The notes under the pieces were generated by a model. It saw only the letters and a list, made by a program, of their open reading frames with translations, was not told the origin of the DNA and did no database searches. A stretch of DNA of 64,000 bases from Megasphaera micronuciformis F0359 (lineage in GTDB: Bacteria > Bacillota > Negativicutes > Veillonellales > Megasphaeraceae), in assembly GCF_000165735.1 (NCBI RefSeq), contig NZ_GL538208.1, forward strand, positions 746,074-810,073, given 5' to 3'. Position numbers and translations under genes: made by a program. Shown here in pieces: positions 1-64,000 of this stretch (within the stretch, counting starts at the first letter, position 1; each line of letters starts with the position of its first letter).

Positions 1-678
1 GGCTCCTTCAGCAACAACGATAATACTGCTCATCTTATTCATGCTGTGTGATTCCAAAAGATGGCTGCAAACGGCCTGAAAATCAACAGGATGTTCGGGG
101 GTCAAAACAATTTCCGCTCCCGAGGCCATCCCTGAATAGAGAGCGATAAACCCGGCATGACGACCCATGACTTCAATAACGGCTACACGGTCATGAGAAT
201 AAGCCGTATCACGAATCTTATTCACCGAGTCAAGCACCGTATTCACAGCCGTGTCAAAGCCGACCGTATATTCCGTCCCGACCATATCCCCGTCAATAGT
301 ACCGGGAATAACGACGGTAGGAATCCCCAAGCGGCTAAGTGCTTCAGCCCCTTTCATGGAACCGTCCCCACCGATAACAACCAAGGCGTCAATTTGTCGG
401 GAACGTAGAAATTCAGCAGCTTTTTTCTGTACTTCCGGTTCTATGAATTCAAGACAACGGGCTGTACGTAAAAAAGTTCCGCCTCGTTGAATAATTTCTC
501 CTACAGAACGCCGATCAAGAGGCTTTATATCTTCATCCAACAAACCGCCATAACCGCGAACAATACCTTCTACGCTCAGTCCCTTATAAATAGCATATCT
601 GGTAACGCCGCGAATAGCGGCATTCATACCCGGTGCATCTCCGCCACTCGTTAAAACGGCGATTTTATTAATGTTCAT
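1..678 (-). CDS. pfkA: ATP-dependent 6-phosphofructokinase, 3' part cut by window edge
   Basis: Phosphorylates fructose 6-phosphate to fructose 1,6-bisphosphate in glycolysis. The first 226 residues are visible, read leftward; the C-terminal part lies outside the window. N-terminal nucleotide-binding motif LTSGGDAPGMNAAIRG at residues 9-24, GGDGS at 103-107, and the catalytic loop TIDGD at 127-131. Gly after the Asp of GGDG is the residue known to mark ATP rather than pyrophosphate use. The catalytic loop is normally TIDND, so Asn is replaced by Gly here while both Asp residues are kept. The start ATG at 678 lies inside the end of aroK (11-base overlap), so the two are probably translationally coupled. 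Identification is firm; enzymatic details are from the family. Confidence 0.95.
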   Translation of the reverse strand, partial: MNINKIAVLTSGGDAPGMNAAIRGVTRYAIYKGLSVEGIVRGYGGLLDEDIKPLDRRSVGEIIQRGGTFLRTARCLEFIEPEVQKKAAEFLRSRQIDALVVIGGDGSMKGAEALSRLGIPTVVIPGTIDGDMVGTEYTVGFDTAVNTVLDSVNKIRDTAYSHDRVAVIEVMGRHAGFIALYSGMASGAEIVLTPEHPVDFQAVCSHLLESHSMNKMSSIIVVAEGA

Positions 679-1231
679 GCGTCTTTCCTCCCCGATCTCG
701 CTTGGCAAACTGTATTTTTTCCTTATGAATTGCTTCAACAATCGTATCGACAATATAAGAGGCACCGCCGCGAGTCGTGTCAATCGTAAAATCACAATAG
801 GGGTATACATCTTCCCACTGCTTCATCATCGTTCGTACGAAGTTGTGCAAATCGTCGTAATCTACAGTCGGTCTCTTGCCGATATGTCTGCCGACCCTCT
901 CCTCCACTCGATACGGTTCGGATGACAAGGCCACAATAACTCCGTTCCGATGAAGAATACGATACGTATCGACATTCATGGGAAAATTGCCGCCGAAAGA
1001 AATAACCGCTTCATGATAACGACTTACTTGATGAAGAATATTGATTTCCCTTTCTCGAAAAATCGTTTCCCCCGCCTCATTATAAAATTCGGCAATAGTC
1101 ATGCCTACAGCCCGTTCCAGTCGTCGATCCGTATCGACGAACTGCCATTTCAGGCGTTGTGCCAGCTTGCGGCCGATATGGCTTTTTCCGCTGCCCATCA
1201 TGCCTACAAGTACAATGTTACGTTTCATCAT
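668..1231 (-). CDS. aroK: Shikimate kinase
   Basis: Phosphorylates shikimate at O-3 in chorismate biosynthesis. 187 residues, slightly longer than the usual about 170. Walker A GMMGSGKS at residues 10-17, shikimate-contacting DTD at 33-35, FRERE at 58-62, LID region with Arg at about 120 (GKRP). Odd point: the glycine triplet that binds shikimate, usually GGG, reads GGN at 80-82. It follows the PilM/N/O-like genes, an arrangement recalling the pilMNOPQ-aroK linkage of Proteobacteria, but a terminator separates them, so it probably has its own promoter near 1282. It overlaps pfkA by 11 bases. Family assignment is strong; the GGN change makes full activity slightly less certain. Confidence 0.88.
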   Translation of the reverse strand: MMKRNIVLVGMMGSGKSHIGRKLAQRLKWQFVDTDRRLERAVGMTIAEFYNEAGETIFREREINILHQVSRYHEAVISFGGNFPMNVDTYRILHRNGVIVALSSEPYRVEERVGRHIGKRPTVDYDDLHNFVRTMMKQWEDVYPYCDFTIDTTRGGASYIVDTIVEAIHKEKIQFAKRDRGGKTHEH

Positions 1232-1281
1232 CTGTCCCCCCTGCGCAGACTCTGAAAAACTATACGTATGAATTGTCTACT

Positions 1282-1287
1282 ATTATA
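1282..1287 (-). promoter_or_regulatory. Probable -10 box for aroK-pfkA
   Basis: On the minus strand this reads TATAAT about 50 bases upstream of the aroK start, in the gap after the pilus-cluster terminator. No good -35 is seen at 17 bases, so the promoter call is tentative. Confidence 0.35.
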
Positions 1288-1321
1288 GCAAAAAATAAGG
1301 AAAGATAACACTGTAAATAGA

Positions 1322-1380
1322 AAAAAGCAGTACTTTTTATGCATACTTTAGTGATTAATATGCATCCAGTACTGCTTTTT
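1322..1380 (-). terminator. Terminator of the pilus cluster
   Basis: A 13-bp perfect inverted repeat (1322-1334 with 1368-1380; arms AAAAAGCAGTACT) with a 33-base loop that itself holds a pair of ATGCAT repeats. On the minus strand the 3' arm ends in a T run. The 5' arm overlaps the stop codon of the last pilus gene, so this ends the cluster before aroK. Confidence 0.75.
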
Positions 1381-1843
1381 ACTCATTATTACTTTTATTT
1401 TCCCTTTTTACCTTACAGGAATGAATATCAATGCTCATTATTCCTGCCGCCCGATTTTCGTCTCGTCCCGACTCCAAATGTGTAATTTCCACGAACACGG
1501 GAGGCATCAGACAATCCATATCGTTAAGAAAGCGTATAAAATCAGCATAGCTCCCGCAAACCGTCACTTCGTAGACCTCATCTTTGCCGCTCGAAAGACT
1601 GTGTAAGTCCGTAATGTTAACGGAATTTTTATGTGCCAATTCTTCCGCCATAACGGGAATATCCGTATTATCATCTAAGGCAAAGGGGATAAACGCCGGC
1701 TCTTCACGGTTCTTAAGTTGTTGTGACGCAAGTCGGTTTTTCCCTAAGTGCACGCAGGCCTCGTACAAAGCTATGTCACGCATAATTGTAAAGGCACATA
1801 GAAGCAGGGTTATTAAAAATAAACCGATTATATACGCATCCAA
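1379..1843 (-). CDS. PilO-like pilus assembly protein
   Basis: Last gene of the pilus cluster, 154 residues. One N-terminal membrane helix (residues about 4-20) is followed by a periplasmic region that ends in a small alpha/beta-looking segment (YEVTVCGSYADFIRFLNDM), typical of PilO/GspM proteins that bridge the inner-membrane platform. No catalytic motif. The best start is a TTG at 1843, 25 bases after the upstream stop. The frame is open farther upstream, overlapping the previous gene, but without a good start codon. The assignment rests mainly on size, topology and position after PilM- and PilN-like genes; sequence similarity is too low to name it firmly. Confidence 0.6.
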   Translation of the reverse strand: MDAYIIGLFLITLLLCAFTIMRDIALYEACVHLGKNRLASQQLKNREEPAFIPFALDDNTDIPVMAEELAHKNSVNITDLHSLSSGKDEVYEVTVCGSYADFIRFLNDMDCLMPPVFVEITHLESGRDENRAAGIMSIDIHSCKVKRENKSNNE

Positions 1844-1868
1844 CGACTTGTCTTTGTATACTGAAAAA

Positions 1869-2363
1869 TTATTCTTTAACCATTTCGAAATGAGTCACTC
1901 CTTCCCGTTCTTCAGTTTTTCCGATACGCCATACGGAATTTTCCGTCTTAGCCTTTAACGCATTTTGCCAACGTGAAATCTCTTCTTTCTTTTTCGTTTC
2001 TCCCGTAATAACCAAAGCATTACCTCGCTTTTCGCATTTAAGGAAGGTAATATTTTCAGGCTTTGTTTCTCCTATATGTACTAAGAAAGCGGCCGAGTCC
2101 GTCTTTTCTTCCACCCGTTCCTTCAGTTCTTTCGCTGCTCGGCTGCAATTTTCGGCAGATTTTTTATGAATTTCCGACTGTCGTATAGCTTCTCCCGACG
2201 TTTCGGCCCGTATCTTTCTGCCGACAGTTTCTAAACCGCAGCCGTACAAGAGAGCTATACTGAGAATGAATGAAACCGCTACTTGAGCAACTATAAACAG
2301 ATTACGGAAAGTCTTTTCGTGTCTCTTCGCTTCTCTAAAAGAAAGGCTTAAATCAAACTCCAT
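1869..2363 (-). CDS. PilN-like pilus assembly protein
   Basis: 164 residues: a short cytoplasmic N-terminus (MEFDLSLSFREAKRHEKTFR), one membrane helix at about 22-42, a charged helical/coiled stretch (about 45-100) and a small C-terminal domain. PilN has the same plan: its N-terminal peptide binds PilM in the cytoplasm and its periplasmic part pairs with PilO. The start is an ATG 2 bases after the stop of the PilM-like gene, so translation is coupled. No secretin or PilP-like lipoprotein follows. Assignment is by architecture and order, not by strong motif match. Confidence 0.6.
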   Translation of the reverse strand: MEFDLSLSFREAKRHEKTFRNLFIVAQVAVSFILSIALLYGCGLETVGRKIRAETSGEAIRQSEIHKKSAENCSRAAKELKERVEEKTDSAAFLVHIGETKPENITFLKCEKRGNALVITGETKKKEEISRWQNALKAKTENSVWRIGKTEEREGVTHFEMVKE

Positions 2364-2365
2364 GA

Positions 2366-3100
2366 CTATAACCCCATTAATAAAGGCATGGCTTCAAACT
2401 CCACCTGCCATTTTTTCCTTAAGGCTTCTGCTTGATCATTTCTCTCAGGAGGAACCACGGCATGATCTACTCCCGGGTCGTCTTCACAAGTATATGCGCA
2501 AACATTTCTTTTATTAAGGACTGTAATGTGCCTTTTACCGTCATCTGTAATGGACACGCTTCCCTCATATGAGGGATACAATTTCCCAATAAGAGCCGGT
2601 AATATATCAATTCTATCTAACAAACATCCCTTTTCTCTGCAACAACGAACAACGGCTTCCACTGTATTTGCCGGATAAGCGGCAGCCAACCAGGTATATT
2701 CTCCCTGTAGCTTTTCTTCTCCCGTCCTTACGGCATCATAAACATATTCTTCGGCGCTATCTAATATCATTCCGCTCCAAGCTACGGACTGACCGGCTTC
2801 TTTGCGTGATGCCGTGGGTAAAGACAATGAACGGACAATTAGGTCTCCGTCACCCAATACAACGGTCAACAAATATCCTTTCAGGTCATACTGATCGATG
2901 ACGTGTTCTACCATAAGCGACGTATTACCGCCTTTTCGCTTTCCCGGAACATCTGTGACCGATGCCTGAAGTGCTATAACTTGTCGCCATGCGTTTTTTT
3001 CGCAACGGACAACGCGGCACTGCGTTTCTTCAGGCCAGATAATAGCTCGTCGCCTGGCACTGTAACGCCTGAAAACAGCACGCTTTAATAGTGTATCCAC
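2366..3100 (-). CDS. PilM-like (actin-fold) pilus platform protein
   Basis: About 244 residues, soluble, in the slot where PilM precedes PilN and PilO. PilM is an actin-like cytoplasmic protein that binds nucleotide and the PilN tail. A segment resembling an actin-fold strand-turn (LTVVLGDGDLIVRSL) and a VDHAVVPP stretch are seen, but the usual N-terminal GIDIG phosphate loop is not obvious. I chose the GTG at 3100 because AAGG lies 5 bases upstream; the frame could be extended to a TTG at 3157, which would overlap the previous gene by 73 bases. It is shorter than typical PilM (about 350 residues), so it may be a reduced form. Confidence 0.55.
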   Translation of the reverse strand: MDTLLKRAVFRRYSARRRAIIWPEETQCRVVRCEKNAWRQVIALQASVTDVPGKRKGGNTSLMVEHVIDQYDLKGYLLTVVLGDGDLIVRSLSLPTASRKEAGQSVAWSGMILDSAEEYVYDAVRTGEEKLQGEYTWLAAAYPANTVEAVVRCCREKGCLLDRIDILPALIGKLYPSYEGSVSITDDGKRHITVLNKRNVCAYTCEDDPGVDHAVVPPERNDQAEALRKKWQVEFEAMPLLMGL

Positions 3101-3468
3101 TGTATCCTTCCCTTCCCGTCCTGCATCGTAAATTTCAAAGAACAAGTTTTTATACAACCGTCAACCTTGCGACAAGCACAGCTTTCCAATATATAATCGC
3201 CCTGCGTCGTTTCCCTTATTTTGACACGGGTCTTAACTTTTTCATCTTCTTCCGTAAATGGTGAAAAATGTCCCTTGCAATACATATCATAAGCTTTAAA
3301 AAGAGATTCCTCAGCCCTGTATTCCGTTTCCGCTCCCCTCATGTATTCGGCTTGGCAACCGAGCTCCGCCGAGGCGGATCGGGAAAAGGCCACAGTCATA
3401 CTTAGAGCCGCCAATGAAAGTCCTAAAATAACAAAGGTCATAAAACCGTTTCTACGAGTTCTTACCAT
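3085..3468 (-). CDS. PilX-like minor pilin or pilus-associated protein
   Basis: About 127 residues with an N-terminal membrane helix (FMTFVILGLSLAALSMTVAF) and an exported domain with six cysteines. A short basic leader ending RRNG before the hydrophobic stretch resembles a type III prepilin signal, but the usual Glu at position 5 is missing. GGAAGG lies 6 bases before the ATG at 3468; an ATG at 3474 is also possible. It overlaps both neighbours. The Cys-rich C-terminal half suggests disulfides outside the cytoplasm. Position among other minor pilins supports a PilX-type role; sequence alone does not prove it. Confidence 0.55.
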   Translation of the reverse strand: MVRTRRNGFMTFVILGLSLAALSMTVAFSRSASAELGCQAEYMRGAETEYRAEESLFKAYDMYCKGHFSPFTEEDEKVKTRVKIRETTQGDYILESCACRKVDGCIKTCSLKFTMQDGKGRIQWIHY

Positions 3469-4003
3469 ATTCATCCTTCCATGCAGTGGCTAAGGGTACG
3501 ACATACACACAACATTCCTGTTCTTCTTCAGTAACTCTGTCTTTCAACATAAAATGCATGACAATCGCCTCTTCATCTTTTTGAAAAAACGCTTCTCCCC
3601 CATACGGTTCTACAAAAACGGCCGTATGTTGTTCCGCCCCGTCATCATCTCCCGTCAGTGGCTGAACCGTACCATTATTCAATTTTTTATACAGTCCGAA
3701 CTTATGCACTGTAAAGCCGGCATTTTTTCCGTTTTCATCCGTATAGGTGACCGTTTTGCCGCTGACTCGTACATTTTCCGCATAACGCAGTTCGTGTCGA
3801 ACCGTTTCTTCACATATGACAGCCTGTCGCAACAGACACTCTCTGCTATAAGCTTCTTTATACCTTTTTACACTGTTCGTAAACAAAGTTGAAAAAATAA
3901 GGGTTGTTGCACAGGCGATACAAGCATATAGGATGATTTCAACTGAAAAGAAGCCCTTACCGCTCTGCCGTCTTGTGTGTAGTAAGAACATATTTTTCAC
4001 CAT
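3452..4003 (-). CDS. Minor pilin (PilW/ComGF-like)
   Basis: About 183 residues. Prepilin-type N-terminus: basic leader RRQSGKG, then FFSVEIILYACIACATTLIF with Glu at +5 of the mature helix, the site cleaved and used by type IV pilin-like proteins. The exported domain is beta-rich. The start could be the ATG at 4003 or the ATG at 3991, which has GGTGA 5 bases upstream; the prepilin leader is intact in either case. It overlaps the preceding minor pilin by up to 47 bases and the following gene by about 20, as expected for a tightly coupled minor-pilin set. Confidence 0.65.
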   Translation of the reverse strand: MVKNMFLLHTRRQSGKGFFSVEIILYACIACATTLIFSTLFTNSVKRYKEAYSRECLLRQAVICEETVRHELRYAENVRVSGKTVTYTDENGKNAGFTVHKFGLYKKLNNGTVQPLTGDDDGAEQHTAVFVEPYGGEAFFQKDEEAIVMHFMLKDRVTEEEQECCVYVVPLATAWKDEYGKNS

Positions 4004-4346
4004 CCCGCGTTGTCATAACCACCTTATAAAGCGTAGATGAATTCGTATCTTTTACTGATGCTTCTACACGTATGCCGTATTTTTCGGCCAAGTCTTTTGT
4101 ATATTTACATCTTTTACCTATGCGTAACGCTTCCATCTCGCATCTGCCTACGGTAGCTACCGCTCGCATTTGACAAGCTCTATGCAATAAAATCAAAGCA
4201 CGATTCTGGCAAACACTTACGGCCGTAAAAATGAGAAGTCCCGCACTTAAGGCTATCAATGCATCGGCAAAAATAAAGCCGTTCTTACTCCGTTCGAATG
4301 CGCCCCGTCTGGGCCGCAATGATAATATGTCTTTTATACCGCTCAT
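3957..4346 (-). CDS. Minor pilin (GspI/PilV-like)
   Basis: About 129 residues from the ATG at 4346. Leader ends RSKNG, followed by FIFADALIALSAGLLIFTAV. The +5 position holds Asp where pilins usually have Glu, an acidic substitution also tolerated in some minor pilins. The start overlaps the end of the previous pseudopilin by about 62 bases, which is large, and no strong ribosome site is seen, so the true start may be farther in (a TTG in the sequence encoding LSLRPRRG). Functions as a minor pilin or initiation-complex subunit by inference. Confidence 0.6.
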   Translation of the reverse strand: MSGIKDILSLRPRRGAFERSKNGFIFADALIALSAGLLIFTAVSVCQNRALILLHRACQMRAVATVGRCEMEALRIGKRCKYTKDLAEKYGIRVEASVKDTNSSTLYKVVMTTRDGEKYVLTTHKTAER

Positions 4347-4716
4347 CATCCGTCTCAACAACAAGATGCATCGTCTTTCCTTCCGGGCGTCCGTCTCCGT
4401 CAAAAGATACAATACCCGTTCCCTTAACCGAAACTCCTTTCGGAAATGCCTGCTCCTTACGAACTGTAAGGGGATCCGTTGTAAGTACATATTCTTTCGG
4501 GCGTACATATAATTTCCCTGCTCCGTATTGACCTCGATTTCCTATTGACCGGGTACGCAGACACCGCATTTCCGTCACTAATTCACTGACAGTCGTATCA
4601 ACGGCATATTGATTTCGTCGCCTATGCACGGCTACAGGGGCGGCCATTGTCGAAACAATAGCCGCCAATGCCAGAACTACTATCAACTCTGTCAGCAAGT
4701 ACCCGTTTTTCTTCAT
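4285..4716 (-). CDS. Minor pilin (GspH/FimT-like)
   Basis: About 143 residues. Starts MKKNGYLLTELIVVLALAAI: the leader MKKNG and the Glu at +5 of the mature helix form a textbook prepilin site. The C-terminal part has the GspH/FimT-like beta-rich pattern with a GxVSFDGDGRPEG turn, a motif typical of that family. The ATG at 4716 overlaps the stop of the prepilin peptidase gene by 4 bases (ATGA). A longer frame upstream exists but would place 57 extra residues ahead of the signal, so it is rejected. Likely a minor pilin incorporated by the pilus machine. Confidence 0.72.
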   Translation of the reverse strand: MKKNGYLLTELIVVLALAAIVSTMAAPVAVHRRRNQYAVDTTVSELVTEMRCLRTRSIGNRGQYGAGKLYVRPKEYVLTTDPLTVRKEQAFPKGVSVKGTGIVSFDGDGRPEGKTMHLVVETDDERYKRHIIIAAQTGRIRTE

Positions 4717-5171
4717 AAAAGAATATCCTCTAAGAAAGCTCCCCATTGTCCGACAACCCACCACCCTCCTAAAATAAAGGGAGCAAAGGGAACGAGTGTA
4801 TTCTTTTTGATAAATCTTACCGGCAAGGCCGCACAAGCACCTGTCACAAAAGCCGCCACCAACATAAGATAGGCTCCGACCCCGTCGCAAGTCGGAGCTA
4901 ACAGGGCAAACAGCTTAACATCTCCCGAACCCGTTTGCTGCGGTACCACGGCATGTAAAGCAATCATAAAGATCACACTTCCCGCCATAACGGCAAGATT
5001 CGGTTGTACTGTATGAACCGACAGGTACAGTCCCTGAATACCTGCAAGAATTAACAAAAGCAGGTCGGGAATCCAATACCATTTCATATCACATACGATA
5101 AAAATCACGGACAAAATCATCATAGCTGCAACATAGAGATTCTCATAGTTATTAAGTATCCAAGTCGCCAC
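4713..5171 (-). CDS. pilD: Prepilin peptidase, minimal A24 form
   Basis: Membrane aspartic protease that cuts prepilin leaders at the inner membrane. 152 residues: only the A24 peptidase core, without the N-terminal zinc/methylase domain of full-length PilD (about 270-290 residues). Catalytic aspartates are visible: D28 in CDMKWYWIPD and D84 in the GSGD motif (81-84). The family's PFAPF segment is present near 127-131. About four membrane helices. Start is a GTG; the Shine-Dalgarno GGAGG lies inside the end of the pilin gene. Because the methylase domain is missing, mature pilins may not be N-methylated, or methylation comes from another gene. Confidence 0.85.
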   Translation of the reverse strand: MATWILNNYENLYVAAMMILSVIFIVCDMKWYWIPDLLLLILAGIQGLYLSVHTVQPNLAVMAGSVIFMIALHAVVPQQTGSGDVKLFALLAPTCDGVGAYLMLVAAFVTGACAALPVRFIKKNTLVPFAPFILGGWWVVGQWGAFLEDILL

Positions 5172-5179
5172 GAAATTTT

Positions 5180-5572
5180 TTAGCCTCCGTTTTTAATATC
5201 TTCCATTTGTGACGTATAAGTCTTACCGTCAAAAGTACCCGACACGACGCCGTCCGTGCCTATGCTGTATACAGTTCCGTCAGGAAGCTTGGGCTCGAAT
5301 TGCAGATATGCCTTACCGTTTGTATCCTTTGTAGCCAAAGCGGCCACCGTTTCGGGATATTTCCCTTTATCGATTTCATACAATGCCGCCGCATTATCAA
5401 TCGTCCGGATATCCGCACTGATTTTTGCTATTTTCGCCGTCTTTCCGGCAGACATAAACTTGGGAACGGCGACGGTAGCCAAAATTAAAATGATACTGAC
5501 AACAACCAGCATTTCCAAAAGTGAAAACCCGTTTCTTACAGGCGTTATACGAAAACTTGCAATCTTCATCAT
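5180..5572 (-). CDS. Major pilin/pseudopilin (GspG/ComGC-like)
   Basis: 130 residues. Leader ends PVRNG, then FSLLEMLVVVSIILILATVA with Glu at +5, the canonical class III signal. A proline follows at VAVPKF, as in type IV pilins. The globular part (KTAKIAKISADIRTIDNAAALYEIDKGKYPETVAAL) is the GspG-like helix-loop with a conserved Y-x-x-D-x-G-x-Y-P pattern. Start ATG at 5572 with GGAG 5 bases upstream. Position between PilC and the peptidase and its good signal suggest that this is the main fibre subunit, though a separate major pilin could exist elsewhere. Confidence 0.8.
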   Translation of the reverse strand: MMKIASFRITPVRNGFSLLEMLVVVSIILILATVAVPKFMSAGKTAKIAKISADIRTIDNAAALYEIDKGKYPETVAALATKDTNGKAYLQFEPKLPDGTVYSIGTDGVVSGTFDGKTYTSQMEDIKNGG

Positions 5573-5587
5573 ATCATCTCCATTTCT

Positions 5588-6781
5588 TCAGTTCACGGCT
5601 GTAATCATATCCAGAAGCGGCAATAATAAGGCCGTTACGAGAAATCCGGTTACGATTCCCGTGAAAACCAACATAAGCGGCTCGGCAGCCTTGCGAATGG
5701 CTGTACTCGTTTCTCGGAGCCGCTTCCCGTAATAAGCGGAAACGGTCCGGAGAACGCGATCATACTCTCCCGTGGACTCGCCGACGCGCAACATAGTCTC
5801 GACGTAAGATGTCCCGAATCTTCCCGACTTGACGGCGGTACTGAAAGACATGCCGTTCTCCAGACAACGAATCGTACGCACAATATGCCCCTTGAACACT
5901 TCTGACGGTACGGCCGAAAGGGCATCGCCGAGTGCCGAAATTATCGGAATCCCTCCGGCCAACTGAACGGCCAAAATCATACTGAAGCGTTGCCATGACC
6001 AAATCAAAAAGAATATGCGTATCCGCCCGATTCTCCACAATAATTCTTCTATCTTTTCTCTATATCGCCTCCTTTGCAATAACTTATATATCAGAATTCC
6101 CGTCATCACTGCCGCACCGATTAAAAACGGCCCATAGCGATAAAGGAAATTTCCTGCTGCCAATAACATTCTCGTGCTTTGAGGTAACGGCACGCCTGTT
6201 TCCGCAAATAAATCGGAAAAGACCGGAATAACAAAAACCAGAGCCCCGAAAAACAGGATATTGATACAAACAAACAGGAACGTCGGATAAATCATCATAT
6301 TACGCAGTTGTGAACGCTCATCGCACAAGCGTTCATAATAAGACGCAAGTAATTCCGTCATATCTTCCATATGCCCCGAATGTTCGCCTGCCTGTACAAG
6401 ACTGCAAGCCGTTTGCGGAAAAGCACCGCTGTCCTGCATGGACTCTGCAGCTCTTTTACCGCTTTCCATGGCCGTAATGCAACCTTCAACAGCTTGTCTT
6501 TTTCTCCTGTTTTTTAAACGCCGTGAAATGAGATGCCAGGCTTCTGTTAAGGGAATACCCGCCTTTAACAAAAGACCGGTCTGACCGAAAAGAAAGGCGC
6601 ACTCTTTATCGGTCAATATCGACGATGACCGAAAAAAAGAGGTGTCTTCCTTTTCTTTTATTTCTGTAACTGCAAGCCTTCTCTCAGCAGCTTTTATTCT
6701 TATTTCTTCCCTGCTTTTGGCCTGCACAACAGCCTTGTGCAATGTTTTTCCTTGTCCGTAAGTTACAATATAGGTCTTCAT
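5588..6781 (-). CDS. pilC: PilC/GspF inner-membrane platform protein
   Basis: 397 residues, normal length for the family. Two T2SSF repeats: the first with FLFGQTGLLLKAGIPLTEAWH (about residues 64-84), the second with FSMILAVQLAGGIPIISAL (about 262-280). Three membrane segments lie at about 165-185, 215-230 and 375-395. It forms the rotor-like base in the inner membrane that the PilB and PilT motors act on. The ATG shares one base with the TAA stop of pilT (TAATG), so the two are translated in a coupled way. Confidence 0.88.
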   Translation of the reverse strand: MKTYIVTYGQGKTLHKAVVQAKSREEIRIKAAERRLAVTEIKEKEDTSFFRSSSILTDKECAFLFGQTGLLLKAGIPLTEAWHLISRRLKNRRKRQAVEGCITAMESGKRAAESMQDSGAFPQTACSLVQAGEHSGHMEDMTELLASYYERLCDERSQLRNMMIYPTFLFVCINILFFGALVFVIPVFSDLFAETGVPLPQSTRMLLAAGNFLYRYGPFLIGAAVMTGILIYKLLQRRRYREKIEELLWRIGRIRIFFLIWSWQRFSMILAVQLAGGIPIISALGDALSAVPSEVFKGHIVRTIRCLENGMSFSTAVKSGRFGTSYVETMLRVGESTGEYDRVLRTVSAYYGKRLRETSTAIRKAAEPLMLVFTGIVTGFLVTALLLPLLDMITAVN

Positions 6782-7737
6782 TATTTCTGCAACCGTCCTT
6801 CAGCTTGAGCCATGGTTCTCATTCCGTCAGCACCGCCCGTTTGCATAATCGTTTCCAGTTGATGCTCTTTGCCGCTTCTGATAAGCTGTACTACTGCCGG
6901 CGTAGCAACAAGGATTTCTCGACAAATGCGTACGCCCTTTTTCGTATTTATACGCCTTTGCGCCAGGACGGCACATAAAACGGAAGACAAACGATACCGC
7001 AATGAGGCTTCCTGTCCCTCACCCATAGAAATTAGGCGGGTAACGGTCTGCGCCGCCGTTCGGGTATGCAAGGTGGAAAAAACGAGATGCCCCGTTTCCG
7101 CTGCCGTCAGAGCCGCTTCCATCGTATTCTTATCCCTCATTTCACCGACAAGTATAATATCCGGATCTTGTCGTAATGCATCGCGTACACCTTGGGAAAA
7201 ATCATTAAAATGTTGCCCCTTCTCACGTTGAGTCACCAGTGAACGTCTGCCGGACACAACATATTCAATCGGATCCTCGAGCGTAATAATATGCCTGGCC
7301 CCGCACTCATTAACATGAGACAGCATCCGCCACAGTGTTGTCGTCTTACCGCTTCCCGTCGGCCCTACAGCCAAGATCAGCCCTGACGGGGTATCTGTAA
7401 GTTTTGCCAAAAACGGCATATCTTCATCTTCCGGCAGTGAGTCCAAAGGGTAGAGAATCCTCAAAACGCCCCGTATACCGGCCTGATCTCTGGACCAGTG
7501 GGCTCTACATCTCAAGTGCTCATTCATGGGGAAAGAAAAGGACAGACATTCGTTTCCCGAAAATTTATAGCCTCGTTTATGAAGCCATTCAACCGACGTT
7601 TCCTTCACAACAGCCTTATCTGTTAACGGAATCAAATCGGTATCGGGCAGTCGTATAAAAGGCGGGCGCCCTTCCTGGATATGTAAGTCCGCTCCACCGG
7701 CCATAACAGCTTCATGCAAAAGTTCGTCAATATTCAT
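6781..7737 (-). CDS. pilT: PilT-like retraction ATPase
   Basis: Hexameric ATPase that powers pilus retraction. About 318 residues from the ATG at 7737 (an upstream TTG is possible). Walker A GPTGSGKTTT at 125-134, Asp box LEDPIEY at 153-159, Walker B region DIILVGEMRD, His box GHLVFSTLHT. The C-terminal part has AVVQLIRSGKEHQLETIMQT, corresponding to the AIRNLIRE-type retraction motif. No zinc tetracysteine is present, which separates it from the PilB neighbour. It overlaps the end of pilB by 11 bases. Having both a PilB- and PilT-like ATPase argues for a dynamic pilus rather than a simple secretion pseudopilus. Confidence 0.88.
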   Translation of the reverse strand: MNIDELLHEAVMAGGADLHIQEGRPPFIRLPDTDLIPLTDKAVVKETSVEWLHKRGYKFSGNECLSFSFPMNEHLRCRAHWSRDQAGIRGVLRILYPLDSLPEDEDMPFLAKLTDTPSGLILAVGPTGSGKTTTLWRMLSHVNECGARHIITLEDPIEYVVSGRRSLVTQREKGQHFNDFSQGVRDALRQDPDIILVGEMRDKNTMEAALTAAETGHLVFSTLHTRTAAQTVTRLISMGEGQEASLRYRLSSVLCAVLAQRRINTKKGVRICREILVATPAVVQLIRSGKEHQLETIMQTGGADGMRTMAQAEGRLQK

Positions 7738-8839
7738 GGTCTTCACCGCAAACCCGCATAATTTCCCGTTCATCCGTAAGGCCGTCTCTCACCATCGCCA
7801 TTGCCGTTTCTTTGAAAAAGATCTTTTCCTGTGCCCCTTTCCGTACGGCTCCGGTGGACGCATCACGACGTACAGCCTCCTTCGTCCGGTTCGTAAAATA
7901 GATAACCTCGGCCAGACAGCCTCTTCCGCCATAACCGCTGAAATTACACGCAAGGCAACCGGTGCCGCCACAAACCGAACATTGCTTTCTAACCAACCTT
8001 TGAGCAGCCGTACACACCAAGGCGTCACCTACCAAGTAGGCGGGAACACCCATGTCGACCAAACGCTCCGGAACAGCGGCCGCCTCGTTAGCATGGATAG
8101 TAGAAAAAACGAGATGTCCCGTCAATGCGGCACGGACAGCAATGGCTGCCGTCTCATTATCCCTTATTTCTCCGATAACCAAAACATCCGGGTCTTGCCG
8201 CAAAAGAGCTCTTAATCCTTCATGAAAAGCAATCCCGCCTTTTTTACCTATTTGACTTTGAGAAAGGCCGTCTATCTTATACTCGACCGGATCTTCCAGG
8301 GTGGCTATACTGACGGACTCCTTATCTATCTCCCGCAAAGCCGCATACAAGGTCGTTGTTTTACCGCTTCCCGTAGGACCGCAGATAATGATTAATCCCT
8401 TTGCGTCCCGCAAAGACCTGCGAATCAGACTTACAGCTCGCTTATCCATTCCCAGACCATCTAAATCGGGCAGGTTTCTGCTACCGCCCAGAATACGAAT
8501 AACCGCTTTTTCACCGCGAACGGTAGGCATAGTTGAAAGTCGCATGTCAATACCTTCTTTGTACACAATACGTCCGTCTTGCGGTCTACGTGCATCGGCA
8601 ATATCCAAAGCGGCCATAACCTTTAGACGATTGATAAAGGCTTTTCCCTTCTCTTTTCGTATAGCGCCTACGGACTGCAAAACACCGTCGCGGCGACAAC
8701 GAATGCGAAATGTTTCATCAAGAGGCTCCGCGTGAATATCACTGACACCTGTGGTCATTGCATAGGAAAACAACTTTTCTATTAAGTTTTGAACCGTTTC
8801 CGTTTTTCCTTCCTCATCAGTCCAAACCGATTTTTTCAT
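7727..8839 (-). CDS. pilB: PilB/GspE-type extension ATPase, short form
   Basis: 370 residues, well short of typical PilB (about 560): the N-terminal GspE_N domain is missing, as in ComGA. Walker A GPTGSGKTTT at 154-163, Asp box LEDPVEY at 181-187, Walker B DVLVIGEIRD, His box GHLVFSTIHA at 241-250. Zinc-type tetracysteine at C287, C290, C295 and C298, as in PilB/GspE. First gene of the pilus cluster; Shine-Dalgarno AGGAGG upstream. The reduced N-terminus means the usual contact to PilM/platform proteins may differ. Confidence 0.88.
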   Translation of the reverse strand: MKKSVWTDEEGKTETVQNLIEKLFSYAMTTGVSDIHAEPLDETFRIRCRRDGVLQSVGAIRKEKGKAFINRLKVMAALDIADARRPQDGRIVYKEGIDMRLSTMPTVRGEKAVIRILGGSRNLPDLDGLGMDKRAVSLIRRSLRDAKGLIIICGPTGSGKTTTLYAALREIDKESVSIATLEDPVEYKIDGLSQSQIGKKGGIAFHEGLRALLRQDPDVLVIGEIRDNETAAIAVRAALTGHLVFSTIHANEAAAVPERLVDMGVPAYLVGDALVCTAAQRLVRKQCSVCGGTGCLACNFSGYGGRGCLAEVIYFTNRTKEAVRRDASTGAVRKGAQEKIFFKETAMAMVRDGLTDEREIMRVCGEDHEY

Positions 8840-8956
8840 CTGAAAACCTCCTGTATGTACAGCATAATCGTTGTAATGGATAAACAGCCCTTTTTTACCT
8901 AAATTTAAGGGGACTGAACAAAGTTTAATCTTTCCTTAATTCCTTAGTCTTGTTAG

Positions 8957-8965
8957 TGGTATAAT
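8957..8965 (+). promoter_or_regulatory. Extended -10 promoter for the AsmA-like gene
   Basis: TGGTATAAT gives an extended -10 (TG, one base, TATAAT at 8960-8965) about 28 bases ahead of the ATG at 8993, followed by a GGGAG ribosome site. The -35 (TTAATT at 8936-8941, spacing 18) is weak, which is usual with an extended -10. Confidence 0.6.
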
Positions 8966-8992
8966 AAAAAAATCGAATACAGGGAGTCTGAC

Positions 8993-10543
8993 ATGAAAAA
9001 ATCACTAAAATATATAACCGTACACTATGGAAAATTCGGCAAACGAATAGGCGTAATTTTTACTGCCATTTTGTTAATGCTTCTTGTATCGGCCCTCTTT
9101 GCTTCACACGGTGCGGCCTTTATTTTTAACCGCGTCATGGAAACTCAGTCGGTCGTAAAAGGTACAATTCATGTCAACACTTTATCTGCCGATATTCGCG
9201 GCCAGGTGAATTTCACTGATTTGGAGTGGGACGCTCCGGACGGTACACCCGTACTGCTCGTCCCTTCAGGAAGTTTCAAGGTCAACCCTTGGGACTTTAT
9301 TTTGCATCGTTCTTTAAAAACAACGACCTTGCGGGAAATTACGCTAAACGATTCGACCGTATCAATTAAATTCAATAAAGACATGTCGGCCCAAATTATT
9401 TCTTCCGAGGCTCCGGAATCGGTAAAAAAATCGGCTACTCTTGATGAAAAAATACGCACTCTCAATATGACGGACAAAAAATTCAATCTGCGTATTAACC
9501 TTAATAATTGTCGCTTTGAAGCCTATAAGGACGATAAACAATATGTCATGACCTCTGTAGATGCATCACTGCATTTAAAGTCCAATGAGTTTTTGACCGT
9601 CAATTTTTCTTCCGGACCTTTTAGCGGTAGGGCTGTCGGTGACGGCATTAATATCAACGGTTCCGTCAATTTGCGTACACCCATACCCGAAGCCGATTTG
9701 GAAGTGAATTTCTTAAAAGTTGATCCTTCTTCCGTCGGCTTCGGCAAATCCGTTCACGATCCTCTTACCTTGAAAACGCAGTTTACAGGTCCTGTATCCG
9801 CACCCATGGCTCACGGCAAACTGGAGATGGATAAGCTGTCCATCCCCGCACTGGATTTCACAAATGTCCGCGGCGATATCGATTATAAAGACGGAATTTT
9901 CTTATTTACGAATGTATCAGCCGATGTTTATAACGGAAAACTGGCCGCTTACGGCGATTACAATCTTAATACCAGAGCTTATACCATTCACGGAAAGGGC
10001 ACGGGATTGGACAGTCGCATAGCCTTAAAACGCATGGAATTTAAATGCCTGGTAGATACGGATATTACCATGGAGTGCGACGGTAATCCCGACAATTTGC
10101 TTACGTACGGTTCCTTCCGGTCCGGAAAAGGTCGCTACACCCTTTTTTCCTTCAACTATTTAGAAGGAAAGTTCTCCAACAGACGACACCTTTTAGAATT
10201 TTTTGACGTAGCTATCGCCACTAAATTCGGCTTGATTACGACCGATGCCTTTCAAATCGTAAACGGTAAACTCATCCTCGGCGACATTAGCGTTGTCTTT
10301 CCTTCCTCATCGGTAGCATTTAACCTCTTCTCATCAGATACTAATGGCCCCATGTCGTGGCCTGACATTCGAGAAAATCTGTCTGTCACAAAGAATAATA
10401 TGAAGGAGCTGAAAAACGGCACTTCTAACTTTAGGGACACGTCATCAAGTATGAAAGAGAATATGCGAGCTATTAAAGAAAATATGAAAAAGCTCAAAAC
10501 CGATACGGCAAAAATAAAGCAATCTTTAAAACCCTCCTTGTAA
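8993..10543 (+). CDS. AsmA-like inner-membrane-anchored protein
   Basis: 516 residues. One N-terminal membrane helix (about 19-41), then a long periplasmic beta-rich region with repeated short strands (VKGTIHVNTLSADIRGQVNFTDL, KAYDV-like turns, VSADVYNGKLAAYGDYNLNTRAYTIHGKG) as in AsmA/TamB/YhdP proteins, which form hydrophobic grooves and carry phospholipids or help outer-membrane assembly. The last 80 residues are helical and lysine-rich with repeated MKxNMxxxK units, a likely coiled coil. It sits next to seven outer-membrane protein genes, which suits an envelope role. Family membership is by architecture; the exact subtype is not assigned. Confidence 0.6.
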   Translation: MKKSLKYITVHYGKFGKRIGVIFTAILLMLLVSALFASHGAAFIFNRVMETQSVVKGTIHVNTLSADIRGQVNFTDLEWDAPDGTPVLLVPSGSFKVNPWDFILHRSLKTTTLREITLNDSTVSIKFNKDMSAQIISSEAPESVKKSATLDEKIRTLNMTDKKFNLRINLNNCRFEAYKDDKQYVMTSVDASLHLKSNEFLTVNFSSGPFSGRAVGDGININGSVNLRTPIPEADLEVNFLKVDPSSVGFGKSVHDPLTLKTQFTGPVSAPMAHGKLEMDKLSIPALDFTNVRGDIDYKDGIFLFTNVSADVYNGKLAAYGDYNLNTRAYTIHGKGTGLDSRIALKRMEFKCLVDTDITMECDGNPDNLLTYGSFRSGKGRYTLFSFNYLEGKFSNRRHLLEFFDVAIATKFGLITTDAFQIVNGKLILGDISVVFPSSSVAFNLFSSDTNGPMSWPDIRENLSVTKNNMKELKNGTSNFRDTSSSMKENMRAIKENMKKLKTDTAKIKQSLKPSL

Positions 10544-10579
10544 GACCATCGTAAGTTGTGAAATATGCAGGAACGCTCC

Positions 10580-10608
10580 TTGACGGTCTTATGAAACCGT
10601 GATAAACT
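10580..10608 (+). promoter_or_regulatory. Promoter of tRNA-Ser
   Basis: TTGACG (10580-10585), 17 bases, TAAACT (10603-10608). The start point would fall at about 10616, a few bases before the tRNA. Confidence 0.7.
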
Positions 10609-10624
10609 CATGAAGTACCTATGT

Positions 10625-10713
10625 GGAGCGGTATCGAAGTGGTCATAACGGGGCTGACTCGAAATCAGTTAGGCCGAAAGGTCTCGTGGGTTCGAATCCC
10701 ACCCGCTCCGCCA
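10625..10713 (+). tRNA. tRNA-Ser(CGA)
   Basis: 89 bases with encoded CCA. Acceptor arms GGAGCGG (10625-10631) and CCGCTCC (10703-10709), discriminator G, CCA at 10711-10713. Anticodon loop CTCGAAA gives anticodon CGA for codon UCG. A long variable arm (GGCCGAAAGGTC) marks the class II structure of serine tRNAs. TTCGAATC T-loop present. It is a single gene with its own promoter and terminator. Confidence 0.95.
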
Positions 10714-10716
10714 CAT

Positions 10717-10750
10717 AAAAAAGAGTCGACACAAGTGTCGACTCTTTTTT
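10717..10750 (+). terminator. Terminator after tRNA-Ser
   Basis: Near-perfect 15-16-bp inverted repeat (arms AAAAAAGAGTCGACAC) closing on a tiny loop and ending in T6 on the plus strand. Because of the A-run on the left it may also work in the other direction. Confidence 0.85.
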
Positions 10751-10785
10751 ATAATTCTTACGAAATAAATACTTACCCAATAAAT

Positions 10786-10823
10786 ATAATAAAAGACCGC
10801 CCTATAGGACGGTCTTTTATTAT
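10786..10823 (-). terminator. Terminator of the first ompM-type gene
   Basis: Inverted repeat AATAAAAGACCG.../...CGGTCTTTTATT just after the stop of the gene at 10827-12128. On the minus strand the 3' arm runs into T4 followed by ATTAT. Confidence 0.75.
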
Positions 10824-10826
10824 ATT

Positions 10827-12128
10827 CTAAAATACGAATACTAATTGTGCCCGTGTAAAGTTGCCTGCATCACAACGATTGCAATCCTTTATTTCCGATG
10901 AAAAAGCTCGGAATAACTGTAATTTTGCATTTTTAGCAAAAACATAGTCACCGCCGACACCCCATGAGGTTACACCGAAGGTACCGCCCGTAAAGTGTTC
11001 CGTTCTCCAGTTACCCGTTCCCAGGAAATCTTGAATACCGCTCAAACCGCTGTTCAGGTAATCAACCCAAAGATCCCAGGTTTTAGGTTTTTCAAAGAGA
11101 GCTTTACCATACTGCAACTTGCCGTAATATACATCGGCAGATGCCGTATCGTCTTTAAAGCTTACTCGATTATATTCACCGAAAAGATTCCATTTAGGAC
11201 CGAAGTTCAAAGATACGTAGGCCCCTTTAAGATCTTGGGGTTCATGCATCAATATTCCGCCCATTCCGGGATAATTGTTATAGTAAATACCGGCTGCCGA
11301 CCCCGTCATAGAACCGCCGCCGAAGTTTCCTTCCAACTCTCCGTAAGCCGTTTTAGCATTGTTGGAATAGCCGTCTTTAAACTTACCGTACCCTGCAGTA
11401 GCCGTAAGTTTCTTATTCGTAAAGCTCAGTTCGGCACCGTCAAAGGGATCATCATATTGAAGCCCCGATGCTTTACCTAACACATACGTATAACGACCGA
11501 CTTTAAGATTCCAATTGTGAGCCGGATCCAAAGCATAGTTCACATATGCCTGATCAACAAAGAAGTTATTGTAAAGGCTTCCGTTATAGGCGTACATAGG
11601 AGTGCCCGATGCCGCCGTTTCATCATCAAACCAGTTGATATACTGGATTCCCAGTACGGCTTCTGCACGGTCGTTAATCTTCCCGTTAGCTCGGATACGA
11701 GCACGATAATCCCAATAATCATGGTCTGCAACGGATTTCGAATCATTCAGATAGCGGAATCTCATATCACCCGTTACCTTAACCCGGCCTACACGGTCTT
11801 CCAAGTCGGATACGCGAACGCCGAGATTATTAAGCTCACTCGAAAACTCGTCCGCCAGACGATTAATAAGAGCGCGTTGCTGCGCATCGGCATTGTCTTC
11901 ATGTGCCATAGCCTTAGCCACTACTTCTGCCGCTTCGTAACGGGTAATATTGCGTTCGCCCTCAAAATGCGTCTTATCAAGGCCTTGAATAATACCTGCA
12001 TTCGCCAATTCCATGACCGAATTATAAGCCCAACTATCCTTAGGTACATCTGTAAACGGATTCGCTGCAAACCCTGTCGAACAGACAACCGACATAACTG
12101 CGAGAATAGCTGCCGTCTTCTTGTTCAT
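10827..12128 (-). CDS. ompM: OmpM-type SLH outer-membrane porin (copy 1)
   Basis: 433 residues. Signal peptide with cleavage after about FAA (residues 1-22), then an SLH domain (NPFTDVPKDSWAYNSVMELA... to about residue 75), a helical linker (LINRLADEFSSELNNLGVRVSDLEDRVG) and a porin-like beta barrel ending in a C-terminal Phe (AQLVFVF), the signal for outer-membrane insertion. In Veillonella the SLH domain of OmpM is known to hold the outer membrane to polyamine-modified peptidoglycan. Start ATG at 12128 with GGAG 8 bases upstream, preferred over a GTG at 12137. Short leader (about 45 nt) without the conserved RNA element of copies 3, 4, 5 and 7. It contains two Cys (CNRCD) near the C-terminus, unlike the others. 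Confidence 0.9.
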   Translation of the reverse strand: MNKKTAAILAVMSVVCSTGFAANPFTDVPKDSWAYNSVMELANAGIIQGLDKTHFEGERNITRYEAAEVVAKAMAHEDNADAQQRALINRLADEFSSELNNLGVRVSDLEDRVGRVKVTGDMRFRYLNDSKSVADHDYWDYRARIRANGKINDRAEAVLGIQYINWFDDETAASGTPMYAYNGSLYNNFFVDQAYVNYALDPAHNWNLKVGRYTYVLGKASGLQYDDPFDGAELSFTNKKLTATAGYGKFKDGYSNNAKTAYGELEGNFGGGSMTGSAAGIYYNNYPGMGGILMHEPQDLKGAYVSLNFGPKWNLFGEYNRVSFKDDTASADVYYGKLQYGKALFEKPKTWDLWVDYLNSGLSGIQDFLGTGNWRTEHFTGGTFGVTSWGVGGDYVFAKNAKLQLFRAFSSEIKDCNRCDAGNFTRAQLVFVF

Positions 12129-12180
12129 CCTAAACACTCCTTTAAAATATTATGCTTTATTTGCATTAATTTCCTTGATG

Positions 12181-12208
12181 ATTATATCAAATTTTCAATT
12201 TATTGTAA
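12181..12208 (-). promoter_or_regulatory. Promoter of ompM copy 1
   Basis: On the minus strand TTACAA (12203-12208), 16 bases, TATAAT (12181-12186), about 50 bases before the start codon. Confidence 0.65.
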
Positions 12209-12230
12209 AAAAATATATTTAAATACAAAA

Positions 12231-12253
12231 AACGAGCTCTTTTTATGAGCTCG
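12231..12253 (-). terminator. Terminator of ompM copy 2
   Basis: CGAGCTC hairpin with an 8-9-base loop, followed on the minus strand by a T6 run. It lies just upstream of the promoter of copy 1, so each copy is an independent unit. Confidence 0.7.
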
Positions 12254-12298
12254 CTTTCTTATTATCATATATACCAATATGAAGGCTTTTTATACCGT

Positions 12299-13594
12299 TT
12301 AGAATACAAATACGAATTGTACACGCGTAAGTTCGGACAAGTTACCGCTTCGGTCCTTTAGCTTAGAGTTAAACGATTTAAATAACTGAAGTTGCGAATT
12401 CTTGGTAAACGTATAGTTCGCCCCTACGCCCCACGATGTAACTCCGTAATCTGCGCCTAAGAGGTTTTCCGTTCTCCAATTACCGCTGACCAGGAATTCT
12501 TGAATACCCGAACGATCGCTATTTAAATAGTCAACCCACAGATCCCAACTCTGAGATTTTTCAAAACGGGCTTTGCCGTATTGAAGCTTACCGTAAAATA
12601 CATCGGCCTTTTTCGTGCCGTCCTTAAAACTTACGCGATTGTACTCACCGAAAAGGTTGAAGTTCTTGGCAAAGTTCAAAGACATATAAGCACCCTTCAA
12701 GGCTTTCTGAGGATGGCTCATATTCCATTGTTCACCGCTGAAACGATTATAATACAAACCGATTCCCGAATCGGCGACCGAACCGCCTCCGAAGGAAGTT
12801 TCCACCTCGCCGTAAGCGGTCTTGGCTTCATTGAAATTGGCTTCTTTAAACCTGCCGTACCCTGCCGTAACTGTCGCTTTTTTATTTTTAAAATTAAGTT
12901 CAGCCCCGTCGAAGGTATCATCATACTGAAGGCCCGTTACCTTGCCGATCTTATAATTATAGCGGCCTACTTTTAAATTCCACTGATGACCTGAATCGAA
13001 TGCATAGTTTACATAGGCTGTATCGACAAAGAAATTATTCAGCTTATACCCGTATGTAAAGACTACAGGCGACCCGGATGCCGCCGTTTCGTCGTCAAAA
13101 TTATTGTCATATTGAACGCCCAGAACAGCTTCAATGCGATCGTTGATTTGTCCGTGAGCACGCAAACGACCGCGGAAATCCCAAAACTGCTTATAAATCG
13201 GCGAACTTTTCGCATTCATATAACGAATACGTGCATCGCCCGTCAGCTTCACATTACCTGCACGGTCTTCAAGATGTGAGACACGAACGCCCAGATTATT
13301 AAGTTCATCTGAAAATTCATCAGCCAAGCGATGAATGAGTGCACGTTGTTCTGCATTTGCACGGTCTTCATGAGCCATGGCCTTGGCCACCATTTCAGCA
13401 GCTTCATAACGGGTAATATTACGTTCTCCCTGAAAATAGGTTCCGTCAACACCCTGAACTATACCCGAGTTAACCAATTCTACTACGGAATTGTACGCCC
13501 AACTGTCCGACCGTACGTCTACAAAAGGATTGGCCGCCATGGCCGTTGTCCCTAATGTAGTAGTCATAACGAAAAAAGCCAAAAGTTTCTTCAT
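12299..13594 (-). CDS. ompM: OmpM-type SLH outer-membrane porin (copy 2)
   Basis: 431 residues: signal peptide (MKKLLAFFVMTTTLGTTAMA), SLH domain from NPFVDVRSDSWAYNSVVELVNSG, helical linker (ADEFSDELNNLGVRVSHLEDRAG), barrel, terminal VFVF. Domain plan and role as for copy 1. Its barrel is close to that of copy 1 (FNLFGEYNRVSFKDGTKKADVFYGKLQYGKA against NLFGEYNRVSFKDDTASADVYYGKLQYGKA), so these two form a subgroup. Signal peptide differs from the MNKKLVAS type of the others. GGAG 6 bases before the ATG; short leader without the conserved RNA element. Confidence 0.9.
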   Translation of the reverse strand: MKKLLAFFVMTTTLGTTAMAANPFVDVRSDSWAYNSVVELVNSGIVQGVDGTYFQGERNITRYEAAEMVAKAMAHEDRANAEQRALIHRLADEFSDELNNLGVRVSHLEDRAGNVKLTGDARIRYMNAKSSPIYKQFWDFRGRLRAHGQINDRIEAVLGVQYDNNFDDETAASGSPVVFTYGYKLNNFFVDTAYVNYAFDSGHQWNLKVGRYNYKIGKVTGLQYDDTFDGAELNFKNKKATVTAGYGRFKEANFNEAKTAYGEVETSFGGGSVADSGIGLYYNRFSGEQWNMSHPQKALKGAYMSLNFAKNFNLFGEYNRVSFKDGTKKADVFYGKLQYGKARFEKSQSWDLWVDYLNSDRSGIQEFLVSGNWRTENLLGADYGVTSWGVGANYTFTKNSQLQLFKSFNSKLKDRSGNLSELTRVQFVFVF

Positions 13595-13652
13595 CGCCTT
13601 CTCCTTTTCAACTATTCATAAACGCCATTGTATTTTAAAATGTATATCATAA

Positions 13653-13681
13653 TTAATATATTTGTTAAAATGAAACGTCAA
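13653..13681 (-). promoter_or_regulatory. Promoter of ompM copy 2
   Basis: On the minus strand TTGACG (13676-13681), 17 bases, TATTAA (13653-13658). Leader about 50 nt. Confidence 0.6.
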
Positions 13682-13721
13682 TGCGGTAAATTCTCAGGAG
13701 GAAGCTCTGATAGGCGCAAAA

Positions 13722-13753
13722 AAACAAGACCTTTCAGAAGAAAGGCCTTGTTT
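13722..13753 (-). terminator. Terminator of ompM copy 3
   Basis: Inverted repeat AAACAAGACCTTT/AAAGGCCTTGTTT with one mismatch and a 6-base loop; T7 on the minus strand follows. Confidence 0.75.
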
Positions 13754-13770
13754 CATAGTTTCAGTTAAAA

Positions 13771-15042
13771 TTAGAATGCGAATACGAACTGTGCCCGCGT
13801 GAGTTCGTCCGGATCAGCTACATTACTGTCCTTGGATTTGGAAGCGAAGGACTGCATAACCTGGAACTGAGCATTCTTAGCGAAGGTGTAGTCTACGCCG
13901 GCACCCCAGGTTTCAACACCGTTGGCTTTACCGAGCAGGTTGTCCGTTCTCCAGTTGCCCGAAGAACCGTTGACGCCGTTCTTTTCAGCATTCAAATAGT
14001 CAACCCACAGATCCCACGATTTCGGTTGAGCCATCGTAGCTTTACCGTACTGAAGTTTGCCGTAGAATACGTCTGCATCAGCTGTACCGTCGGGATTATT
14101 TACATTCTGGTATTCACCCAAGAGATTGAACTTTTTACCGAAGTTTACGGAAGCATAAGTTCCCCAGAGGTCATCGGGAGCCGTAGATCCGGTCAAATTC
14201 GTTTTATTGAAGTTATTATAAAAGACGCCGACTTTGGAACCTGCTGCGGAACCGCCGCCGAATTTACCTTCCAATTCGCCGTAAGCCGTCTTCGTATCGT
14301 TCAAGTCGCCTTCTTTAAACTTACCGTAACCGGCAGTAGCCGTCATCTTGGCATTGTCATAAGAAAGCTGAGCGCCGTCGAAGGTATCACCGTATTGAAG
14401 GCCCGTTGCATTACCGAGTTCATAGTCATAACGACCTGCCATTACATTCCACTTGTGACCGCCGTCCAACGCATAATTGACATATGCACGGTCAACGTAG
14501 AATTTATCCTTATCGGACGATGCTGCATCTTGATTAGCAAAATTATTGGTATAATTTACGCCTAATACGGCATCTGCACGGTCGTTAATCTTGGCATTGG
14601 CACGGAGACGACCGCGGAATTGCCAGGATCCGTCATTTTTATTGGACGAATTGTCCTGATTCATGTAACGAACACGGGCGTCGCCCGTCAATTTAACATT
14701 GCCTACGCGGTCTTCCAAGTTGGAAACACGAACGCCCAGATTGTTAAGTTCATTCGAAAATTCATCGGCCAAACGGTTGATAAGAGCACGCTGTTCAGCA
14801 TTGGCACGATCTTCATGAGCCATAGCCTTAGCAACTATTTCAGCTGCTTCATAACGCGTGATGTTACGTTCACCTTGGAAGTGAACGCCGTCAACACCCT
14901 GGATGATACCGGAGTTGGCCAACTCTACTACGGAATTATATGCCCAGCTGTCTTGAGGAACATCCTGGAACGGGTTTACGGCAAAAGCTGTCGTGCCTAC
15001 TGCCATGGTTGCAACTAAAGTTGCTAAAAGTTTTTTGTTCAT
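13771..15042 (-). CDS. ompM: OmpM-type SLH outer-membrane porin (copy 3)
   Basis: 423 residues: signal peptide (MNKKLLATLVATMAVGTTAFA), SLH domain beginning NPFQDVPQDSWAYNSV, linker, barrel ending AQFVFAF. SLH and linker are almost identical to copies 4 and 5, while the barrel loops differ (short YTNNFANQDAASSDKDKF region). Good ribosome site AAGGAGAG. It has a leader of about 170 nt with the conserved core element, and a short upstream frame whose stop overlaps this ATG (ATGA). By family it is a diffusion pore and an envelope tether. Confidence 0.92.
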   Translation of the reverse strand: MNKKLLATLVATMAVGTTAFAVNPFQDVPQDSWAYNSVVELANSGIIQGVDGVHFQGERNITRYEAAEIVAKAMAHEDRANAEQRALINRLADEFSNELNNLGVRVSNLEDRVGNVKLTGDARVRYMNQDNSSNKNDGSWQFRGRLRANAKINDRADAVLGVNYTNNFANQDAASSDKDKFYVDRAYVNYALDGGHKWNVMAGRYDYELGNATGLQYGDTFDGAQLSYDNAKMTATAGYGKFKEGDLNDTKTAYGELEGKFGGGSAAGSKVGVFYNNFNKTNLTGSTAPDDLWGTYASVNFGKKFNLLGEYQNVNNPDGTADADVFYGKLQYGKATMAQPKSWDLWVDYLNAEKNGVNGSSGNWRTDNLLGKANGVETWGAGVDYTFAKNAQFQVMQSFASKSKDSNVADPDELTRAQFVFAF

Positions 15043-15134
15043 AATAATCTCTCCTTCTGTAAATGCATAAGTTTACAATTATTGTAATCGGAGAAATATA
15101 CCTTGCCTTCAAGGGGTCTCGGCGAGTTGTCCAT
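15039..15134 (-). CDS. Possible leader peptide upstream of ompM copy 3 (31 aa)
   Basis: AGAGG, 4 bases, ATG, then codons for MDNSPRPLEGKVYFSDYN and more, ending in TGA that overlaps the ompM start as ATGA. The first four residues (MDNS) are shared with the small frames before copies 4, 5 and 7; the rest is not. It may be a translated leader coupled to ompM, or the reading frame may be a by-product of a conserved RNA motif. Confidence 0.4.
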   Translation of the reverse strand: MDNSPRPLEGKVYFSDYNNCKLMHLQKERLL

Positions 15135-15215
15135 GTTTCCTCTCGTTTCCCGTCTTACCCGGCACTGTATTTTCTCTTGCAAGTTCAGTTCCGAAGCACT
15201 TCTTCTCTGAACTTG
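15091..15215 (-). promoter_or_regulatory. Structured 5' leader element of ompM copy 3
   Basis: Read on the minus strand: a first hairpin (CAAGTTCAG/CTGAACTTG, 15207-15215 with 15180-15188), then an outer helix (GAGAAAATACAGTGCC, 15161-15176, pairing imperfectly with 15091-15107) that encloses the conserved core at 15124-15143. The core is near-identical in copies 4, 5 and 7, while the helix sequences are different but complementary in each. Transcript start predicted at about 15214. No known riboswitch class recognised. Confidence 0.65.
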
Positions 15216-15220
15216 ACATG

Positions 15221-15249
15221 AGTATACCCCCGATTTGAAAACTCGTCAA
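15221..15249 (-). promoter_or_regulatory. Promoter of ompM copy 3
   Basis: On the minus strand TTGACG (15244-15249), 17 bases, TATACT (15221-15226). Confidence 0.75.
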
Positions 15250-15564
15250 CACTTTTAAGTTTTCATCTTCGTATACATTTTGTGACAGAAAAATCAGATT
15301 TTATCCTGTTATATCTGTATATTATCCCATAGTACCCTCATAAAAGTCGGTATTTAAGCGACTTTTGGTACTTGAAAACATTGTAAAGTTTTATACATAA
15401 TAAGAAGATCTTTACCTGTAAGACCGGGCTTCCCGGCAAGAAATTTTACTTATTAGGGTATTATCGCTTGATAATCATATAAGGGAAGTTTGTAAAATTT
15501 TCCTTATATGATTATTCCTTAAAGCTACACCACTCGTCTACTTGTCATTTTCGCACACAAAAAA
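15250..15564. other. Hairpin-rich intergenic stretch, no gene seen
   Basis: About 315 bases between the promoter of copy 3 and the terminator of copy 4. It holds three inverted repeats: 15331-15372 (AGTACC and AAAAGTCG arms with matching CGACTTTT and GGTACT), 15424-15436 (CCGGG/CCCGG), and 15471-15515 (ATAATCATATAAGG... with one bulge). No convincing reading frame and no T-tailed terminator. It could be regulatory DNA or encode a small RNA. Confidence 0.45.
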
Positions 15565-15593
15565 AACAAGACCTCTCAAAGAGAGGTCTTGTT
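15565..15593 (-). terminator. Terminator of ompM copy 4
   Basis: Perfect 13-bp inverted repeat AACAAGACCTCTC with a 3-base loop; on the minus strand a T8 run follows. Confidence 0.88.
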
Positions 15594-15607
15594 GATAATC
15601 GTATTGA

Positions 15608-16933
15608 TTAGAATACGAATACGAACTGTGCACGTGTGAGTTCGTCGATATCTTTATTATTCTTTGTCTTCGAGTTAAAAGTCTGGAATACCTGGAACTG
15701 TGCGTTCTTAGCGAATGCATAATCAGCACCTACGCCCCAACCTTTAGCACCGGTACTTGCGGTAGCTGTAGCGCTGGTTGCAGTCGGGATACCGAGAAGG
15801 CTATCCGTTCTCCAGTTGCCCGTACCACCATAGATGCCGTATTTATCAGCATTTACATAGTCAACCCAGAGGTCCCAAGTCTTCGGCTGTGCGAAGAGAG
15901 CTTTGCCGTATTGGAGTTTGCCGTAGTAAACGTCAGCATCTTTTGTTGTTCCTTGATTATTAACTTTCTGGTATTCACCAAAGAAATTGAATTTCTTAGC
16001 GAAGTTCAAGGAAGCATACGCACCCCAGAGGCTATCGGGAGTATTCATTGTTGCCGTAGTAGAAACCCCAGCAATATCCGTTGTCACTTTAACAGGACCA
16101 TTAAAATTATTGTAGAACGCGCCTACAGCCGAGCCGGCTACAGAACCGCCGCCGAAGAATCCTTCCAATTCGCCGTAAGCCGTCTTAGCATTGTTCAATA
16201 CACCTTCTTTAAATTTACCATAGCCTGCCGTTGCAGCCATGTGTTTATTAGCGAATTTGAGCTGTGCACCGTCGAAGTTATCGCCGTACTGAATGCCCGA
16301 AGCATTGCCCAATTCATAGTCATAACGACCAACCATTACATTGAACTTCTTACCAGCGTCTAATGCATAGTTTACATATGCACGGTCAACGAAGAATTTA
16401 TCTTTGTCTGCCGATGCAGCGTCTGTGCTGGAGAAGTTGGAATTGTAGTTAACGCCGATTACAGCGTCAGCGCGGTCGTTAATCTTTGCGTTAGCGCGGA
16501 GACGGCCACGGAACTGCCAAGAACCGTCGTTTTTCAACGTGTCGCCCTGCTTCATGTAACGAACACGAGCATCACCTGTCAATTTAACGTTGCCTACGCG
16601 ATCTTCCAAGTTGGAAACGCGAACGCCGAGGTTGTTGAGTTCATCGGAGAATTCGTCAGCCAAACGGTTGATGAGTGCGCGCTGTTCAGCGTTTGCACGA
16701 TCTTCGTGAGCCATAGCCTTAGCTACGATTTCAGCGGCCTCATAACGAGTGATGTTACGTTCGCCTTGGAAGTGAACGCCGTCAACACCCTGGATGATGC
16801 CGGAGTTAGCCAATTCTACTACGGAATTGTAAGCCCAGCTGTCGGACGGTACGTCAACGAAGGGGTTAGCTGCAAATGCAGTTGCGCCAACAGCCATCGT
16901 TGCAACTAAAGATGCTACGAGTTTCTTGTTCAT
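15608..16933 (-). CDS. ompM: OmpM-type SLH outer-membrane porin (copy 4)
   Basis: 441 residues. Signal peptide MNKKLVASLVATMAVGATAFA, SLH domain NPFVDVPSDSWAYNSV..., linker helix, barrel ending AQFVFVF. It is the longest copy of this subgroup because of two extra low-complexity loops rich in Thr/Ala/Ser (GVSTTATMNT at about 285 and SATATASTG at about 395), likely surface-exposed. First 130 residues nearly identical to copy 5. Ribosome site AAGGAG before the ATG. Leader of about 160 nt with the conserved core element. Confidence 0.92.
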   Translation of the reverse strand: MNKKLVASLVATMAVGATAFAANPFVDVPSDSWAYNSVVELANSGIIQGVDGVHFQGERNITRYEAAEIVAKAMAHEDRANAEQRALINRLADEFSDELNNLGVRVSNLEDRVGNVKLTGDARVRYMKQGDTLKNDGSWQFRGRLRANAKINDRADAVIGVNYNSNFSSTDAASADKDKFFVDRAYVNYALDAGKKFNVMVGRYDYELGNASGIQYGDNFDGAQLKFANKHMAATAGYGKFKEGVLNNAKTAYGELEGFFGGGSVAGSAVGAFYNNFNGPVKVTTDIAGVSTTATMNTPDSLWGAYASLNFAKKFNFFGEYQKVNNQGTTKDADVYYGKLQYGKALFAQPKTWDLWVDYVNADKYGIYGGTGNWRTDSLLGIPTATSATATASTGAKGWGVGADYAFAKNAQFQVFQTFNSKTKNNKDIDELTRAQFVFVF

Positions 16934-16948
16934 TGTGAAAGACTCCTT

Positions 16949-17017
16949 TCAAAAAACAAATATAAGTTTCGGAGAACTTTTGAATTTGTTTTGAAGGGTC
17001 ATTGGCGAGTTGTCCAT
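16949..17017 (-). CDS. Possible leader peptide upstream of ompM copy 4 (22 aa)
   Basis: AGAGG, 4 bases, ATG, MDNSPMTLQNKFKSSPKLIF..., TGA 15 bases before the ompM start, next to its Shine-Dalgarno. Shares only MDNSP with the equivalent frame of copy 3. Confidence 0.35.
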   Translation of the reverse strand: MDNSPMTLQNKFKSSPKLIFVF

Positions 17018-17097
17018 GTTTCCTCTCTTTTACTGCTTCAAAACAGCTTCATTTCTCCATTCGACTTAAGCATGGCACAAGGTCATCCGTAAGTCGA
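16987..17097 (-). promoter_or_regulatory. Structured 5' leader element of ompM copy 4
   Basis: First hairpin TCGACTTA/TAAGTCGA (17090-17097 with 17061-17068), then outer helix TGTTTTGAAG (17036-17045) pairing perfectly with CTTCAAAACA (16987-16996), enclosing the conserved core at 17007-17026. Helix sequence unrelated to that of copy 3 but in the same place. Confidence 0.68.
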
Positions 17098-17102
17098 GAT
17101 TT

Positions 17103-17131
17103 AGTTTACCCTATTTTCTGAAATTTGTCAA
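17103..17131 (-). promoter_or_regulatory. Promoter of ompM copy 4
   Basis: On the minus strand TTGACA (17126-17131), 17 bases, TAAACT (17103-17108). The AT-rich stretch 17132-17319 upstream shows nothing else I can name. Confidence 0.75.
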
Positions 17132-17319
17132 AAAAAGGAGTTTAGATTTTAATTTCTTCTATATTTGGTGTATCTTTTTGTTATTTTTTCCATATTTTGT
17201 ATATCTCGTTTTTTCAGACCGGCATGATCGGAAAATAAATTTGAAAAATATTAAAATTTTTTTTATTTCCGGACAAAACTCGTAACCCAATAATAGTTTT
17301 CTTTACTTATTATATAAAA

Positions 17320-17351
17320 AAACAAGGTCTCTCATATGAGAGACCTTGTTT
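17320..17351 (-). terminator. Terminator of ompM copy 5
   Basis: Perfect 16-bp inverted repeat AAACAAGGTCTCTCAT/ATGAGAGACCTTGTTT, T-run on the minus strand. Confidence 0.88.
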
Positions 17352-17360
17352 AAGTCATTT

Positions 17361-18629
17361 TTAGAATACGAATACAAACTGAACACGCGTGAGTTCATCA
17401 CGATCTTTACCACTCTTTTCAATCTTAGTATCAAATGTCTGGAAGACTTGAAGCTGTGCATTCTTAGCAAAGGTGTAGTCTGCACCGGCAGCCCAGCCCT
17501 TCGTATTATTGACGTTCGTTCTCCACGAACCCGTTCCGTTATCATCAGCTGCGCCGTCTTCGATGTTGATGTAGTTAACCCACAGATCCCAAGATTTAGG
17601 CGTATCGAATTTTGCCTTGCCGTATGTGAGTTTAGCCGCAAAGCCGTCAGCATCGGCAACACTGGCCTTGTCGTAGTTTACACGATAAGCTTCGGCATTA
17701 AGGTTAAACTTCTTAGCGAAGTTTAAGGATGCATAAGCGCCCCATACCTTTGCGTCTTCCGCACTTCCGCCAGAAGAAGCATTGAAGTCATTGTAGTATA
17801 CACCTACAGCCGATCCTGCAACCGTGCCGCCGCCAAAGAAACCTTCCAATTCACCGTAAGCCGTCTTGGAGTCATTCAAAATACCTTCTTTGAATTTCCC
17901 GTAACCGACTGTAGCTGCCATTTTGTTATCAGCAAATTTAAGCTGAGCGCCGTCAAAGTTATTTCCGTAAATAAGGCCCATATTATTGCCCAATTCATAG
18001 TCATAGCGGCCGACCATTGCATTCCATTTATGACCGTTATCCAATGCATAGTTTACATATGCGCGGTCTACATAGAAATGGTCCTTACCGGCACTGGATG
18101 CACTTGCACTTGCAGCCGTATTGTTTCCAAACTTGGTATTATATTCCATACCGAGTACGGCATCGGCGCGGTCATTAATCTTCGCATTAGCACGGAGGCG
18201 GCCGCGGAACTGCCAGGAATTATCATTTTTCAATGTTTGACCTTGTTTCATGTAACGAATACGAGCGTCACCCGTCAACTTTACATTGCCTACGCGATCT
18301 TCCAAGTTGGAAACGCGAACGCCCAGGTTATTGAGCTCATCGGAAAATTCATCAGCCAAACGGTTGATGAGTGCACGCTGTTCAGCATTTGCACGATCTT
18401 CATGAGCCATAGCTTTAGCTACGATTTCAGCAGCTTCATAACGGGTGATGTTACGTTCGCCTTGGAAGTGAACGCCGTCAACACCCTGAATGATACAGGA
18501 GTTAGCCAATTCTACTACGGAATTGTATGCCCAGCTGTCGGACGGTACGTCTACAAAAGGATTGGCAGCAAATGCCGTTGCGCCTACTGCCATGGTTGCT
18601 ACTAACGATGCTACGAGTTTCTTGTTCAT
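17361..18629 (-). CDS. ompM: OmpM-type SLH outer-membrane porin (copy 5)
   Basis: 422 residues, signal peptide identical to copy 4, SLH domain, linker, barrel ending VQFVFVF. Residue 46 or so is Cys in LANSCIIQGVDG, where the other copies have the SLH Gly (NSGIIQG); the codon is TGT instead of GGT, a single-base change. It is the only Cys in the protein. The barrel has the SASASSAGKDHF loop and differs from copy 4 from about residue 150 onward. Long leader with the conserved element; no strong promoter consensus found (TATAAT at 18786-18791 on the minus strand lacks a good -35). Confidence 0.9.
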   Translation of the reverse strand: MNKKLVASLVATMAVGATAFAANPFVDVPSDSWAYNSVVELANSCIIQGVDGVHFQGERNITRYEAAEIVAKAMAHEDRANAEQRALINRLADEFSDELNNLGVRVSNLEDRVGNVKLTGDARIRYMKQGQTLKNDNSWQFRGRLRANAKINDRADAVLGMEYNTKFGNNTAASASASSAGKDHFYVDRAYVNYALDNGHKWNAMVGRYDYELGNNMGLIYGNNFDGAQLKFADNKMAATVGYGKFKEGILNDSKTAYGELEGFFGGGTVAGSAVGVYYNDFNASSGGSAEDAKVWGAYASLNFAKKFNLNAEAYRVNYDKASVADADGFAAKLTYGKAKFDTPKSWDLWVNYINIEDGAADDNGTGSWRTNVNNTKGWAAGADYTFAKNAQLQVFQTFDTKIEKSGKDRDELTRVQFVFVF

Positions 18630-18709
18630 GTGACTCTTCCTCTCTTATTCATAATTTTTTGACATAAAAGGAAAAATTCAGATGAAGATGACCTTGCGGA
18701 GTTGTCCAT
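18626..18709 (-). CDS. Possible leader peptide upstream of ompM copy 5 (27 aa)
   Basis: AGAGG, 4 bases, ATG, MDNSARSSSSEFFLLCQKIM..., ending in TGA that overlaps the ompM start codon as ATGA, as in copy 3. The Ser codon of MDNS is TCC instead of TCG, a silent change. Confidence 0.4.
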   Translation of the reverse strand: MDNSARSSSSEFFLLCQKIMNKRGRVT

Positions 18710-18734
18710 GTTGCCTCTCGCCGCATCCTTCATC
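18681..18734 (-). promoter_or_regulatory. Structured 5' leader element of ompM copy 5
   Basis: Outer helix GATGAAGGATG (18724-18734) with CATCTTCATC (18681-18690), one bulge, enclosing an inner GCGG/CCGC helix and the conserved core at 18699-18718. One base differs in the loop (GGCAAC instead of GGAAAC). Confidence 0.66.
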
Positions 18735-18865
18735 AACTCTTCTTCCGTTCTCCACCTATGAACAGTGTTGCATATTTTTTCTTTTATTATAACGAAAAGG
18801 TACTGTTTTATGGCATATTATGCTCACTATGCATGTTTAAATATTTTTATTTATCGACTATATAC

Positions 18866-18900
18866 TAAAAGTCCTTGTCGGTTTTCGACAAAGACTTTTA
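18866..18900 (-). terminator. Terminator of ompM copy 6
   Basis: Inverted repeat TAAAAGTCCTTGTCG/CGACAAAGACTTTTA with one mismatch and a 5-base loop. The A/T-rich arm ends serve as the T-tract. Confidence 0.7.
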
Positions 18901-18910
18901 AAGAGCTTAT

Positions 18911-20155
18911 TTAAAATAAAAAGATAAATTGAGCTCTTGTCAGCTCGTTACGTTTATTGCCCGTACTCGTTACTTTCGTATCAAAGGTACGGAACAGTTG
19001 TATCTGTACATTTTTTGCCAACGTATAGTCCAGACCGATTCCCCAGCCTTTCGTGTCGTCAGCATGCATGCGCCATGTCCCGCAGCAATCATCGTTAGCC
19101 GTTCCGGCTGCGTCATGTAAGTATTCACCCCACAAATCCCACGACCCGGGTCTTGCGAAGTTCGCCTTCCCGTATTTCACCGTAGCAATATAGGTCATAC
19201 CGTCTTTCAATGTACTTTCATCTTTTCTGTCAACGCGATAGAGCACATAATTAGCCTGCCACTTTTTACCCGGGACGATATTGGTATAGCCGCCCCATAC
19301 ATGGCCGCTCCTCTCATCCGTCGAACCGTCAACCCGCATGTAATACAGGCCCAGTGCCGAATTGTTTTTAAAGAATTTTTCCACTTCGGCGAAAGCCGCT
19401 TTACGGTCTAAAAGCCTGCGACCTTCTTTGAATTTACCGTATCCTGCAGTAAAGGCTCTTTTATCCGTCTGATATCTATATTTCAAGCCGTCGAAGGTCT
19501 CATAGTATTGAAGAGCCCGATTGTTACCGAAGGCATAATCAAAGCGCCCTACTGTAAAGAGGGATTTTTTCTTTGCATCGGGACGGTACGTAATATAAGC
19601 TCTGTCTACATAAAAAGTATCACTGCCCGACGAGGCCGATTGGGTTGTATTAAAATTATCCCAGAAGTTAACTCCCAAGATGGCCGACATTTTTTCATTA
19701 ATTTTCCCTTCGGCACGCAGTCTGCCCCGGAACTGCCATGACCTATCACCATATTTACCTGCATCCTTTTCATGCAGGTAGCGAACTCGAATATCGCCGC
19801 TCAATTTTATATTTCCTACGCGGTTTTCCAGATCGTCTACGCGAACTCCCAATCCGTTCAATTCTTCGGAAAATTCTTCAGCAAGTTTCTGAATTTTTTC
19901 TCTTTCTTCACCGCGCACCCTATCTTCACGAGCCAAGGCTTTCGCCACCATCTGTGCCGCTTCGTAACGCGTAATATTTCGGTTACCCTGAAAATGCTTT
20001 CCGTCTACGCCCTCTACGATTCCGGAGTTAGCCAGTTCCGTCACGGACTGATACGCCCAACTGTCTTGCGGCACATCCGTAAAAGGATTAGCTGCCGAAA
20101 CTACGGCTGTCATCATCATACAGCCGGATATGGTTAAAATTATTTTCTTATTCAC
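18911..20155 (-). CDS. ompM: OmpM-type SLH outer-membrane porin (copy 6, divergent)
   Basis: About 414 residues from the GTG at 20155, chosen because it gives MNKKIILTISG... with a normal signal peptide; the frame continues upstream for 34 residues without a signal. SLH domain NPFTDVPQDSWAYQSVTELA, linker with more acidic/basic residues (AREDRVRGEEREKIQKLAEEF), barrel ending AQFIFLF. The most divergent of the seven: Arg/Lys-rich barrel (KKKSLF, RQ..RRLLDRKAAF) and a CCGTWR motif with two Cys. Leader of about 150 nt has its own hairpins but not the conserved core. Confidence 0.88.
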   Translation of the reverse strand: MNKKIILTISGCMMMTAVVSAANPFTDVPQDSWAYQSVTELANSGIVEGVDGKHFQGNRNITRYEAAQMVAKALAREDRVRGEEREKIQKLAEEFSEELNGLGVRVDDLENRVGNIKLSGDIRVRYLHEKDAGKYGDRSWQFRGRLRAEGKINEKMSAILGVNFWDNFNTTQSASSGSDTFYVDRAYITYRPDAKKKSLFTVGRFDYAFGNNRALQYYETFDGLKYRYQTDKRAFTAGYGKFKEGRRLLDRKAAFAEVEKFFKNNSALGLYYMRVDGSTDERSGHVWGGYTNIVPGKKWQANYVLYRVDRKDESTLKDGMTYIATVKYGKANFARPGSWDLWGEYLHDAAGTANDDCCGTWRMHADDTKGWGIGLDYTLAKNVQIQLFRTFDTKVTSTGNKRNELTRAQFIFLF

Positions 20156-20310
20156 AAGGTTTACGCCCTTTCCGATTTTTTCGGCGTTGCGCAACGACTC
20201 CTTCGTACATGATAAGTGAATACCGTTCCCGGCGAATTCCCTCATAGGCCTCCACATACGAACAAGCTTTGTTTGTTAACTTTACTTCAGCTAAAATAAG
20301 TTCACGTATA

Positions 20311-20339
20311 ATATTACATAATAGTCCGTTCTGTGTCAA
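20311..20339 (-). promoter_or_regulatory. Promoter of ompM copy 6
   Basis: On the minus strand TTGACA (20334-20339), 17 bases, TAATAT (20311-20316). The leader that follows contains TTCGTA/TACGAA arms and the palindrome CGTTGCGCAACG. Confidence 0.75.
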
Positions 20340-20403
20340 AATACCGAATTATTGTATATTTTACTACAGATATACTTCATATGGTTGTAATTTTAATCTT
20401 TTA

Positions 20404-20478
20404 TACAATATAAGCCATTTTATATTGTAATCTAAAAATGTATTACAATTAGGTTTACATTCTATTTAAGTTAAACCT
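20404..20478. repeat. Two AT-rich inverted repeats upstream of copy 6
   Basis: TACAATATAA/TTATATTGTA (20404-20413 with 20420-20429, perfect, 6-base loop) and AGGTTTA/TAAACCT (20451-20457 with 20472-20478). They lie between the promoter of copy 6 and the terminator of copy 7, where regulator sites are plausible. No gene in this 300-base gap. Confidence 0.5.
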
Positions 20479-20521
20479 ATTTTATATAATTCCTGAAGCC
20501 CATCGTTCTTATACACAAAAA

Positions 20522-20545
20522 GGACGGCAGAATACTCTGCCGTCC
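20522..20545 (-). terminator. Terminator of ompM copy 7
   Basis: GGACGGCAGA/TCTGCCGTCC perfect 10-bp helix with a 4-base loop and T5 on the minus strand. Confidence 0.85.
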
Positions 20546-20563
20546 CGAAAATTTGTAGCCGAT

Positions 20564-21832
20564 TTAGAAGAAGAAATCCAATTCAGCGCTTGTATATTCT
20601 TTTTGCTTCGTGCCGTTATCAACGGATTTTGTTCCGAAGGTCTGACCTACTGCCAAGACTACGTTCTTAGCCAAGGTGTAATCGAAACCTACACCCCAAC
20701 CCTTAACGCCGTGTTCATAACCGAGATAACCGCCGTCACGCCAGTTAGCCGTGCTACCGTAGTAGGTACCTTTATCCAGGCGTACATAGTCGACCCATGC
20801 GTCCCAAGTACCCTTTTCTTCAGGAACGGATTGGCCGTACTGGAGTTTAGCACCCCAAATATTTCCGTCTTTATCCGTTGCCGTTTCTTTGTTCTTGCTT
20901 ACGCGCTGGTAATCACCCATGAGATTCCACTTCTTAGCGAAGTTAATCGACATGTAGCCGCCGAAAATATTGTCCAAGTTGGCTGCGTTGGCTTTTTCAC
21001 CGCCGAAGTGATTGTAGTAAACACCGGCACCGAAGTCACCCCACGTGCCGTCCAAAGATGCATAGCCGGTCTTAACATCGAGAAGGCCCGGATTCGGATC
21101 GGCTTCTTTAAACTTACCGTAGCCGCCCGTCAATGCCCAGTGGTCACCGCTGAATTTGAGTTGAGCACCGTCAAAGGTATCGCCGTATTGAATACCCATG
21201 CCGTTACCGATTTGGTAGTCATAACGACCTACGAGGAAGTTTACATGCTTACCGGCATTGTATTCCACATTAGCGTGGTCAACGTAGAGCTTATGGTCTT
21301 CATTGCTTGATGCGGAGTGTTCGTCGGCAAAGCTCATATCATCCGTGCTGAGTCCCAAGTTAACAGTCGTGCGGTCATTAACCGTTGCCGTTGCCAAGAG
21401 ATGAACAGCGGCTTCCCAAGAAGCGTCGCCTTCAATATTGCCCTTCTGATGCTGATAATGAACGTTGGCATCGCCCGAGAGTTTAACATTACCTACCCGT
21501 TCTTCCAAGTTGGATACGCGAACACCGAGTTTACCGAGTTCATCGGAGAATTCATCGGCCAAGCGATTGATAAGTGCACGCTGTTCAGCGTTTGCACGAT
21601 CTTCATGGGCCATAGCCTTAGCTACCATTTCGGCTGCTTCATAACGAGTGATATTACGCTGCCCTTGGAAGTGAACGCCGTCAACGCCCTGAATGATACC
21701 GGAGTTAGCCAATTCTACTACGGAATTATACGCCCAGCTGTTCTGAGGGACATCCACAAAGGGATTAGCTGCAAATGCTGTTGCACCGACAGCCATGGTT
21801 GCTACTAAAGATGCTACGAGTTTTTTGTTCAT
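20564..21832 (-). CDS. ompM: OmpM-type SLH outer-membrane porin (copy 7)
   Basis: About 422 residues from the ATG at 21832 (an upstream frame of 15 residues has no signal peptide). Signal peptide and SLH domain close to copies 3-5; the linker reads LGKLGVRVSNLEERVG. The barrel is clearly different from the others from about residue 135 (VHYQHQKGNIEGDASWEAAVHLLATATVNDRTTVNLGL) and ends ELDFFF. Conserved anchor plus new barrel suggests that barrel modules are exchanged. Leader of about 140 nt with the conserved element. Confidence 0.9.
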   Translation of the reverse strand: MNKKLVASLVATMAVGATAFAANPFVDVPQNSWAYNSVVELANSGIIQGVDGVHFQGQRNITRYEAAEMVAKAMAHEDRANAEQRALINRLADEFSDELGKLGVRVSNLEERVGNVKLSGDANVHYQHQKGNIEGDASWEAAVHLLATATVNDRTTVNLGLSTDDMSFADEHSASSNEDHKLYVDHANVEYNAGKHVNFLVGRYDYQIGNGMGIQYGDTFDGAQLKFSGDHWALTGGYGKFKEADPNPGLLDVKTGYASLDGTWGDFGAGVYYNHFGGEKANAANLDNIFGGYMSINFAKKWNLMGDYQRVSKNKETATDKDGNIWGAKLQYGQSVPEEKGTWDAWVDYVRLDKGTYYGSTANWRDGGYLGYEHGVKGWGVGFDYTLAKNVVLAVGQTFGTKSVDNGTKQKEYTSAELDFFF

Positions 21833-21849
21833 GTCCGTTACCTCTTTTC

Positions 21850-21909
21850 CTATACTGTTCCTGCATCGAATAGGCAAAATCGATAAACCGTACGGAGCGA
21901 GTTGTCCAT
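21850..21909 (-). CDS. Possible leader peptide upstream of ompM copy 7 (19 aa)
   Basis: AGAGG, 4 bases, ATG, MDNSLRTVYRFCLFDAGTV, TAG. The frame ends 17 bases before the ompM start, ahead of its Shine-Dalgarno (AAGAGG). Confidence 0.35.
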   Translation of the reverse strand: MDNSLRTVYRFCLFDAGTV

Positions 21910-21937
21910 GTTTCCTCTTCCGCTTCCGGTTACATCG
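21881..21937 (-). promoter_or_regulatory. Structured 5' leader element of ompM copy 7
   Basis: Outer helix CGATGTAACCG (21927-21937) with CGGTTTATCG (21881-21890), slightly imperfect, enclosing an AGCG/CGCT helix and the conserved core at 21899-21918, identical to copies 3 and 4. Confidence 0.66.
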
Positions 21938-21978
21938 TTCGGCAATAAAGACTGCAAGAATATCTATATTGCTATTCC

Positions 21979-22007
21979 AGTCTACTATTATTGATAAATT
22001 GTGTCAA
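21979..22007 (-). promoter_or_regulatory. Promoter of ompM copy 7
   Basis: On the minus strand TTGACA (22002-22007), 17 bases, TAGACT (21979-21984). Confidence 0.75.
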
Positions 22008-22096
22008 TAATAAGTCGATAAAAATTTTCACTTTAGAGAATTGATGTTTTTATATACTTTTAATTTGAGATATTCCGCTCATATTAAACAAAAGAA

Positions 22097-22119
22097 AAGC
22101 GGCCTATAAAAGGCCGCTT
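22097..22119 (-). terminator. Terminator of leuS-nudix unit
   Basis: AAGCGGCCT/AGGCCGCTT 9-bp helix with a 5-base loop, followed by T4CT4 on the minus strand, right at the stop of the nudix gene. Confidence 0.8.
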
Positions 22120-22121
22120 AC

Positions 22122-22742
22122 CTACATAGCTTTTATAATATCGATGCATTCTTTTACAATTTGTGCCGTCATGCCCCATATACGATACCCTTCATATCGA
22201 TAAATATATACAAAATAGGTTTTGCGACGTCGCCATTCCATGGGATTTCCCGCATAAGAAATATCTACGGGAAAGGTAGCTCCCGGTCGGGTTGCCAAAT
22301 CCATTTCCGCCAGTTCAGGCTCATGCTCCATAAACCACTGCAACGGTACCGTAAAGGTATGATCCACTTCGGCAGTACAACGAATATCCTCTACGCTCGA
22401 AACTTCCGCCACGAAAGGATTCAGGGTAACGCCCGTAACGGTTTCCAGCGGCGATAAACTTGCCAGGACACGTATCTTTTCGGGAGGTATATTCAGTTCC
22501 TCTCCCGTCTCTCTAATAGCCGCTGCCAAAGGAGTAACATCGCTCGCCTCTATTTTTCCGCCGGGAAAAGAAATATCTCCCGGCTGCCAACGCAACGTCT
22601 TACTGCGAACTTCAAATAAAAGGTGCAAGCCTCCCGCATTCTTTATGAAAGGTACCAAAACGGCACAGGGTACATTGTTAAACAGTACGGACGAGGTCCT
22701 CTCGTGTTCGGGCCAGGGAGCCAATACGGCCTGCTCGTTCAT
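22122..22742 (-). CDS. Nudix hydrolase, CoA-pyrophosphatase type
   Basis: 206 residues. The nudix helix region reads FPGGKIEASDVTPLAAAIRE then TGEELNI, matching the metal-binding REUxEE core. Ahead of it is LLFEVRSKTLRWQPGDISFPGG, the extended motif of CoA and acyl-CoA diphosphatases (LLTxRSxxLRxHxGEVxFPGG), though His of RxHxG is replaced by Gln. The spacing between GG and RE is one residue shorter than in NUDT7-like enzymes, and the final Gly of the box is Asn. Likely splits CoA or a related nucleotide into 3',5'-ADP and 4'-phosphopantetheine. Starts 15 bases after leuS and is probably cotranscribed with it. Confidence 0.8.
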   Translation of the reverse strand: MNEQAVLAPWPEHERTSSVLFNNVPCAVLVPFIKNAGGLHLLFEVRSKTLRWQPGDISFPGGKIEASDVTPLAAAIRETGEELNIPPEKIRVLASLSPLETVTGVTLNPFVAEVSSVEDIRCTAEVDHTFTVPLQWFMEHEPELAEMDLATRPGATFPVDISYAGNPMEWRRRKTYFVYIYRYEGYRIWGMTAQIVKECIDIIKAM

Positions 22743-22757
22743 ATATACTCCTTCAAC

Positions 22758-25241
22758 CTATTTGACGACAATATTGATAATCTTGCCGGGAACGACAATA
22801 AACTTAACTACGTTCTTACCGTCAATGAGAGTTTGAATTCTGTCGGACGCCAAAGTCTGTTCCTTTATAGCTTCAACCGATGCATCGGCACTTACGACAA
22901 TGCGTTCACGAACCTTACCGTTAATCTGTACAGGCAATTCAATAGTAGATACGACGAGAGCCTGTGCATCCGTCTGCGGCCATTCTTGGGTATGAACACT
23001 ACCGTTTTTACCGATGATAGACCACAGTTCTTCCGCAATATGCGGCGTAAAGGGAGCTAAAAGACGCAAGAGATTTTCATTGGCTTCATCGGCTACATCT
23101 GCATGCAACTGCCCCTTATCTTCACCTACATACGCATGCATAGCATTGACAAATTCCATGACGGCACTGACGGCCGTATTCAAAGCGTAGTTTCCGTCAT
23201 CGCCTTGAATATCATCCGTAATCTTGGCAACCGACGTGTATTCAACGAGACGCAAAGCCTTATCCGCTTCGGAATAGATGTCTTTCGACACTTCCGCCGT
23301 TTTGGCAATATCGGCAAACTGGTGTACGATTCTCCAAACACGATTTAAGAATCGATAGGATCCCTCTACTCCCTTGTCGGACCAATCCAAGTCGCGTTCA
23401 GGCGGAGCGGCGAACAAAATGAACAAACGTGCCGTATCGGCCCCGTATTTGGAAAGAATTTCTTCCGGCGAGACAACATTGCCCTTGGACTTGGACATCT
23501 TGCTGCCTTCCTTTAAGACCATCCCTTGAGTGAGCAATCTTTCAAAGGGTTCGGACGCTTCAACCAAGCCTGCATCACGGAATACCTTCATTAAGAAACG
23601 TGAATACATAAGATGTAAAATAGCATGTTCAATACCGCCGATGTACTGGTCCACATTCATCCAATGATCGGCTTTTTCACGACTCCACGGTGCTTTTTCA
23701 TTGCGTGCATCCGTATAGCGCAAATAGTACCACGACGAGCAAACAAAGGTATCCATCGTATCGGTTTCGCGCGTTGCCGGACCGCCGCAAACCGGGCAGG
23801 TGCAGTGACTGAACTTTTCACTTGTTGCCAAGGGGGATACGGCACCGGCCGTAAAGGCTACGTCTGTAGGCAGTTCTACGGGCAACTGTTCTTCAGTAAC
23901 CAATTGTTCACCGCATTTTTCACAGTATACGACAGGAATAGGAGCTCCCCAATAGCGTTGACGCGAAATCAACCAATCGCGCAAACGGAAGTTAACTGTC
24001 CCCTTGCCGCAGTTATGGGCCTCCAACCATTTGGTAATAGCCTTTTTTCCCGCCTCAATCGAAAGGCCGTCGAATTCTCCCGAGTTCATAAGAACGCCTT
24101 CGCCCGTATAGGCTTCTGTAGCATTTTCATAGTCATATTCACCGGTCGGGTCGGAGATGACATAGTGAATAGGAATATTGTACTTTTTGCAGAATTCAAA
24201 GTCCCTTTGATCGTGACCGGCAACGCCCATAACGGCACCTGTCCCGTAATCGGCGAGAACATAGTTGGCAATCCAGATGGGAACCTGTTCACCGTTCAAG
24301 GGATTGATTGCATAGGCACCGGTAAACATGCCTGTCTTTTCAGCTTCATTCGACGTACGTTCCATATCGCTCTGATTTTTCATGAGCGTAATGTATTCCT
24401 GCAGCTGAGCTTCATTTTTCTTACCCTTAATGATTCGTTGCACAAACCGGTGTTCCGGAGCCAGAACCACAAAGGTCGTACCGAAAATCGTATCGACACG
24501 CGTAGAGAACATATCCAGTTTTTCACCGATTTCGGGAATATCGAAACAAAACTGAGCACCTTCACTGCGACCGATCCAGTTTTTTTGCATAGTCTTAACA
24601 CGTTCAGGCCAACCGGGCAACAACTTTAAGTCATCCAGCAATTGATCGGCATAGTCCGTAATCTTAAAGAACCATTGTTTCAAATCCTTTTTGACTACGT
24701 CGTGATCACAACGCCAGCATTTGCCGTCAATAACCTGTTCATTGGCCAATACGGTATTACATGTATCGCACCAATTAACCTTCGCTTCTTTACGATATGC
24801 CAATCCGCGCTTATATAAAAGTTCGAAAATCCATTGTGTCCAACGATAGTAATCTTTATGACACGTAGCTACTTCTCTGTCCCAATCATAGGACAAGCCC
24901 AGAGATTTCTGCTGCCTTTCCATATTGGCAATATTATCGTATGTCCATTCGGCAGGAGGAATATTACGTTTAATAGCCGCATTTTCAGCAGGCATACCGA
25001 AAGCATCAAAACCCATAGGATGCAATACGTTGTATCCGTTCATACGGCGATAGCGGGCAATAACATCACCGATAGTGTAGTTACGCACATGCCCCATATG
25101 CAAGTTTCCCGAAGGATAAGGGAACATTTCCAGCACGTAATACGGCGGTTTTCCGTTATTATCAGGCGTTTTATCGGCATGAGATTCTGCCCATACGCCT
25201 TGCCACTTCTTTTCAATATCCTGAGGGATATACTTTTCCAT
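22758..25241 (-). CDS. leuS: Leucyl-tRNA synthetase
   Basis: 827 residues, standard bacterial length. HIGH-type motif [15 protein letters not shown] at about 42-56, zinc-type Cys cluster [21 protein letters not shown] (written in two parts: CDTC and CWRC), editing-domain segment (CP1) in the middle with [11 protein letters not shown], and [14 protein letters not shown] near 580. It charges tRNA-Leu in the cytoplasm. No T-box-like leader is visible in the 80 bases upstream, unlike many Firmicutes leuS genes. Confidence 0.97.
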
Positions 25242-25319
25242 ACATAAGCCTCCTAAAGTAAGCCGCCATGCAGCTCAAAATACGAATTGTTTTTATTATA
25301 GTGTTCTCATCATATCAAG

Positions 25320-26801
25320 TCAATCAGCAGAACTGCTCCAAATATTCCGAAAGTCGGCATCTTCAAAGCCTTTGCGCCAGTAGGCACCCCCTGCCAACTG
25401 ATACTTATCAATGAGATTTCTTTTGTTTGCCAAGGACGTATTGTCTTCAAACCAGATTTGAACTACACCTGTTTTTAAAGGCAGGTTCATGTAGTAGAGA
25501 CCTTCCTTATCATTCCAGCGAATATAGGAAGCATATTTTTCCCTGATTTTAAGACTGTTCTTCATGGTCAAAGTTCTTACCTTCAACGTACTATACGACT
25601 TATAGTTATCTTTTTCTCCCGGACCGCTTCCGGCCGGTGCCGGCCATTCATCGGGATTTTCAGGTAACATACTTTCTTCATCAGTGCTGTACCATGTACG
25701 CATATATAGGGGCATGCCTAGAACGAGCTTATCTTTATCTATAAATTCCAAGGTTTTACGGACAGCCGACTCCACCCACGGTTCGGTAGCACAAGGACCC
25801 GGCACGGGACTGGTACGTCCCACTTGATCGTAAGCCATAAGCATGAGATAGTCGAGATGGGGAGCTAAAGAAGCTCGATCATAGACTTGAGACCAGTTTT
25901 TACTCGCCGACACGGGCGTTACATCCATAGATACCTTTAATCCGTATGCATGAGCGGCTACTGAAAAGGCGGCAACAAATGAGGTCAGTTCGTCTCTGTC
26001 TTCGTAGTTTATATTTTCAAAGTCCAGATTGTATCCGTCAAAGCCGTACAACAGAGCATACCCGATGAGCCTTTTAATCGTTTCTTCACGCACCGATTTA
26101 TTTACCAAAAACTCGTGCGTTGCCGTAGGGTTAAAGTTATTGTCCACAAGGGGCCAAATTTTATAACCCGCCTTTTTATAGGCACCCACATAAGTATCAA
26201 AGTTTTTTTTGTGAATAGTTACTCCCGACGGAGTAACTCGAAAGGCCGTCGGCGATATGACGGCAGTACCCGTTGTCGGGCGTTGTGCAAGATTCTCTGT
26301 GTTCATTTCCGGATCCCACATAAGATCAACACCCCCTGTTTGCGCCTTATCAACAGGTTTGTTTTCTACGGCATCTTTCAAAACAACCAGCCCTTGCGGT
26401 GAAGTGACGGCAATCGTCCCCTCACTGCCTTCCAGTTTCAGACGTAAGGCATCTTTAATATACGTTACGTCGACAAATGTGCCGTTTCCTTCTTTTACAG
26501 TAGGAAAGGTCAAATCTACAACATTATTCTGAAAAACAACGCCTGTTTTGTCCGGCAAGGTCACTCTATAGTTACCGTTTTCCGCCTCTTGAATACCGGC
26601 CTTTTTTAAAAGCGAGGGACTTACTAAGATCTGTAAAGCCTCTTCATTTTTCGTCAATACGGGCTGTGTTGCGACCGACGTCTTTTTTTTATAATCCGTT
26701 TGCTTACCACGTCCGTGCGCATCGGCTTCCTGAACCGTTAAGATAGCGGAACCGAGCAATACGGCACAAAGACAAGCGACTATTCGTCTTCCCTTTTTCA
26801 T
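25320..26801 (-). CDS. Secreted glycoside hydrolase family 18 protein
   Basis: 493 residues. N-terminal signal peptide (about 1-28, ending EADA), a region of about 120 residues with short beta repeats (copper-amine-oxidase-like or AMIN-like; not assigned), then a GH18 barrel. Catalytic motif DGYNLDFEN at about 258-266, the DxxDxDxE variant of YaaH/CwlE-type enzymes with Asn in the second position and the catalytic Glu kept. Downstream YLMLMAYD and the C-terminal QIWFED/GGAYWRKGFED match the family. Likely cleaves N-acetylglucosaminyl linkages in peptidoglycan outside the cytoplasm. Divergent to lgt. Confidence 0.82.
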   Translation of the reverse strand: MKKGRRIVACLCAVLLGSAILTVQEADAHGRGKQTDYKKKTSVATQPVLTKNEEALQILVSPSLLKKAGIQEAENGNYRVTLPDKTGVVFQNNVVDLTFPTVKEGNGTFVDVTYIKDALRLKLEGSEGTIAVTSPQGLVVLKDAVENKPVDKAQTGGVDLMWDPEMNTENLAQRPTTGTAVISPTAFRVTPSGVTIHKKNFDTYVGAYKKAGYKIWPLVDNNFNPTATHEFLVNKSVREETIKRLIGYALLYGFDGYNLDFENINYEDRDELTSFVAAFSVAAHAYGLKVSMDVTPVSASKNWSQVYDRASLAPHLDYLMLMAYDQVGRTSPVPGPCATEPWVESAVRKTLEFIDKDKLVLGMPLYMRTWYSTDEESMLPENPDEWPAPAGSGPGEKDNYKSYSTLKVRTLTMKNSLKIREKYASYIRWNDKEGLYYMNLPLKTGVVQIWFEDNTSLANKRNLIDKYQLAGGAYWRKGFEDADFRNIWSSSAD

Positions 26802-26890
26802 GGCTAACTCCTGTTCACAATGAATTGGTAGTGTATAATATACTGGTACTTAACTTTTTTATTATATCACATGAAAGGATGACTTTCGTC

Positions 26891-27682
26891 ATGCATCAAT
26901 ATCTCTTTTATATAGGAACCTTTCCCGTCCGCGCATACGGACTTCTCTTTATGCTCGGTATAATTTCTTCAGGCATTACGGCCTATTACATTATGAAAAA
27001 AGACGGGCGTCATTGGCACCTTCACATCTTCGACTTCACCCTTTGCTGCGGCTTGGCCGGCATTGTCGGCGGACGCCTTTGGGATGTCTTTTTCTTTGAT
27101 TGGGCATACTACCATAACCACTTGACGGAAATCCCCTATGTCTGGCAAGGCGGCATGGCTATTCAGGGAGGTCTTCTTTTCGGTGCCGTAGCCGGTGTCA
27201 TTTATACGAAAATTCATCACATCGATACTTGGGCCTTCGGCGATTTACTGGCTCCCGCTATCATCCTCGGACAATCGGTAGGTCGTATGGCCAACTTAAT
27301 GAACGGTGATGCTTTCGGCCATCCTACGGGCGGTTCTTTCGGCATCGTCTATCCCGAAACGACCCTGGCCCATCGTACATACGGCGACAATCCGCTCTGG
27401 CCTGCCGAAGTGTGGGAGGGACAAGTCGATATTCTCGTCTTCGTAGCCCTTCTCTTATATAGCGTCTTCCCGCATAAGAAGGGTCAGGTCTTTTGTGTAT
27501 ATGTTATGCTCTATGCCGTAGAACGCTTTTTCCTCGAATATTTAAGGGGCGACTACGTATCAACTCTTTGGGCTTTTAAATCCGCTCAATGGACGAGTAT
27601 CATTGCCTTTGTCATAGCTTTGGCCATCTGGATAGTCCTACAAATATACGGTAGAGAAGATGAAAAATTAAAATCCGAATAA
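26891..27682 (+). CDS. lgt: Prolipoprotein diacylglyceryl transferase
   Basis: About 263 residues from the ATG at 26891 (AAAGGA 11 bases upstream); upstream in-frame ATG at 26879 has no spacing for a ribosome site. About seven membrane helices. Conserved RAYGLLFMLG (Tyr-Gly of the N-terminus) and GRMANLMNGDAFG, the lgt signature with Phe to Leu and Glu to Asp changes. The segment usually GGMxxHGG, whose His is important in E. coli Lgt, reads GGMAIQGG. It transfers diacylglycerol from phosphatidylglycerol to lipoprotein cysteines. Confidence 0.9.
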   Translation: MHQYLFYIGTFPVRAYGLLFMLGIISSGITAYYIMKKDGRHWHLHIFDFTLCCGLAGIVGGRLWDVFFFDWAYYHNHLTEIPYVWQGGMAIQGGLLFGAVAGVIYTKIHHIDTWAFGDLLAPAIILGQSVGRMANLMNGDAFGHPTGGSFGIVYPETTLAHRTYGDNPLWPAEVWEGQVDILVFVALLLYSVFPHKKGQVFCVYVMLYAVERFFLEYLRGDYVSTLWAFKSAQWTSIIAFVIALAIWIVLQIYGREDEKLKSE

Positions 27683-27694
27683 CACCTCATATAT

Positions 27695-27736
27695 AAAAAG
27701 AGCCCTCGGCCGTATCTTCGATCGAGAGCTCTTTTT
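27695..27736. terminator. Shared terminator between lgt and sufU
   Basis: AAAAAGAGC/GCTCTTTTT arms with inner CTCG/CGAG. A-run on the left and T-run on the right mean that it can end both converging transcripts. Confidence 0.75.
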
Positions 27737-27758
27737 ATTCCACTCAAAAGGGAATCCA

Positions 27759-28202
27759 TTATTGTTTTTCTTCTTTAGCTAACGCCTCTTTCAACGTGTG
27801 CCAAGCCAAGACGGCACATTTAACGCGAGCCGGCATGTTGGAAATATTTTTAAGTGCAATAGCGTCTTCCAACTCTTCCAGTTCGTCATCATCCGTAACT
27901 TCTCTTTTAATCATATTCAAAAAAAGTTCCGTAAGTCGCAAGGCTTCGATCACGGTTTTTCCCTTAATAACGTCAATCATCATATCCGCCGACGCCTGAC
28001 TGATAGCACAGCCGTGACCCGTATAAGCTGCGTCTTTAACAATACCGTCGACTATTTTAACCTGCAACGTAATATCGTCACCGCAGCTGGGATTATGCCC
28101 GTGTTCGGAAAGAGTCGCATCGGCTAATTCATGTTTGTTTTCCTGTGTCTGATTGTGTTCCAGAATAATATCGGAATACAGTTGATCCATTTCCATTGTC
28201 AT
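27759..28202 (-). CDS. sufU: SufU-type sulfur carrier for Fe-S assembly
   Basis: 147 residues. The three Cys ligands are visible: NPSCGD, GHGCAIS and RVKCAVLAW, plus the Asp of SCGDD, in the SufU pattern (with a region between the second and third Cys longer than in IscU). In Firmicutes SufU accepts persulfide sulfur from SufS by zinc-ligand exchange. Last gene of the suf operon, 11 bases after sufS. Start at 28202 (ATG ACA ATG) with GGAGAGG upstream; the ATG at 28196 is an alternative. Confidence 0.9.
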   Translation of the reverse strand: MTMEMDQLYSDIILEHNQTQENKHELADATLSEHGHNPSCGDDITLQVKIVDGIVKDAAYTGHGCAISQASADMMIDVIKGKTVIEALRLTELFLNMIKREVTDDDELEELEDAIALKNISNMPARVKCAVLAWHTLKEALAKEEKQ

Positions 28203-28213
28203 TCGCCTCTCCT

Positions 28214-29434
28214 TTAGTCCTTAAAGCCCATTTGCTTACGAACAAGGGGCAATACTTCCAGGAAATAATCCACTTCTTCCGGCGTATTGTAAATATAGAA
28301 GCTGACACGATTAGAAGCCTCCGCCTTAATATAAGCGCCGTAAGGCTGTGCACAATGATGGCCCGAGCGGATGGCAATTCCGTAGCTGTCAAGAATGGTG
28401 GCCGCATCGTGAGGATGAACTCCGTCAATCGTAAAGGCGATAACCCCCGTTTTTTCGTTTGCATCGGTCGAGCCGATGATATGAATATACGGCAGTTTTC
28501 TCATACCTTCGAGACAACGCTTAGTCAGTTCATATTCATGTTCTTCTATCTTGTCCCATCCGTAGTTGTTCAAATATTTAATAGCCGCATGCAAGGCAAC
28601 GGCACCTTCCACATTTTCCGTACCGGCTTCAAACTTGAAGGGCAGGACATTGAACGTCGTCGTCTGTTCTTGTACATATTCAATCATGTCGCCGCCCAAA
28701 AGGAAGGGTTCCATATCATTCAGTAAATCGCGCTTACCGTAAAGGACACCCGTTCCCGCAGAAGCCAACATTTTATGACCTGAGAAAACAAGAAAATCGC
28801 AATCCCAGTCTTGAACATCACACTTCATATGAGGAATAGCCTGAGCCGCATCGACAATAGCCACGGCTCCTACTGCGTGAGCCCGGGCTACCAATTCTTT
28901 TACGGGCCGTTTCATACCCAATACATTGCTTACAGCCGCAAAGGATACGATTTTCGTACGATCATCGATCTTAGCTAAATCTTCATCCGTAAAATGACCT
29001 TCTTTGTCCAAATACATGTAGACCAATTCCGCACCGGTTACACGACAGACGCGTTGCCACGTTACCAGATTTGCATGGTGTTCCGAAATAGGGATGACGA
29101 TTTTATCGCCTTTCTTCAAATGCGTTTCCGCATAACTTCTGGCAATGAGATTCAGGCCTTCCGTCGCATTACGAACGAAAACCACTTCTTCGCTGTACTT
29201 GGCATTGATCAGCTCGCGTACGGCTTCACGGGCATCATCATATAATTGAGAGGCTTCTACACTGAGAATATGAGCCCCTCTGTGCGGATTGCCGTTATGA
29301 TGTTCCAACAAGTCGACAATAGCCTGAATAACCTGCTTAGGTTTCTGCGTCGTCGCCGCATTGTCGAAGTAAACGAGCTTGTGCCCGTTATGTTCTTTGC
29401 TTAAAATCGGAAAATCTTCGCGAATCGTTGTCAT
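28214..29434 (-). CDS. sufS: Cysteine desulfurase
   Basis: About 406 residues from the ATG at 29434; an upstream extension of 22 residues has no family match. PLP-binding Lys in SGHKMLASAG, and active-site Cys in RSGHHCAQP. Class V aminotransferase fold with YFDNAATTQKP at the N-terminus. Takes sulfur from cysteine and passes it to SufU. 16 bases downstream of sufD. Confidence 0.94.
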   Translation of the reverse strand: MTTIREDFPILSKEHNGHKLVYFDNAATTQKPKQVIQAIVDLLEHHNGNPHRGAHILSVEASQLYDDAREAVRELINAKYSEEVVFVRNATEGLNLIARSYAETHLKKGDKIVIPISEHHANLVTWQRVCRVTGAELVYMYLDKEGHFTDEDLAKIDDRTKIVSFAAVSNVLGMKRPVKELVARAHAVGAVAIVDAAQAIPHMKCDVQDWDCDFLVFSGHKMLASAGTGVLYGKRDLLNDMEPFLLGGDMIEYVQEQTTTFNVLPFKFEAGTENVEGAVALHAAIKYLNNYGWDKIEEHEYELTKRCLEGMRKLPYIHIIGSTDANEKTGVIAFTIDGVHPHDAATILDSYGIAIRSGHHCAQPYGAYIKAEASNRVSFYIYNTPEEVDYFLEVLPLVRKQMGFKD

Positions 29435-29450
29435 ACCCCTCACCTTTCTA

Positions 29451-30527
29451 TTATTCGTATTTCTGCATTTTTTCACGGGCTCTGTCAAGAACTCGCGCAA
29501 TCAACTCTTCATCGCCCAGTTCATCAATAACGGGACGAATATTCGATTCTACAATAATCAGTTGAGCCCCTTTTTCGCTGAATCCGCGGCTCATTAAATA
29601 ATAAAGCATGTCCTTGTCGATTTGCCCGGCACTGCTGGCATGATTACCTTCTACATCATCTTCTTTACACAAAAGAAGCGGCAACGATACGGAATGTACT
29701 TTCGGACTGAGCAACAGGCATTCATCGGTTTCCGAACCGACGGATTTGCTGCAACCGCGTAAAAAGTCAAGCGTACCGCGGAAGTTTTTCTTTGACGTAT
29801 CCGTTAAGGCTCCTGTCGTCAAAATATCGGCATAAGATTTCCGACCTTTTTGCAAGACCCAGTAAGAGAAATCCAAAACCTGCTGATCATAACCTACATA
29901 CATGGCATGATTGACGAACTTGCTTTTTTCTCCGTCCAAATCGACTTTATAATATAAAATTGTCTGTGCCCCGCCCATTTCGGCGCTGACAAAACGAACT
30001 TCACTTTCTGCAGCGGCACGGACACAACGATGTTCTATATGACGTACGGAATCACCGTTGAATTGGATCTTTTTAATCGTAACTTTAGCATCTTTTTCGG
30101 CTTCAATATATTCGGCTATATTAACACTGCCTGTCGGAGCATCCCCTTCAAAGAGAAGATATACTTCCGTTTCACTGCCTTCTTTAGCTTCAATTTTAAG
30201 TTGTGCCGTAAGATTCGGCACCGCGTCTTCTACACGATAAATCAGGCGAACCGTTCCTTTGCTACCCTTAGGTGCATGAATGAGGCACCCGTTCATGCTG
30301 TGATTGACAGCATCTCGCAACGATTCGGGAGAAGCCCCTTCAAAGCCGTCCAAATCGTCAAGTCCGTTGCCTTGATAAAAAGTAACCTGCGTATCGCCGG
30401 ACACGATATGTTCAATATCGACTGACGGCAAATAAGGGGCGTTCAATCCGTCTAGTTCTAAATGATTGACCTTCATCCAACGGAAGGTAGGACGAGGCAA
30501 TTCATTGTATAATTCTTTACTCATCAT
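29451..30527 (-). CDS. sufD: Fe-S cluster scaffold subunit SufD
   Basis: 358 residues, beta-helix protein of the SufBD family. C-terminal HASSAGQIDKDMLYYLMSRG matches the conserved end of SufB/SufD, with His near the interface site. With SufB and SufC it builds the SufBC2D scaffold. 9 bases after sufB. Confidence 0.93.
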   Translation of the reverse strand: MMSKELYNELPRPTFRWMKVNHLELDGLNAPYLPSVDIEHIVSGDTQVTFYQGNGLDDLDGFEGASPESLRDAVNHSMNGCLIHAPKGSKGTVRLIYRVEDAVPNLTAQLKIEAKEGSETEVYLLFEGDAPTGSVNIAEYIEAEKDAKVTIKKIQFNGDSVRHIEHRCVRAAAESEVRFVSAEMGGAQTILYYKVDLDGEKSKFVNHAMYVGYDQQVLDFSYWVLQKGRKSYADILTTGALTDTSKKNFRGTLDFLRGCSKSVGSETDECLLLSPKVHSVSLPLLLCKEDDVEGNHASSAGQIDKDMLYYLMSRGFSEKGAQLIIVESNIRPVIDELGDEELIARVLDRAREKMQKYE

Positions 30528-30536
30528 TACCCTCCT

Positions 30537-31973
30537 TTATTTTAACGAGCCTTTCAGCTCCAGATTAATTAAGTTATTCATTTCCACGGCATATTCCAAA
30601 GGCAAAGCTTTGGAAACGGGTTCAACAAAACCGCGCACAAGCATGGCTCTGGCTTCATCTTCACTAAGGCCGCGACTCATGAGATAGTAAACGGCTTCAT
30701 CGGAAATTCTACCGATTTTAGCTTCGTGACCCAAGTCGATATTATCATTTTTAACAACAATAGCCGGAATCGTATCGGACTGAGAAATTTCATCCAACAT
30801 AAGCGATTCACAACTTACATTGGACTTGGCACCTTCCGCCTTTTCGTTAATTACGACACTGCCGCGATAGATACAGACACCGCCGCTCTTTGACAAGGAC
30901 TTGGAGTCGATATTACTCGTCGTATTCGGTGCGTTATGAACCACCTTGGACCCCGTATCTAAATACTGCCCCTTACCGGCAAAGGTAACGCCCGTAAATT
31001 CGCAATGAGCTCCTTCTCCCTGTAAAATCGTCATAGGATACAGGCAAGATGTATGAGATCCGAAGGAACCCGTTACCCAGTTCATCGTTCCGTTCTTACC
31101 GACAATGGAGCGCTTCGTGTTCATGTTGTACATGTTTTTTGACCAGTTCTCAATCGTCGAATAGGTCAAGGTCGCATCATCGCCGATAAAGAGTTCTACC
31201 GCCCCGGCATGCAAATTGGCTACATTGTACTTAGGTGCGGAACACCCTTCAATAAAGTGAACCTTTGCCCCTTTTTCTACAATGATCATCGTATGTTCGA
31301 ACTGTCCTGCGCCGGGAGCATTCAGACGGAAATAACTTTGCAAGGGAATATCCACTTGGACTCCTTCAGGCACGTAAACGAAGGATCCGCCCGACCAAAC
31401 GGCACCGTGCAGGGCCGCAAACTTATGGTCTGTCGGCGGTATGAGCTTCATAAAGTGCTTGCGCACAATATCTTCATGTTCTTTCAGAGCCGTATCAAAA
31501 TCAGTATAAACTACGCCTTGTTTGACCAATTCTTCCTGAATGCTGTGATACACCACTTCCGAGTCGTACTGAGCCCCCACACCGGCTAAAGACGTCTTTT
31601 CCGCTTCGGGTATACCGAGTCGATCGAAGGTATCCTTAATGTCTTCGGGCACTTCATTCCAATCAGCTTTCAACCCCGCATCGGGGCGCACATACGTAAC
31701 GATGTTGTCCATTTGCAGTTCGCTGATGTCAGGCCCCCATGTGGGGTAATCTATTTTATAAAAGAGTTCAAGCGACTTCAGGCGTGCCTGAAGCATCCAT
31801 TCGGGTTCGTCCTTTTGTGCCGAAATTTCCCGAACTATTTCTTCAGTAAGGCCCGCATCGGTCTTATATGAATATTTGAAATCTTTTTTAAAGTTATATA
31901 CATTGCTAAAGTCGGAAAAAGACTCTATCTTTTCCCGTTCTTTGGCAAATCTTTTTTCTTCAGCCATGGACAA
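30537..31973 (-). CDS. sufB: Fe-S cluster scaffold subunit SufB
   Basis: 478 residues. Typical N-terminus EEIVREISAQKDEPEWML, core with FIEGCSAPKYN and the C-terminal SDEAVYYLMSRGLSEDEA. Conserved Cys in NVSCESLMLDE is that used for cluster building in E. coli SufB (Cys405 region). The first ATG is at 31973; the ATG at 31967 (MAEEKRF) is equally possible. Confidence 0.95.
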   Translation of the reverse strand: MSMAEEKRFAKEREKIESFSDFSNVYNFKKDFKYSYKTDAGLTEEIVREISAQKDEPEWMLQARLKSLELFYKIDYPTWGPDISELQMDNIVTYVRPDAGLKADWNEVPEDIKDTFDRLGIPEAEKTSLAGVGAQYDSEVVYHSIQEELVKQGVVYTDFDTALKEHEDIVRKHFMKLIPPTDHKFAALHGAVWSGGSFVYVPEGVQVDIPLQSYFRLNAPGAGQFEHTMIIVEKGAKVHFIEGCSAPKYNVANLHAGAVELFIGDDATLTYSTIENWSKNMYNMNTKRSIVGKNGTMNWVTGSFGSHTSCLYPMTILQGEGAHCEFTGVTFAGKGQYLDTGSKVVHNAPNTTSNIDSKSLSKSGGVCIYRGSVVINEKAEGAKSNVSCESLMLDEISQSDTIPAIVVKNDNIDLGHEAKIGRISDEAVYYLMSRGLSEDEARAMLVRGFVEPVSKALPLEYAVEMNNLINLELKGSLK

Positions 31974-31979
31974 TGCCCC

Positions 31980-32726
31980 CTATTTAGCCTGTGTACGATA
32001 TACATCGTACCCGTTCGCTTCGATGTCATCAATCAGGGAAGCATCACCGTTTTTCACAATCTTTCCGTCAATGAGAACATGGACGAAATCGGGTTTCAGG
32101 CTTTGCAAAATTTCGCTGTGATGCGTAATGACGAGAACCGCATTTTCCCCATTGTGATAAGCAGCAACTCTGTCGGAAACAACGCGAACCGCATCGACAT
32201 CAAGCCCCGAATCTATTTCATCCAACATGGTCAATTTCGGTTCCAACATGGTCATCTGCAGGATTTCCGTCTTCTTTCGTTCTCCGCCGGAAAAACCGTC
32301 ATTTACATACCGTTCCGCATAAGACTTCTCCATACGCAATTCTTCCATTTGAGCACGCAACTTTTTACGAAAAGGCATAATTCGTTGCGTTTCTCCCGTA
32401 ATCGTACTCTTGGCATTGCGGATAAAGTTTTCTACGCTGATGCCCTTAACGGCAATAGGGTTCTGAAATGCCATAAAAATACCGAGTTTAGCACGTTCAT
32501 TTACGGGCATATGTGTAATATCCTGTCCTTCAAAGAAAATATGACCGTCTGTCACGGAATACGAAGGATTCCCCATAATCGAATGAAACAGTGTCGACTT
32601 ACCGGCCCCGTTGGAACCCATAATGACGTGAGTTTCACCTTTATTAATCACTAAGTCGAGACCCTTGAGGATTTCTTTACCGTCAACGGTTACCTTCAGG
32701 TTCTCTACACGTAATAATTCACTCAT
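31980..32726 (-). CDS. sufC: Fe-S cluster assembly ATPase SufC
   Basis: About 248 residues. Walker A GSNGAGKST, ABC signature FSGGERKKTEI, Walker B LTMLDEIDSGLDVDA. First gene of the operon; ATG at 32726 with GGAG 9 bases upstream. The ATPase drives conformational change in SufBD. Confidence 0.95.
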   Translation of the reverse strand: MSELLRVENLKVTVDGKEILKGLDLVINKGETHVIMGSNGAGKSTLFHSIMGNPSYSVTDGHIFFEGQDITHMPVNERAKLGIFMAFQNPIAVKGISVENFIRNAKSTITGETQRIMPFRKKLRAQMEELRMEKSYAERYVNDGFSGGERKKTEILQMTMLEPKLTMLDEIDSGLDVDAVRVVSDRVAAYHNGENAVLVITHHSEILQSLKPDFVHVLIDGKIVKNGDASLIDDIEANGYDVYRTQAK

Positions 32727-32776
32727 TACCAATCACTCCTGTATAAACTTTTAAATCATACTTTTTTACTACACTT

Positions 32777-32805
32777 AGATTACTCCATCGTTTTTACAAA
32801 GTCAA
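32777..32805 (-). promoter_or_regulatory. Promoter of the suf operon
   Basis: On the minus strand TTGACT (32800-32805), 17 bases, TAATCT (32777-32782), about 50 bases before the sufC start. No Fe-S regulator site could be recognised with confidence. Confidence 0.68.
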
Positions 32806-32838
32806 CCTTTTTAGTGTATTTTAAGAACCGTATTCATT

Positions 32839-33039
32839 TCACTCGTCTTTTTCTTTGTCCATTCCATATTTTTCACGTAATTTCCGCCGTTTTTCGCTAT
32901 GAAGCCATGCCTGCATGATTACTGTCAAGGTTGCTAAAATCAAGAGCCCGACTACAAGCGATGAAGGACCGTCTTTGATAAGTGCATAGATTAAATATGC
33001 ATATACGACTATCCATAAAAAGAATCGTATTTTACTCAC
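32839..33039 (-). CDS. Small two-helix membrane protein downstream of scfB
   Basis: 66 residues with two membrane segments (about 5-20 and 28-45) and a charged basic/acidic tail (HSEKRRKLREKYGMDKEKDE). GTG start; it overlaps the stop of scfB by 8 bases and has GGGAG 9 bases upstream, so it is translated with scfB. I do not recognise the family. Position suggests a link to export or localisation of the SCIFF peptide, but this is only context. Confidence 0.6.
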   Translation of the reverse strand: MSKIRFFLWIVVYAYLIYALIKDGPSSLVVGLLILATLTVIMQAWLHSEKRRKLREKYGMDKEKDE

Positions 33040-34432
33040 CGGCTTTTTCTCCCTCCCGCTTTTTCACAGCAATCAAAGCTTGAATATACATGGCACATTC
33101 AATACGCTTTTTCTGAATCTTACAGCCCAACTCATAAGGCGTGTCTATACTGCCGCCGTACTTAATGTTATTGGCATGACAGCCGCCGCTGCAGAAAAAT
33201 TTAGCCCAACACTTGCAACATGTCGGTTTATTGAGTACATGCATATCTCGGAATAAGCGGGGCAGTTCCGTATTCGTTATGCCGTCGTATACACTGCCGA
33301 TAGCATATTCTTCCTGTCCGACAAACTGATGACAGGGATATATATCTCCGTTCGGAACCACGCACATATATTCATGGCCTGCACCGCAACCGCGCAAACG
33401 CTTGGCAATACAGGGGCCTCGATATAAGTCCATAATGAAGTGATAGTAAATAACGGGGCGACTACTAAAATAGCGTTCCAAATAAAAATCCGTCAAATTT
33501 TCGTATTCTTCATCGATACGTTTTAAATCCGACTCGTCGATAGCATACGACAGGTCATCGCCGACAACCGGTTCCATGGACAGGCCGTCAAAACCCAAAT
33601 CTGCCATATGCTCTACATCAGCCGTGAAATCAAGGTTATATTTCGTATACGTACCGCGCACATAATATTCTTCCCCGTTTCTTCCGGATACGGCATGTTG
33701 CAGGTTCTTAACAATTCTTTTATAAGAGCCGTGACCGCCTGCATCGGGACGCATACGATTATGAACATCCTCTCGGCCGTCCAGGCTGAGAATCAGACTG
33801 ATATGATTATCTGTTAAATATGTAATTTTTTCTTCATCCAATAAAAGCCCGTTTGTCGTCAGAGAAAGTTTAAATACCTTATTATGCAACTTTTCCTGTT
33901 TTCGTATATATTCAATGGTCTGTTTGACGACCCCGAAATTCATAAGCGGTTCGCCGCCGAAAAAATCCACTTCACAATGCTGCCGCTTGCCTGCCGAACT
34001 TTCAATCAGCAGATCGATAGCTCTTTTAGCCACATCAAAACTCATTAATTCTCGTTTATTCGTGTCATAATCGCCTTGAGAGGCAAAACAGTATTTACAA
34101 CGAAGATTACAATCATGAGCTATATTCAGGCATAAGGATTTTACAACCGGTTTTTCATCGGCTACGACCTTAAAAGACTCGCACATGGGCGCAAAAAGCA
34201 TTTCCGCCTTAATCAACTCGTCAAGTTCGTCCATCGTTTCCGTTAGTTCATCGTGTGTATACGTTCCTTCAAGGGCAGTATACACCGCTTCTTTATTGTT
34301 ACCCTTATACGTATCCAAAACATCGTAAGCCAGCTTATCGATTACATTGACAATACCGCTGTTAACATCGAGTAACATATATAACCCTTTCATAATATAT
34401 TTATGAATCATGGGTTGAATCTTTTCCGCCAT
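33032..34432 (-). CDS. scfB: SCIFF peptide maturase (radical SAM/SPASM)
   Basis: 466 residues. Begins like known SCIFF maturases (IHKYIMKGLYMLLDVNSGIVNVIDKLAYDV, RiPP recognition region). Radical SAM motif CNLRCKYC at about 108-115, and a C-terminal SPASM/auxiliary cluster region with CCKCWAKFFCSGGCHANN. By family it makes thioether cross-links between Cys sulfurs and alpha-carbons in the precursor ScfA. Follows scfA after 63 bases that include a terminator-like hairpin. Confidence 0.93.
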   Translation of the reverse strand: MAEKIQPMIHKYIMKGLYMLLDVNSGIVNVIDKLAYDVLDTYKGNNKEAVYTALEGTYTHDELTETMDELDELIKAEMLFAPMCESFKVVADEKPVVKSLCLNIAHDCNLRCKYCFASQGDYDTNKRELMSFDVAKRAIDLLIESSAGKRQHCEVDFFGGEPLMNFGVVKQTIEYIRKQEKLHNKVFKLSLTTNGLLLDEEKITYLTDNHISLILSLDGREDVHNRMRPDAGGHGSYKRIVKNLQHAVSGRNGEEYYVRGTYTKYNLDFTADVEHMADLGFDGLSMEPVVGDDLSYAIDESDLKRIDEEYENLTDFYLERYFSSRPVIYYHFIMDLYRGPCIAKRLRGCGAGHEYMCVVPNGDIYPCHQFVGQEEYAIGSVYDGITNTELPRLFRDMHVLNKPTCCKCWAKFFCSGGCHANNIKYGGSIDTPYELGCKIQKKRIECAMYIQALIAVKKREGEKAGE

Positions 34433-34445
34433 TTTTCCTCCACAT

Positions 34446-34479
34446 AAAAAGAATACCCTTTACCTGGTCGGTAAAGGGT
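34446..34479 (-). terminator. Attenuator/terminator between scfA and scfB
   Basis: 10-bp perfect helix ACCCTTTACC/GGTAAAGGGT (34455-34464 with 34470-34479), then on the minus strand ATTC and T5 (34446-34450). Likely lowers scfB expression relative to the peptide gene by partial termination. Confidence 0.75.
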
Positions 34480-34495
34480 GTCCCCTCTTAATTAC

Positions 34496-34636
34496 TTATT
34501 TTGTGCAAACCTGGTTACCTACAGTGCAAGACGTTTTGCATGCGGACTGGCAGGATGTTTGGCATTCGCTGCAACCTGCATGTTGAGCCGTCTTCTGAAT
34601 GGATTCGGTATTAATGGTAATAATGTGTTTTGCCAT
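34496..34636 (-). CDS. scfA: SCIFF (six-cysteine) ribosomal peptide precursor
   Basis: 46 residues, too short for most gene finders. N-terminal leader AKHIITINTESIQKTAQHAG, then Cys at 22, 25, 29, 33, 37 and 44 with the hallmark order GCSECQTSCQSACKTSC. This is the six-Cys-in-forty-five peptide found beside ScfB maturases. Shine-Dalgarno GAGGTG precedes the ATG. The mature function of SCIFF is not known. Confidence 0.95.
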   Translation of the reverse strand: MAKHIITINTESIQKTAQHAGCSECQTSCQSACKTSCTVGNQVCTK

Positions 34637-34699
34637 ATCGGTTCACCTCGCTATCAATATCTGTTGTATTATAGCATATAATCGGCACGTCTACAATCA

Positions 34700-35095
34700 C
34701 TATAACAGACGTAATTGCTTAAATTGGAAATCCTTACTCATCGTAATTACGACGGCACGATTATCAAAAATTTCGTTAGTCGCAAAAAAGACATCAAAGT
34801 CTCCGTTATAAGTCATATAAACAGAATTAATCCGTTCCAGGCTGGCACGAATTTGCTCGGCCGTCATTTCCGGCTCACCGTCATTCAGCCAATGTTCATT
34901 TTTAAACTTGGCAATAAGCGGTGCATGAGCCGCTACGCGCGGTCGATGTGCAAGTATCCATTCCCATACGCTCTTACCGTATCGACGGGCCTCTTTTTCC
35001 TTACCTTCTTCCAAGCCTTCAAGAACGACCAGTACGGGATTCCCGTTGACGAGAATCTCATCCATATAACTGCCTTTGACATACCGTAAGCTCAT
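34700..35095 (-). CDS. Conserved-looking hypothetical protein
   Basis: 131 residues, soluble. Contains a GYKGSVWEWIL-like helix (YGKSVWEWILAHRP), a central acidic stretch and a C-terminal YMTYNGDFDVFFATNEIFDNRAVVI segment that looks like a small alpha/beta domain. No motif I can tie to a function. Two possible starts, 35095 and 35065 (MDEILVNGN). It ends 64 bases before scfA on the same strand. I make no functional claim. Confidence 0.6.
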   Translation of the reverse strand: MSLRYVKGSYMDEILVNGNPVLVVLEGLEEGKEKEARRYGKSVWEWILAHRPRVAAHAPLIAKFKNEHWLNDGEPEMTAEQIRASLERINSVYMTYNGDFDVFFATNEIFDNRAVVITMSKDFQFKQLRLL

Positions 35096-35180
35096 AGCAT
35101 AAACCTCCGTAAGAGATATTTCTTGCTTGACCGTCTGTCTAACAGGATGTCTTTATCTTACTCTATGTTCTTTTTCCCTG

Positions 35181-35828
35181 TCAATGAATGGAACGAACTC
35201 TCACAGTTGACGACGGACAGATATCGTTTTGGAAGCAATCCTCACATAAGGGTTTACGAGCCTTGCAAATTCTTCTGCCGTGCCAGATCAGCCAATGATG
35301 AGCCCGGCTCCACCATTCAACGGGGATGGCTTTTTGCAGACCCTTTTCCACACTGTCGGGCGTCGTACCGACAGCCAGCTGCATGCGATTAGCAACACGA
35401 AACACATGAGTATCCACAGCAATAGCCGGCGTATCGTAAAGAACGCTGACAAGCACATTGGCCGTCTTACGCCCTACACCGGGAAGTTTCACTAATTCAT
35501 CAAAGGTCTTAGGCACTTCCCCCTGATACTCTTCACATAAAATACGACAGGTTGCCGATAGGTTCTTGGCCTTGCTGTGATAAAGACCGCAAGTCTTTAT
35601 TTTTTCTTCCAGCCCGTCAATTCCCAAGGTCAACATTTTTTCGGGAGAAGCGTATTCCGGAAACAACCCGGCAGTTACAATATTCACGCGTTCATCCGTA
35701 CACTGAGCCGATAAGACAACAGCCACCAAAAGTTCAAAAGGCGACTGATATATAAGTGCAGGCTTCATGATTCCGTATGTATCTTGAAAGCGTTGCAACA
35801 TCTCTTGTTTTTTCTTTTTTGTAATCAC
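35181..35828 (-). CDS. nth: Endonuclease III
   Basis: About 215 residues from the GTG at 35828, which has AGAGAG upstream; a longer TTG start at 35864 adds 12 atypical residues. HhH motif LPGVGRKTANVL with the catalytic Lys, catalytic Asp in VDTHVFRVANR, and the [4Fe-4S] ligands C-x6-C-x2-C-x5-C at the C-terminus. It removes oxidised pyrimidines and cuts the abasic site in base excision repair. Confidence 0.95.
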   Translation of the reverse strand: MITKKKKQEMLQRFQDTYGIMKPALIYQSPFELLVAVVLSAQCTDERVNIVTAGLFPEYASPEKMLTLGIDGLEEKIKTCGLYHSKAKNLSATCRILCEEYQGEVPKTFDELVKLPGVGRKTANVLVSVLYDTPAIAVDTHVFRVANRMQLAVGTTPDSVEKGLQKAIPVEWWSRAHHWLIWHGRRICKARKPLCEDCFQNDICPSSTVRVRSIH

Positions 35829-36198
35829 TTTGTCAACTCTCTTTCCGCAACATATAACGGGCAAATTTTTATAAAATCGCCCCTTTCATACTGCCGGTTT
35901 TTATTATAACACATTGCAACCATAGCAAGAGATGGTTAATAATGTTGCTTTTTTTGCAATCAACTTACTTATTTTTCTTATTTTTTATTATTAATTAATA
36001 TTTATTATCATATTTTTAAGATCAATATAGTTTGCAGTGTGAGAAAACTTCTTTATAAAGATATTCAACAGATTTTTACTTTTTTTATAAAAGAGAAGGA
36101 CTCTTATTAACGCTCTTAATTGCAAAAATTGAAGAAACTCATTCATTATGATATATTTTATTTAAAGAATCGTTATTTATTAAAAAGAGGTGTTGAAA
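35829..36198. other. AT-rich intergenic region between nth and the CCG protein
   Basis: About 370 bases (the first 36 are an alternative nth start), very AT-rich, without a gene. A promoter for the plus-strand gene is seen at 36129-36157 (TTGAAG, 17 bases, TATATT). Nothing else could be named. Confidence 0.6.
36129..36157 (+). promoter_or_regulatory. Promoter of the CCG-cysteine gene
   Basis: TTGAAG (36129-36134), 17 bases, TATATT (36152-36157), 42 bases before the ATG at 36199. Confidence 0.6.
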
Positions 36199-36603
36199 AT
36201 GGATACATTAGATAACTTAACCCAATTTCCTATTTATTTTGCTCCCGGCTGTAAGCTGCTTCAATTAGAGCCCAAGATGACATCAAAAGTCTACGATTAC
36301 CTGCACAAGCTCTTCGGCAATATCAATTTATATACTCGTTGCTGTGGACTTGACGATGCAACCCAACAGGAAGAAGAAGCCGTATTTATTACGCTCTGTG
36401 ATTCGTGCTTTAAAGTATACGGCGATACGTATGCCAATCTGCATATGCGAGATTTCTGGGAAGTATACGACGAATATAAGTCCATCTATCCTTTAGAAAA
36501 TGAAGCAGAAGTACGCGAGGCTTTACAGCATACCATGGTAGGCGTATATCCTAAAGAAGGTATCAAGGCCTGGTTCAGCAACTTCTCATCAAAACGAGCA
36601 TAA
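36199..36603 (+). CDS. Small single-CCG-domain cysteine protein
   Basis: 134 residues from the ATG at 36199, with GAGG 8 bases upstream. The Cys pattern PGC (18), CCG (48-49) and CDSC (67, 70) matches the order seen in the CCG domain of heterodisulfide reductase HdrB, GlpC and LutA subunits (PGC...CCG...CxxC), where it holds a [4Fe-4S] cluster, but spacing is shorter and only one domain is present. No flavin or ferredoxin neighbour. It is a lone plus-strand gene with its own promoter and terminator. Likely cluster-binding; function unknown. Confidence 0.65.
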   Translation: MDTLDNLTQFPIYFAPGCKLLQLEPKMTSKVYDYLHKLFGNINLYTRCCGLDDATQQEEEAVFITLCDSCFKVYGDTYANLHMRDFWEVYDEYKSIYPLENEAEVREALQHTMVGVYPKEGIKAWFSNFSSKRA

Positions 36604-36638
36604 AAAGAAGGTTCTGCACAATGCAGAACCTTCTTTTT
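36602..36638. terminator. Shared terminator of the CCG gene and fchA
   Basis: Perfect 17-bp inverted repeat AAAAAGAAGGTTCTGCA with a 3-base loop, T5 on both strands, between converging genes. Confidence 0.9.
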
Positions 36639-37253
36639 CTATCGGCGTTTTTTATAAAGTGACTCTATAAGCCTTTCCTGTCCGTCGGCACGACTTTCAA
36701 AATCGGAAATAATGGACAATGTCCTATACACATAAGCACCGTCATTAATAGACTGTAAATTTACACGAACGCTGTAAAAAGCCGCCCGCATAGCCGCTCT
36801 GGCATTCATGGCAGCTATAACTCCGTCCGTAACGGCCCAAATATTACCGTGCTCGACAACTTGTCGAGCCATGGTCAGCAAAGGAAAAATATCCTGCCCC
36901 AATGTCAAAGGCACCTCAGCCGCTTCTTTAAACGCCGCTTGAACCGCTTCCGCCCGTCCTTTTTCTTCCTTCGGTCGCCGTAAGGTTTCCATAAGGGAAG
37001 AAAATGCGGCCGCATCAGCATCAGCAGCCTGCAAATACAATTTTCTCAAAGAAGGCAACTGTGATTTCATAGAAATCATTCGACCTTGCACCTCTTCATA
37101 TCCTTTTTTATCAATCGTCAAATTAATGACCATTTCAATAAGGGCCGCGGCCGAAGCTGCCGTAACGGCGGCAATACTCCCGCCGCCCGGCACGGGAGCG
37201 GACGATGCCGTTTGATCTAAAAATTCACGTACGGATAAATCTTCTATTCCCAT
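36639..37253 (-). CDS. fchA: Formimidoyltetrahydrofolate cyclodeaminase-family protein
   Basis: About 204 residues from the ATG at 37253, which matches the family start (MGIEDLSVREFLDQTASSAP). Conserved PVPGGGSIAAVTAASAAAL. Stands alone, not fused to a formiminotransferase as in mammalian FTCD. In one-carbon metabolism this family includes methenyl-THF cyclohydrolase/cyclodeaminase. It starts 4 bases after fhs ends, and both are under the ZTP riboswitch. Confidence 0.85.
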   Translation of the reverse strand: MGIEDLSVREFLDQTASSAPVPGGGSIAAVTAASAAALIEMVINLTIDKKGYEEVQGRMISMKSQLPSLRKLYLQAADADAAAFSSLMETLRRPKEEKGRAEAVQAAFKEAAEVPLTLGQDIFPLLTMARQVVEHGNIWAVTDGVIAAMNARAAMRAAFYSVRVNLQSINDGAYVYRTLSIISDFESRADGQERLIESLYKKRR

Positions 37254-37257
37254 GGTT

Positions 37258-38937
37258 TTAGAAGAGCCCTGTAATATTTCCTTTTTCATCAATATCCATC
37301 CTGTTCGCCGCCGGCACCTTGGGCAGTCCCGGCATAGTCATAATATTACCCGTCTCGCAAACAATAAAGCCTGCGCCGGTACATACACGCACATCTTTGA
37401 CCGTTACATAAAAGTTTTCAGGTGCGCCTAAAAGGTCGGCGTTGTCAGACAAAGAATACTGCGTCTTAGCGACACATACGGGCATCTTATCCAACCCGAA
37501 AGCTTCGAGTTCCTTTACCTGTTTTTGAGCCTTCCCTTCAAAGATCACGCCTTTACCGCCGTAAATGCGAGTCACTATTTTTTCCAGTTTTTCGGGAATC
37601 GTTTCATTTACGTCATATAAAGGGCAATAAGGACTTGCATCTTTTTCCATTAAGGGCAGCAATAAGTTGGCCATATCTTTGCCGCCTTCGCCGCCTTCAG
37701 CCCAGCAGTCATTTAAAGCTACAGGCACACCGTAGTCCTCACACAAGCGAGTGAGAGTTTCCAACTCCGCATCCGTATCGGAAAGGAAGCGATTGATTCC
37801 TACTACTACGGGCACATTGAAAATACGCATATTCTCAATGTGTTTCGCCAAGTTGGCAAACCCGGCTTCTAAAGCCTTCACATTTTCTTCCTGTAAGTCC
37901 GCCTTCTTTACTCCTCCATGCATCTTTAATGCTCTGACAGTTGCTACAATAACTACTGCCGACGGTTTAATATGCCCGAAACGACATTTTATATCCATAA
38001 ACTTTTCAGCCCCTAAATCGGCACCGAAACCGGCTTCCGTTACTGCAATTTCACCCATTTTCATAGCCAGTTTCGTCGCAATAACGGAATTACAACCGTG
38101 GGCAATATTGGCAAAAGGCCCGCCGTGAACTAACGCCGGTGTTTGTTCCGTTGTCTGTACCAAGTTCGGCTTAATAGCATCCTTCATAACAACGGCCATG
38201 GCCCCGGCTACACCTAACTGTCCGGCTGTTACCAAATTGCCGTCCAAATCATAGGCTACCGTAATTTTAGCCATCCGTTGTTTTAAATCTTCCAAATCTT
38301 CAGCCAAGCACAAGACGGCCATGATTTCCGACGCAACGGTAATCATAAAATGATCTTCACGCGGAAAACCGCATACCTTACCGCCTAAGCCTATAGTCAA
38401 ATTACGCAATGCCCGATCATTCATATCAAGGACCCGCTTCCAAATGACACGACGCACGTCAATACGCAATTCATTGCCTTGATGTACATGATTATCAATG
38501 GCTGCGGCTAACAAATTATTTGTCGTAGTAATGGCATGCATATCGCCCGTAAAGTGAAGATTTATATCTTCCATAGGCAAGACCTGAGAATACCCGCCTC
38601 CGGCCGCACCGCCTTTAATCCCGAAAACCGGTCCTAAAGAAGGCTCGCGCATAGCTACAACAGCCTTATGCCCCAAGCGGTTAAAAGCCTGAGCCAAGCC
38701 GATAGTAGTCATGGATTTCCCTTCACCTGCCGGCGTCGGGTTAATAGCTGTAACCAGGACCAATTTACCGTCCGGTCGACTCTGTAATCGACGAATAGCA
38801 TCAAAAGAGACCTTCGCCTTATATTTTCCGTACAATTCCAAATCATCTGCCGTAAGTCCCACTTGTTCGGCAATTTCCGTAATCGGTTTTAACTCAGTTT
38901 GCTGTGCAATTTCGATATCGCTTAATACAGGTTTCAT
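37258..38937 (-). CDS. fhs: Formate-tetrahydrofolate ligase
   Basis: 559 residues, standard. P-loop-type ATP site [18 protein letters not shown] at about 68-85, [22 protein letters not shown] at about 99-120, C-terminal [12 protein letters not shown]. Makes 10-formyl-THF from formate and THF, feeding purine synthesis. Preceded by a ZTP-type riboswitch. Confidence 0.96.
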
Positions 38938-38973
38938 ATCCGTTACTCCTCATTTATATGTGGCAGGAGGCAT

Positions 38974-39064
38974 AAAAAATACCGACTCTGCCCGGAATCA
39001 TTGCCCAGACGGTCGGCTAAAATGGATTATGCTCCCCGTGGTTGTTCCACTTCCGTCAGTTACA
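38974..39064 (-). promoter_or_regulatory. ZTP (pfl) riboswitch with terminator platform
   Basis: Read on the minus strand: AACTGACGG, then a TGG...CCA hairpin followed by CGGGGAGC, then GCCGACCGTCTGGGCA. These are the conserved blocks of the pfl motif, which senses the purine intermediates ZMP/ZTP. The second block overlaps a terminator helix CCGAC..TCTG/CAGA.TCGG (38982-38995 with 39003-39016) with T6 (38975-38980). Ligand binding would prevent termination and turn on fhs and fchA when 10-formyl-THF is scarce. Confidence 0.88.
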
Positions 39065-39222
39065 TAACCTTATATTATTATACCTGTCGCTCCTTTCCTT
39101 TGTCAAACGGTACAGTTATAAGATACATAACAATTAGACATGTATAGGCGGATACTTTTGCATTCTCATTCCCCTATCTCAACGGTACGTATCCGCATAT
39201 GACGAGTTCTTATTTTACAAAA

Positions 39223-39267
39223 ATAACGTTGAAGTCGCCATCTCTTTGATACCGACTTCAACGTTAT
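39223..39267 (-). terminator. Terminator of the recJ-aspS run
   Basis: Perfect 15-bp repeat ATAACGTTGAAGTCG (39223-39237 with 39253-39267) after aspS; on the minus strand it runs into T5. A second repeat GCGGATAC/GTATCCGC (39149-39156 with 39189-39196) lies nearby and has no clear role. Confidence 0.82.
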
Positions 39268-39290
39268 GATAGAAGCACTGTTATGTGTTA

Positions 39291-41090
39291 TTATTTTTTG
39301 ACCAAATCCTGAGCTACTTCAATATGAAGTTCGCGCAGCTGTCTCGGTGCTACTTCCGAAGGTGCTTCGCTCATGGGATCAATAGCATTTTGCGTCTTCG
39401 GGAAAGCAATAACGTCGCGAATGGACTTTCTCTTGAGCATCAGCATAATCATGCGATCCAAGCCGAAAGCCAAACCTCCGTGAGGAGGGGCTCCGTATTC
39501 GAAGGCTCTGAGAAGGAAGCCGAACTTCTGCTTCGCTTCTTCATCCGTAAGTCCGATAGCCTTGAATACGCGTTGTTGAATATCGGGTTGGTAAATACGT
39601 AAAGAACCGCCACCCAATTCAACACCGTTCAAGACCAGGTCATAGGCCTTTGCATACACTTTTGATTGGTCCGTTTCCAATTTGTCCAAGTCTTCGTCGC
39701 GCGGAGCCGTAAACGGATGGTGCATTGCCGTGTAACGCTTTTCTTCTTCGTCATATTCAAACATGGGGAAATCGACAACCCATGTAAACGCAAAGGCATT
39801 TTCATCAATAATGCCCGTGCGGCGAGCCATTTCTTTACGCAATTCACCCAAAGCGGCTGCTACAACAGACGGTTTATCGGCAATCATGAGAACCAAGTCA
39901 CCCGTTTCACTGCCGCAAGCTTCGCCGATAGCTTTTAATGTATCTTCACCGAGGAATTTTTTTACCTGAGACTTCATGCCCTCTTCCGCAAAGGCAATCC
40001 AAGCCAATCCCTTAGCTCCGTAGGTAGAAACATATTCAACCAAACCGTCCAATTCACGACGGGGAATACCGGCATACCCTTTAACGTTAATAGCCTTAAC
40101 TTGACCGCCGGCATCAACGACATTACGGAAGACCTTGAATTCCGTATCCTTTACGAGTTCCGTAATATCTTTGAACTTCATGTCAAAACGCAAGTCCGGT
40201 TTATCAGAACCGTAGTTTTCCATAGCATAGTCCCAAGTCATGCGCTGAATCGGACCGGGAATCTCATAACCGAGAGCCTGTTTGAATACATACCCGATCA
40301 TTTCTTCCGTCAACTGTAAAATATCTTCCTGACTCATAAAAGACATTTCCATATCGAGCTGTGTAAATTCAGGTTGTCTGTCGGCACGCAAATCTTCATC
40401 GCGGAAACAACGTGCAATTTGATAATACCGATCCATGCCGGAGATCATCAACAGCTGTTTAAAAATCTGCGGTGACTGGGGCAAAGCGTAGAATTTCCCT
40501 TCGTTGACACGGCTCGGTACGAGGTAATCGCGTGCCCCTTCAGGCGTACTTTTACAAAGTTCGGGAGTTTCAATGTCGATAAAGCCGTGCTGATTGAGGA
40601 AATCACGCATAGCATGCTTTACCTTATTTCTCATAATCAGGTTGTTCTGCATTTCCGGACGACGCAAGTCGAGGTAGCGGTATTGGAGACGTATCTTTTC
40701 ATCTACGTCAATATTATCTTCAATATAGAAGGGCGGTGTTTTGGATGTGTTCAAAATTCGTAATTCTTCACAACGAATTTCGATTTTGCCGGTTTTCATC
40801 TTTTCGTTTATTGTCGCTTCATCACGCATGCGGACAATACCGCGAACAACGAGGACATATTCCGTACGAACCTGTTCCGCTTTGTCAAACGATTCCTTTT
40901 CATAGTCCGGCGAAGCAACGACCTGTATAATACCCGTACGGTCTCGTAAGTCGATAAAAATCAAACCGCCGTGATCGCGACGACGTTCAACCCAACCGCA
41001 CAATACGACTTCTTTTCCCTGATCCTCTTCTGTTACGGCCGCACAATAATGAGAGCGGCTCAATCCTTCCATTGTATCCATTAAACTCAT
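39291..41090 (-). CDS. aspS: Aspartyl-tRNA synthetase (bacterial type)
   Basis: 599 residues. N-terminal OB anticodon-binding domain (VVLCGWVERRRDHGGLIFIDLRDR), class II motifs RYLDLRRPEMQ, motif 2 FRDEDLRADRQPEFTQLDME, GAD domain in the middle, motif 3 GGLAFGLDRMIML. The ATG overlaps hisS by 4 bases (ATGA). It charges tRNA-Asp; whether it also handles tRNA-Asn depends on a gatCAB operon not in the window. Confidence 0.96.
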   Translation of the reverse strand: MSLMDTMEGLSRSHYCAAVTEEDQGKEVVLCGWVERRRDHGGLIFIDLRDRTGIIQVVASPDYEKESFDKAEQVRTEYVLVVRGIVRMRDEATINEKMKTGKIEIRCEELRILNTSKTPPFYIEDNIDVDEKIRLQYRYLDLRRPEMQNNLIMRNKVKHAMRDFLNQHGFIDIETPELCKSTPEGARDYLVPSRVNEGKFYALPQSPQIFKQLLMISGMDRYYQIARCFRDEDLRADRQPEFTQLDMEMSFMSQEDILQLTEEMIGYVFKQALGYEIPGPIQRMTWDYAMENYGSDKPDLRFDMKFKDITELVKDTEFKVFRNVVDAGGQVKAINVKGYAGIPRRELDGLVEYVSTYGAKGLAWIAFAEEGMKSQVKKFLGEDTLKAIGEACGSETGDLVLMIADKPSVVAAALGELRKEMARRTGIIDENAFAFTWVVDFPMFEYDEEEKRYTAMHHPFTAPRDEDLDKLETDQSKVYAKAYDLVLNGVELGGGSLRIYQPDIQQRVFKAIGLTDEEAKQKFGFLLRAFEYGAPPHGGLAFGLDRMIMLMLKRKSIRDVIAFPKTQNAIDPMSEAPSEVAPRQLRELHIEVAQDLVKK

Positions 41091-42352
41091 CCCTTCTTCT
41101 TGCTTTCTATATATTCAACAACGTCGCCGAGGGCTACCGTTTCCTGCTCTTTCGTCTCCATATTGCGAATTTGTGCCTGTCCCTGTGCCAACTCGTCTTC
41201 GCCTATAATTACTGTAAAATCGGCATTTATCTTGTTGGCCGCCTTCATTTGTCCCTTCATACTGCGTCCGTTCGTATCGATTTCGGCATACAAACTCTTG
41301 GCACGCAAAGCTTGTTGCAAGATAAAGGCCTCTTTTCTCGCCTCATCGCCTAAGGCAACGATATAGGCGGGACGAAGCTCTTCAACGGGAGGCAACAGTC
41401 CTTGTTCCTTTAAGGTCAGCAACAGCCGTTCCATACCGACGGCAAAACCGATCCCCGGTACGGACGGGCCACCGATTTCTTCAATCAGTCCGTCATACCG
41501 CCCGCCTCCGCACACGGTACTTTGCGCCCCTAAGGGAGCGTACATGATTTCAAAGGCCGTCTTCGTATAATAATCAAGGCCGCGCACCAGTCGGGGGTCC
41601 TTTTCAAAGGAAATACCGATTCCCGTCAAATAGGACTGGACCTTCTCAAAATGTTCGGCACATTCTTCACATAAATAGTCCGTAATAAGGGGAACCCCTT
41701 CAGACAACATGCGTTCGCCGTCTTCTTTACAGTCCAGTACGCGCAAGGGATTCTTATCCAATCGCGACTTACAGTCGTCACACAATTCATCCCTCTTACC
41801 GTCAAAAAACTCGATAAGTTTTTGTCTGTACACGGGACGACACTTAGGGCAACCGACGGAATTCAAATGAAGTACCAAATCATTAAGACCCAATTCACGG
41901 AAGAGTTGGAAGGCCATGGCAATGATTTCCGCATCTACTGCCGGATCCTGAGAGCCTATCTCCTCTACGCCGAACTGGTTAAACTGACGATACCGACCGG
42001 CTTGCGGACGGTCATGTCGAAACATGGGTCCCATGTAATAAAACTTATGGACCTTCTGCTCCCCGTAAAGTTTATGTTCCAAATAAGCACGGACGACAGA
42101 AGCCGTATTTTCCGGTCTGAGCGTCATACTCCGACCGCCTCGGTCTTCAAAAGTATACATTTCTTTCGTAACGACGTCCGTCGTTTCACCGATACCCCTT
42201 AAAAATAATTCCGTACTCTCGAATATGGGGGTACGCACTTCGCCGAACCCGTAAATCCGGCATATACTTCTGATTTTCTCTTCAAGTTTCTGCCAGTCTC
42301 CCGTTTGTTCGGGCAAAAAATCCTGAGTTCCTCGCGGTGCCGTAATGGCCAT
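41087..42352 (-). CDS. hisS: Histidyl-tRNA synthetase
   Basis: About 421 residues. Class II motifs: TLRPENTASVVRAY, FRHDRPQAGRYRQFNQFG, and the His-specific RGLDYYTKTAFE with GGGRYDGLIEEIGG. C-terminal anticodon domain. ATG at 42352 is 10 bases after GGAG; a TTG at 42358 is possible. Coupled to hemZ upstream and aspS downstream. Confidence 0.95.
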   Translation of the reverse strand: MAITAPRGTQDFLPEQTGDWQKLEEKIRSICRIYGFGEVRTPIFESTELFLRGIGETTDVVTKEMYTFEDRGGRSMTLRPENTASVVRAYLEHKLYGEQKVHKFYYMGPMFRHDRPQAGRYRQFNQFGVEEIGSQDPAVDAEIIAMAFQLFRELGLNDLVLHLNSVGCPKCRPVYRQKLIEFFDGKRDELCDDCKSRLDKNPLRVLDCKEDGERMLSEGVPLITDYLCEECAEHFEKVQSYLTGIGISFEKDPRLVRGLDYYTKTAFEIMYAPLGAQSTVCGGGRYDGLIEEIGGPSVPGIGFAVGMERLLLTLKEQGLLPPVEELRPAYIVALGDEARKEAFILQQALRAKSLYAEIDTNGRSMKGQMKAANKINADFTVIIGEDELAQGQAQIRNMETKEQETVALGDVVEYIESKKKG

Positions 42353-42354
42353 TA

Positions 42355-43800
42355 TCAATTCACTCCTTCATATACGGAAGCACATAAAAGACGACGTCGC
42401 TTCATCCGCTCTGTCAAGGCTTCCGTATACTGCCCTATATCTTTAGGCATATACATTTTTTCCATCTTTCTATGAGGCACGATAAACTTCGTGGCACTCC
42501 CCGGGCCGACGCCCAACACGGTTTGTCGTTCTTCCATCATCTCGATATTATAGCGACTTATAGTCCCGTCCTTAGCATATCCGATATTGGCGAACTCCGC
42601 CGCCATATACTGCTGACGATACAAATAATACGGAGCATATCCTTGTCGACAAAGTGATTCTTCAGCCGATGTTACCATCTCTTCCACAACCTGTACAGGC
42701 GGTATTTCCTCCCGTAAAGTATGGCGAAACAAAGGTGCCCCCTTTTTTAATGCTAACGTATGAATTGTAACATTTTCCGGGGCCAATTGGCAAACGGCTT
42801 CCAGGTTCTGCCGCATGTCTTCTACCGTTTGTCCGGGCAGACCGGCAATAAAATCCGTATTAATGACACTAAAGCCGGCGTCACGGCAATAATCGAACAT
42901 ACGGTATATGTCTCTCACCGTATGACGACGACCGAGTGCATCCAGCAAGTGTTGTTGCATTGTCTGCGGATTAATACTGATGCGGTCGACACCGTAAGCT
43001 CTCAGTATTCTCGCCTTCTCTTCGGTCATGGTATCGGGGCGCCCCGCTTCCACCGTCCATTCCCGACAAGCTCCTGCCAGGGGCTGCAAAGCACTCATAA
43101 TGCGTTCGACAGCTTCTACAGACAAAGAAGTCGGTGTCCCGCCGCCTACATAAATGCTGTCTATACGAATCCCCGTATCACTACACAAGCGCTGTACATC
43201 CTGTATATCCTCGATAAGCTTATTCGTAAAATCCAGTAACCGCTCCGCTTTCTCATTTCCCACAAGACGCGACGGAAAGGAACAATACAGACAATGACTG
43301 GCACAATACGGAATACCTACGTATAAAGCCGCATCTCGAGTCTCATGTTGTACAACATAAGGTCGCTGTGTCACTGCCACCTGCACCAACAAATCCGCCG
43401 TTCTGTCCGCTACATCGAATTCTTTACCTAGCCGATGTCGTACTCCTTCAGGCGACAGACCTTCGTCAAAAAGAGTATGAACGAGTTTTAAAGGGCGAAC
43501 ACCCGTAAGTTTCCCCCACGGTGAAGGCGGTCTCTTTGTCAAGGTGCGGCAAGCCTCGAGCAGATAGTTCTTTACTTCCTTCTTGGTAGTAACGACGTAG
43601 GGCCCGAAATTACGAGCCTGTCCGTTCGAATCCGTAAAATATCCGTCCAAAATCAAGCCTTTTTTCCGACTTGCAAGACGAACAGCCGCGTCCTTACCTT
43701 CTCTATCATAAACATATCCTAATGAAGCAAGGACCTGACCGACAAAGCCATGCCAGTCGTCAGGTCCCGTATATACATATGCGGCCGCTTTTTTAGTCAC
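42355..43800 (-). CDS. hemZ: HemZ-type coproporphyrinogen dehydrogenase-like radical SAM protein
   Basis: 481 residues. Radical SAM cluster motif CASHCLYCSF at about 177-186, then YVGGGTPTSLS, DRISINPQTMQQ and the FIAGLPGQ segment of HemN-like proteins. An N-terminal domain of about 160 residues and KLTGVRP match the HemZ subgroup of Firmicutes. The cofactor-binding and linker pattern fits, but several HemN-like proteins do not make porphyrin, so the substrate is inferred. GTG start, overlapping fur by 8 bases. Confidence 0.82.
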   Translation of the reverse strand: MTKKAAAYVYTGPDDWHGFVGQVLASLGYVYDREGKDAAVRLASRKKGLILDGYFTDSNGQARNFGPYVVTTKKEVKNYLLEACRTLTKRPPSPWGKLTGVRPLKLVHTLFDEGLSPEGVRHRLGKEFDVADRTADLLVQVAVTQRPYVVQHETRDAALYVGIPYCASHCLYCSFPSRLVGNEKAERLLDFTNKLIEDIQDVQRLCSDTGIRIDSIYVGGGTPTSLSVEAVERIMSALQPLAGACREWTVEAGRPDTMTEEKARILRAYGVDRISINPQTMQQHLLDALGRRHTVRDIYRMFDYCRDAGFSVINTDFIAGLPGQTVEDMRQNLEAVCQLAPENVTIHTLALKKGAPLFRHTLREEIPPVQVVEEMVTSAEESLCRQGYAPYYLYRQQYMAAEFANIGYAKDGTISRYNIEMMEERQTVLGVGPGSATKFIVPHRKMEKMYMPKDIGQYTEALTERMKRRRLLCASVYEGVN

Positions 43801-44311
43801 GATCCGTTTCCTGCGGAAAGCCGTTGTCTAAACCGGCAGCCTTACGTTTCGCTTCACATTCTTCGCAATAGCCGTACACTTTTAATTGGTGATCTACCGT
43901 ATGGAAATGCAATCTCTTTTCCAAAATCGTTTCCAATGTTTCCAATAAATCGTCCTTGCATTCCCACACCTTACCGCAGTCAAGGCAAATGAGATGATGG
44001 TGGAAATGACCGTCTTCTTCACAATCATTCAACTCATAACGACTACAACCGTCATCAAAATCCAATTTTTTCAACAAGTCCATTTGCGTAAACAGATCAA
44101 GAGTTCTGTATACAGTCGCCAACCCGATATCGGGGGCCGTCTGTTTAACCAGTTCAAAAACGTCTTCAGCACTTAAATGACGAGCCGTGCTTTCCACAAA
44201 AGCTCGCAAGACCACTTGACGCTGAGACGTCATCTTATATTTCTGGTCCTTAATCTTATCTTTCATGCGTTTCATCATCAATTCCATTACATCATCTTTA
44301 GTCTTTTCCAT
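43793..44311 (-). CDS. fur: Fur-family metal-responsive repressor
   Basis: 172 residues. Winged-helix N-terminus (TSQRQVVLRAFVES, LATVYRTLDLF), regulatory His-rich DGHFHHHLICLDCGKVWEC, structural zinc CxxC pairs CLDC and CEEC. The DxHFHH pattern is common to Fur, Zur and PerR; residue types do not decide between iron and peroxide sensing. It overlaps perM by 14 bases and hemZ by 8, an unusual operon for a regulator. Confidence 0.88.
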   Translation of the reverse strand: MEKTKDDVMELMMKRMKDKIKDQKYKMTSQRQVVLRAFVESTARHLSAEDVFELVKQTAPDIGLATVYRTLDLFTQMDLLKKLDFDDGCSRYELNDCEEDGHFHHHLICLDCGKVWECKDDLLETLETILEKRLHFHTVDHQLKVYGYCEECEAKRKAAGLDNGFPQETDRD

Positions 44312-45377
44312 CGTTCTTTGACATCCTTTCTCTATAAGAACTGAAAAACCATAAGTGCCGTGCCGTCGTTTGCAATACGGCTACAAGAGGCACTGTCAAA
44401 ATCATACCGGCTACACCGAAAAGGGTGCCGCCTATTAAAAGGGCAATGACGATAACCACAGGGTGGATGCTGATAACCTTCCCCATGACCTGAGGCATAA
44501 TCAGATGCCCGTCTATTTGCTGAACCACAGCGTAAAAAATGAGAACTTTCAAAGCCAGGGACGGACTGATAGTCGCACCGAGCAGGATAGCCGGTATGGC
44601 CCCGACAATGGGCCCGATAACGGGAATCCACTCCGTAATGGCCGCTAAGAGAGCAATGACCAAAGGATAGGGAACCCCCATAATCCACATCCCCGTAAAG
44701 GTCAGGCAGGCTATAATGCAACTCATAAGAAGCTGCCCGCGAATATAGCGACTCAAAACAAGGCTCAGTTCTTCGAAATACGAGCGTAAATGAAGCCTAT
44801 AGTCGGACGGATACAGATTGACAAAGGCGTTCATCATCCGTTCCCCGTCCTTCAAAAAATAAAAGGTTATAAAGGGAACGACAAAAAACTCTACGACTGT
44901 ACCGGCAATGGCAAAGACCGATTTAACCAGATTTGAAATGCCGTCAATGCCGTAGTTACTGACTTTAATAAAGGCTTCATTAACAATTGCCTTGACCTGA
45001 TCGGGAATATAAATAGGTGCCTGATCGCTTTCAAGTTGAACTACAAGCTCATACGTCTGACTGACAATGGTACTGAAGTTATTGGCCAGCAGGTTTAACT
45101 GACCGATTAAGGGTTTCAAAATGCTGTTTGTCATGACGGCAATGACTGCAATCAAAACAACAAATGACAGCAAAATTGAAATATCAATCGGCACCTGTCT
45201 TCTAAAGAGCCGCACCAGTCCTTTTTGAATCCCATCCCTAAGGGGCGTCAAAATAAAGGTAATAATCAATGATACAATAACGGGCCAATAAATTTCCTTT
45301 ACTGCTAAAAACAGGCACACACCCAAAATCATGAGAACGACGCGCAACCTGAATTCAATCGTTTTATTATTAGACAC
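44298..45377 (-). CDS. AI-2E/PerM family membrane transporter
   Basis: 359 residues from the GTG at 45377, with GGAGG 8 bases upstream. A longer frame to 45419 would overlap the previous gene. About eight membrane segments; family-typical PYPLVIALLAAITEWIPVIGPIVGAIPA and the C-terminal HPVVVIVALLIGGTLFGVAGMILTVP. Members export AI-2 or act in Na+/H+ antiport; substrate unknown. Confidence 0.85.
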   Translation of the reverse strand: MSNNKTIEFRLRVVLMILGVCLFLAVKEIYWPVIVSLIITFILTPLRDGIQKGLVRLFRRQVPIDISILLSFVVLIAVIAVMTNSILKPLIGQLNLLANNFSTIVSQTYELVVQLESDQAPIYIPDQVKAIVNEAFIKVSNYGIDGISNLVKSVFAIAGTVVEFFVVPFITFYFLKDGERMMNAFVNLYPSDYRLHLRSYFEELSLVLSRYIRGQLLMSCIIACLTFTGMWIMGVPYPLVIALLAAITEWIPVIGPIVGAIPAILLGATISPSLALKVLIFYAVVQQIDGHLIMPQVMGKVISIHPVVIVIALLIGGTLFGVAGMILTVPLVAVLQTTARHLWFFSSYRERMSKNDGKD

Positions 45378-45378
45378 C

Positions 45379-46014
45379 TTACCAGCCTCCGCCGAGGAAC
45401 GGATTATTTCTCCGTTCATACCCTATATCCGTAGCCGGCCCGTGACCGGGAAGCACTACCGTGTCATCAGGTAATTTCATTAATTTTTCTTCAATACTGC
45501 TAACTAAAACATGAGAATCACCGCCGTAAAAATCGGTTCTTCCCACTGAGCAACGAAACAGCGTATCTCCGGCGAACAAGAGTCCCGCACCGTACAGGCA
45601 AAGGCCGCCGGGGGTATGTCCGGGCGTTTCGATTACTTTAAAAGGTACACCCGCAAAGTTTATAACTTCTCCGTCCGTAACAATGTGTTCAGGCGACGTG
45701 ATAACGATTTCCTTACCCAGGAACATAGATAAATTGTTACGTGAGTTTGCAATGAGATCCACATCACCCTTACCGATATACACGGGCACGTCCTTATGAT
45801 TTCTCACTTCCTGTAACGCACCGATGTGATCGGCATGTCCGTGCGTTAAGAACACGAACCTGAGAGTCACCCCGAGAACGTCAAGAGCCTTATCAATTTG
45901 CTCATAATCCCATGCCGGGTCAATTAAAAACGCCTCTTTTTCAACATCGTCATAGACAATATAACAATTGGTCTCCAACGGGCCGAGCGGAAGGGTCTTA
46001 TACTGTATGGCCAT
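45379..46014 (-). CDS. MBL-fold hydrolase (glyoxalase II-like)
   Basis: 211 residues. Metal motif THGHADHIG at 56-64 (HxHxDH), then ETPGHTPGG, AGDTLF, and VVLPGHGPAT. Binuclear zinc hydrolase of thioesters or related; a hydroxyacylglutathione hydrolase role is common for this size but unlikely in an organism without clear glutathione. Start 13 bases after dtd. Confidence 0.88.
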   Translation of the reverse strand: MAIQYKTLPLGPLETNCYIVYDDVEKEAFLIDPAWDYEQIDKALDVLGVTLRFVFLTHGHADHIGALQEVRNHKDVPVYIGKGDVDLIANSRNNLSMFLGKEIVITSPEHIVTDGEVINFAGVPFKVIETPGHTPGGLCLYGAGLLFAGDTLFRCSVGRTDFYGGDSHVLVSSIEEKLMKLPDDTVVLPGHGPATDIGYERRNNPFLGGGW

Positions 46015-46027
46015 AAGCGTTCGCCTC

Positions 46028-46477
46028 CTAAAATTCTTTCTTACTGTCTAACAAAATCGTAACGGGACCGTGGTTATCCAAAGAGACGACCATTTCCGTC
46101 TGAAAAACTCCCGTCGCCACACGAACACCCTGTTTTTCCACGTACTGTACAAACTCTTCATATAACCGGTTCGCCAAATCCGGAGGCGCCGCTGCCGTAA
46201 AACTCGGTCTGCGTCCGTGACGTGCATCTCCGTACAGGGTAAATTGGGAAACGACCAACATTTCACCGCCCTTTTGTAAGAGAGACTGATTCATCTTACC
46301 TTCTTCATCTTCAAAAATGCGAAGATTCAATATTTTATCCGCCGTGTAAACAACATCTTTTTCGTCATCGTCCCGGCCTACCCCCAGAAGAACCGTCAGT
46401 CCTGCACCGATGCGTCCCGTTTCCGTTCCTTCCGATGTCACGGAAGAACGTATTGTCCGTTGTATAACCGCTCTCAT
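46028..46477 (-). CDS. dtd: D-aminoacyl-tRNA deacylase
   Basis: 149 residues. Conserved SQFTLYGD (substrate/active-site block) and NHGPVT, the Gly-cisPro motif region of DTD. It removes D-amino acids from mischarged tRNA. It overlaps the Rel protein gene by 4 bases (ATGA), a common Firmicutes pairing. Confidence 0.95.
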
Positions 46478-48672
46478 GACTGACTGCCTCCCGTAAAACG
46501 CTGCACTTTATATACATCCTTCAAACGACGAATTTTCGTAGCAACAAATTCGAATTGGGCTAAGTCCTTAATACTGATGCCCAAGTGAATGGTTACACTC
46601 TTTGTTTCCGATACCTTAGCGTTAATGGACGTAATAGAAATCTTCATCTCTGCCAAAGCAGCCATAATATCGGCTATCATGCCGGTCCTGTCATAGGCCG
46701 AAATTTCCATATTTACCTCGAAAGACTCGGACATGCCGTAATCCCATTCCACATCAATCAGTCGGTCCACGTCTTCATCAAGGCGCACATTAGGACAATC
46801 CGCCCGATGGACGGAAACCCCTCTGCCTCTGGTAACAAAGCCGATAATCGGATCTCCCGGAACAGGGCTGCAACATTTTGATAACCGCACGAGCAGTCCC
46901 GACTCGCCTTTTACGAGAACCCCCGAATGATTGTGTCCCGATGCTTTACGAGGTTTGAGCTTTTCAATAAGCGATTTTTCATTCTGCTCGTCATCAACTC
47001 TATCCAATTCTTTATGCAGTTCCAAGAGCTTAATAAGAACCGTATTGACGGCAAACCCGCCGTAACCGACAGCAGCCAGTAAATCATCTTCCGTACCGGC
47101 ATTCATCTGCTTGGCGACCTTGGCTATACGACCCGAATGACTTACCAGCTTCCAATCATGACCGAGGCGCTTGCATTCCTTTTCCAAAGCGGCTGATCCT
47201 TTTTCGATATTTTCTTCTCTGTTTTCCTTTTTAAACCAGTTCCGTATTTTCGAGCGACTTTCCGAACTGCCTACAATCTTCAACCAGTCCAAACTCGGCT
47301 TGCCGGTTTTAGAGGTAATAACCTCGACAATGTCACCGTTCTTCAAGGCATAGTCCAAAGGCACTATTTTTCCGTTAACCTTGGCCCCTACACACCGGTG
47401 GCCTACATCCGTATGAATGCGGTATGCAAAATCAATGGGAATAGCTCCCTGCGGTAAATCGATAACATCACCGCGCGGCGTAAATACAAATACTTCATCG
47501 GAAAAGGCGTCCAGTTTAAGGGCATTTACAAACTCTTGAGGGTTGCTCGTATCCTGCCATTCCAACATATTCCTCAGCCACCCCATCTTTTCATCAAAAC
47601 CTGTCGCCTTTTGCGAGGCTCTGCCTTCCTTATACCGCCAATGAGCGGCTACCCCGTATTCGGCAATATGGTGCATATCCCATGTACGAATTTGAATTTC
47701 GACAGGCTGTCCGCGCGTACCGATAACCGTCGTATGAAGAGATTGATAATTATTCGGCTTCGGCATGGCAATATAATCCTTAAACCGATAAGGCAGAGGT
47801 TTCCACAAACTGTGGACAATACCAAGAACACCGTAACAATCCTGAACTGTATCGACAATAACGCGAATGGCGTAAAGATCGTAAATTTGACTCAAATCGC
47901 GATTGTCTTTCTTCATTTTTTTATAAATACTGTAAAAATGCTTGGGCCTTCCGTTTATTTCAAAGCTGATGGACGATTCGGTCAGCGTCTTTTTCAGTAC
48001 ATCAATAGCTTCATTGACAATTTCTTCGCGAACCTTCCGTTTTTCTTTCATTTGATCTACCAAGTCGTAATACTTGTCAGGCTCCATATAGCGGAAAGAC
48101 AAATCTTCCAGTTCCCACTTAATATTGAAAATCCCTAAGCGATGTGCCAACGGAGCATAAATTTCCAATGTTTCTTGAGCAATGCGCTTCTGTTTTTCAC
48201 TACGCATGTACTTTAAGGTTCGCATATTATGCAGTCTGTCTGCCAGCTTAATAACGACGACACGAATGTCTTTAGCCATGGCCAAGAACATTTTACGCAT
48301 ACTGTTAACCTGCTGGTCCTCTTTGGTACGATAGTCCAAACGGTTTAACTTGGTAACGCCGTCAACAAGAAAGGCCACTTCCTTACCGAAGATCCGTTCA
48401 ATATCCTCCAGCATATACTCCGTGTCTTCTACGACATCATGTAACAAAGATGCCGTAATCGTCGTCGTATCGATTTCCATATCAGCCAGAATTTCCGCTA
48501 CAGCTAAGGGATGAAGGATATACGGATCCCCGTTAACCCTCTTTTGTTCCTTATGTGCCTCATCGGCCAATTCGTATGCTTTGCGAATATTTTCGCAAGT
48601 TTCATCGGGCTGATATGACTTAATTATTTCTATGAGGCGATTATAGGCTTCTTCCTTTTTCGAAATTTCCAT
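46474..48672 (-). CDS. relA: Bifunctional (p)ppGpp synthetase/hydrolase (Rel/Spo)
   Basis: 732 residues with the full RSH plan: HD hydrolase ([33 protein letters not shown]), synthetase ([29 protein letters not shown]), TGS domain ([22 protein letters not shown]), zinc-finger-like and ACT domains ([19 protein letters not shown]). Both catalytic halves look intact, so it can make and degrade (p)ppGpp. Starts 12 bases after recJ. Confidence 0.96.
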
Positions 48673-48684
48673 CTTTCTGCCTCC

Positions 48685-50667
48685 TTATAAACCCGAGCCG
48701 ACCGCCCTGAATGTGGGCGAATCGTTTAAAGATAATTTACTTCCCTGAGCGGGCATTTCATAATATATATCTTCATCATCAGATGCAGTAACCAGTATCC
48801 CCAGTTCCTTAAAAACCTGTAGGGCCGTCAGTACATCATGTCCGTCTATCAATGTCACGGCATCAAGCATATACCGTCTTGTGTCACTGACAGTACGACG
48901 GCCTTCCCCTACATAGGTCTTTAAAACCTTATATATGTCCACCATATCGTTTCTCGTAAGGGTCGGCTTGTATTCATGGGTTAAGCGCATATCACGCAAT
49001 ACAAGTTGGGCCGTAGTCCGATCGTGATACGTATTGAGTTCCGGCTGAAAGGCCAGGTCCACTTCATCATTCCGTAATATATAGTCCGCCTTATCAGCCA
49101 TCGACCAGCCTACACCGCTTAAGCGACAACCGTCTTCACTTTCAGCAACAATCCGCAAATGCGTCTTCTGTCTGCCTATTTCCTTAATATCGTAAAGGAG
49201 TGCATTTTTTAAAACGAAGAGAGGCCGAGTGTTTCCCATACCGTAAGGTTCAAGGAGGCTCAATTCGTGGACCGTATCGACCGTTATGTCCTCACCTGCC
49301 ACCACGGAATCTACATTCAATACGGGAATATAGTCTTTCTCCGTCAAATGCCGTAACGCATATTCGTTCAGCTGTTCTCGCAAAGCGTCAATATTCTCCT
49401 GGGCAACGGAAAAGCCGGCAGCCATGGCATGTCCTCCGAACTGAATGAGAAGTTCTTTACACGAATTCAAGGCTTCATACATATTAAAACCGGTAATACT
49501 CCGACATGACCCTTTACCCACACCGTCTTTAAGGGATATGACCAGAGACGGTTTATAGTACTTTTCAATTAAACGGGATGCGGCTATACCGATAACTCCG
49601 CTATGCCAACCGTCACCGGCAACAACAAGTACATGGTCGTCTTCATATCCTTCATTTTCCACCTCGTCTATGGCTGCCGTTGTAATAGCCCACTCAATTT
49701 CCTGTCGCTGTGTATTTAAATCATGCAGTTCTTCAGCTGTTTCTTTTGCCTTATCAGAGTCTTTCTCCAAGAGAAGAAAGACCCCCTTTTCGGCATGGCT
49801 GATACGCCCGGCAGCATTTAACCGAGGCGCAACGGAAAAAGCGATATTTCCTGCCGAAATTTTCGTCGCATCCAATCCCGCTGTTTTTATTAAAGCTTGA
49901 ATTCCGCAATTATCACCTTCGGCTATACGTGACAATCCGTCAGCCACTAAGATTCTGTTTTCTCCCGTCAACGGTACCAGATCCGCCACGGTGCCCAACG
50001 CAACCAGAGATGTATATTTCTCACCATCTGTCTTGCCGGCCAGCATTCTTAAGGCACGGCACAGCGTATAAGCTACCCCCACTCCCGCTAATTCCTTATA
50101 AGGATACATGCAGTCTTTCTGCTTCGGATTAATGACGGCATATCCTTCAGGAATATGTTCCGACGGTTCGTGATGATCCGTAATGATAATATCTGTCTGC
50201 GTATTGAATTCCTTGACCAGCTTAGCTGAAGAAATACCGCAGTCGACTGTAATAATCACCTCGGTTTTGTCGCGCACCAACTCTTCCAATGCATCCCGGT
50301 TCAAGCCATATCCCTCAGACTGCCGTTCAGGAATGTAAAATGCCGGATCGGCACCTAAATCACAAAGAGAACGGTACACTAAGGCTGTTGATGTAATTCC
50401 GTCTACATCATAATCTCCGTACACGACGATTCGCTCGCCTCGTTCAATAGCCGTGAGAATACGTTCAGCTCCTTTACGAACATCTTTCATAAGAAAAGGA
50501 TCGTATAATGACGACATACTATCATACAAAAAATGCTTGGCATCTGTCGAATCGGTGATTCCCCGATTGACAAGTGTACGGGCCAATAAGCTTGAAATGT
50601 GAAGTTGTTCTTGTAATTGCCGCACCGTTTTCTGTGACGGTTCGGCATATATCCAACGCATGTCCAT
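48685..50667 (-). CDS. recJ: Single-stranded-DNA exonuclease RecJ
   Basis: 660 residues. DHH motifs: VVYGDYDVDGITSTAL, ITVDCGIS, TDHHEPSE, and DHHA1 GGHAMAAGF. The C-terminus is longer than in E. coli RecJ (Firmicutes type), with an extra regulatory domain including a Tyr/Thr-rich section. 5'-3' exonuclease in repair and recombination. First gene of the large minus-strand run. Confidence 0.92.
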   Translation of the reverse strand: MDMRWIYAEPSQKTVRQLQEQLHISSLLARTLVNRGITDSTDAKHFLYDSMSSLYDPFLMKDVRKGAERILTAIERGERIVVYGDYDVDGITSTALVYRSLCDLGADPAFYIPERQSEGYGLNRDALEELVRDKTEVIITVDCGISSAKLVKEFNTQTDIIITDHHEPSEHIPEGYAVINPKQKDCMYPYKELAGVGVAYTLCRALRMLAGKTDGEKYTSLVALGTVADLVPLTGENRILVADGLSRIAEGDNCGIQALIKTAGLDATKISAGNIAFSVAPRLNAAGRISHAEKGVFLLLEKDSDKAKETAEELHDLNTQRQEIEWAITTAAIDEVENEGYEDDHVLVVAGDGWHSGVIGIAASRLIEKYYKPSLVISLKDGVGKGSCRSITGFNMYEALNSCKELLIQFGGHAMAAGFSVAQENIDALREQLNEYALRHLTEKDYIPVLNVDSVVAGEDITVDTVHELSLLEPYGMGNTRPLFVLKNALLYDIKEIGRQKTHLRIVAESEDGCRLSGVGWSMADKADYILRNDEVDLAFQPELNTYHDRTTAQLVLRDMRLTHEYKPTLTRNDMVDIYKVLKTYVGEGRRTVSDTRRYMLDAVTLIDGHDVLTALQVFKELGILVTASDDEDIYYEMPAQGSKLSLNDSPTFRAVGSGL

Positions 50668-50814
50668 ATATGCCTGCTAAAGAAATAAATAACAGCTATC
50701 AATTAGTTAATTCATTCTAGCACATTTTCATTCTCAAATAAAGCTCTTTTTTGAGAAAACTATAATTTACCATAGCGTATTTACATCCTTACTATCTTTT
50801 TGACAATAGAAAAA

Positions 50815-50847
50815 AACAACCGCCTCTCGTAATGAGAGACGGTTGTT
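50815..50847 (-). terminator. Terminator of por
   Basis: AACAACCGCCTCTC/GAGAGACGGTTGTT hairpin with a 4-5-base loop and one mismatch; T6 on the minus strand. Confidence 0.85.
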
Positions 50848-50869
50848 AAGTTTAACTCTGTCGAGTCTA

Positions 50870-53800
50870 TTATTTAGCTTCAAATCCCGCTTGTAAACGG
50901 ACATAGGATTCACGACGAGCACGCGCATCCGCAACGGTCTTTTCATAGAGGGACTGTGCCAATTCGGGGAATCCTTTTGCCAAGGACGCATAACGAACTT
51001 CGCCGTCAAGGAATTCCTGGAACTTGCTGTAATCCGGTTCCTTAGAATCAAGGCTGAACGGATTCTTACCCTGTTCTTTGAGTTCCGGGTTGTAGCGATA
51101 CATATCCCAGTAACCGCATGCAACTGCCAATTTTTCTTCTTCCTGGCTCTTGCCCATACCCTTACGAATACCGTGGTTAATGCACGGGCAATATGCGATG
51201 ATTACGGACGGACCATGGTAAGCTTCAGCTTCGGTCATAGCCTTTACGAGCTGATTCTTATCGGCACCCATAGCAACCTGTGCTACGTATACATAACCGT
51301 AAGACATCATCATCATGCCGAGATCCTTTTTCTTCGTACGTTTACCGGAAGCGGCGAACTGCGCAATAGCAGCTGTCGGCGTAGCCTTGGAAGACTGACC
51401 GCCCGTATTGGAATAAACTTCCGTATCAAGGATGAGGATATTGACATCCTGATCCTGTGCGAGGACATGGTCTACACCGCCGAAACCGATATCGTAGGAC
51501 CAGCCGTCACCACCGAAGATCCAGTGCGAACGTTTTACAAGATATTGTTTGTTGTCGAGGAATGCTTCGAGAACCGGCTTGCCTGCAGCTTCTTTTTCAA
51601 GAAGTGCCGTTACTTTATCGGCACGTTCACGTGTGCCTTCGCCTTCAGCAAAGTTGGCAGCCCAATCGCTTAATGCCGCCTGAAGTTCGGGCGATGCAAC
51701 GGCTTTGGCATTTTCTACTTTTGCAAGTAAGTCTCTGCGAACCTTATCAACACCTACGAACATACCGAAGCCGTATTCGGCAGCATCTTCAAAGAGGCTG
51801 TTTGCCCATGCGGGACCGTGACCCTTTGCATCTGTCGTATACGGAGCAACCGGAGCGGAACCGCCGTAAATGGAGGAACAACCTGTTGCATTGGCAATCA
51901 TCATGCGATCACCGAAGAGCTGTGTCGTCAATTTAACATACGGAGTTTCGCCGCAACCGGCACAAGCACCGGAGAATTCGAAGAGAGGTTGTTCAAACTG
52001 CGAACCGATAACCGATTTCTTGTTCTGCGGATTTGCTTTCGGTGCCACTTCTTCCGTACCATAATACCAGAGGTCCATCTTGGCACGTTCTTCTTCCGTA
52101 TTCGGAACCATTGTCAATGCCTTAGCCGGGCAGACATTTGCACAGCTACCGCATTCGAGGCAGTCGAGTTGGTCAACTACGATCGTAAAGCCGTATTCCT
52201 TACCGGATTTAGCTTTAGGTGCCGTAACGAAACCTGCCGGAGCTTTTGCACGTTCTTCTTCCGTCGTCAAAACGGGGCGAATCGTAGCATGCGGGCAGAC
52301 GAAGGAACACTGTACGCAACCGATACATTTTTCAGCATCCCAGGAAGGAACATACAATGCCGGGCCTGCTTTTTCGAACTTGGACGTACCTGCAGGCATC
52401 GTGCCGTCTTCGCGGCCAATGAAGTCCGATACCTTCAAATCGTCGCCGATCTGACCGAGAATCGGAGTTGCCACGTTTTCGAAATATTCCGTTGTCGGAC
52501 GGCCTTCCACTTTTTCGTCTACAGCATCAGCCCAAGATGCGGGGTAATTTACTTCATGGAATTCACCGACACCTGCATCAACAGCAGCCCAGTTCATGTC
52601 AACAACCTTCTGACCCTTCTTGCCGTAAGACTTGACAATGGAGTCTTTCAGGTACTTAACAGCGTCATCCAAGGGGATAACTTTTGCAAGTGCGAAGAAA
52701 GCAGCCTGCATTACCATGTTGATACGTGTGCCGAGGCCGAGTTTCTGACCGATAGCATCACCGTTCAAGGTGTAGAATTTTACATGGTGTTTAGCAATCG
52801 CACGTTTAATGCGTGCCGGCAGTTGATGATCCAGTTCTTCATCAGACCAGGTACAGTTAAGCATAAACGTACCGCCGTCTTTAATGCCGCGAAGCAAATC
52901 AAAACGTTTTACATAAGATTGACGGTGACAAGCAATATAGTCCGCCGCATCAATCAAGTACGGCATATCGATAGGTTTCGTACCGAAACGCAAGTGAGAT
53001 ACCGTTACGCCGCCGGATTTCTTGGAATCATAAGCAAAGTACGCCTGTGCATACAAGTCCGTATGGTCACCGATAATCTTGATAGCCGATTTATTGGCAC
53101 CGACTGTACCGTCGGAACCGAAGCCCCAGAATTTGCAAGCCGTAAGACCGGTCGTATCCAAAGGCATTTTGTCGGCACGCGGCAAGGAAAGATTCGTAAC
53201 GTCATCAACGATACCGATAGTGAAACCGTGCATCGGATGATCTTTCTGGAGTTCTTCGAATACGGGGAGAATATCTTCCGGAAGAACGTCCTTCGAGCCG
53301 AGACCTGCACGACCGCCGATAATGTCTACATCAAGGCCTACCGTCTTAGCGAAGTTTACGATATCAAGGTACAAGGGTTCACCCATAGCACCCGGTTCTT
53401 TTGTACGGTCGATAACGGCAATCTTCTTAACCGTCTTAGGCAATACGGCCTGTAAATGTTTCGCAGAGAACGGACGATAGAGATGAACGTTAATACCGCC
53501 GACTTTTTCGCCTTTGCCGTTCAAGTAGTTAACTGCCTGGTATACAACGTCGGACAAGGAACCCATAGATACGATAACGCGTTCAGCGTCTTCTGCACCG
53601 TAATAATTAAACGGTTTGTATGTACGGCCCGTAATTTCGGAAATCTTAGCCATATAATCAGCTACGATATCCGGCATTGCGTCATAGAACTTGTTGTTTG
53701 CTTCACAATGCTGGAAGTAAATATCCGGGTTTTCGGCAGTACCGCGAATTTCCGGATTATCCGGATTGAGTGCACGTTGACGGAAACGTTTCAGAGCATC

Positions 53801-54388
53801 CTGATCAACGAGATCACGGAGTTTGTCGAATTCCATAACTTCAACTTTTTGAATTTCGTGAGACGTGCGGAAACCGTCAAAGAAGTTGATAAACGGCAAG
53901 GATCCCTTCAAAGCTGCCAAGTGAGCTACACCGGAAAGGTCCATAACTTCCTGAACATTGGATTCCGCCAAAAGACAGCAACCTGTCGCACGAGCGGACA
54001 TAACGTCCTGATGGTCACCGAAAATGCTGAGTGCGTGATTAGCCAAGGCACGAGCAGCAACATGGAATACGCCCGGTAACAATTCGCCGGCAACTTTATA
54101 CATGGTCGGAATCATCAAGAGGAACCCTTGAGAGGCCGTGTAGGTGGTAGTCAATGCACCGGCCTGTAAAGAGCCGTGGTATGCGCCTGCCGCACCGGCT
54201 TCGGATTGCATTTCAACAACTTTTACAGGGTTACCGAAAATATTTTTCAGTCCCTGTGCCTGCCAATCATCAACATGTTCAGCCATCGGCGAAGACGGCG
54301 TAATCGGGTAAATAGCAGCTACTTCCGTAAATGCATAGGATATCCAACCTGCTGCTTCATTACCGTCCATGGTTTTGAACTTACTCAT
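50870..54388 (-). CDS. nifJ: Pyruvate:ferredoxin oxidoreductase (single-chain)
   Basis: 1172 residues. N-terminal pyruvate domain (TEVAAIYPITPSSPMAEHVDDW), gamma domain in the middle (FGSDGTVGANKSAIKIIGD), two ferredoxin clusters (CIGCVQCSFVCPHA and CLECGSCANVCPAKAL, around 690-760) and the thiamine diphosphate domain (CAGCGETPYVK, TGCSSIYGG, GGDGWSYDIGFGGVDHVL). Converts pyruvate and CoA to acetyl-CoA, CO2 and reduced ferredoxin; the central step of energy metabolism, feeding Pta/AckA. It has a leader of about 310 nt from the promoter at 54706-54734. Confidence 0.97.
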   Translation of the reverse strand: MSKFKTMDGNEAAGWISYAFTEVAAIYPITPSSPMAEHVDDWQAQGLKNIFGNPVKVVEMQSEAGAAGAYHGSLQAGALTTTYTASQGFLLMIPTMYKVAGELLPGVFHVAARALANHALSIFGDHQDVMSARATGCCLLAESNVQEVMDLSGVAHLAALKGSLPFINFFDGFRTSHEIQKVEVMEFDKLRDLVDQDALKRFRQRALNPDNPEIRGTAENPDIYFQHCEANNKFYDAMPDIVADYMAKISEITGRTYKPFNYYGAEDAERVIVSMGSLSDVVYQAVNYLNGKGEKVGGINVHLYRPFSAKHLQAVLPKTVKKIAVIDRTKEPGAMGEPLYLDIVNFAKTVGLDVDIIGGRAGLGSKDVLPEDILPVFEELQKDHPMHGFTIGIVDDVTNLSLPRADKMPLDTTGLTACKFWGFGSDGTVGANKSAIKIIGDHTDLYAQAYFAYDSKKSGGVTVSHLRFGTKPIDMPYLIDAADYIACHRQSYVKRFDLLRGIKDGGTFMLNCTWSDEELDHQLPARIKRAIAKHHVKFYTLNGDAIGQKLGLGTRINMVMQAAFFALAKVIPLDDAVKYLKDSIVKSYGKKGQKVVDMNWAAVDAGVGEFHEVNYPASWADAVDEKVEGRPTTEYFENVATPILGQIGDDLKVSDFIGREDGTMPAGTSKFEKAGPALYVPSWDAEKCIGCVQCSFVCPHATIRPVLTTEEERAKAPAGFVTAPKAKSGKEYGFTIVVDQLDCLECGSCANVCPAKALTMVPNTEEERAKMDLWYYGTEEVAPKANPQNKKSVIGSQFEQPLFEFSGACAGCGETPYVKLTTQLFGDRMMIANATGCSSIYGGSAPVAPYTTDAKGHGPAWANSLFEDAAEYGFGMFVGVDKVRRDLLAKVENAKAVASPELQAALSDWAANFAEGEGTRERADKVTALLEKEAAGKPVLEAFLDNKQYLVKRSHWIFGGDGWSYDIGFGGVDHVLAQDQDVNILILDTEVYSNTGGQSSKATPTAAIAQFAASGKRTKKKDLGMMMMSYGYVYVAQVAMGADKNQLVKAMTEAEAYHGPSVIIAYCPCINHGIRKGMGKSQEEEKLAVACGYWDMYRYNPELKEQGKNPFSLDSKEPDYSKFQEFLDGEVRYASLAKGFPELAQSLYEKTVADARARRESYVRLQAGFEAK

Positions 54389-54675
54389 TAAACAACACGC
54401 TCCTTTAACTATTGAATAAAGACCAATATATAATTGAATATATTGAAATCAAAGTTAAAAACCCACCAGTCCAGTCCACTCATATGTACGTGTAGATTAC
54501 ACATTATATACATATACGCCGCGGCAATACTTTTTTTGTATAAAGCCCGCGAAGGTGCTGAATTCCGCCAAAAAAATATTGCCATCAGACAGATCATGTA
54601 ATATACTGAATAATAATACTACTACATATGGACGTGCCCGGAAGTGGCAATATTCATGCGGTTTTCGACCAGTAC

Positions 54676-54707
54676 ATGAACGTTTTTTCTAACTTTTTCA
54701 CGTTCAT
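54676..54707. promoter_or_regulatory. Perfect inverted repeat at the por promoter
   Basis: ATGAACGT at 54676-54683 and ACGTTCAT at 54700-54707, with a 16-base spacer. It touches the -10 box and covers the predicted start site of the por transcript, so it may be an operator. The divergent LysR protein is a candidate binder, but LysR sites usually lie upstream of the -35. Confidence 0.45.
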
Positions 54708-54734
54708 TATATGCTTTGCAAATTTGAAATTCAA
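54706..54734 (-). promoter_or_regulatory. Strong promoter of por
   Basis: On the minus strand TTGAAT (54729-54734), 17 bases, TATAAT (54706-54711). The start would be near 54699, giving a leader of about 310 nt. The leader shows no known riboswitch. Confidence 0.72.
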
Positions 54735-54774
54735 TAGCTCGACCTTGCTGTTTTTACTATTAAAAAGTGCAAAT

Positions 54775-54802
54775 TTGTAAACGTATACTTGATTAGTATC
54801 CT
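54775..54802 (+). promoter_or_regulatory. Possible promoter of the LysR gene
   Basis: TTGTAA (54775-54780), 16 bases, TATCCT (54797-54802). The AGGAGG ribosome site follows at 54811, so the leader would be short; a weak call. Confidence 0.35.
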
Positions 54803-54823
54803 ATCACTCTAGGAGGTGTTGAG

Positions 54824-55735
54824 ATGGATTTTCATCATTTGAAATATTTCACTGAAGTCGCCGATAAGAAATCCTTCAGCAAGGCAGCACGGACTTTACA
54901 TATTTCTCAATCAGCCATCAGCCGCACTATTAAGGCATTGGAAGACGAGTTAGGCGTAGTTCTCTTTATGCGTAACGCCAAGGCTGTCGAGCTGACTGAT
55001 GCGGGCGCAATCTTCTTGACACATGCCAAACGGGTTGTTTTTATGTTTGAGCATTTGAAAACGGATTTCGAAAATGAATTCAAATTGGAACAAGGAACAG
55101 TGCTTATCGGTCTGCCTCCTATTACGGGTGCCCCCGTCTTTGCCAACCTGTTGGGTGCTTTTAAACAGGAATATCCGCAAATTGAACTTGACTTATATGA
55201 ACACGGTTCTAAAAAGGTCGGCATCAGCGTGCAGGAAGGTTTAATCGATCTCGGTATCGTTTGCACACAACCGAAGGAAAAAGATTTTGAATCATTTTTC
55301 CTCGACCAGGACCCCATGAATGTTATCATTCACCGGGATAATCCGCTCAGTAAGGAAAAAACCATTCCTTTAAAAAAGTTAGCTAACGAATCGCTCGTCC
55401 TCTATCGCGACGATTTCAACTTACATGACGAAATTATTACGAACTGTAAGAAAATCGGTTTTCAGCCGAAAATCGTTTTTGAAACGAGTCAACGAGATCT
55501 CATGATTCAAACGGTTGTCGCCAATTTAGGTATTGCACTTTTACCCAGTCGCCTCTGCCCCACTAAAGAATCGGCACCGCGAGTCTACGAATCCGTTGTC
55601 GTTCGTCCCTTGGTTGAGCCCAAAATACTCCATGTATTATACGTTATTTGGAAACGCGGTCATTATCTGTCTCATGCGGCTCAACTATGGCTTGATTTCG
55701 TACGAAACAGAACGCGCATTTCATCCAATGTATAG
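54824..55735 (+). CDS. LysR-family transcription regulator
   Basis: 303 residues. Winged-helix N-terminus FTEVADKKSFSKAARTLHIS and QSAISRTIKALEDELGVVLF, then a type 2 periplasmic-binding-like effector domain (residues about 90-295). Divergent from por with 435 bases between, the usual arrangement of a LysR gene and its target. AGGAGG 7 bases before the ATG. Effector unknown. Its stop overlaps the start of the next gene by 8 bases. Confidence 0.9.
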   Translation: MDFHHLKYFTEVADKKSFSKAARTLHISQSAISRTIKALEDELGVVLFMRNAKAVELTDAGAIFLTHAKRVVFMFEHLKTDFENEFKLEQGTVLIGLPPITGAPVFANLLGAFKQEYPQIELDLYEHGSKKVGISVQEGLIDLGIVCTQPKEKDFESFFLDQDPMNVIIHRDNPLSKEKTIPLKKLANESLVLYRDDFNLHDEIITNCKKIGFQPKIVFETSQRDLMIQTVVANLGIALLPSRLCPTKESAPRVYESVVVRPLVEPKILHVLYVIWKRGHYLSHAAQLWLDFVRNRTRISSNV

Positions 55736-56111
55736 TAAATTTGCGGATAAGACGTCGGAATTGAAAGATTTTATAAAAACGTTCCCTGCCCGGGATGGTA
55801 AGCACGACGTACTTCTTCGACGTTTCGTCTTGACAGCCTTTATCCTCATTCTTTTTGAAGCTGCTTATATTCTCTTCCTGCAATGGCAGATTATGGAACT
55901 GACTATTACCGTCAGAACACAGGAAACACGTATAGCACAGACGGAACGGGACTATGATAAACATAACCACATGCTTTATACTCTTAATGCAACGATTACA
56001 TCGATTCAACGCCAATGGTCATCTCTGAACTTCAGGGTTTTGGAAAATACGTGGAAACTCGACGGTACGACAACACCTCAGAATTCATTACATGTACGGC
56101 AAGGTCAATAA
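55728..56111 (+). CDS. Small single-pass membrane protein coupled to LysR gene
   Basis: 127 residues from the ATG at 55728. A cytoplasmic N-terminus (MYSKFADKTSELKDF), one membrane helix (about 36-53, FVLTAFILILFEAAYILF), then a periplasmic helical stretch with heptad-like pattern (about 60-105). The topology resembles FtsB/FtsL-type division proteins but also many others; I cannot assign it. It overlaps the LysR stop by 8 bases, so the two are made together, an unusual partner for a regulator. Confidence 0.65.
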   Translation: MYSKFADKTSELKDFIKTFPARDGKHDVLLRRFVLTAFILILFEAAYILFLQWQIMELTITVRTQETRIAQTERDYDKHNHMLYTLNATITSIQRQWSSLNFRVLENTWKLDGTTTPQNSLHVRQGQ

Positions 56112-56123
56112 TGTTCATATGTA

Positions 56124-56157
56124 AGAGAACGGAATCTCCGCTTCCGTTCTCTTTTTT
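56124..56157 (+). terminator. Terminator of the LysR operon
   Basis: AGAGAACGGAA/TTCCGTTCTCT (11 bp) with a 7-base loop and T6 on the plus strand. Confidence 0.88.
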
Positions 56158-56160
56158 GTA

Positions 56161-56205
56161 AGCAAAGAGGGTCATACAGCATTAAGCTGTATGACCCTCT
56201 TTGCT
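56161..56205 (-). terminator. Long hairpin after the DUF1292 gene
   Basis: Perfect 20-bp inverted repeat (56161-56180 with 56186-56205; arms begin AGCAAAGAGGG) with a 5-base loop. The T-tract on the minus strand is poor, so it may act as a terminator or an mRNA 3'-end stabiliser. Confidence 0.65.
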
Positions 56206-56211
56206 TATTAA

Positions 56212-56493
56212 TTATTCCTCTTCTTCAGCCGATGCTTTTTCAAACTCGGCAATGACGGCATCAAATTCAGCTTCCGTAGGAGATACGAAAATTTCCTCTC
56301 CGTCTTCTTCTTCGATCCGAGCCAGAATAGGATCCGCCTCTTCACGAAGCTCTCCTTCTTCCGTAACGGGTACGAGAAGAATGAAGGTTTTCCCTTCATA
56401 TTCCACAGAATCGGCTTCGGCAAAGAATTCTTCCGTTCCGTCTTCACTCGTAATGGTGATCAACTCGAATTCGTCCATTAATTCTTCAGACAT
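56212..56493 (-). CDS. DUF1292 (YrzB-like) protein
   Basis: 93 residues from the ATG at 56493, which has AGGAGG upstream in the end of ruvX. Very acidic. DEFELITITSEDGTEEFF and the YEGKTFILLVPV segment match DUF1292. In Firmicutes this gene regularly follows ireB and ruvX, as it does here. Function not established. Confidence 0.88.
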   Translation of the reverse strand: MSEELMDEFELITITSEDGTEEFFAEADSVEYEGKTFILLVPVTEEGELREEADPILARIEEEDGEEIFVSPTEAEFDAVIAEFEKASAEEEE

Positions 56494-56494
56494 G

Positions 56495-56911
56495 TTATCC
56501 TCCTTGAGCATCTAAATAATTCTGCAATATGAATACGGCTGCAATCGTATCGACAACGGCCTTACGCTTTTCTCTGCGCACGCCGGCCTCCATCAACTGC
56601 CGCTGCGCCATAACCGTCGTCAATCGTTCATCCCACCAAACGATTTCCGTTTGCGGTACCGTCTTCTTCAATTTCTCTACAAACTGCTCGATTTTTTCCG
56701 TATTCGCACTCTTATCACCGTTCATGTGAGAAGGCTTTCCGACAACAATGCGATGCACCTCTTTTTCCTTGCATATATCCGCAAGAGCCAGACAATCTTT
56801 ACGTCGCGATTGACGTTTCAGTGTGCCTACGGCCTGAGCTGTCAGCAACAGGGCGTCACTGCAAGCCACTCCGATTGTTTTAGAGCCTACATCCAGTCCT
56901 AAAATTCGCAT
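56495..56911 (-). CDS. ruvX: Holliday junction resolvase-like RuvX/YqgF
   Basis: 138 residues. RNase H-like fold with RILGLDVGSKTIGVACSD, VVGKPSHMNGDKS and VWWDERLTT. Processes pre-16S rRNA ends or resolves junctions in different bacteria. Part of alaS-ireB-ruvX-DUF1292. Confidence 0.93.
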   Translation of the reverse strand: MRILGLDVGSKTIGVACSDALLLTAQAVGTLKRQSRRKDCLALADICKEKEVHRIVVGKPSHMNGDKSANTEKIEQFVEKLKKTVPQTEIVWWDERLTTVMAQRQLMEAGVRREKRKAVVDTIAAVFILQNYLDAQGG

Positions 56912-56914
56912 AAT

Positions 56915-57172
56915 TTAAAGATTCCGATGTTTGACATACGAACTTAACAATTCTTCCACTAATTCATCCCGTTCCAGACGGCGAATATTGCTGCGAGCGT
57001 TGTTATGACTCGTAATGTATGTCGGATCTCCGGAAAGGAGATATCCTGCCATTTGACTGATAGGATTATAGCCCTTTTCCTTTAGCGAATTATATACATC
57101 TTCTAAAATCATGGAAGCAACACTTTGATCATCTTTGCTGCTTACAACCATCGTTTTATCGTTTACTGACAT
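56915..57172 (-). CDS. ireB: IreB family regulatory phosphoprotein
   Basis: 85 residues from the ATG at 57172 (GGGAGAG upstream). Conserved [35 protein letters not shown] and the DELVEELL end (shown in parts: [26 protein letters not shown]). In Enterococcus, IreB is phosphorylated by the Ser/Thr kinase IreK and affects cell-envelope stress resistance. Confidence 0.93.
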
Positions 57173-57207
57173 CTTGCCCACTCTCCCTTCGAGTAGCTTT
57201 TGCGGTT

Positions 57208-59814
57208 CTATTTACCTGCACCTTGTACCGCCTCTTTACCGGCCTTGAGCGCTTCTTCCAATTTTTGCGGGTCTTTGCCGCCGGCCTGTGCCATGTCGGG
57301 ACGTCCGCCGCCTCCGCCGCCGGCTGCTACGGCCGCTGCTTTTACAATCTTTCCGGCATGATAGCCCTGTTTAGTAAGTTCCTTGTCAACCTTGCATACA
57401 AAGCTGACTTTATCCCCCTGTACGGCACCCAGGAGAACAATTCCGCCAACCTTATCCAGGACCATATCGGCCATATCTCTTAATCCTTCTGCCGAATCAA
57501 CAGTGACGGAAGCCGCTGTAACGGATACTCCGTGAATTTCTTCTTTAGCCGCCAAGATATCATCAAGCGATGAGGTAGCCAACTTATGACTGAGTTGAGC
57601 TACTTCCCTTTCCGCTTCTTTAAGAGCTGTCAATAATTGTTCAATCTTAGCGGGAATATCCGCTTCTTTGCTCTTTAACAAAGTCGCTGCTTCCTGCAAC
57701 AAGACGGCATCGGCTACAGCCCGTTCATGAGCCGCCTTACCCGTAACGGCTTCTATACGACGAATACCCGTACCCGTTCCGGATTCTCCCACAATACGGA
57801 AGGAACCGATAACGGACGTATTGGGGACGTGTGATCCGCCGCAGAGTTCACAGCTGAATCCGGGGACGTTGACAACACGAACGATATCCCCGTACTTTTC
57901 ACCGAAAAGTGCCATAGCTCCTTTTTTTATAGCATCGTCAACGGGCATTTCTTCAATTTCCAAATCTACGTTCTTCATAATCTGACGGTTAACTTCTTTT
58001 TCTACTTCCGCCAACTCTTCATTTGTCATAGGTGAAAAATGGGTGAAGTCGAAACGCAACCGTTCGGGAGTTACCAAAGAACCGGCCTGGTTGACGTGTG
58101 TACCGAGAACCTTACGCAACGCTGCCTGTAATAAATGAGTTGCCGTATGATTACGAGCAATATCCAGATTACGAACCTTGTCGACCGTAATATCGACTTC
58201 ATCGCCCCTAGACAGGCTGCCTTCCGTTACAATAGCAATCATATAGGTTAAGCCGTTCGCCAAAGACTTCGTATCCGTTACTTCCGCCTTTCCCGAAGGA
58301 CCCGTAATATACCCTGTATCCCCTATTTGGCCGCCGCCTTCTGCATGGAAGGGTGTTTTATCGAGAATAATCGTTATAGCCGTATCTTTTTCAGCCCGTT
58401 CAACAGCAGCTCCGTCGATACCGATAAGTACGACTCGTGCGTTAACGGCATTTTCATCTTTAACCAATGCGGACTGATCGAGACCTGTCGTATCCGGCGT
58501 GGCTACCTTGGCGGACACCTTGGCCCGTGCCGCTCTGGCCCGTTCCTGTTGTGCCTTCATCGCCTTGTCGAAACCATCATGATCAATGGTCATTCCGTGT
58601 TCCTGAACAATTTCTTCCGTAAGTTCGACAGGAAAACCGAAAGTATCGTAAAGTTTGAATACCTTCTCGCCTGCCAAGACACCCGTCCCGTCGGCATCTT
58701 CAATCATGGCGTTTAGAAGTTCCAAACCTTGTGCCAAAGTCGCACTGAATTGAGCTTCTTCCGTTGCAATAACGGTCTTAATCAACTCTTTACGTTCCGC
58801 CAATTCAGGATATGCTTCCTTATACATGTCAATAACAATATCGACTAAATCCGCCAGGAAGGCTTCTTCAATGCCGAGGACACGGCCGAAGCGAACGGCA
58901 CGACGTAAAATACGGCGAAGTACGTAACCGCGACCTTCGTTTGACGGCAAAATACCGTCACCGATCATCATCGTAACGGCACGAATATGGTCGCCGATAA
59001 CCTTGACGGCAATCTTTTGTTCCTTATTATTGTAATCACCGTGACACACATCGATGACCCTTTGCATAATAGGGAACAGCAAGTCCGTTTCGAAGTTCGA
59101 TTCTTTCTGCTGAATGACCGATGCCAATCGTTCCAACCCGGCACCCGTATCAATGTTTTTCTTTTCCAACGGTTCATACGATCCGTCTTTTGTCTTATTA
59201 AACTGGGTGAAAACGAGATTCCAAATTTCCAAATAGCGGTCGCAATCACAGCCGACATTGCAAGTAGGTTTACCGCATCCCCGTTCAGGGCCGAGATCGT
59301 AGAAAATTTCCGAGTCGGGTCCGCAAGGGCCTTCACCGATTTCCCAGAAATTATCTTCCAGTTTAAAAATTCGTTCATCCGCCAAACCGACGATATTATG
59401 CCAAATATCATAAGCTTCTTCATCTTCGGGATAAACGGTAACATACAGTTTATTCGTATCAAGCTCAAGAACTTCAGTCAAAAACTCCCACGCCCAGGTA
59501 ATAGCTTCCTTCTTGAAATAATCACCGAAGGAAAAATTGCCGAGCATTTCAAAAAAAGTATGATGGCGTGCCGTACGACCGACATTATCGATGTCACCCG
59601 TACGAATACATTTCTGACTGGTTGTCACGCGATAAGAGGGAGGTACCAACTTACCGGTAAAATAGGGCTTGAGCGGAGCCATACCGGCACCAATAAGAAG
59701 TAAACTCGGGTCGTTTTCCGGCACGAGGGAAAAACTGTGTAATTTTAAATGTTTTTTGCTTTCAAAAAAATCCAAGTATGCCTTACGAATTTCATTACCC
59801 GTCATGTACTTCAT
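57208..59814 (-). CDS. alaS: Alanyl-tRNA synthetase
   Basis: About 868 residues from the ATG at 59814; 10 more residues are possible upstream. Class II core (motif 2 region: [20 protein letters not shown]), editing HxxxH in [13 protein letters not shown], zinc-ligand CELCGGSHV, and a C-Ala domain ending with a Gly-rich segment [15 protein letters not shown]. Charges tRNA-Ala. Start of the alaS-ireB-ruvX unit. Confidence 0.96.
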
Positions 59815-59894
59815 TTGCAGTAACACTCCTTGTACTCCGGTCAAAAGCCGGTCTTATAATATATATTCCATTGTCACCGGCTGTCGACCGACTC

Positions 59895-60644
59895 TTAGCG
59901 CTTAACGCGTTTGGCACCGATATACCGCGATCCCCAATATTCACTGTCCAAGCTGTCTATGTGAATCCCGCTGCTCGTAGTAGCACTGATAAATTGATTA
60001 TTTCCTACATATATTCCCGTATGAGAAACTCCCGGTTCATATGTAGAGAAAAACACGAGATCACCCGGAATCAGATTTCCTTTGGAAACACTGGCCCCGA
60101 TTAAATATTGTTCATCCGCCATACGCGGCAAAGAAACACCGCTGTGAGCAAATACATATTTTGTAAATCCCGAGCAGTCAAAACCGCTGGGCGTATTTCC
60201 TCCGAATACATACGGAACCCCTAAATATTTATAGGCCTGGCTGACCACATTATTGCCGAAAGCATTGTGCTTAACATCACCTTTGCCGGCCTTACCCGTG
60301 CCGTAGTCATGAATCGTTACGGGTTTTGCCGCCTTCTTCTTAGGTGCCGCTTTTTGGGGGGCTGCTGCCTGAGGCATAGCCTTACCCGTCAAAGTCTTAA
60401 AGGTTTTAGCATCAACAGAACCGCTGATGGTCAGGCCTTTGTCAGCCTGAAAGCGTTCAACGGCACGACGGGTGTCATTACCGAAAATACCGTCCATGCC
60501 TATTTTATAGCCCCGTTTCACGAGATTTTGCTGTATTAATAATACATCGGAACCTTGCGAGCCTACGGAATAAGCCCCCACCGATAAAGTACATGTTGCC
60601 ATAAGTGCAACGGCAACAACCGTTTTGGAAAATAATCTCCGCAT
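59895..60644 (-). CDS. NlpC/P60 peptidoglycan endopeptidase with PG-binding domain
   Basis: 249 residues. Signal peptide (1-24), peptidoglycan-binding type 1 domain (SQGSDVLLIQQNLVKRGYKIGMDGIFG, about 28-85), linker rich in Ala/Lys/Pro, then NlpC/P60: catalytic Cys in GFDCSGFTKYVF, His in GVSHTGIYVG, third residue His in the IHIDSLDSEYW stretch. Cuts peptide stems in cell wall turnover. Expression is under a c-di-AMP riboswitch, the well-known pairing of this ligand with wall hydrolases. GAGAGGAG precedes the ATG. Confidence 0.93.
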   Translation of the reverse strand: MRRLFSKTVVAVALMATCTLSVGAYSVGSQGSDVLLIQQNLVKRGYKIGMDGIFGNDTRRAVERFQADKGLTISGSVDAKTFKTLTGKAMPQAAAPQKAAPKKKAAKPVTIHDYGTGKAGKGDVKHNAFGNNVVSQAYKYLGVPYVFGGNTPSGFDCSGFTKYVFAHSGVSLPRMADEQYLIGASVSKGNLIPGDLVFFSTYEPGVSHTGIYVGNNQFISATTSSGIHIDSLDSEYWGSRYIGAKRVKR

Positions 60645-60649
60645 AAAAA

Positions 60650-60766
60650 CTCCTCTCCGCCTCCGAGGTTAACTGACGGGTTAGGCTTGAAGGCAGCCCG
60701 CCGCTTCGCGGCTTCACCCCAAAAACTTGGTTCCCCCGTACTCCATATGAATCGAGATTCGGCACT
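60650..60766 (-). promoter_or_regulatory. c-di-AMP (ydaO/yuaA) riboswitch
   Basis: Read on the minus strand: GGGGGAACCAA, TTGGGGTGAAGCCGCGAAGC, a GCC..GGC helix, GCCTTCAAGCCTAACCCG, TCAGTTAACCTCGGAGGCG. These match the conserved blocks of the ydaO class (GGGGAACC, GGGGUGAA, CCUUC, AACCCGUCAGCUAACCUCG). It sits just before the NlpC/P60 gene, whose ATG follows within 10 bases, so control is probably on translation or by a terminator overlapping the 3' helix. High c-di-AMP is expected to turn expression off. Confidence 0.93.
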
Positions 60767-60772
60767 CCATTT

Positions 60773-61744
60773 TTACTGTGAAATTCTGTCGTCCTTATGA
60801 CGACCCAACTCGGTTTTTATCCAATACAAAGGTCGATTCTTTACTTCTTCAAAAATTCGTCCTATATACTCACCGATAATTCCCAGAAAGATAAGTTGCA
60901 AACCGCCGATAAGACACACGACAATCATGGTCGTTGTCCACCCCGGTGTAACTTGGTCCGTCAATTTACTGTATAACACATGAAGAATCATAAGCAAACT
61001 TAACAGGCCGCTGAAAATCCCGGCATAAAATGATATGCGCAAAGGCGTTTTCGAATATGCCATAATGCCGTCTAAGGCAAAACTGAACATTTTATGAAGA
61101 GAAAACTTCGACTTCCCCGCATACCGTTTTGGCGCCACAAACTCGACAACGGTTTGCTTGTATCCGATATCGCCGATCATACCTCTAATGAAACGATCAT
61201 GCTCACGGAATTGCTTAAATGTTTCCGCAACCCGTCTGTCTATGAGACGAAAATCGGAGCCGCCCGGTCGAATATACACGGGTGATAATGCGTTTATCAA
61301 CGTATAGTACAGGCCGGACGAAACTTTCTTGAAAATCCCCGCATCGTCTGTTGCCAAGCGCACAGTCTGGACAATGTCAAACCCTTCATTCCACTTTTGA
61401 ATCAAATCGGGTAACATCGACGGCGGATGCTGCAAATCTCCGTCCATAGTAATAACGGCGTCGCCCGAAGCATGGTCCATGCCGCATGTAATAGCCAGCT
61501 GATGACCGAAATTTCGTGCCAAAATCAAGGCACGCACATGCAAGTCCTGCTGTGTCAACCGACTGAGAACAAGAGGGGTAGCATCGGTCGATCCGTCGTC
61601 TACAAAAATAATTTCATAGTCGTATGGAAGGTCCGACATATACTTCGTCACTTCTTCATAGAACTTTTCGATATTCAAATGTTCATTATAAACGGGAGTT
61701 ACGACGGATATAACCGTCTTTCCCTGCATACCCGAAAAGGTCAT
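60773..61744 (-). CDS. Glycosyltransferase family 2 (polyprenyl-phosphate sugar type)
   Basis: 323 residues. GT-A fold: SVVTPVYNEHLNIEKFYEEV, IIFVDDGSTDATP, DxD in VITMDGDLQHPP. C-terminal two membrane helices (about 235-255 and 268-290), as in GtrB/ArnC/DPM1 enzymes that put a sugar on polyprenyl phosphate. Start may be the ATG at 61744 or the ATG at 61729; the promoter lies so close that 61744 would be leaderless. Confidence 0.88.
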   Translation of the reverse strand: MTFSGMQGKTVISVVTPVYNEHLNIEKFYEEVTKYMSDLPYDYEIIFVDDGSTDATPLVLSRLTQQDLHVRALILARNFGHQLAITCGMDHASGDAVITMDGDLQHPPSMLPDLIQKWNEGFDIVQTVRLATDDAGIFKKVSSGLYYTLINALSPVYIRPGGSDFRLIDRRVAETFKQFREHDRFIRGMIGDIGYKQTVVEFVAPKRYAGKSKFSLHKMFSFALDGIMAYSKTPLRISFYAGIFSGLLSLLMILHVLYSKLTDQVTPGWTTTMIVVCLIGGLQLIFLGIIGEYIGRIFEEVKNRPLYWIKTELGRHKDDRISQ

Positions 61745-61749
61745 CCTTA

Positions 61750-61779
61750 ATTATACCATTCACCGGAAAATACTGTCAA
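61750..61779 (-). promoter_or_regulatory. Promoter of the glycosyltransferase gene
   Basis: On the minus strand TTGACA (61774-61779), 18 bases, TGG then TATAAT (61750-61755, extended -10). Predicted start point 61741-61745, right at the first ATG (61744). Confidence 0.78.
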
Positions 61780-61872
61780 AACCGATACTTATGCCACCCG
61801 ATGAATCTATAAGCATAATATCGGATTTTATTATTATATCATTTTGCCCCGTTCATTTCCAGTTTTCCCGCC

Positions 61873-61901
61873 TTGCCTATACAGACTGAAAAGAATATGA
61901 T
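61873..61901 (+). promoter_or_regulatory. Promoter of ynfA
   Basis: TTGCCT (61873-61878), 17 bases, TATGAT (61896-61901). GACTGAA/TTCAGTC repeats (61884-61890 and 61905-61911) flank the -10 box and might form an operator. Confidence 0.62.
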
Positions 61902-61934
61902 AAATTCAGTCAAAATACTACGGAGGTGCCTTTT

Positions 61935-62258
61935 ATGTTACGTTCTTTATTATATTTTCTAATTGCCGGTATTTGTGAAATAGGCGGCGGTTATTTAGTT
62001 TGGATTTCATTGCGTGAACAACGTGGTATATTCTATTTTATTGCCGGTGCGGCCGTCCTCGTTTTATACGGTATTGTTCCCACTTTCCAACCCGCTTCAT
62101 TTGAAAAAGTCTACGCCGCTTACGGCGGTGTCTTTATCGTCTTATCTCTTTTATGGGGTCTTTGGGTAGACGGGCATATTCCCGATCGATTCGATTGTCT
62201 GGGAGCTTTATTGTGCCTCATCGGTGTCTGGTTTATTATGTACGCGCCTCGTCAGTAA
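61935..62258 (+). CDS. ynfA: YnfA family membrane protein
   Basis: 107 residues from the ATG at 61935, which has GGAGG 8 bases upstream. Four membrane helices; matches UPF0060 (LRSLLYFLIAGICEIGGGYLVW, GRxYAAYGGVF-like AAYGGVFIVLSLLWGLWVDG, DxxGAxxCLIGV). YnfA proteins are SMR-like; some remove quaternary ammonium compounds. Single gene with promoter and terminator. Confidence 0.9.
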   Translation: MLRSLLYFLIAGICEIGGGYLVWISLREQRGIFYFIAGAAVLVLYGIVPTFQPASFEKVYAAYGGVFIVLSLLWGLWVDGHIPDRFDCLGALLCLIGVWFIMYAPRQ

Positions 62259-62293
62259 AAAAAGGGGAAAAGAAAATCTTTTCCCCTTTTTTT
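62257..62293. terminator. Shared terminator of ynfA and the HAD gene
   Basis: 17-bp perfect repeat (AAAAAAAGGGGAAAAGA arm) with a 3-base loop; T7 on the plus strand and on the minus strand. Confidence 0.9.
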
Positions 62294-62298
62294 AACTT

Positions 62299-62982
62299 TC
62301 AGTGTATGAGTCGAGTCATTTCCGCAGAAGCCGGTAAATGCGTAAATAAACGCCACGGCTTTTGTTCAGCCAACACATCCTTGTCGTAATGTCCTGTCGC
62401 TACTGAAATCGTTTTAGCCCCTATGGCCTTACCGCATTGAATGTCGTAAATCGTATCGCCGATGACATATATAGCTTCAATATCCTCACCCCACTCACGG
62501 CGGGCAATATCATAGGCATGTCGTGCCAAATCGTCGCGCATGTAAAACTCTTCGGCAAACCCGGAGTGTTCAAAATCAAAATACCTATCCAACCCGAAAA
62601 CTTCCAATTTCAGCTTGGCTCCGTATCGACTGTTACCGGTCATCAGTAACTGAACGACCTGCGGATCTCGATGAAAATAATCCAGGTTTTCCTTTACATT
62701 CTTCAAAACACGGCTGCTTTCCCTTGTTTTTTTCAACCAGGTAAGCAAACTTTGTTCATATTCACGACAAAAGGCAAAGACTTCCTCATCTGTCGGCATG
62801 ACACCTCGTGCCTGATACAAAAGTTGCTGACAAATATAGTTGTCCGTCCGACCGCCGGCGGAAATCTGCGGAATAGCGGTATTGTCACCCATAAGTCGAT
62901 GAAATACATCGTAAATAGCGTGCATACCGGCCATGCCTGTATTAATCATCGTTCCGTCTATATCCCAATATAAGAGTTTCAC
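62299..62982 (-). CDS. HAD-superfamily hydrolase (phosphoglycolate phosphatase-like)
   Basis: 227 residues. Motif I DIDGTMINT at 7-15, motif II TGN at about 115, motif IV VIGDTIYDI with Asp. Cap of about 90 residues (residues 15-105) is helical, C1-type. Likely phosphatase of a small phosphorylated metabolite; substrate unknown. Alone between converging ynfA and the ackA gene. Confidence 0.82.
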   Translation of the reverse strand: MKLLYWDIDGTMINTGMAGMHAIYDVFHRLMGDNTAIPQISAGGRTDNYICQQLLYQARGVMPTDEEVFAFCREYEQSLLTWLKKTRESSRVLKNVKENLDYFHRDPQVVQLLMTGNSRYGAKLKLEVFGLDRYFDFEHSGFAEEFYMRDDLARHAYDIARREWGEDIEAIYVIGDTIYDIQCGKAIGAKTISVATGHYDKDVLAEQKPWRLFTHLPASAEMTRLIH

Positions 62983-63003
62983 ACGTACCTCCGCTTGCGA
63001 AAA

Positions 63004-63035
63004 AAGACGGCAGCTTCCGATGAAGCTGCCGTCTT
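63004..63035 (-). terminator. Terminator of ackA
   Basis: AAGACGGCAGCTTC/GAAGCTGCCGTCTT 14-bp perfect helix with a 4-base loop; T6 on the minus strand. Confidence 0.9.
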
Positions 63036-63041
63036 CGATAA

Positions 63042-64000
63042 TTATCGAGCCGAAACAATGTCTTTCGTATCGCGGGCAATCATAATTTCTTCATTTGTCG
63101 GAATTACGTACAAAGCACAAGTGGAATCATCCGTACTGATGCACGTATCTTTACCGCGTACATTATTACGTTCTTCATCAAGAACGGCACCCAAGTATTC
63201 AAGTCCATTGCAAATAGCGGCACGGTCTTCAATACCGTTTTCGCCGACGCCTGCCGTAAAGGTGATAACATCAACACCGCCCATAGCTGCCGCCAAAGCA
63301 CCGATTAACTTACGTACCTGATAATGGAACATATCTAAGGCAAGCTGAGCACGTTTATTACCTGCCGCAGCCGCTTCCCCTAAATCACGGAAGTCGCTGG
63401 AAACGCCGGAAATACCGAGAACCCCGGACTTTTTATTCATAATCGTATCCATTTCCTTAGTCGTGAAACCATGCTTGTCCATGAGCGTAACTACGATAGC
63501 CGGGTCAATATCGCCGCAACGCGGACCCATAAGCATGCCTGCCAAAGGAGTAAAGCCCATCGTCGTATCAACACATTTACCGTTTTGGATAGCCGCCAAG
63601 GAAGAACCGTTGCCCAAGTGGCAGTTGATAATGCGCAAATCTTCTTTTTTCTTACCCATTACTTCAGCAATTCTATCGGCTACATAGCGATGGCTCGTGC
63701 CGTGGAAGCCGTAACGACGAATTCCGTCGTTTTCATAGTATTCATAAGGCAAGCCGTACATATAAGCTTTTGCCGGCATCGTTTGATGGAAAGAAGTATC
63801 AAAGACGGCAACTTGCGGTACATTCGGCATAATAGCTTCGCAAGCTTTAATCCCTACAATGTTGGGAGGATTGTGAAGCGGTGCAAAAGCGGAGCACTTT
63901 TCAAGGGCTTTCATAACTTCGTCCGTAATTAAAGTGGAAGCCGCGAATTCTTCACCGCCGTGAACGACACGATGACCCACAGCATCGATTTCGTCCATGG
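63042..64000 (-). CDS. ackA: Acetate kinase, N-terminus cut by window edge
   Basis: About 319 residues of the C-terminal part; roughly 80 N-terminal residues lie outside. Conserved [29 protein letters not shown]-like [46 protein letters not shown] and TAGVGENG. Family consensus MGTRSGDID reads MGPRCGDID here. It interconverts acetyl phosphate and acetate, giving ATP; it follows the por step in this pathway. Confidence 0.96.

Follow-up and report, generated by a model that had tools for sequence, protein, structure and literature searches.

A conserved apical hairpin on a covarying stalk in the leaders of ompM and other putative outer-membrane protein genes of Bacillota, a candidate translational switch

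The 64,000-nucleotide stretch of Megasphaera micronuciformis F0359 analysed here (the window) carries seven copies of ompM, and the locus raises the question of what the short sequence repeated in the leaders of four of them might do. The core, AGAGGMAACATGGACAACTC, lies on the minus strand at 15124-15143, 17007-17026, 18699-18718 and 21899-21918, exact at all four positions given in the preliminary description, and a scan of the window allowing up to three mismatches recovers the core at these four sites only, with 0.01 expected from shuffling. At the same three or fewer mismatches, no further site of the 20-mer is present on either strand of the host genome, and the element is absent from ompM copies 1, 2 and 6 when searched using the element model with filters off. 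The features of the locus, in window coordinates, are as follows:

10827..12137, minus strand, copy 1 ompM gene, element absent
12299..13594, minus strand, copy 2 ompM gene, element absent
13771..15042, minus strand, copy 3 ompM gene, 423 aa
15091..15176, minus strand, copy 3 stalk and loop, the 3' strand able to pair with the Shine-Dalgarno region (predicted folds)
15124..15142, minus strand, copy 3 apical hairpin GAG-GAAACATGGACAA-CTC (core scan, model)
15183..15212, minus strand, copy 3 5' hairpin (P1) of the Megasphaera-type leader (fold and comparison by eye)
15221..15249, minus strand, copy 3 promoter-like site TTGACG-17-TATACT (sigma-70-like scan)
15608..16933, minus strand, copy 4 ompM gene, 441 aa, SLH domain (Pfam)
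16971..17058, minus strand, copy 4 stalk and loop (predicted folds)
17007..17025, minus strand, copy 4 apical hairpin (core scan, model)
17062..17096, minus strand, copy 4 5' hairpin (P1) (fold, comparison)
17103..17131, minus strand, copy 4 promoter-like site TTGACA-17-TAAACT (sigma-70-like scan)
17361..18629, minus strand, copy 5 ompM gene, 422 aa
18681..18734, minus strand, copy 5 stalk and loop, with a separate predicted downstream hairpin over the Shine-Dalgarno region (predicted folds)
18699..18717, minus strand, copy 5 apical hairpin, GCAA loop variant (core scan, model)
18911..20257, minus strand, copy 6 ompM gene, element absent, SLH domain (Pfam)
20564..21832, minus strand, copy 7 ompM gene, start taken as the ATG at 21832 (start in the ORF list: upstream TTG, 21877)
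21881..21937, minus strand, copy 7 stalk and loop (predicted folds)
21899..21917, minus strand, copy 7 apical hairpin (core scan, model)
21979..22007, minus strand, copy 7 promoter-like site TTGACA-17-TAGACT (sigma-70-like scan)

Each of the four copies has a complementary outer stalk whose sequence is unrelated to that of the others. For example, TGTTTTGAAG pairs with CTTCAAAACA in copy 4, and the stalk of copy 3 is a broken helix in which GAGAAAATAC pairs with GTATATTTCTC across bulges; the outer helices described earlier are thus upheld in their complementarity and unrelated sequences, and their reported lengths of 8-16 bp are slightly generous. Folded as single sequences, the copies are only mildly better than their shuffles (z -1.6 to -2.1), and the case for structure therefore rests on comparison. 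Sigma-70-like sites are located upstream of copies 3, 4 and 7, in agreement with the promoters reported for three of the four cases, and none was found upstream of copy 5. These sites constitute weak evidence, since the region, with 24 of them against a shuffle mean of 21, is no richer in them than its shuffles.

Across related genomes, the near-fixed part of the leader is the hairpin GAG-GNAACNNGGNNA(N)-CTC, which comprises no more than a 3-bp stem with a loop of 12-13 nt; the ATG and the exact 20-mer noted in the window are not kept. The hairpin is present in 77 of 100 ompM upstream regions from genomes of the class Negativicutes and absent from their antisense strands and from the reversed sequences (0 in each), and the remaining 23 upstream regions have no match at the stringency used. 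These 100 regions were hand-chosen among the ompM matches listed, mostly those starting near residue 1, and 60 of them come from one family (f4). Invariance of the loop was measured by fuzzy matching because the patterns that find the element fix most letters. When each strand is scored by its closest approach to the consensus, with no pattern imposed, five or fewer mismatches are seen in 74/100 sense and 0/100 antisense strands; the four N positions deviate in 32, 17, 8 and 27 of these 74 matches and loop position 2 in nine, and every other position of the hairpin shows 0-3 deviations. The N positions differ even between neighbouring paralogues of one genome, a variability that fits recognition by a protein or of a fold better than pairing with a small RNA. 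Of 379 genomes of the class, 320 contain an exact 18-base form, and a control with the reversed pattern yields 21 matches, spread over 20 genomes.

A search of the class using the model R1 returned matches in 39/380 genomes at E <= 0.02, with about eight chance matches expected. One of these, in L068, falls at the start of a gene read by eye as pstB and was dropped, and another, in L074, has no site in the pattern scan. No family of Rfam 15 matches the leader element above its gathering cut-off, in line with the preliminary description, in which no known riboswitch, ribosomal-protein leader or T-box was recognised.

Comparison also bears on the stalk. Over 21 sequences of the genus, covariation scored 0.393, compared with 0.173 for shuffles (none of 500 reaching the observed value) and 0.05-0.20 for slid controls; the number of pairs changed on both sides (seven) is unremarkable by itself, being reached by 94 of 500 shuffles. 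With the second GAG as the arm of the apical stem the register is unbroken (0/21 sequences broken), and a register using the first GAG, broken in 3/21, was rejected. The internal-loop strands AGTAAAAGA and GCCAATGA and the 5' hairpin are also well kept in the genus. In the class, flanks of the same element pair at -21.3 kcal/mol and swapped flanks at -11.5 kcal/mol (n=108; 0/20000 permutations as low), and outside the class the corresponding values are -26.8 and -16.1 kcal/mol (n=87; best of 20000 permutations -18.0). The class sets, of 108 elements here and 112 elsewhere, had near-identical flanks removed. Position-by-position pairing beside the apical stem in 132 elements (112 from the class and 20 from outside) is slightly above shuffles; there is no single class-wide alignment of the stalk because its registers differ between lineages. 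The near-fixed hairpin and the covarying stalk are, on this comparative evidence, established, and the earlier proposals of paired change under selection for RNA structure and of a cis-acting leader RNA are borne out by the structure, the paired changes and the further copies in relatives.

The element is not restricted to four tandem ompM genes, as first thought, or to the class, but occurs in other classes of Bacillota as well. Among 113 matches listed outside the class, 103 were examined and the other ten left out, and 95 of the 103 sites precede open reading frames of sufficient length with a Shine-Dalgarno-like site and a signal-peptide-like start. Eight sites fail this filter, one of them (L223) lying on a truncated contig and having a signal-peptide-like start; no outer-membrane-type gene was seen downstream of the other seven. 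Pfam assigns SLH to 40 of the 95 proteins, Porin_4 to 11 and OMP_b-brl to six, and a stricter SLH sequence pattern is found in 41 and missing in 54, so that more than half of the genes following the element outside the class are without an SLH match. Among complete reading frames lacking the SLH pattern, 23/26 end in F. Of nine putative non-SLH proteins submitted to Pfam beside L177, eight had no SLH and seven no match of any kind, and the porin nature of many non-SLH proteins therefore rests on the signal-peptide-like start and the final F. In one sample of 81 genomes, the element is found outside the class in 10 of 17 BamA-positive and 1 of 61 BamA-negative genomes (Fisher p 1.5e-7); the site in the one BamA-negative genome with a match lies in unrelated sequence, and seven of the 17 BamA-positive genomes have no match at the stringency used. 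Comparison thus places the element on the sense strand before genes with outer-membrane-protein features and, in this one sample, associates it with BamA.

A second property of the stalk concerns its 3' strand, which is complementary to the Shine-Dalgarno (SD) region beyond the expectation from dinucleotide shuffles, with a mean z of -1.40 in the class (se 0.14, n=110) and -1.07 in the separate set from outside it (se 0.16, n=88). The controls are close to zero, namely the 5' strand against the SD (-0.28 in the class and -0.13 outside), 20 element-free ompM leaders (-0.20, se 0.32) and 30 genes of the window (-0.02, se 0.15). The alternative pairing that marks a translational switch, in which an SD-complementary strand is also paired in another structure, is seen on average and not leader by leader; the SD complementarity is individually significant in about a third of leaders (38/110 in the class and 30/88 outside), and likewise in 4/20 ompM leaders that lack the element. 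Where the SD pairing is at least as strong as -8 kcal/mol, stalk bases make up 0.70 of the bases used in 71 class leaders (0.56 expected) and 0.77 in 67 leaders from outside (0.58 expected), an overlap that exceeds expectation only modestly. For copy 3, a longer fold has the 3' strand, TTTCTCC, paired to the SD region instead; the predicted folds of copies 3 and 4 contain both the stalk and a partly covered SD, and that of copy 5 places the SD in a separate hairpin.

Based on these sequence patterns, we hypothesize, with about even confidence, that the element is a cis-acting translational switch of porin mRNAs in which a conserved trans factor reads the fixed loop. A long stalk of variable sequence would bear the apical hairpin of nearly fixed sequence, and the 3' strand of the stalk would have a second role as anti-SD strand. 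With the stalk-loop folded, this strand would be occupied and the ribosome site open; with the stalk opened, it would pair with the ribosome site and translation would drop. The putative factor, probably an RNA-binding protein, would shift the balance of folding and thereby match the amount of porin made to the condition of the envelope. The exchange between the two pairings, the sign of the control, and the factor and its signal are the parts that we infer.

Alternatively, the hairpin and the internal loops of the stalk may form the aptamer of a metabolite riboswitch for an envelope-related small molecule. The translational-switch anatomy of the leader and the well-kept internal loops and 5' hairpin would suit such a role, as would an earlier publication of what is probably the same element as a riboswitch candidate, but the short loop and stem are small for an aptamer, and we consider this reading rather unlikely. 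In the report by Stav et al. 2019, this candidate, the SLH motif, is described from Negativicutes, Clostridia and Synergistaceae, where it precedes SLH genes, with 80 examples and Thermovirga lienii (Synergistota) as the starting point, and is read as tied to cell-wall homeostasis, c-di-GMP being the proposed ligand (PMC6429828). The match is by description and not by consensus: both are leader RNAs often found before SLH-protein genes in Negativicutes and other Bacillota classes, and both, as far as the motif is described there, have no validated ligand. The preliminary description held that the element may be new, which the SLH motif makes doubtful. Compared with that motif as described, the present element is found in 320/379 class genomes, precedes non-SLH genes more often than SLH genes outside the class, where the SLH-gene position is seen in 40/95 cases, and is associated with BamA. 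Also, c-di-GMP is an unlikely ligand, since many genomes of the order carry the element and lack GGDEF (PF00990): the host genome has no match to this domain, and of the 61 order genomes 13 have one and 48 do not; a c-di-GMP riboswitch is accordingly rejected for the host. The arrangement resembles that of translational riboswitches with anti-SD and anti-anti-SD strands, where one strand pairs with the upper stalk or with the SD, but differs from them in that its near-fixed part is a single short hairpin with no known ligand.

Porins are very abundant proteins, and a stalk-loop that shields their mRNA from 5' decay or guides a nuclease, with no sensing involved, would account for the retention of a strong stalk in many lineages. 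A fixed loop sequence and a 3' strand with SD complementarity would, however, not follow from protection alone, and a pure stability or processing element is in our view unlikely. Porin mRNAs are also classical targets of small RNAs in Proteobacteria, and MicA and RybB of Enterobacteria repress outer-membrane proteins through post-transcriptional control common to many porin mRNAs, a feature that the present element would share. In contrast to those circuits, the shared part here is a structured cis element, with a loop that differs among the paralogues of a single genome at the places where a seed would bind. The host genome, lacking a second 20-mer match, offers no extended antisense partner, though a short seed is possible, and we regard the loop as a target of one or more trans-acting small RNAs with considerable doubt. 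The GGA in a hairpin loop next to the ribosome site is reminiscent of CsrA/Rsm leaders; however, the first GGA of the element is GGN, and CsrA (PF02599) has no match in any of the 61 order genomes and is detected in three control genomes, which argues against a CsrA-regulated leader, a reading rejected on this absence.

That the element is an upstream reading frame under translation (peptide MDNS... in the window), with the core as SD and ATG and with control by attenuation or translational coupling, is very improbable. The window sequence AGAGG-AAAC-ATG does resemble a start site, and for two of the four frames the end overlaps the start codon of ompM, but the triplet is start-like (ATG, GTG, TTG) in only 57/112 elements of the class and 26/95 outside, AAG, TAG, CAG and ACG making up most of the others, and the residues common to the four peptides are those inside the core only. 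We rule out such a leader peptide because neither start codon nor frame is conserved, the ATG being replaced by mostly non-start triplets in about half of the class elements. An element acting at the level of DNA, for instance a recombination site shuffling ompM copies, suggested by the short sequence common to tandem paralogues, is hardly credible for one that is strand-specific, lies close upstream of the start codon, shows compensating stalk changes and also precedes genes outside tandem arrays.

The preferred reading, a translational switch, looks, from these patterns, like one coupling porin production to something sensed by the cell. A choice among porins by means of the element is possible, given that three of the seven ompM copies of the window lack it. 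More broadly, and at somewhat less than even confidence, we propose that one element marks the mRNAs of porins, both SLH-type OmpM and SLH-free, across the two-membraned Bacillota as a global cis switch with a dedicated factor, kept since before these lineages split as a trace of the ancestral outer membrane, and forming a counterpart to the control of porins by small RNAs in Proteobacteria. The origin or loss of the outer membrane in Firmicutes has been described as a major open question (PMC5007114), and in the main paper on OmpM structure a word search turned up nothing on ompM expression (PMC10628300). A short RNA with a near-fixed loop, accompanying porin-type genes in many lineages and seldom found in the BamA-negative genomes of the sample examined, would provide a marker of the outer membrane independent of protein trees. 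The hairpin is small enough to serve as bait for its putative partner, and the element may offer a direct handle on how porin levels are set in these bacteria.

The 20-base core that the preliminary description had claimed for the leaders of four of the seven tandem ompM genes (copies 3, 4, 5 and 7 of this outer-membrane porin gene) was present at all four places, and with up to three mismatches allowed these are the only sites in the window and in the genome (chance expectation in the window 0.01). Folding and comparison likewise upheld the claim that the outer arms are complementary within each copy and unlike in sequence between copies. A model search of the window did not find the element, an apical hairpin with a near-fixed loop on a long stalk of variable sequence, in copies 1, 2 and 6, and this difference among the copies may mean that they are separately controlled. 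These three copies and the other RNA features of the window are as follows.

10625-10713, plus strand, tRNA-Ser (cga), adjoining the ompM array
10827-12137, minus strand, ompM copy 1, element not found
12299-13594, minus strand, ompM copy 2, element not found
18911-20257, minus strand, ompM copy 6, element not found
38996-39073, minus strand, ZMP/ZTP riboswitch (RF01750, 63 bits)
60643-60774, minus strand, c-di-AMP riboswitch (RF00379, 82 bits)

The named relatives found for the ompM protein are from Anaeroglobus geminatus and Colibacter massiliensis, both now placed under Megasphaera in the class Negativicutes, so that the window belongs to that neighbourhood. All 15 genus genomes carry the core within two mismatches, and in the contexts inspected the sequence continues into ompM-like starts. 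The genus leader is laid out as a 5' hairpin, a long stalk and the apical hairpin, with the internal-loop strands of the stalk, AGTAAAAGA and GCCAATGA, conserved in most copies. The proposed covariation is borne out for the inner stalk helix, which over 21 genus sequences scores 0.393 vs 0.173 when shuffled, none of the 500 shuffles scoring as high; 82.9% of cells are paired vs 69.2% in shuffles, and slid-register controls score 0.20 or less. Seven pairs are changed on both sides, a number that 94 of 500 shuffles reach, and relatedness of the 21 sequences may lie behind part of the covariation excess.

The anticipated further copies in related genomes were found using model R1, which matches 16 of 17 family, 21 of 61 order and 39 of 380 class genomes, the distant matches having a shorter shared core. 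Among 100 ompM upstream regions of other genomes, chosen from among the ompM matches listed, a pattern search recovered the hairpin in 77 and did not match it in the remaining 23; the opposite strand and the reversed sequence gave 0 each. On the same regions, simpler hairpin patterns matched 66 and 70 sense strands, no antisense strand and 1 reversed sequence. When the consensus was not imposed (fuzzy matching, cut-off 5 mismatches of 18), 74/100 sense and 0/100 antisense strands reached the cut-off, with deviations at the four N positions (32, 17, 8 and 27) and at loop position 2 (9), and 0 to 3 at each position elsewhere. The exact pattern GAGGNAACNNGGNNACTC is present in 320 of 379 class genomes, its reversed control giving 21 matches in 20; as a 12-base-loop pattern it does not match the window's own copies, which have a 13-base loop. 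Of the 112 non-redundant class elements, 110 have GAG/CTC as hairpin arms and the other 2 AAG/CTT. The stalk is real: the 40-base flanks pair at a mean of -21.3 kcal/mol vs -11.5 when swapped (108 non-redundant class elements; best of 20000 permutations -13.1 kcal/mol), and at -26.8 vs -16.1 in a set from outside the class (n=87; best permutation -18.0).

Outside the class, the exact pattern occurs in 11 genomes of an 81-genome phylum sample (78 non-class), namely in 10 of 17 with BamA/Omp85 and 1 of 61 without it (Fisher p 1.5e-7), the site in this sole BamA-negative genome lying in unrelated sequence. In a larger sample 66 of 384 non-class genomes are positive, and the reversed-pattern control gives 18 matches over all 398 genomes. 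Of 113 listed non-class matches 103 were examined, and 95 of these have, downstream at a leader-like distance, an ORF that is equipped with a stretch resembling a ribosome site and begins like a signal peptide. Pfam assigns these 95 ORFs to SLH (40), Porin_4 (11), OMP_b-brl (6) and SlpA_C (3), and among 26 complete ORFs lacking an SLH pattern, 23 end in phenylalanine, the residue with which outer-membrane barrels usually terminate. Inside the class, one element (locus L177, minus strand, about 1501) precedes the gene of a TonB-dependent receptor with a Plug domain, an outer-membrane protein unrelated to porins. Many of the non-SLH proteins lack a Pfam match (7-8 of the 9 tested beside L177), and these are read as outer-membrane proteins from the signal-peptide-like start and the final phenylalanine. 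Given the Pfam split, the final phenylalanine and the TonB-dependent receptor, the common property of the element's genes looks like the outer membrane and not the SLH domain.

In a translational switch, one stalk strand would be expected also to fit the ribosome site. Paired with the Shine-Dalgarno (SD) window and scored as z against its own dinucleotide shuffles, the 3' strand has a mean z of -1.40 in the class (se 0.14, n=110; 38 leaders with p <= 0.05) and -1.07 in a separate outside set (se 0.16, n=88; 30 leaders), the 5' strand control giving -0.28 and -0.13. When a window of fixed position ahead of the start codon is taken instead, z is -1.03 in element leaders (se 0.19, n=78), -0.20 in 20 ompM leaders without the element (se 0.32; 4/20 reach p <= 0.05) and -0.02 in 30 window genes (se 0.15; the 31 submitted include 3 ompM copies that lack the element). 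The share of SD-pairing bases that overlap the stalk is 0.70 vs 0.56 expected in the class and 0.77 vs 0.58 outside. By eye, a CTTAGG-type strand at the stalk end faces CCTAAGGAGG at the ribosome site in many class leaders from other families. Between stalk and start codon, the related-genome loci L145-L164 and L072 recurrently have CTTAGG and, after it at the ribosome site, CCTAAGGAGG or a near variant, and judging by eye from these sequences a long SD-covering helix would be able to form there. In copy 3, TTTCTCC has two possible partners, the 5' stalk strand and the ribosome-site sequence GGAGAGA, and the predicted winner varies with the length of sequence folded. For the mechanism past cis-acting control we infer, sign included, that translation would be on with the stalk folded and off with the stalk opened.

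The RNA reading of the element was right, and the observation is confirmed; Rfam searches turned up no relevant match to it. Judging by the motif's description, we think that the element is probably the SLH motif, the one clear precedent in the literature searched. This riboswitch candidate has 80 examples from Synergistaceae, Clostridia and Negativicutes, of which about 60% precede SLH proteins, and c-di-GMP was put forward as its possible ligand (Stav et al. 2019, PMC6429828). Among the matches listed for follow-up literature there was no other relevant paper, and word searches of the main texts of PMC8632094, PMC11109978, PMC2864571 and PMC10628300 found no such element; the motifs of Negativicutes and Veillonella that PMC8632094 describes are different ones and precede different genes. 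Whereas the published motif comprises 80 examples, the element is in 320 of 379 genomes of the class alone; the analysis has probably rediscovered an orphan candidate and greatly extended it.

As to what reads the loop, its free positions differ even between neighbouring paralogues, which argues against an sRNA seed and favours recognition by a protein or through an RNA fold. The suggested c-di-GMP is unlikely, a GGDEF match being absent from the window's genome and from 48 of 61 order genomes. A uORF start codon is not kept in the loop, where the triplet is start-like in 57/112 class and 26/95 outside elements, and CsrA gave 0 matches in 61 order genomes, with three control genomes positive.

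As far as the literature searched extends, several points are new: the class-wide breadth of the element, its association with BamA and with outer-membrane genes at large, and the delimitation of its near-fixed hairpin. So are the SD-complementary stalk strand and the findings that speak against c-di-GMP, CsrA and a uORF.
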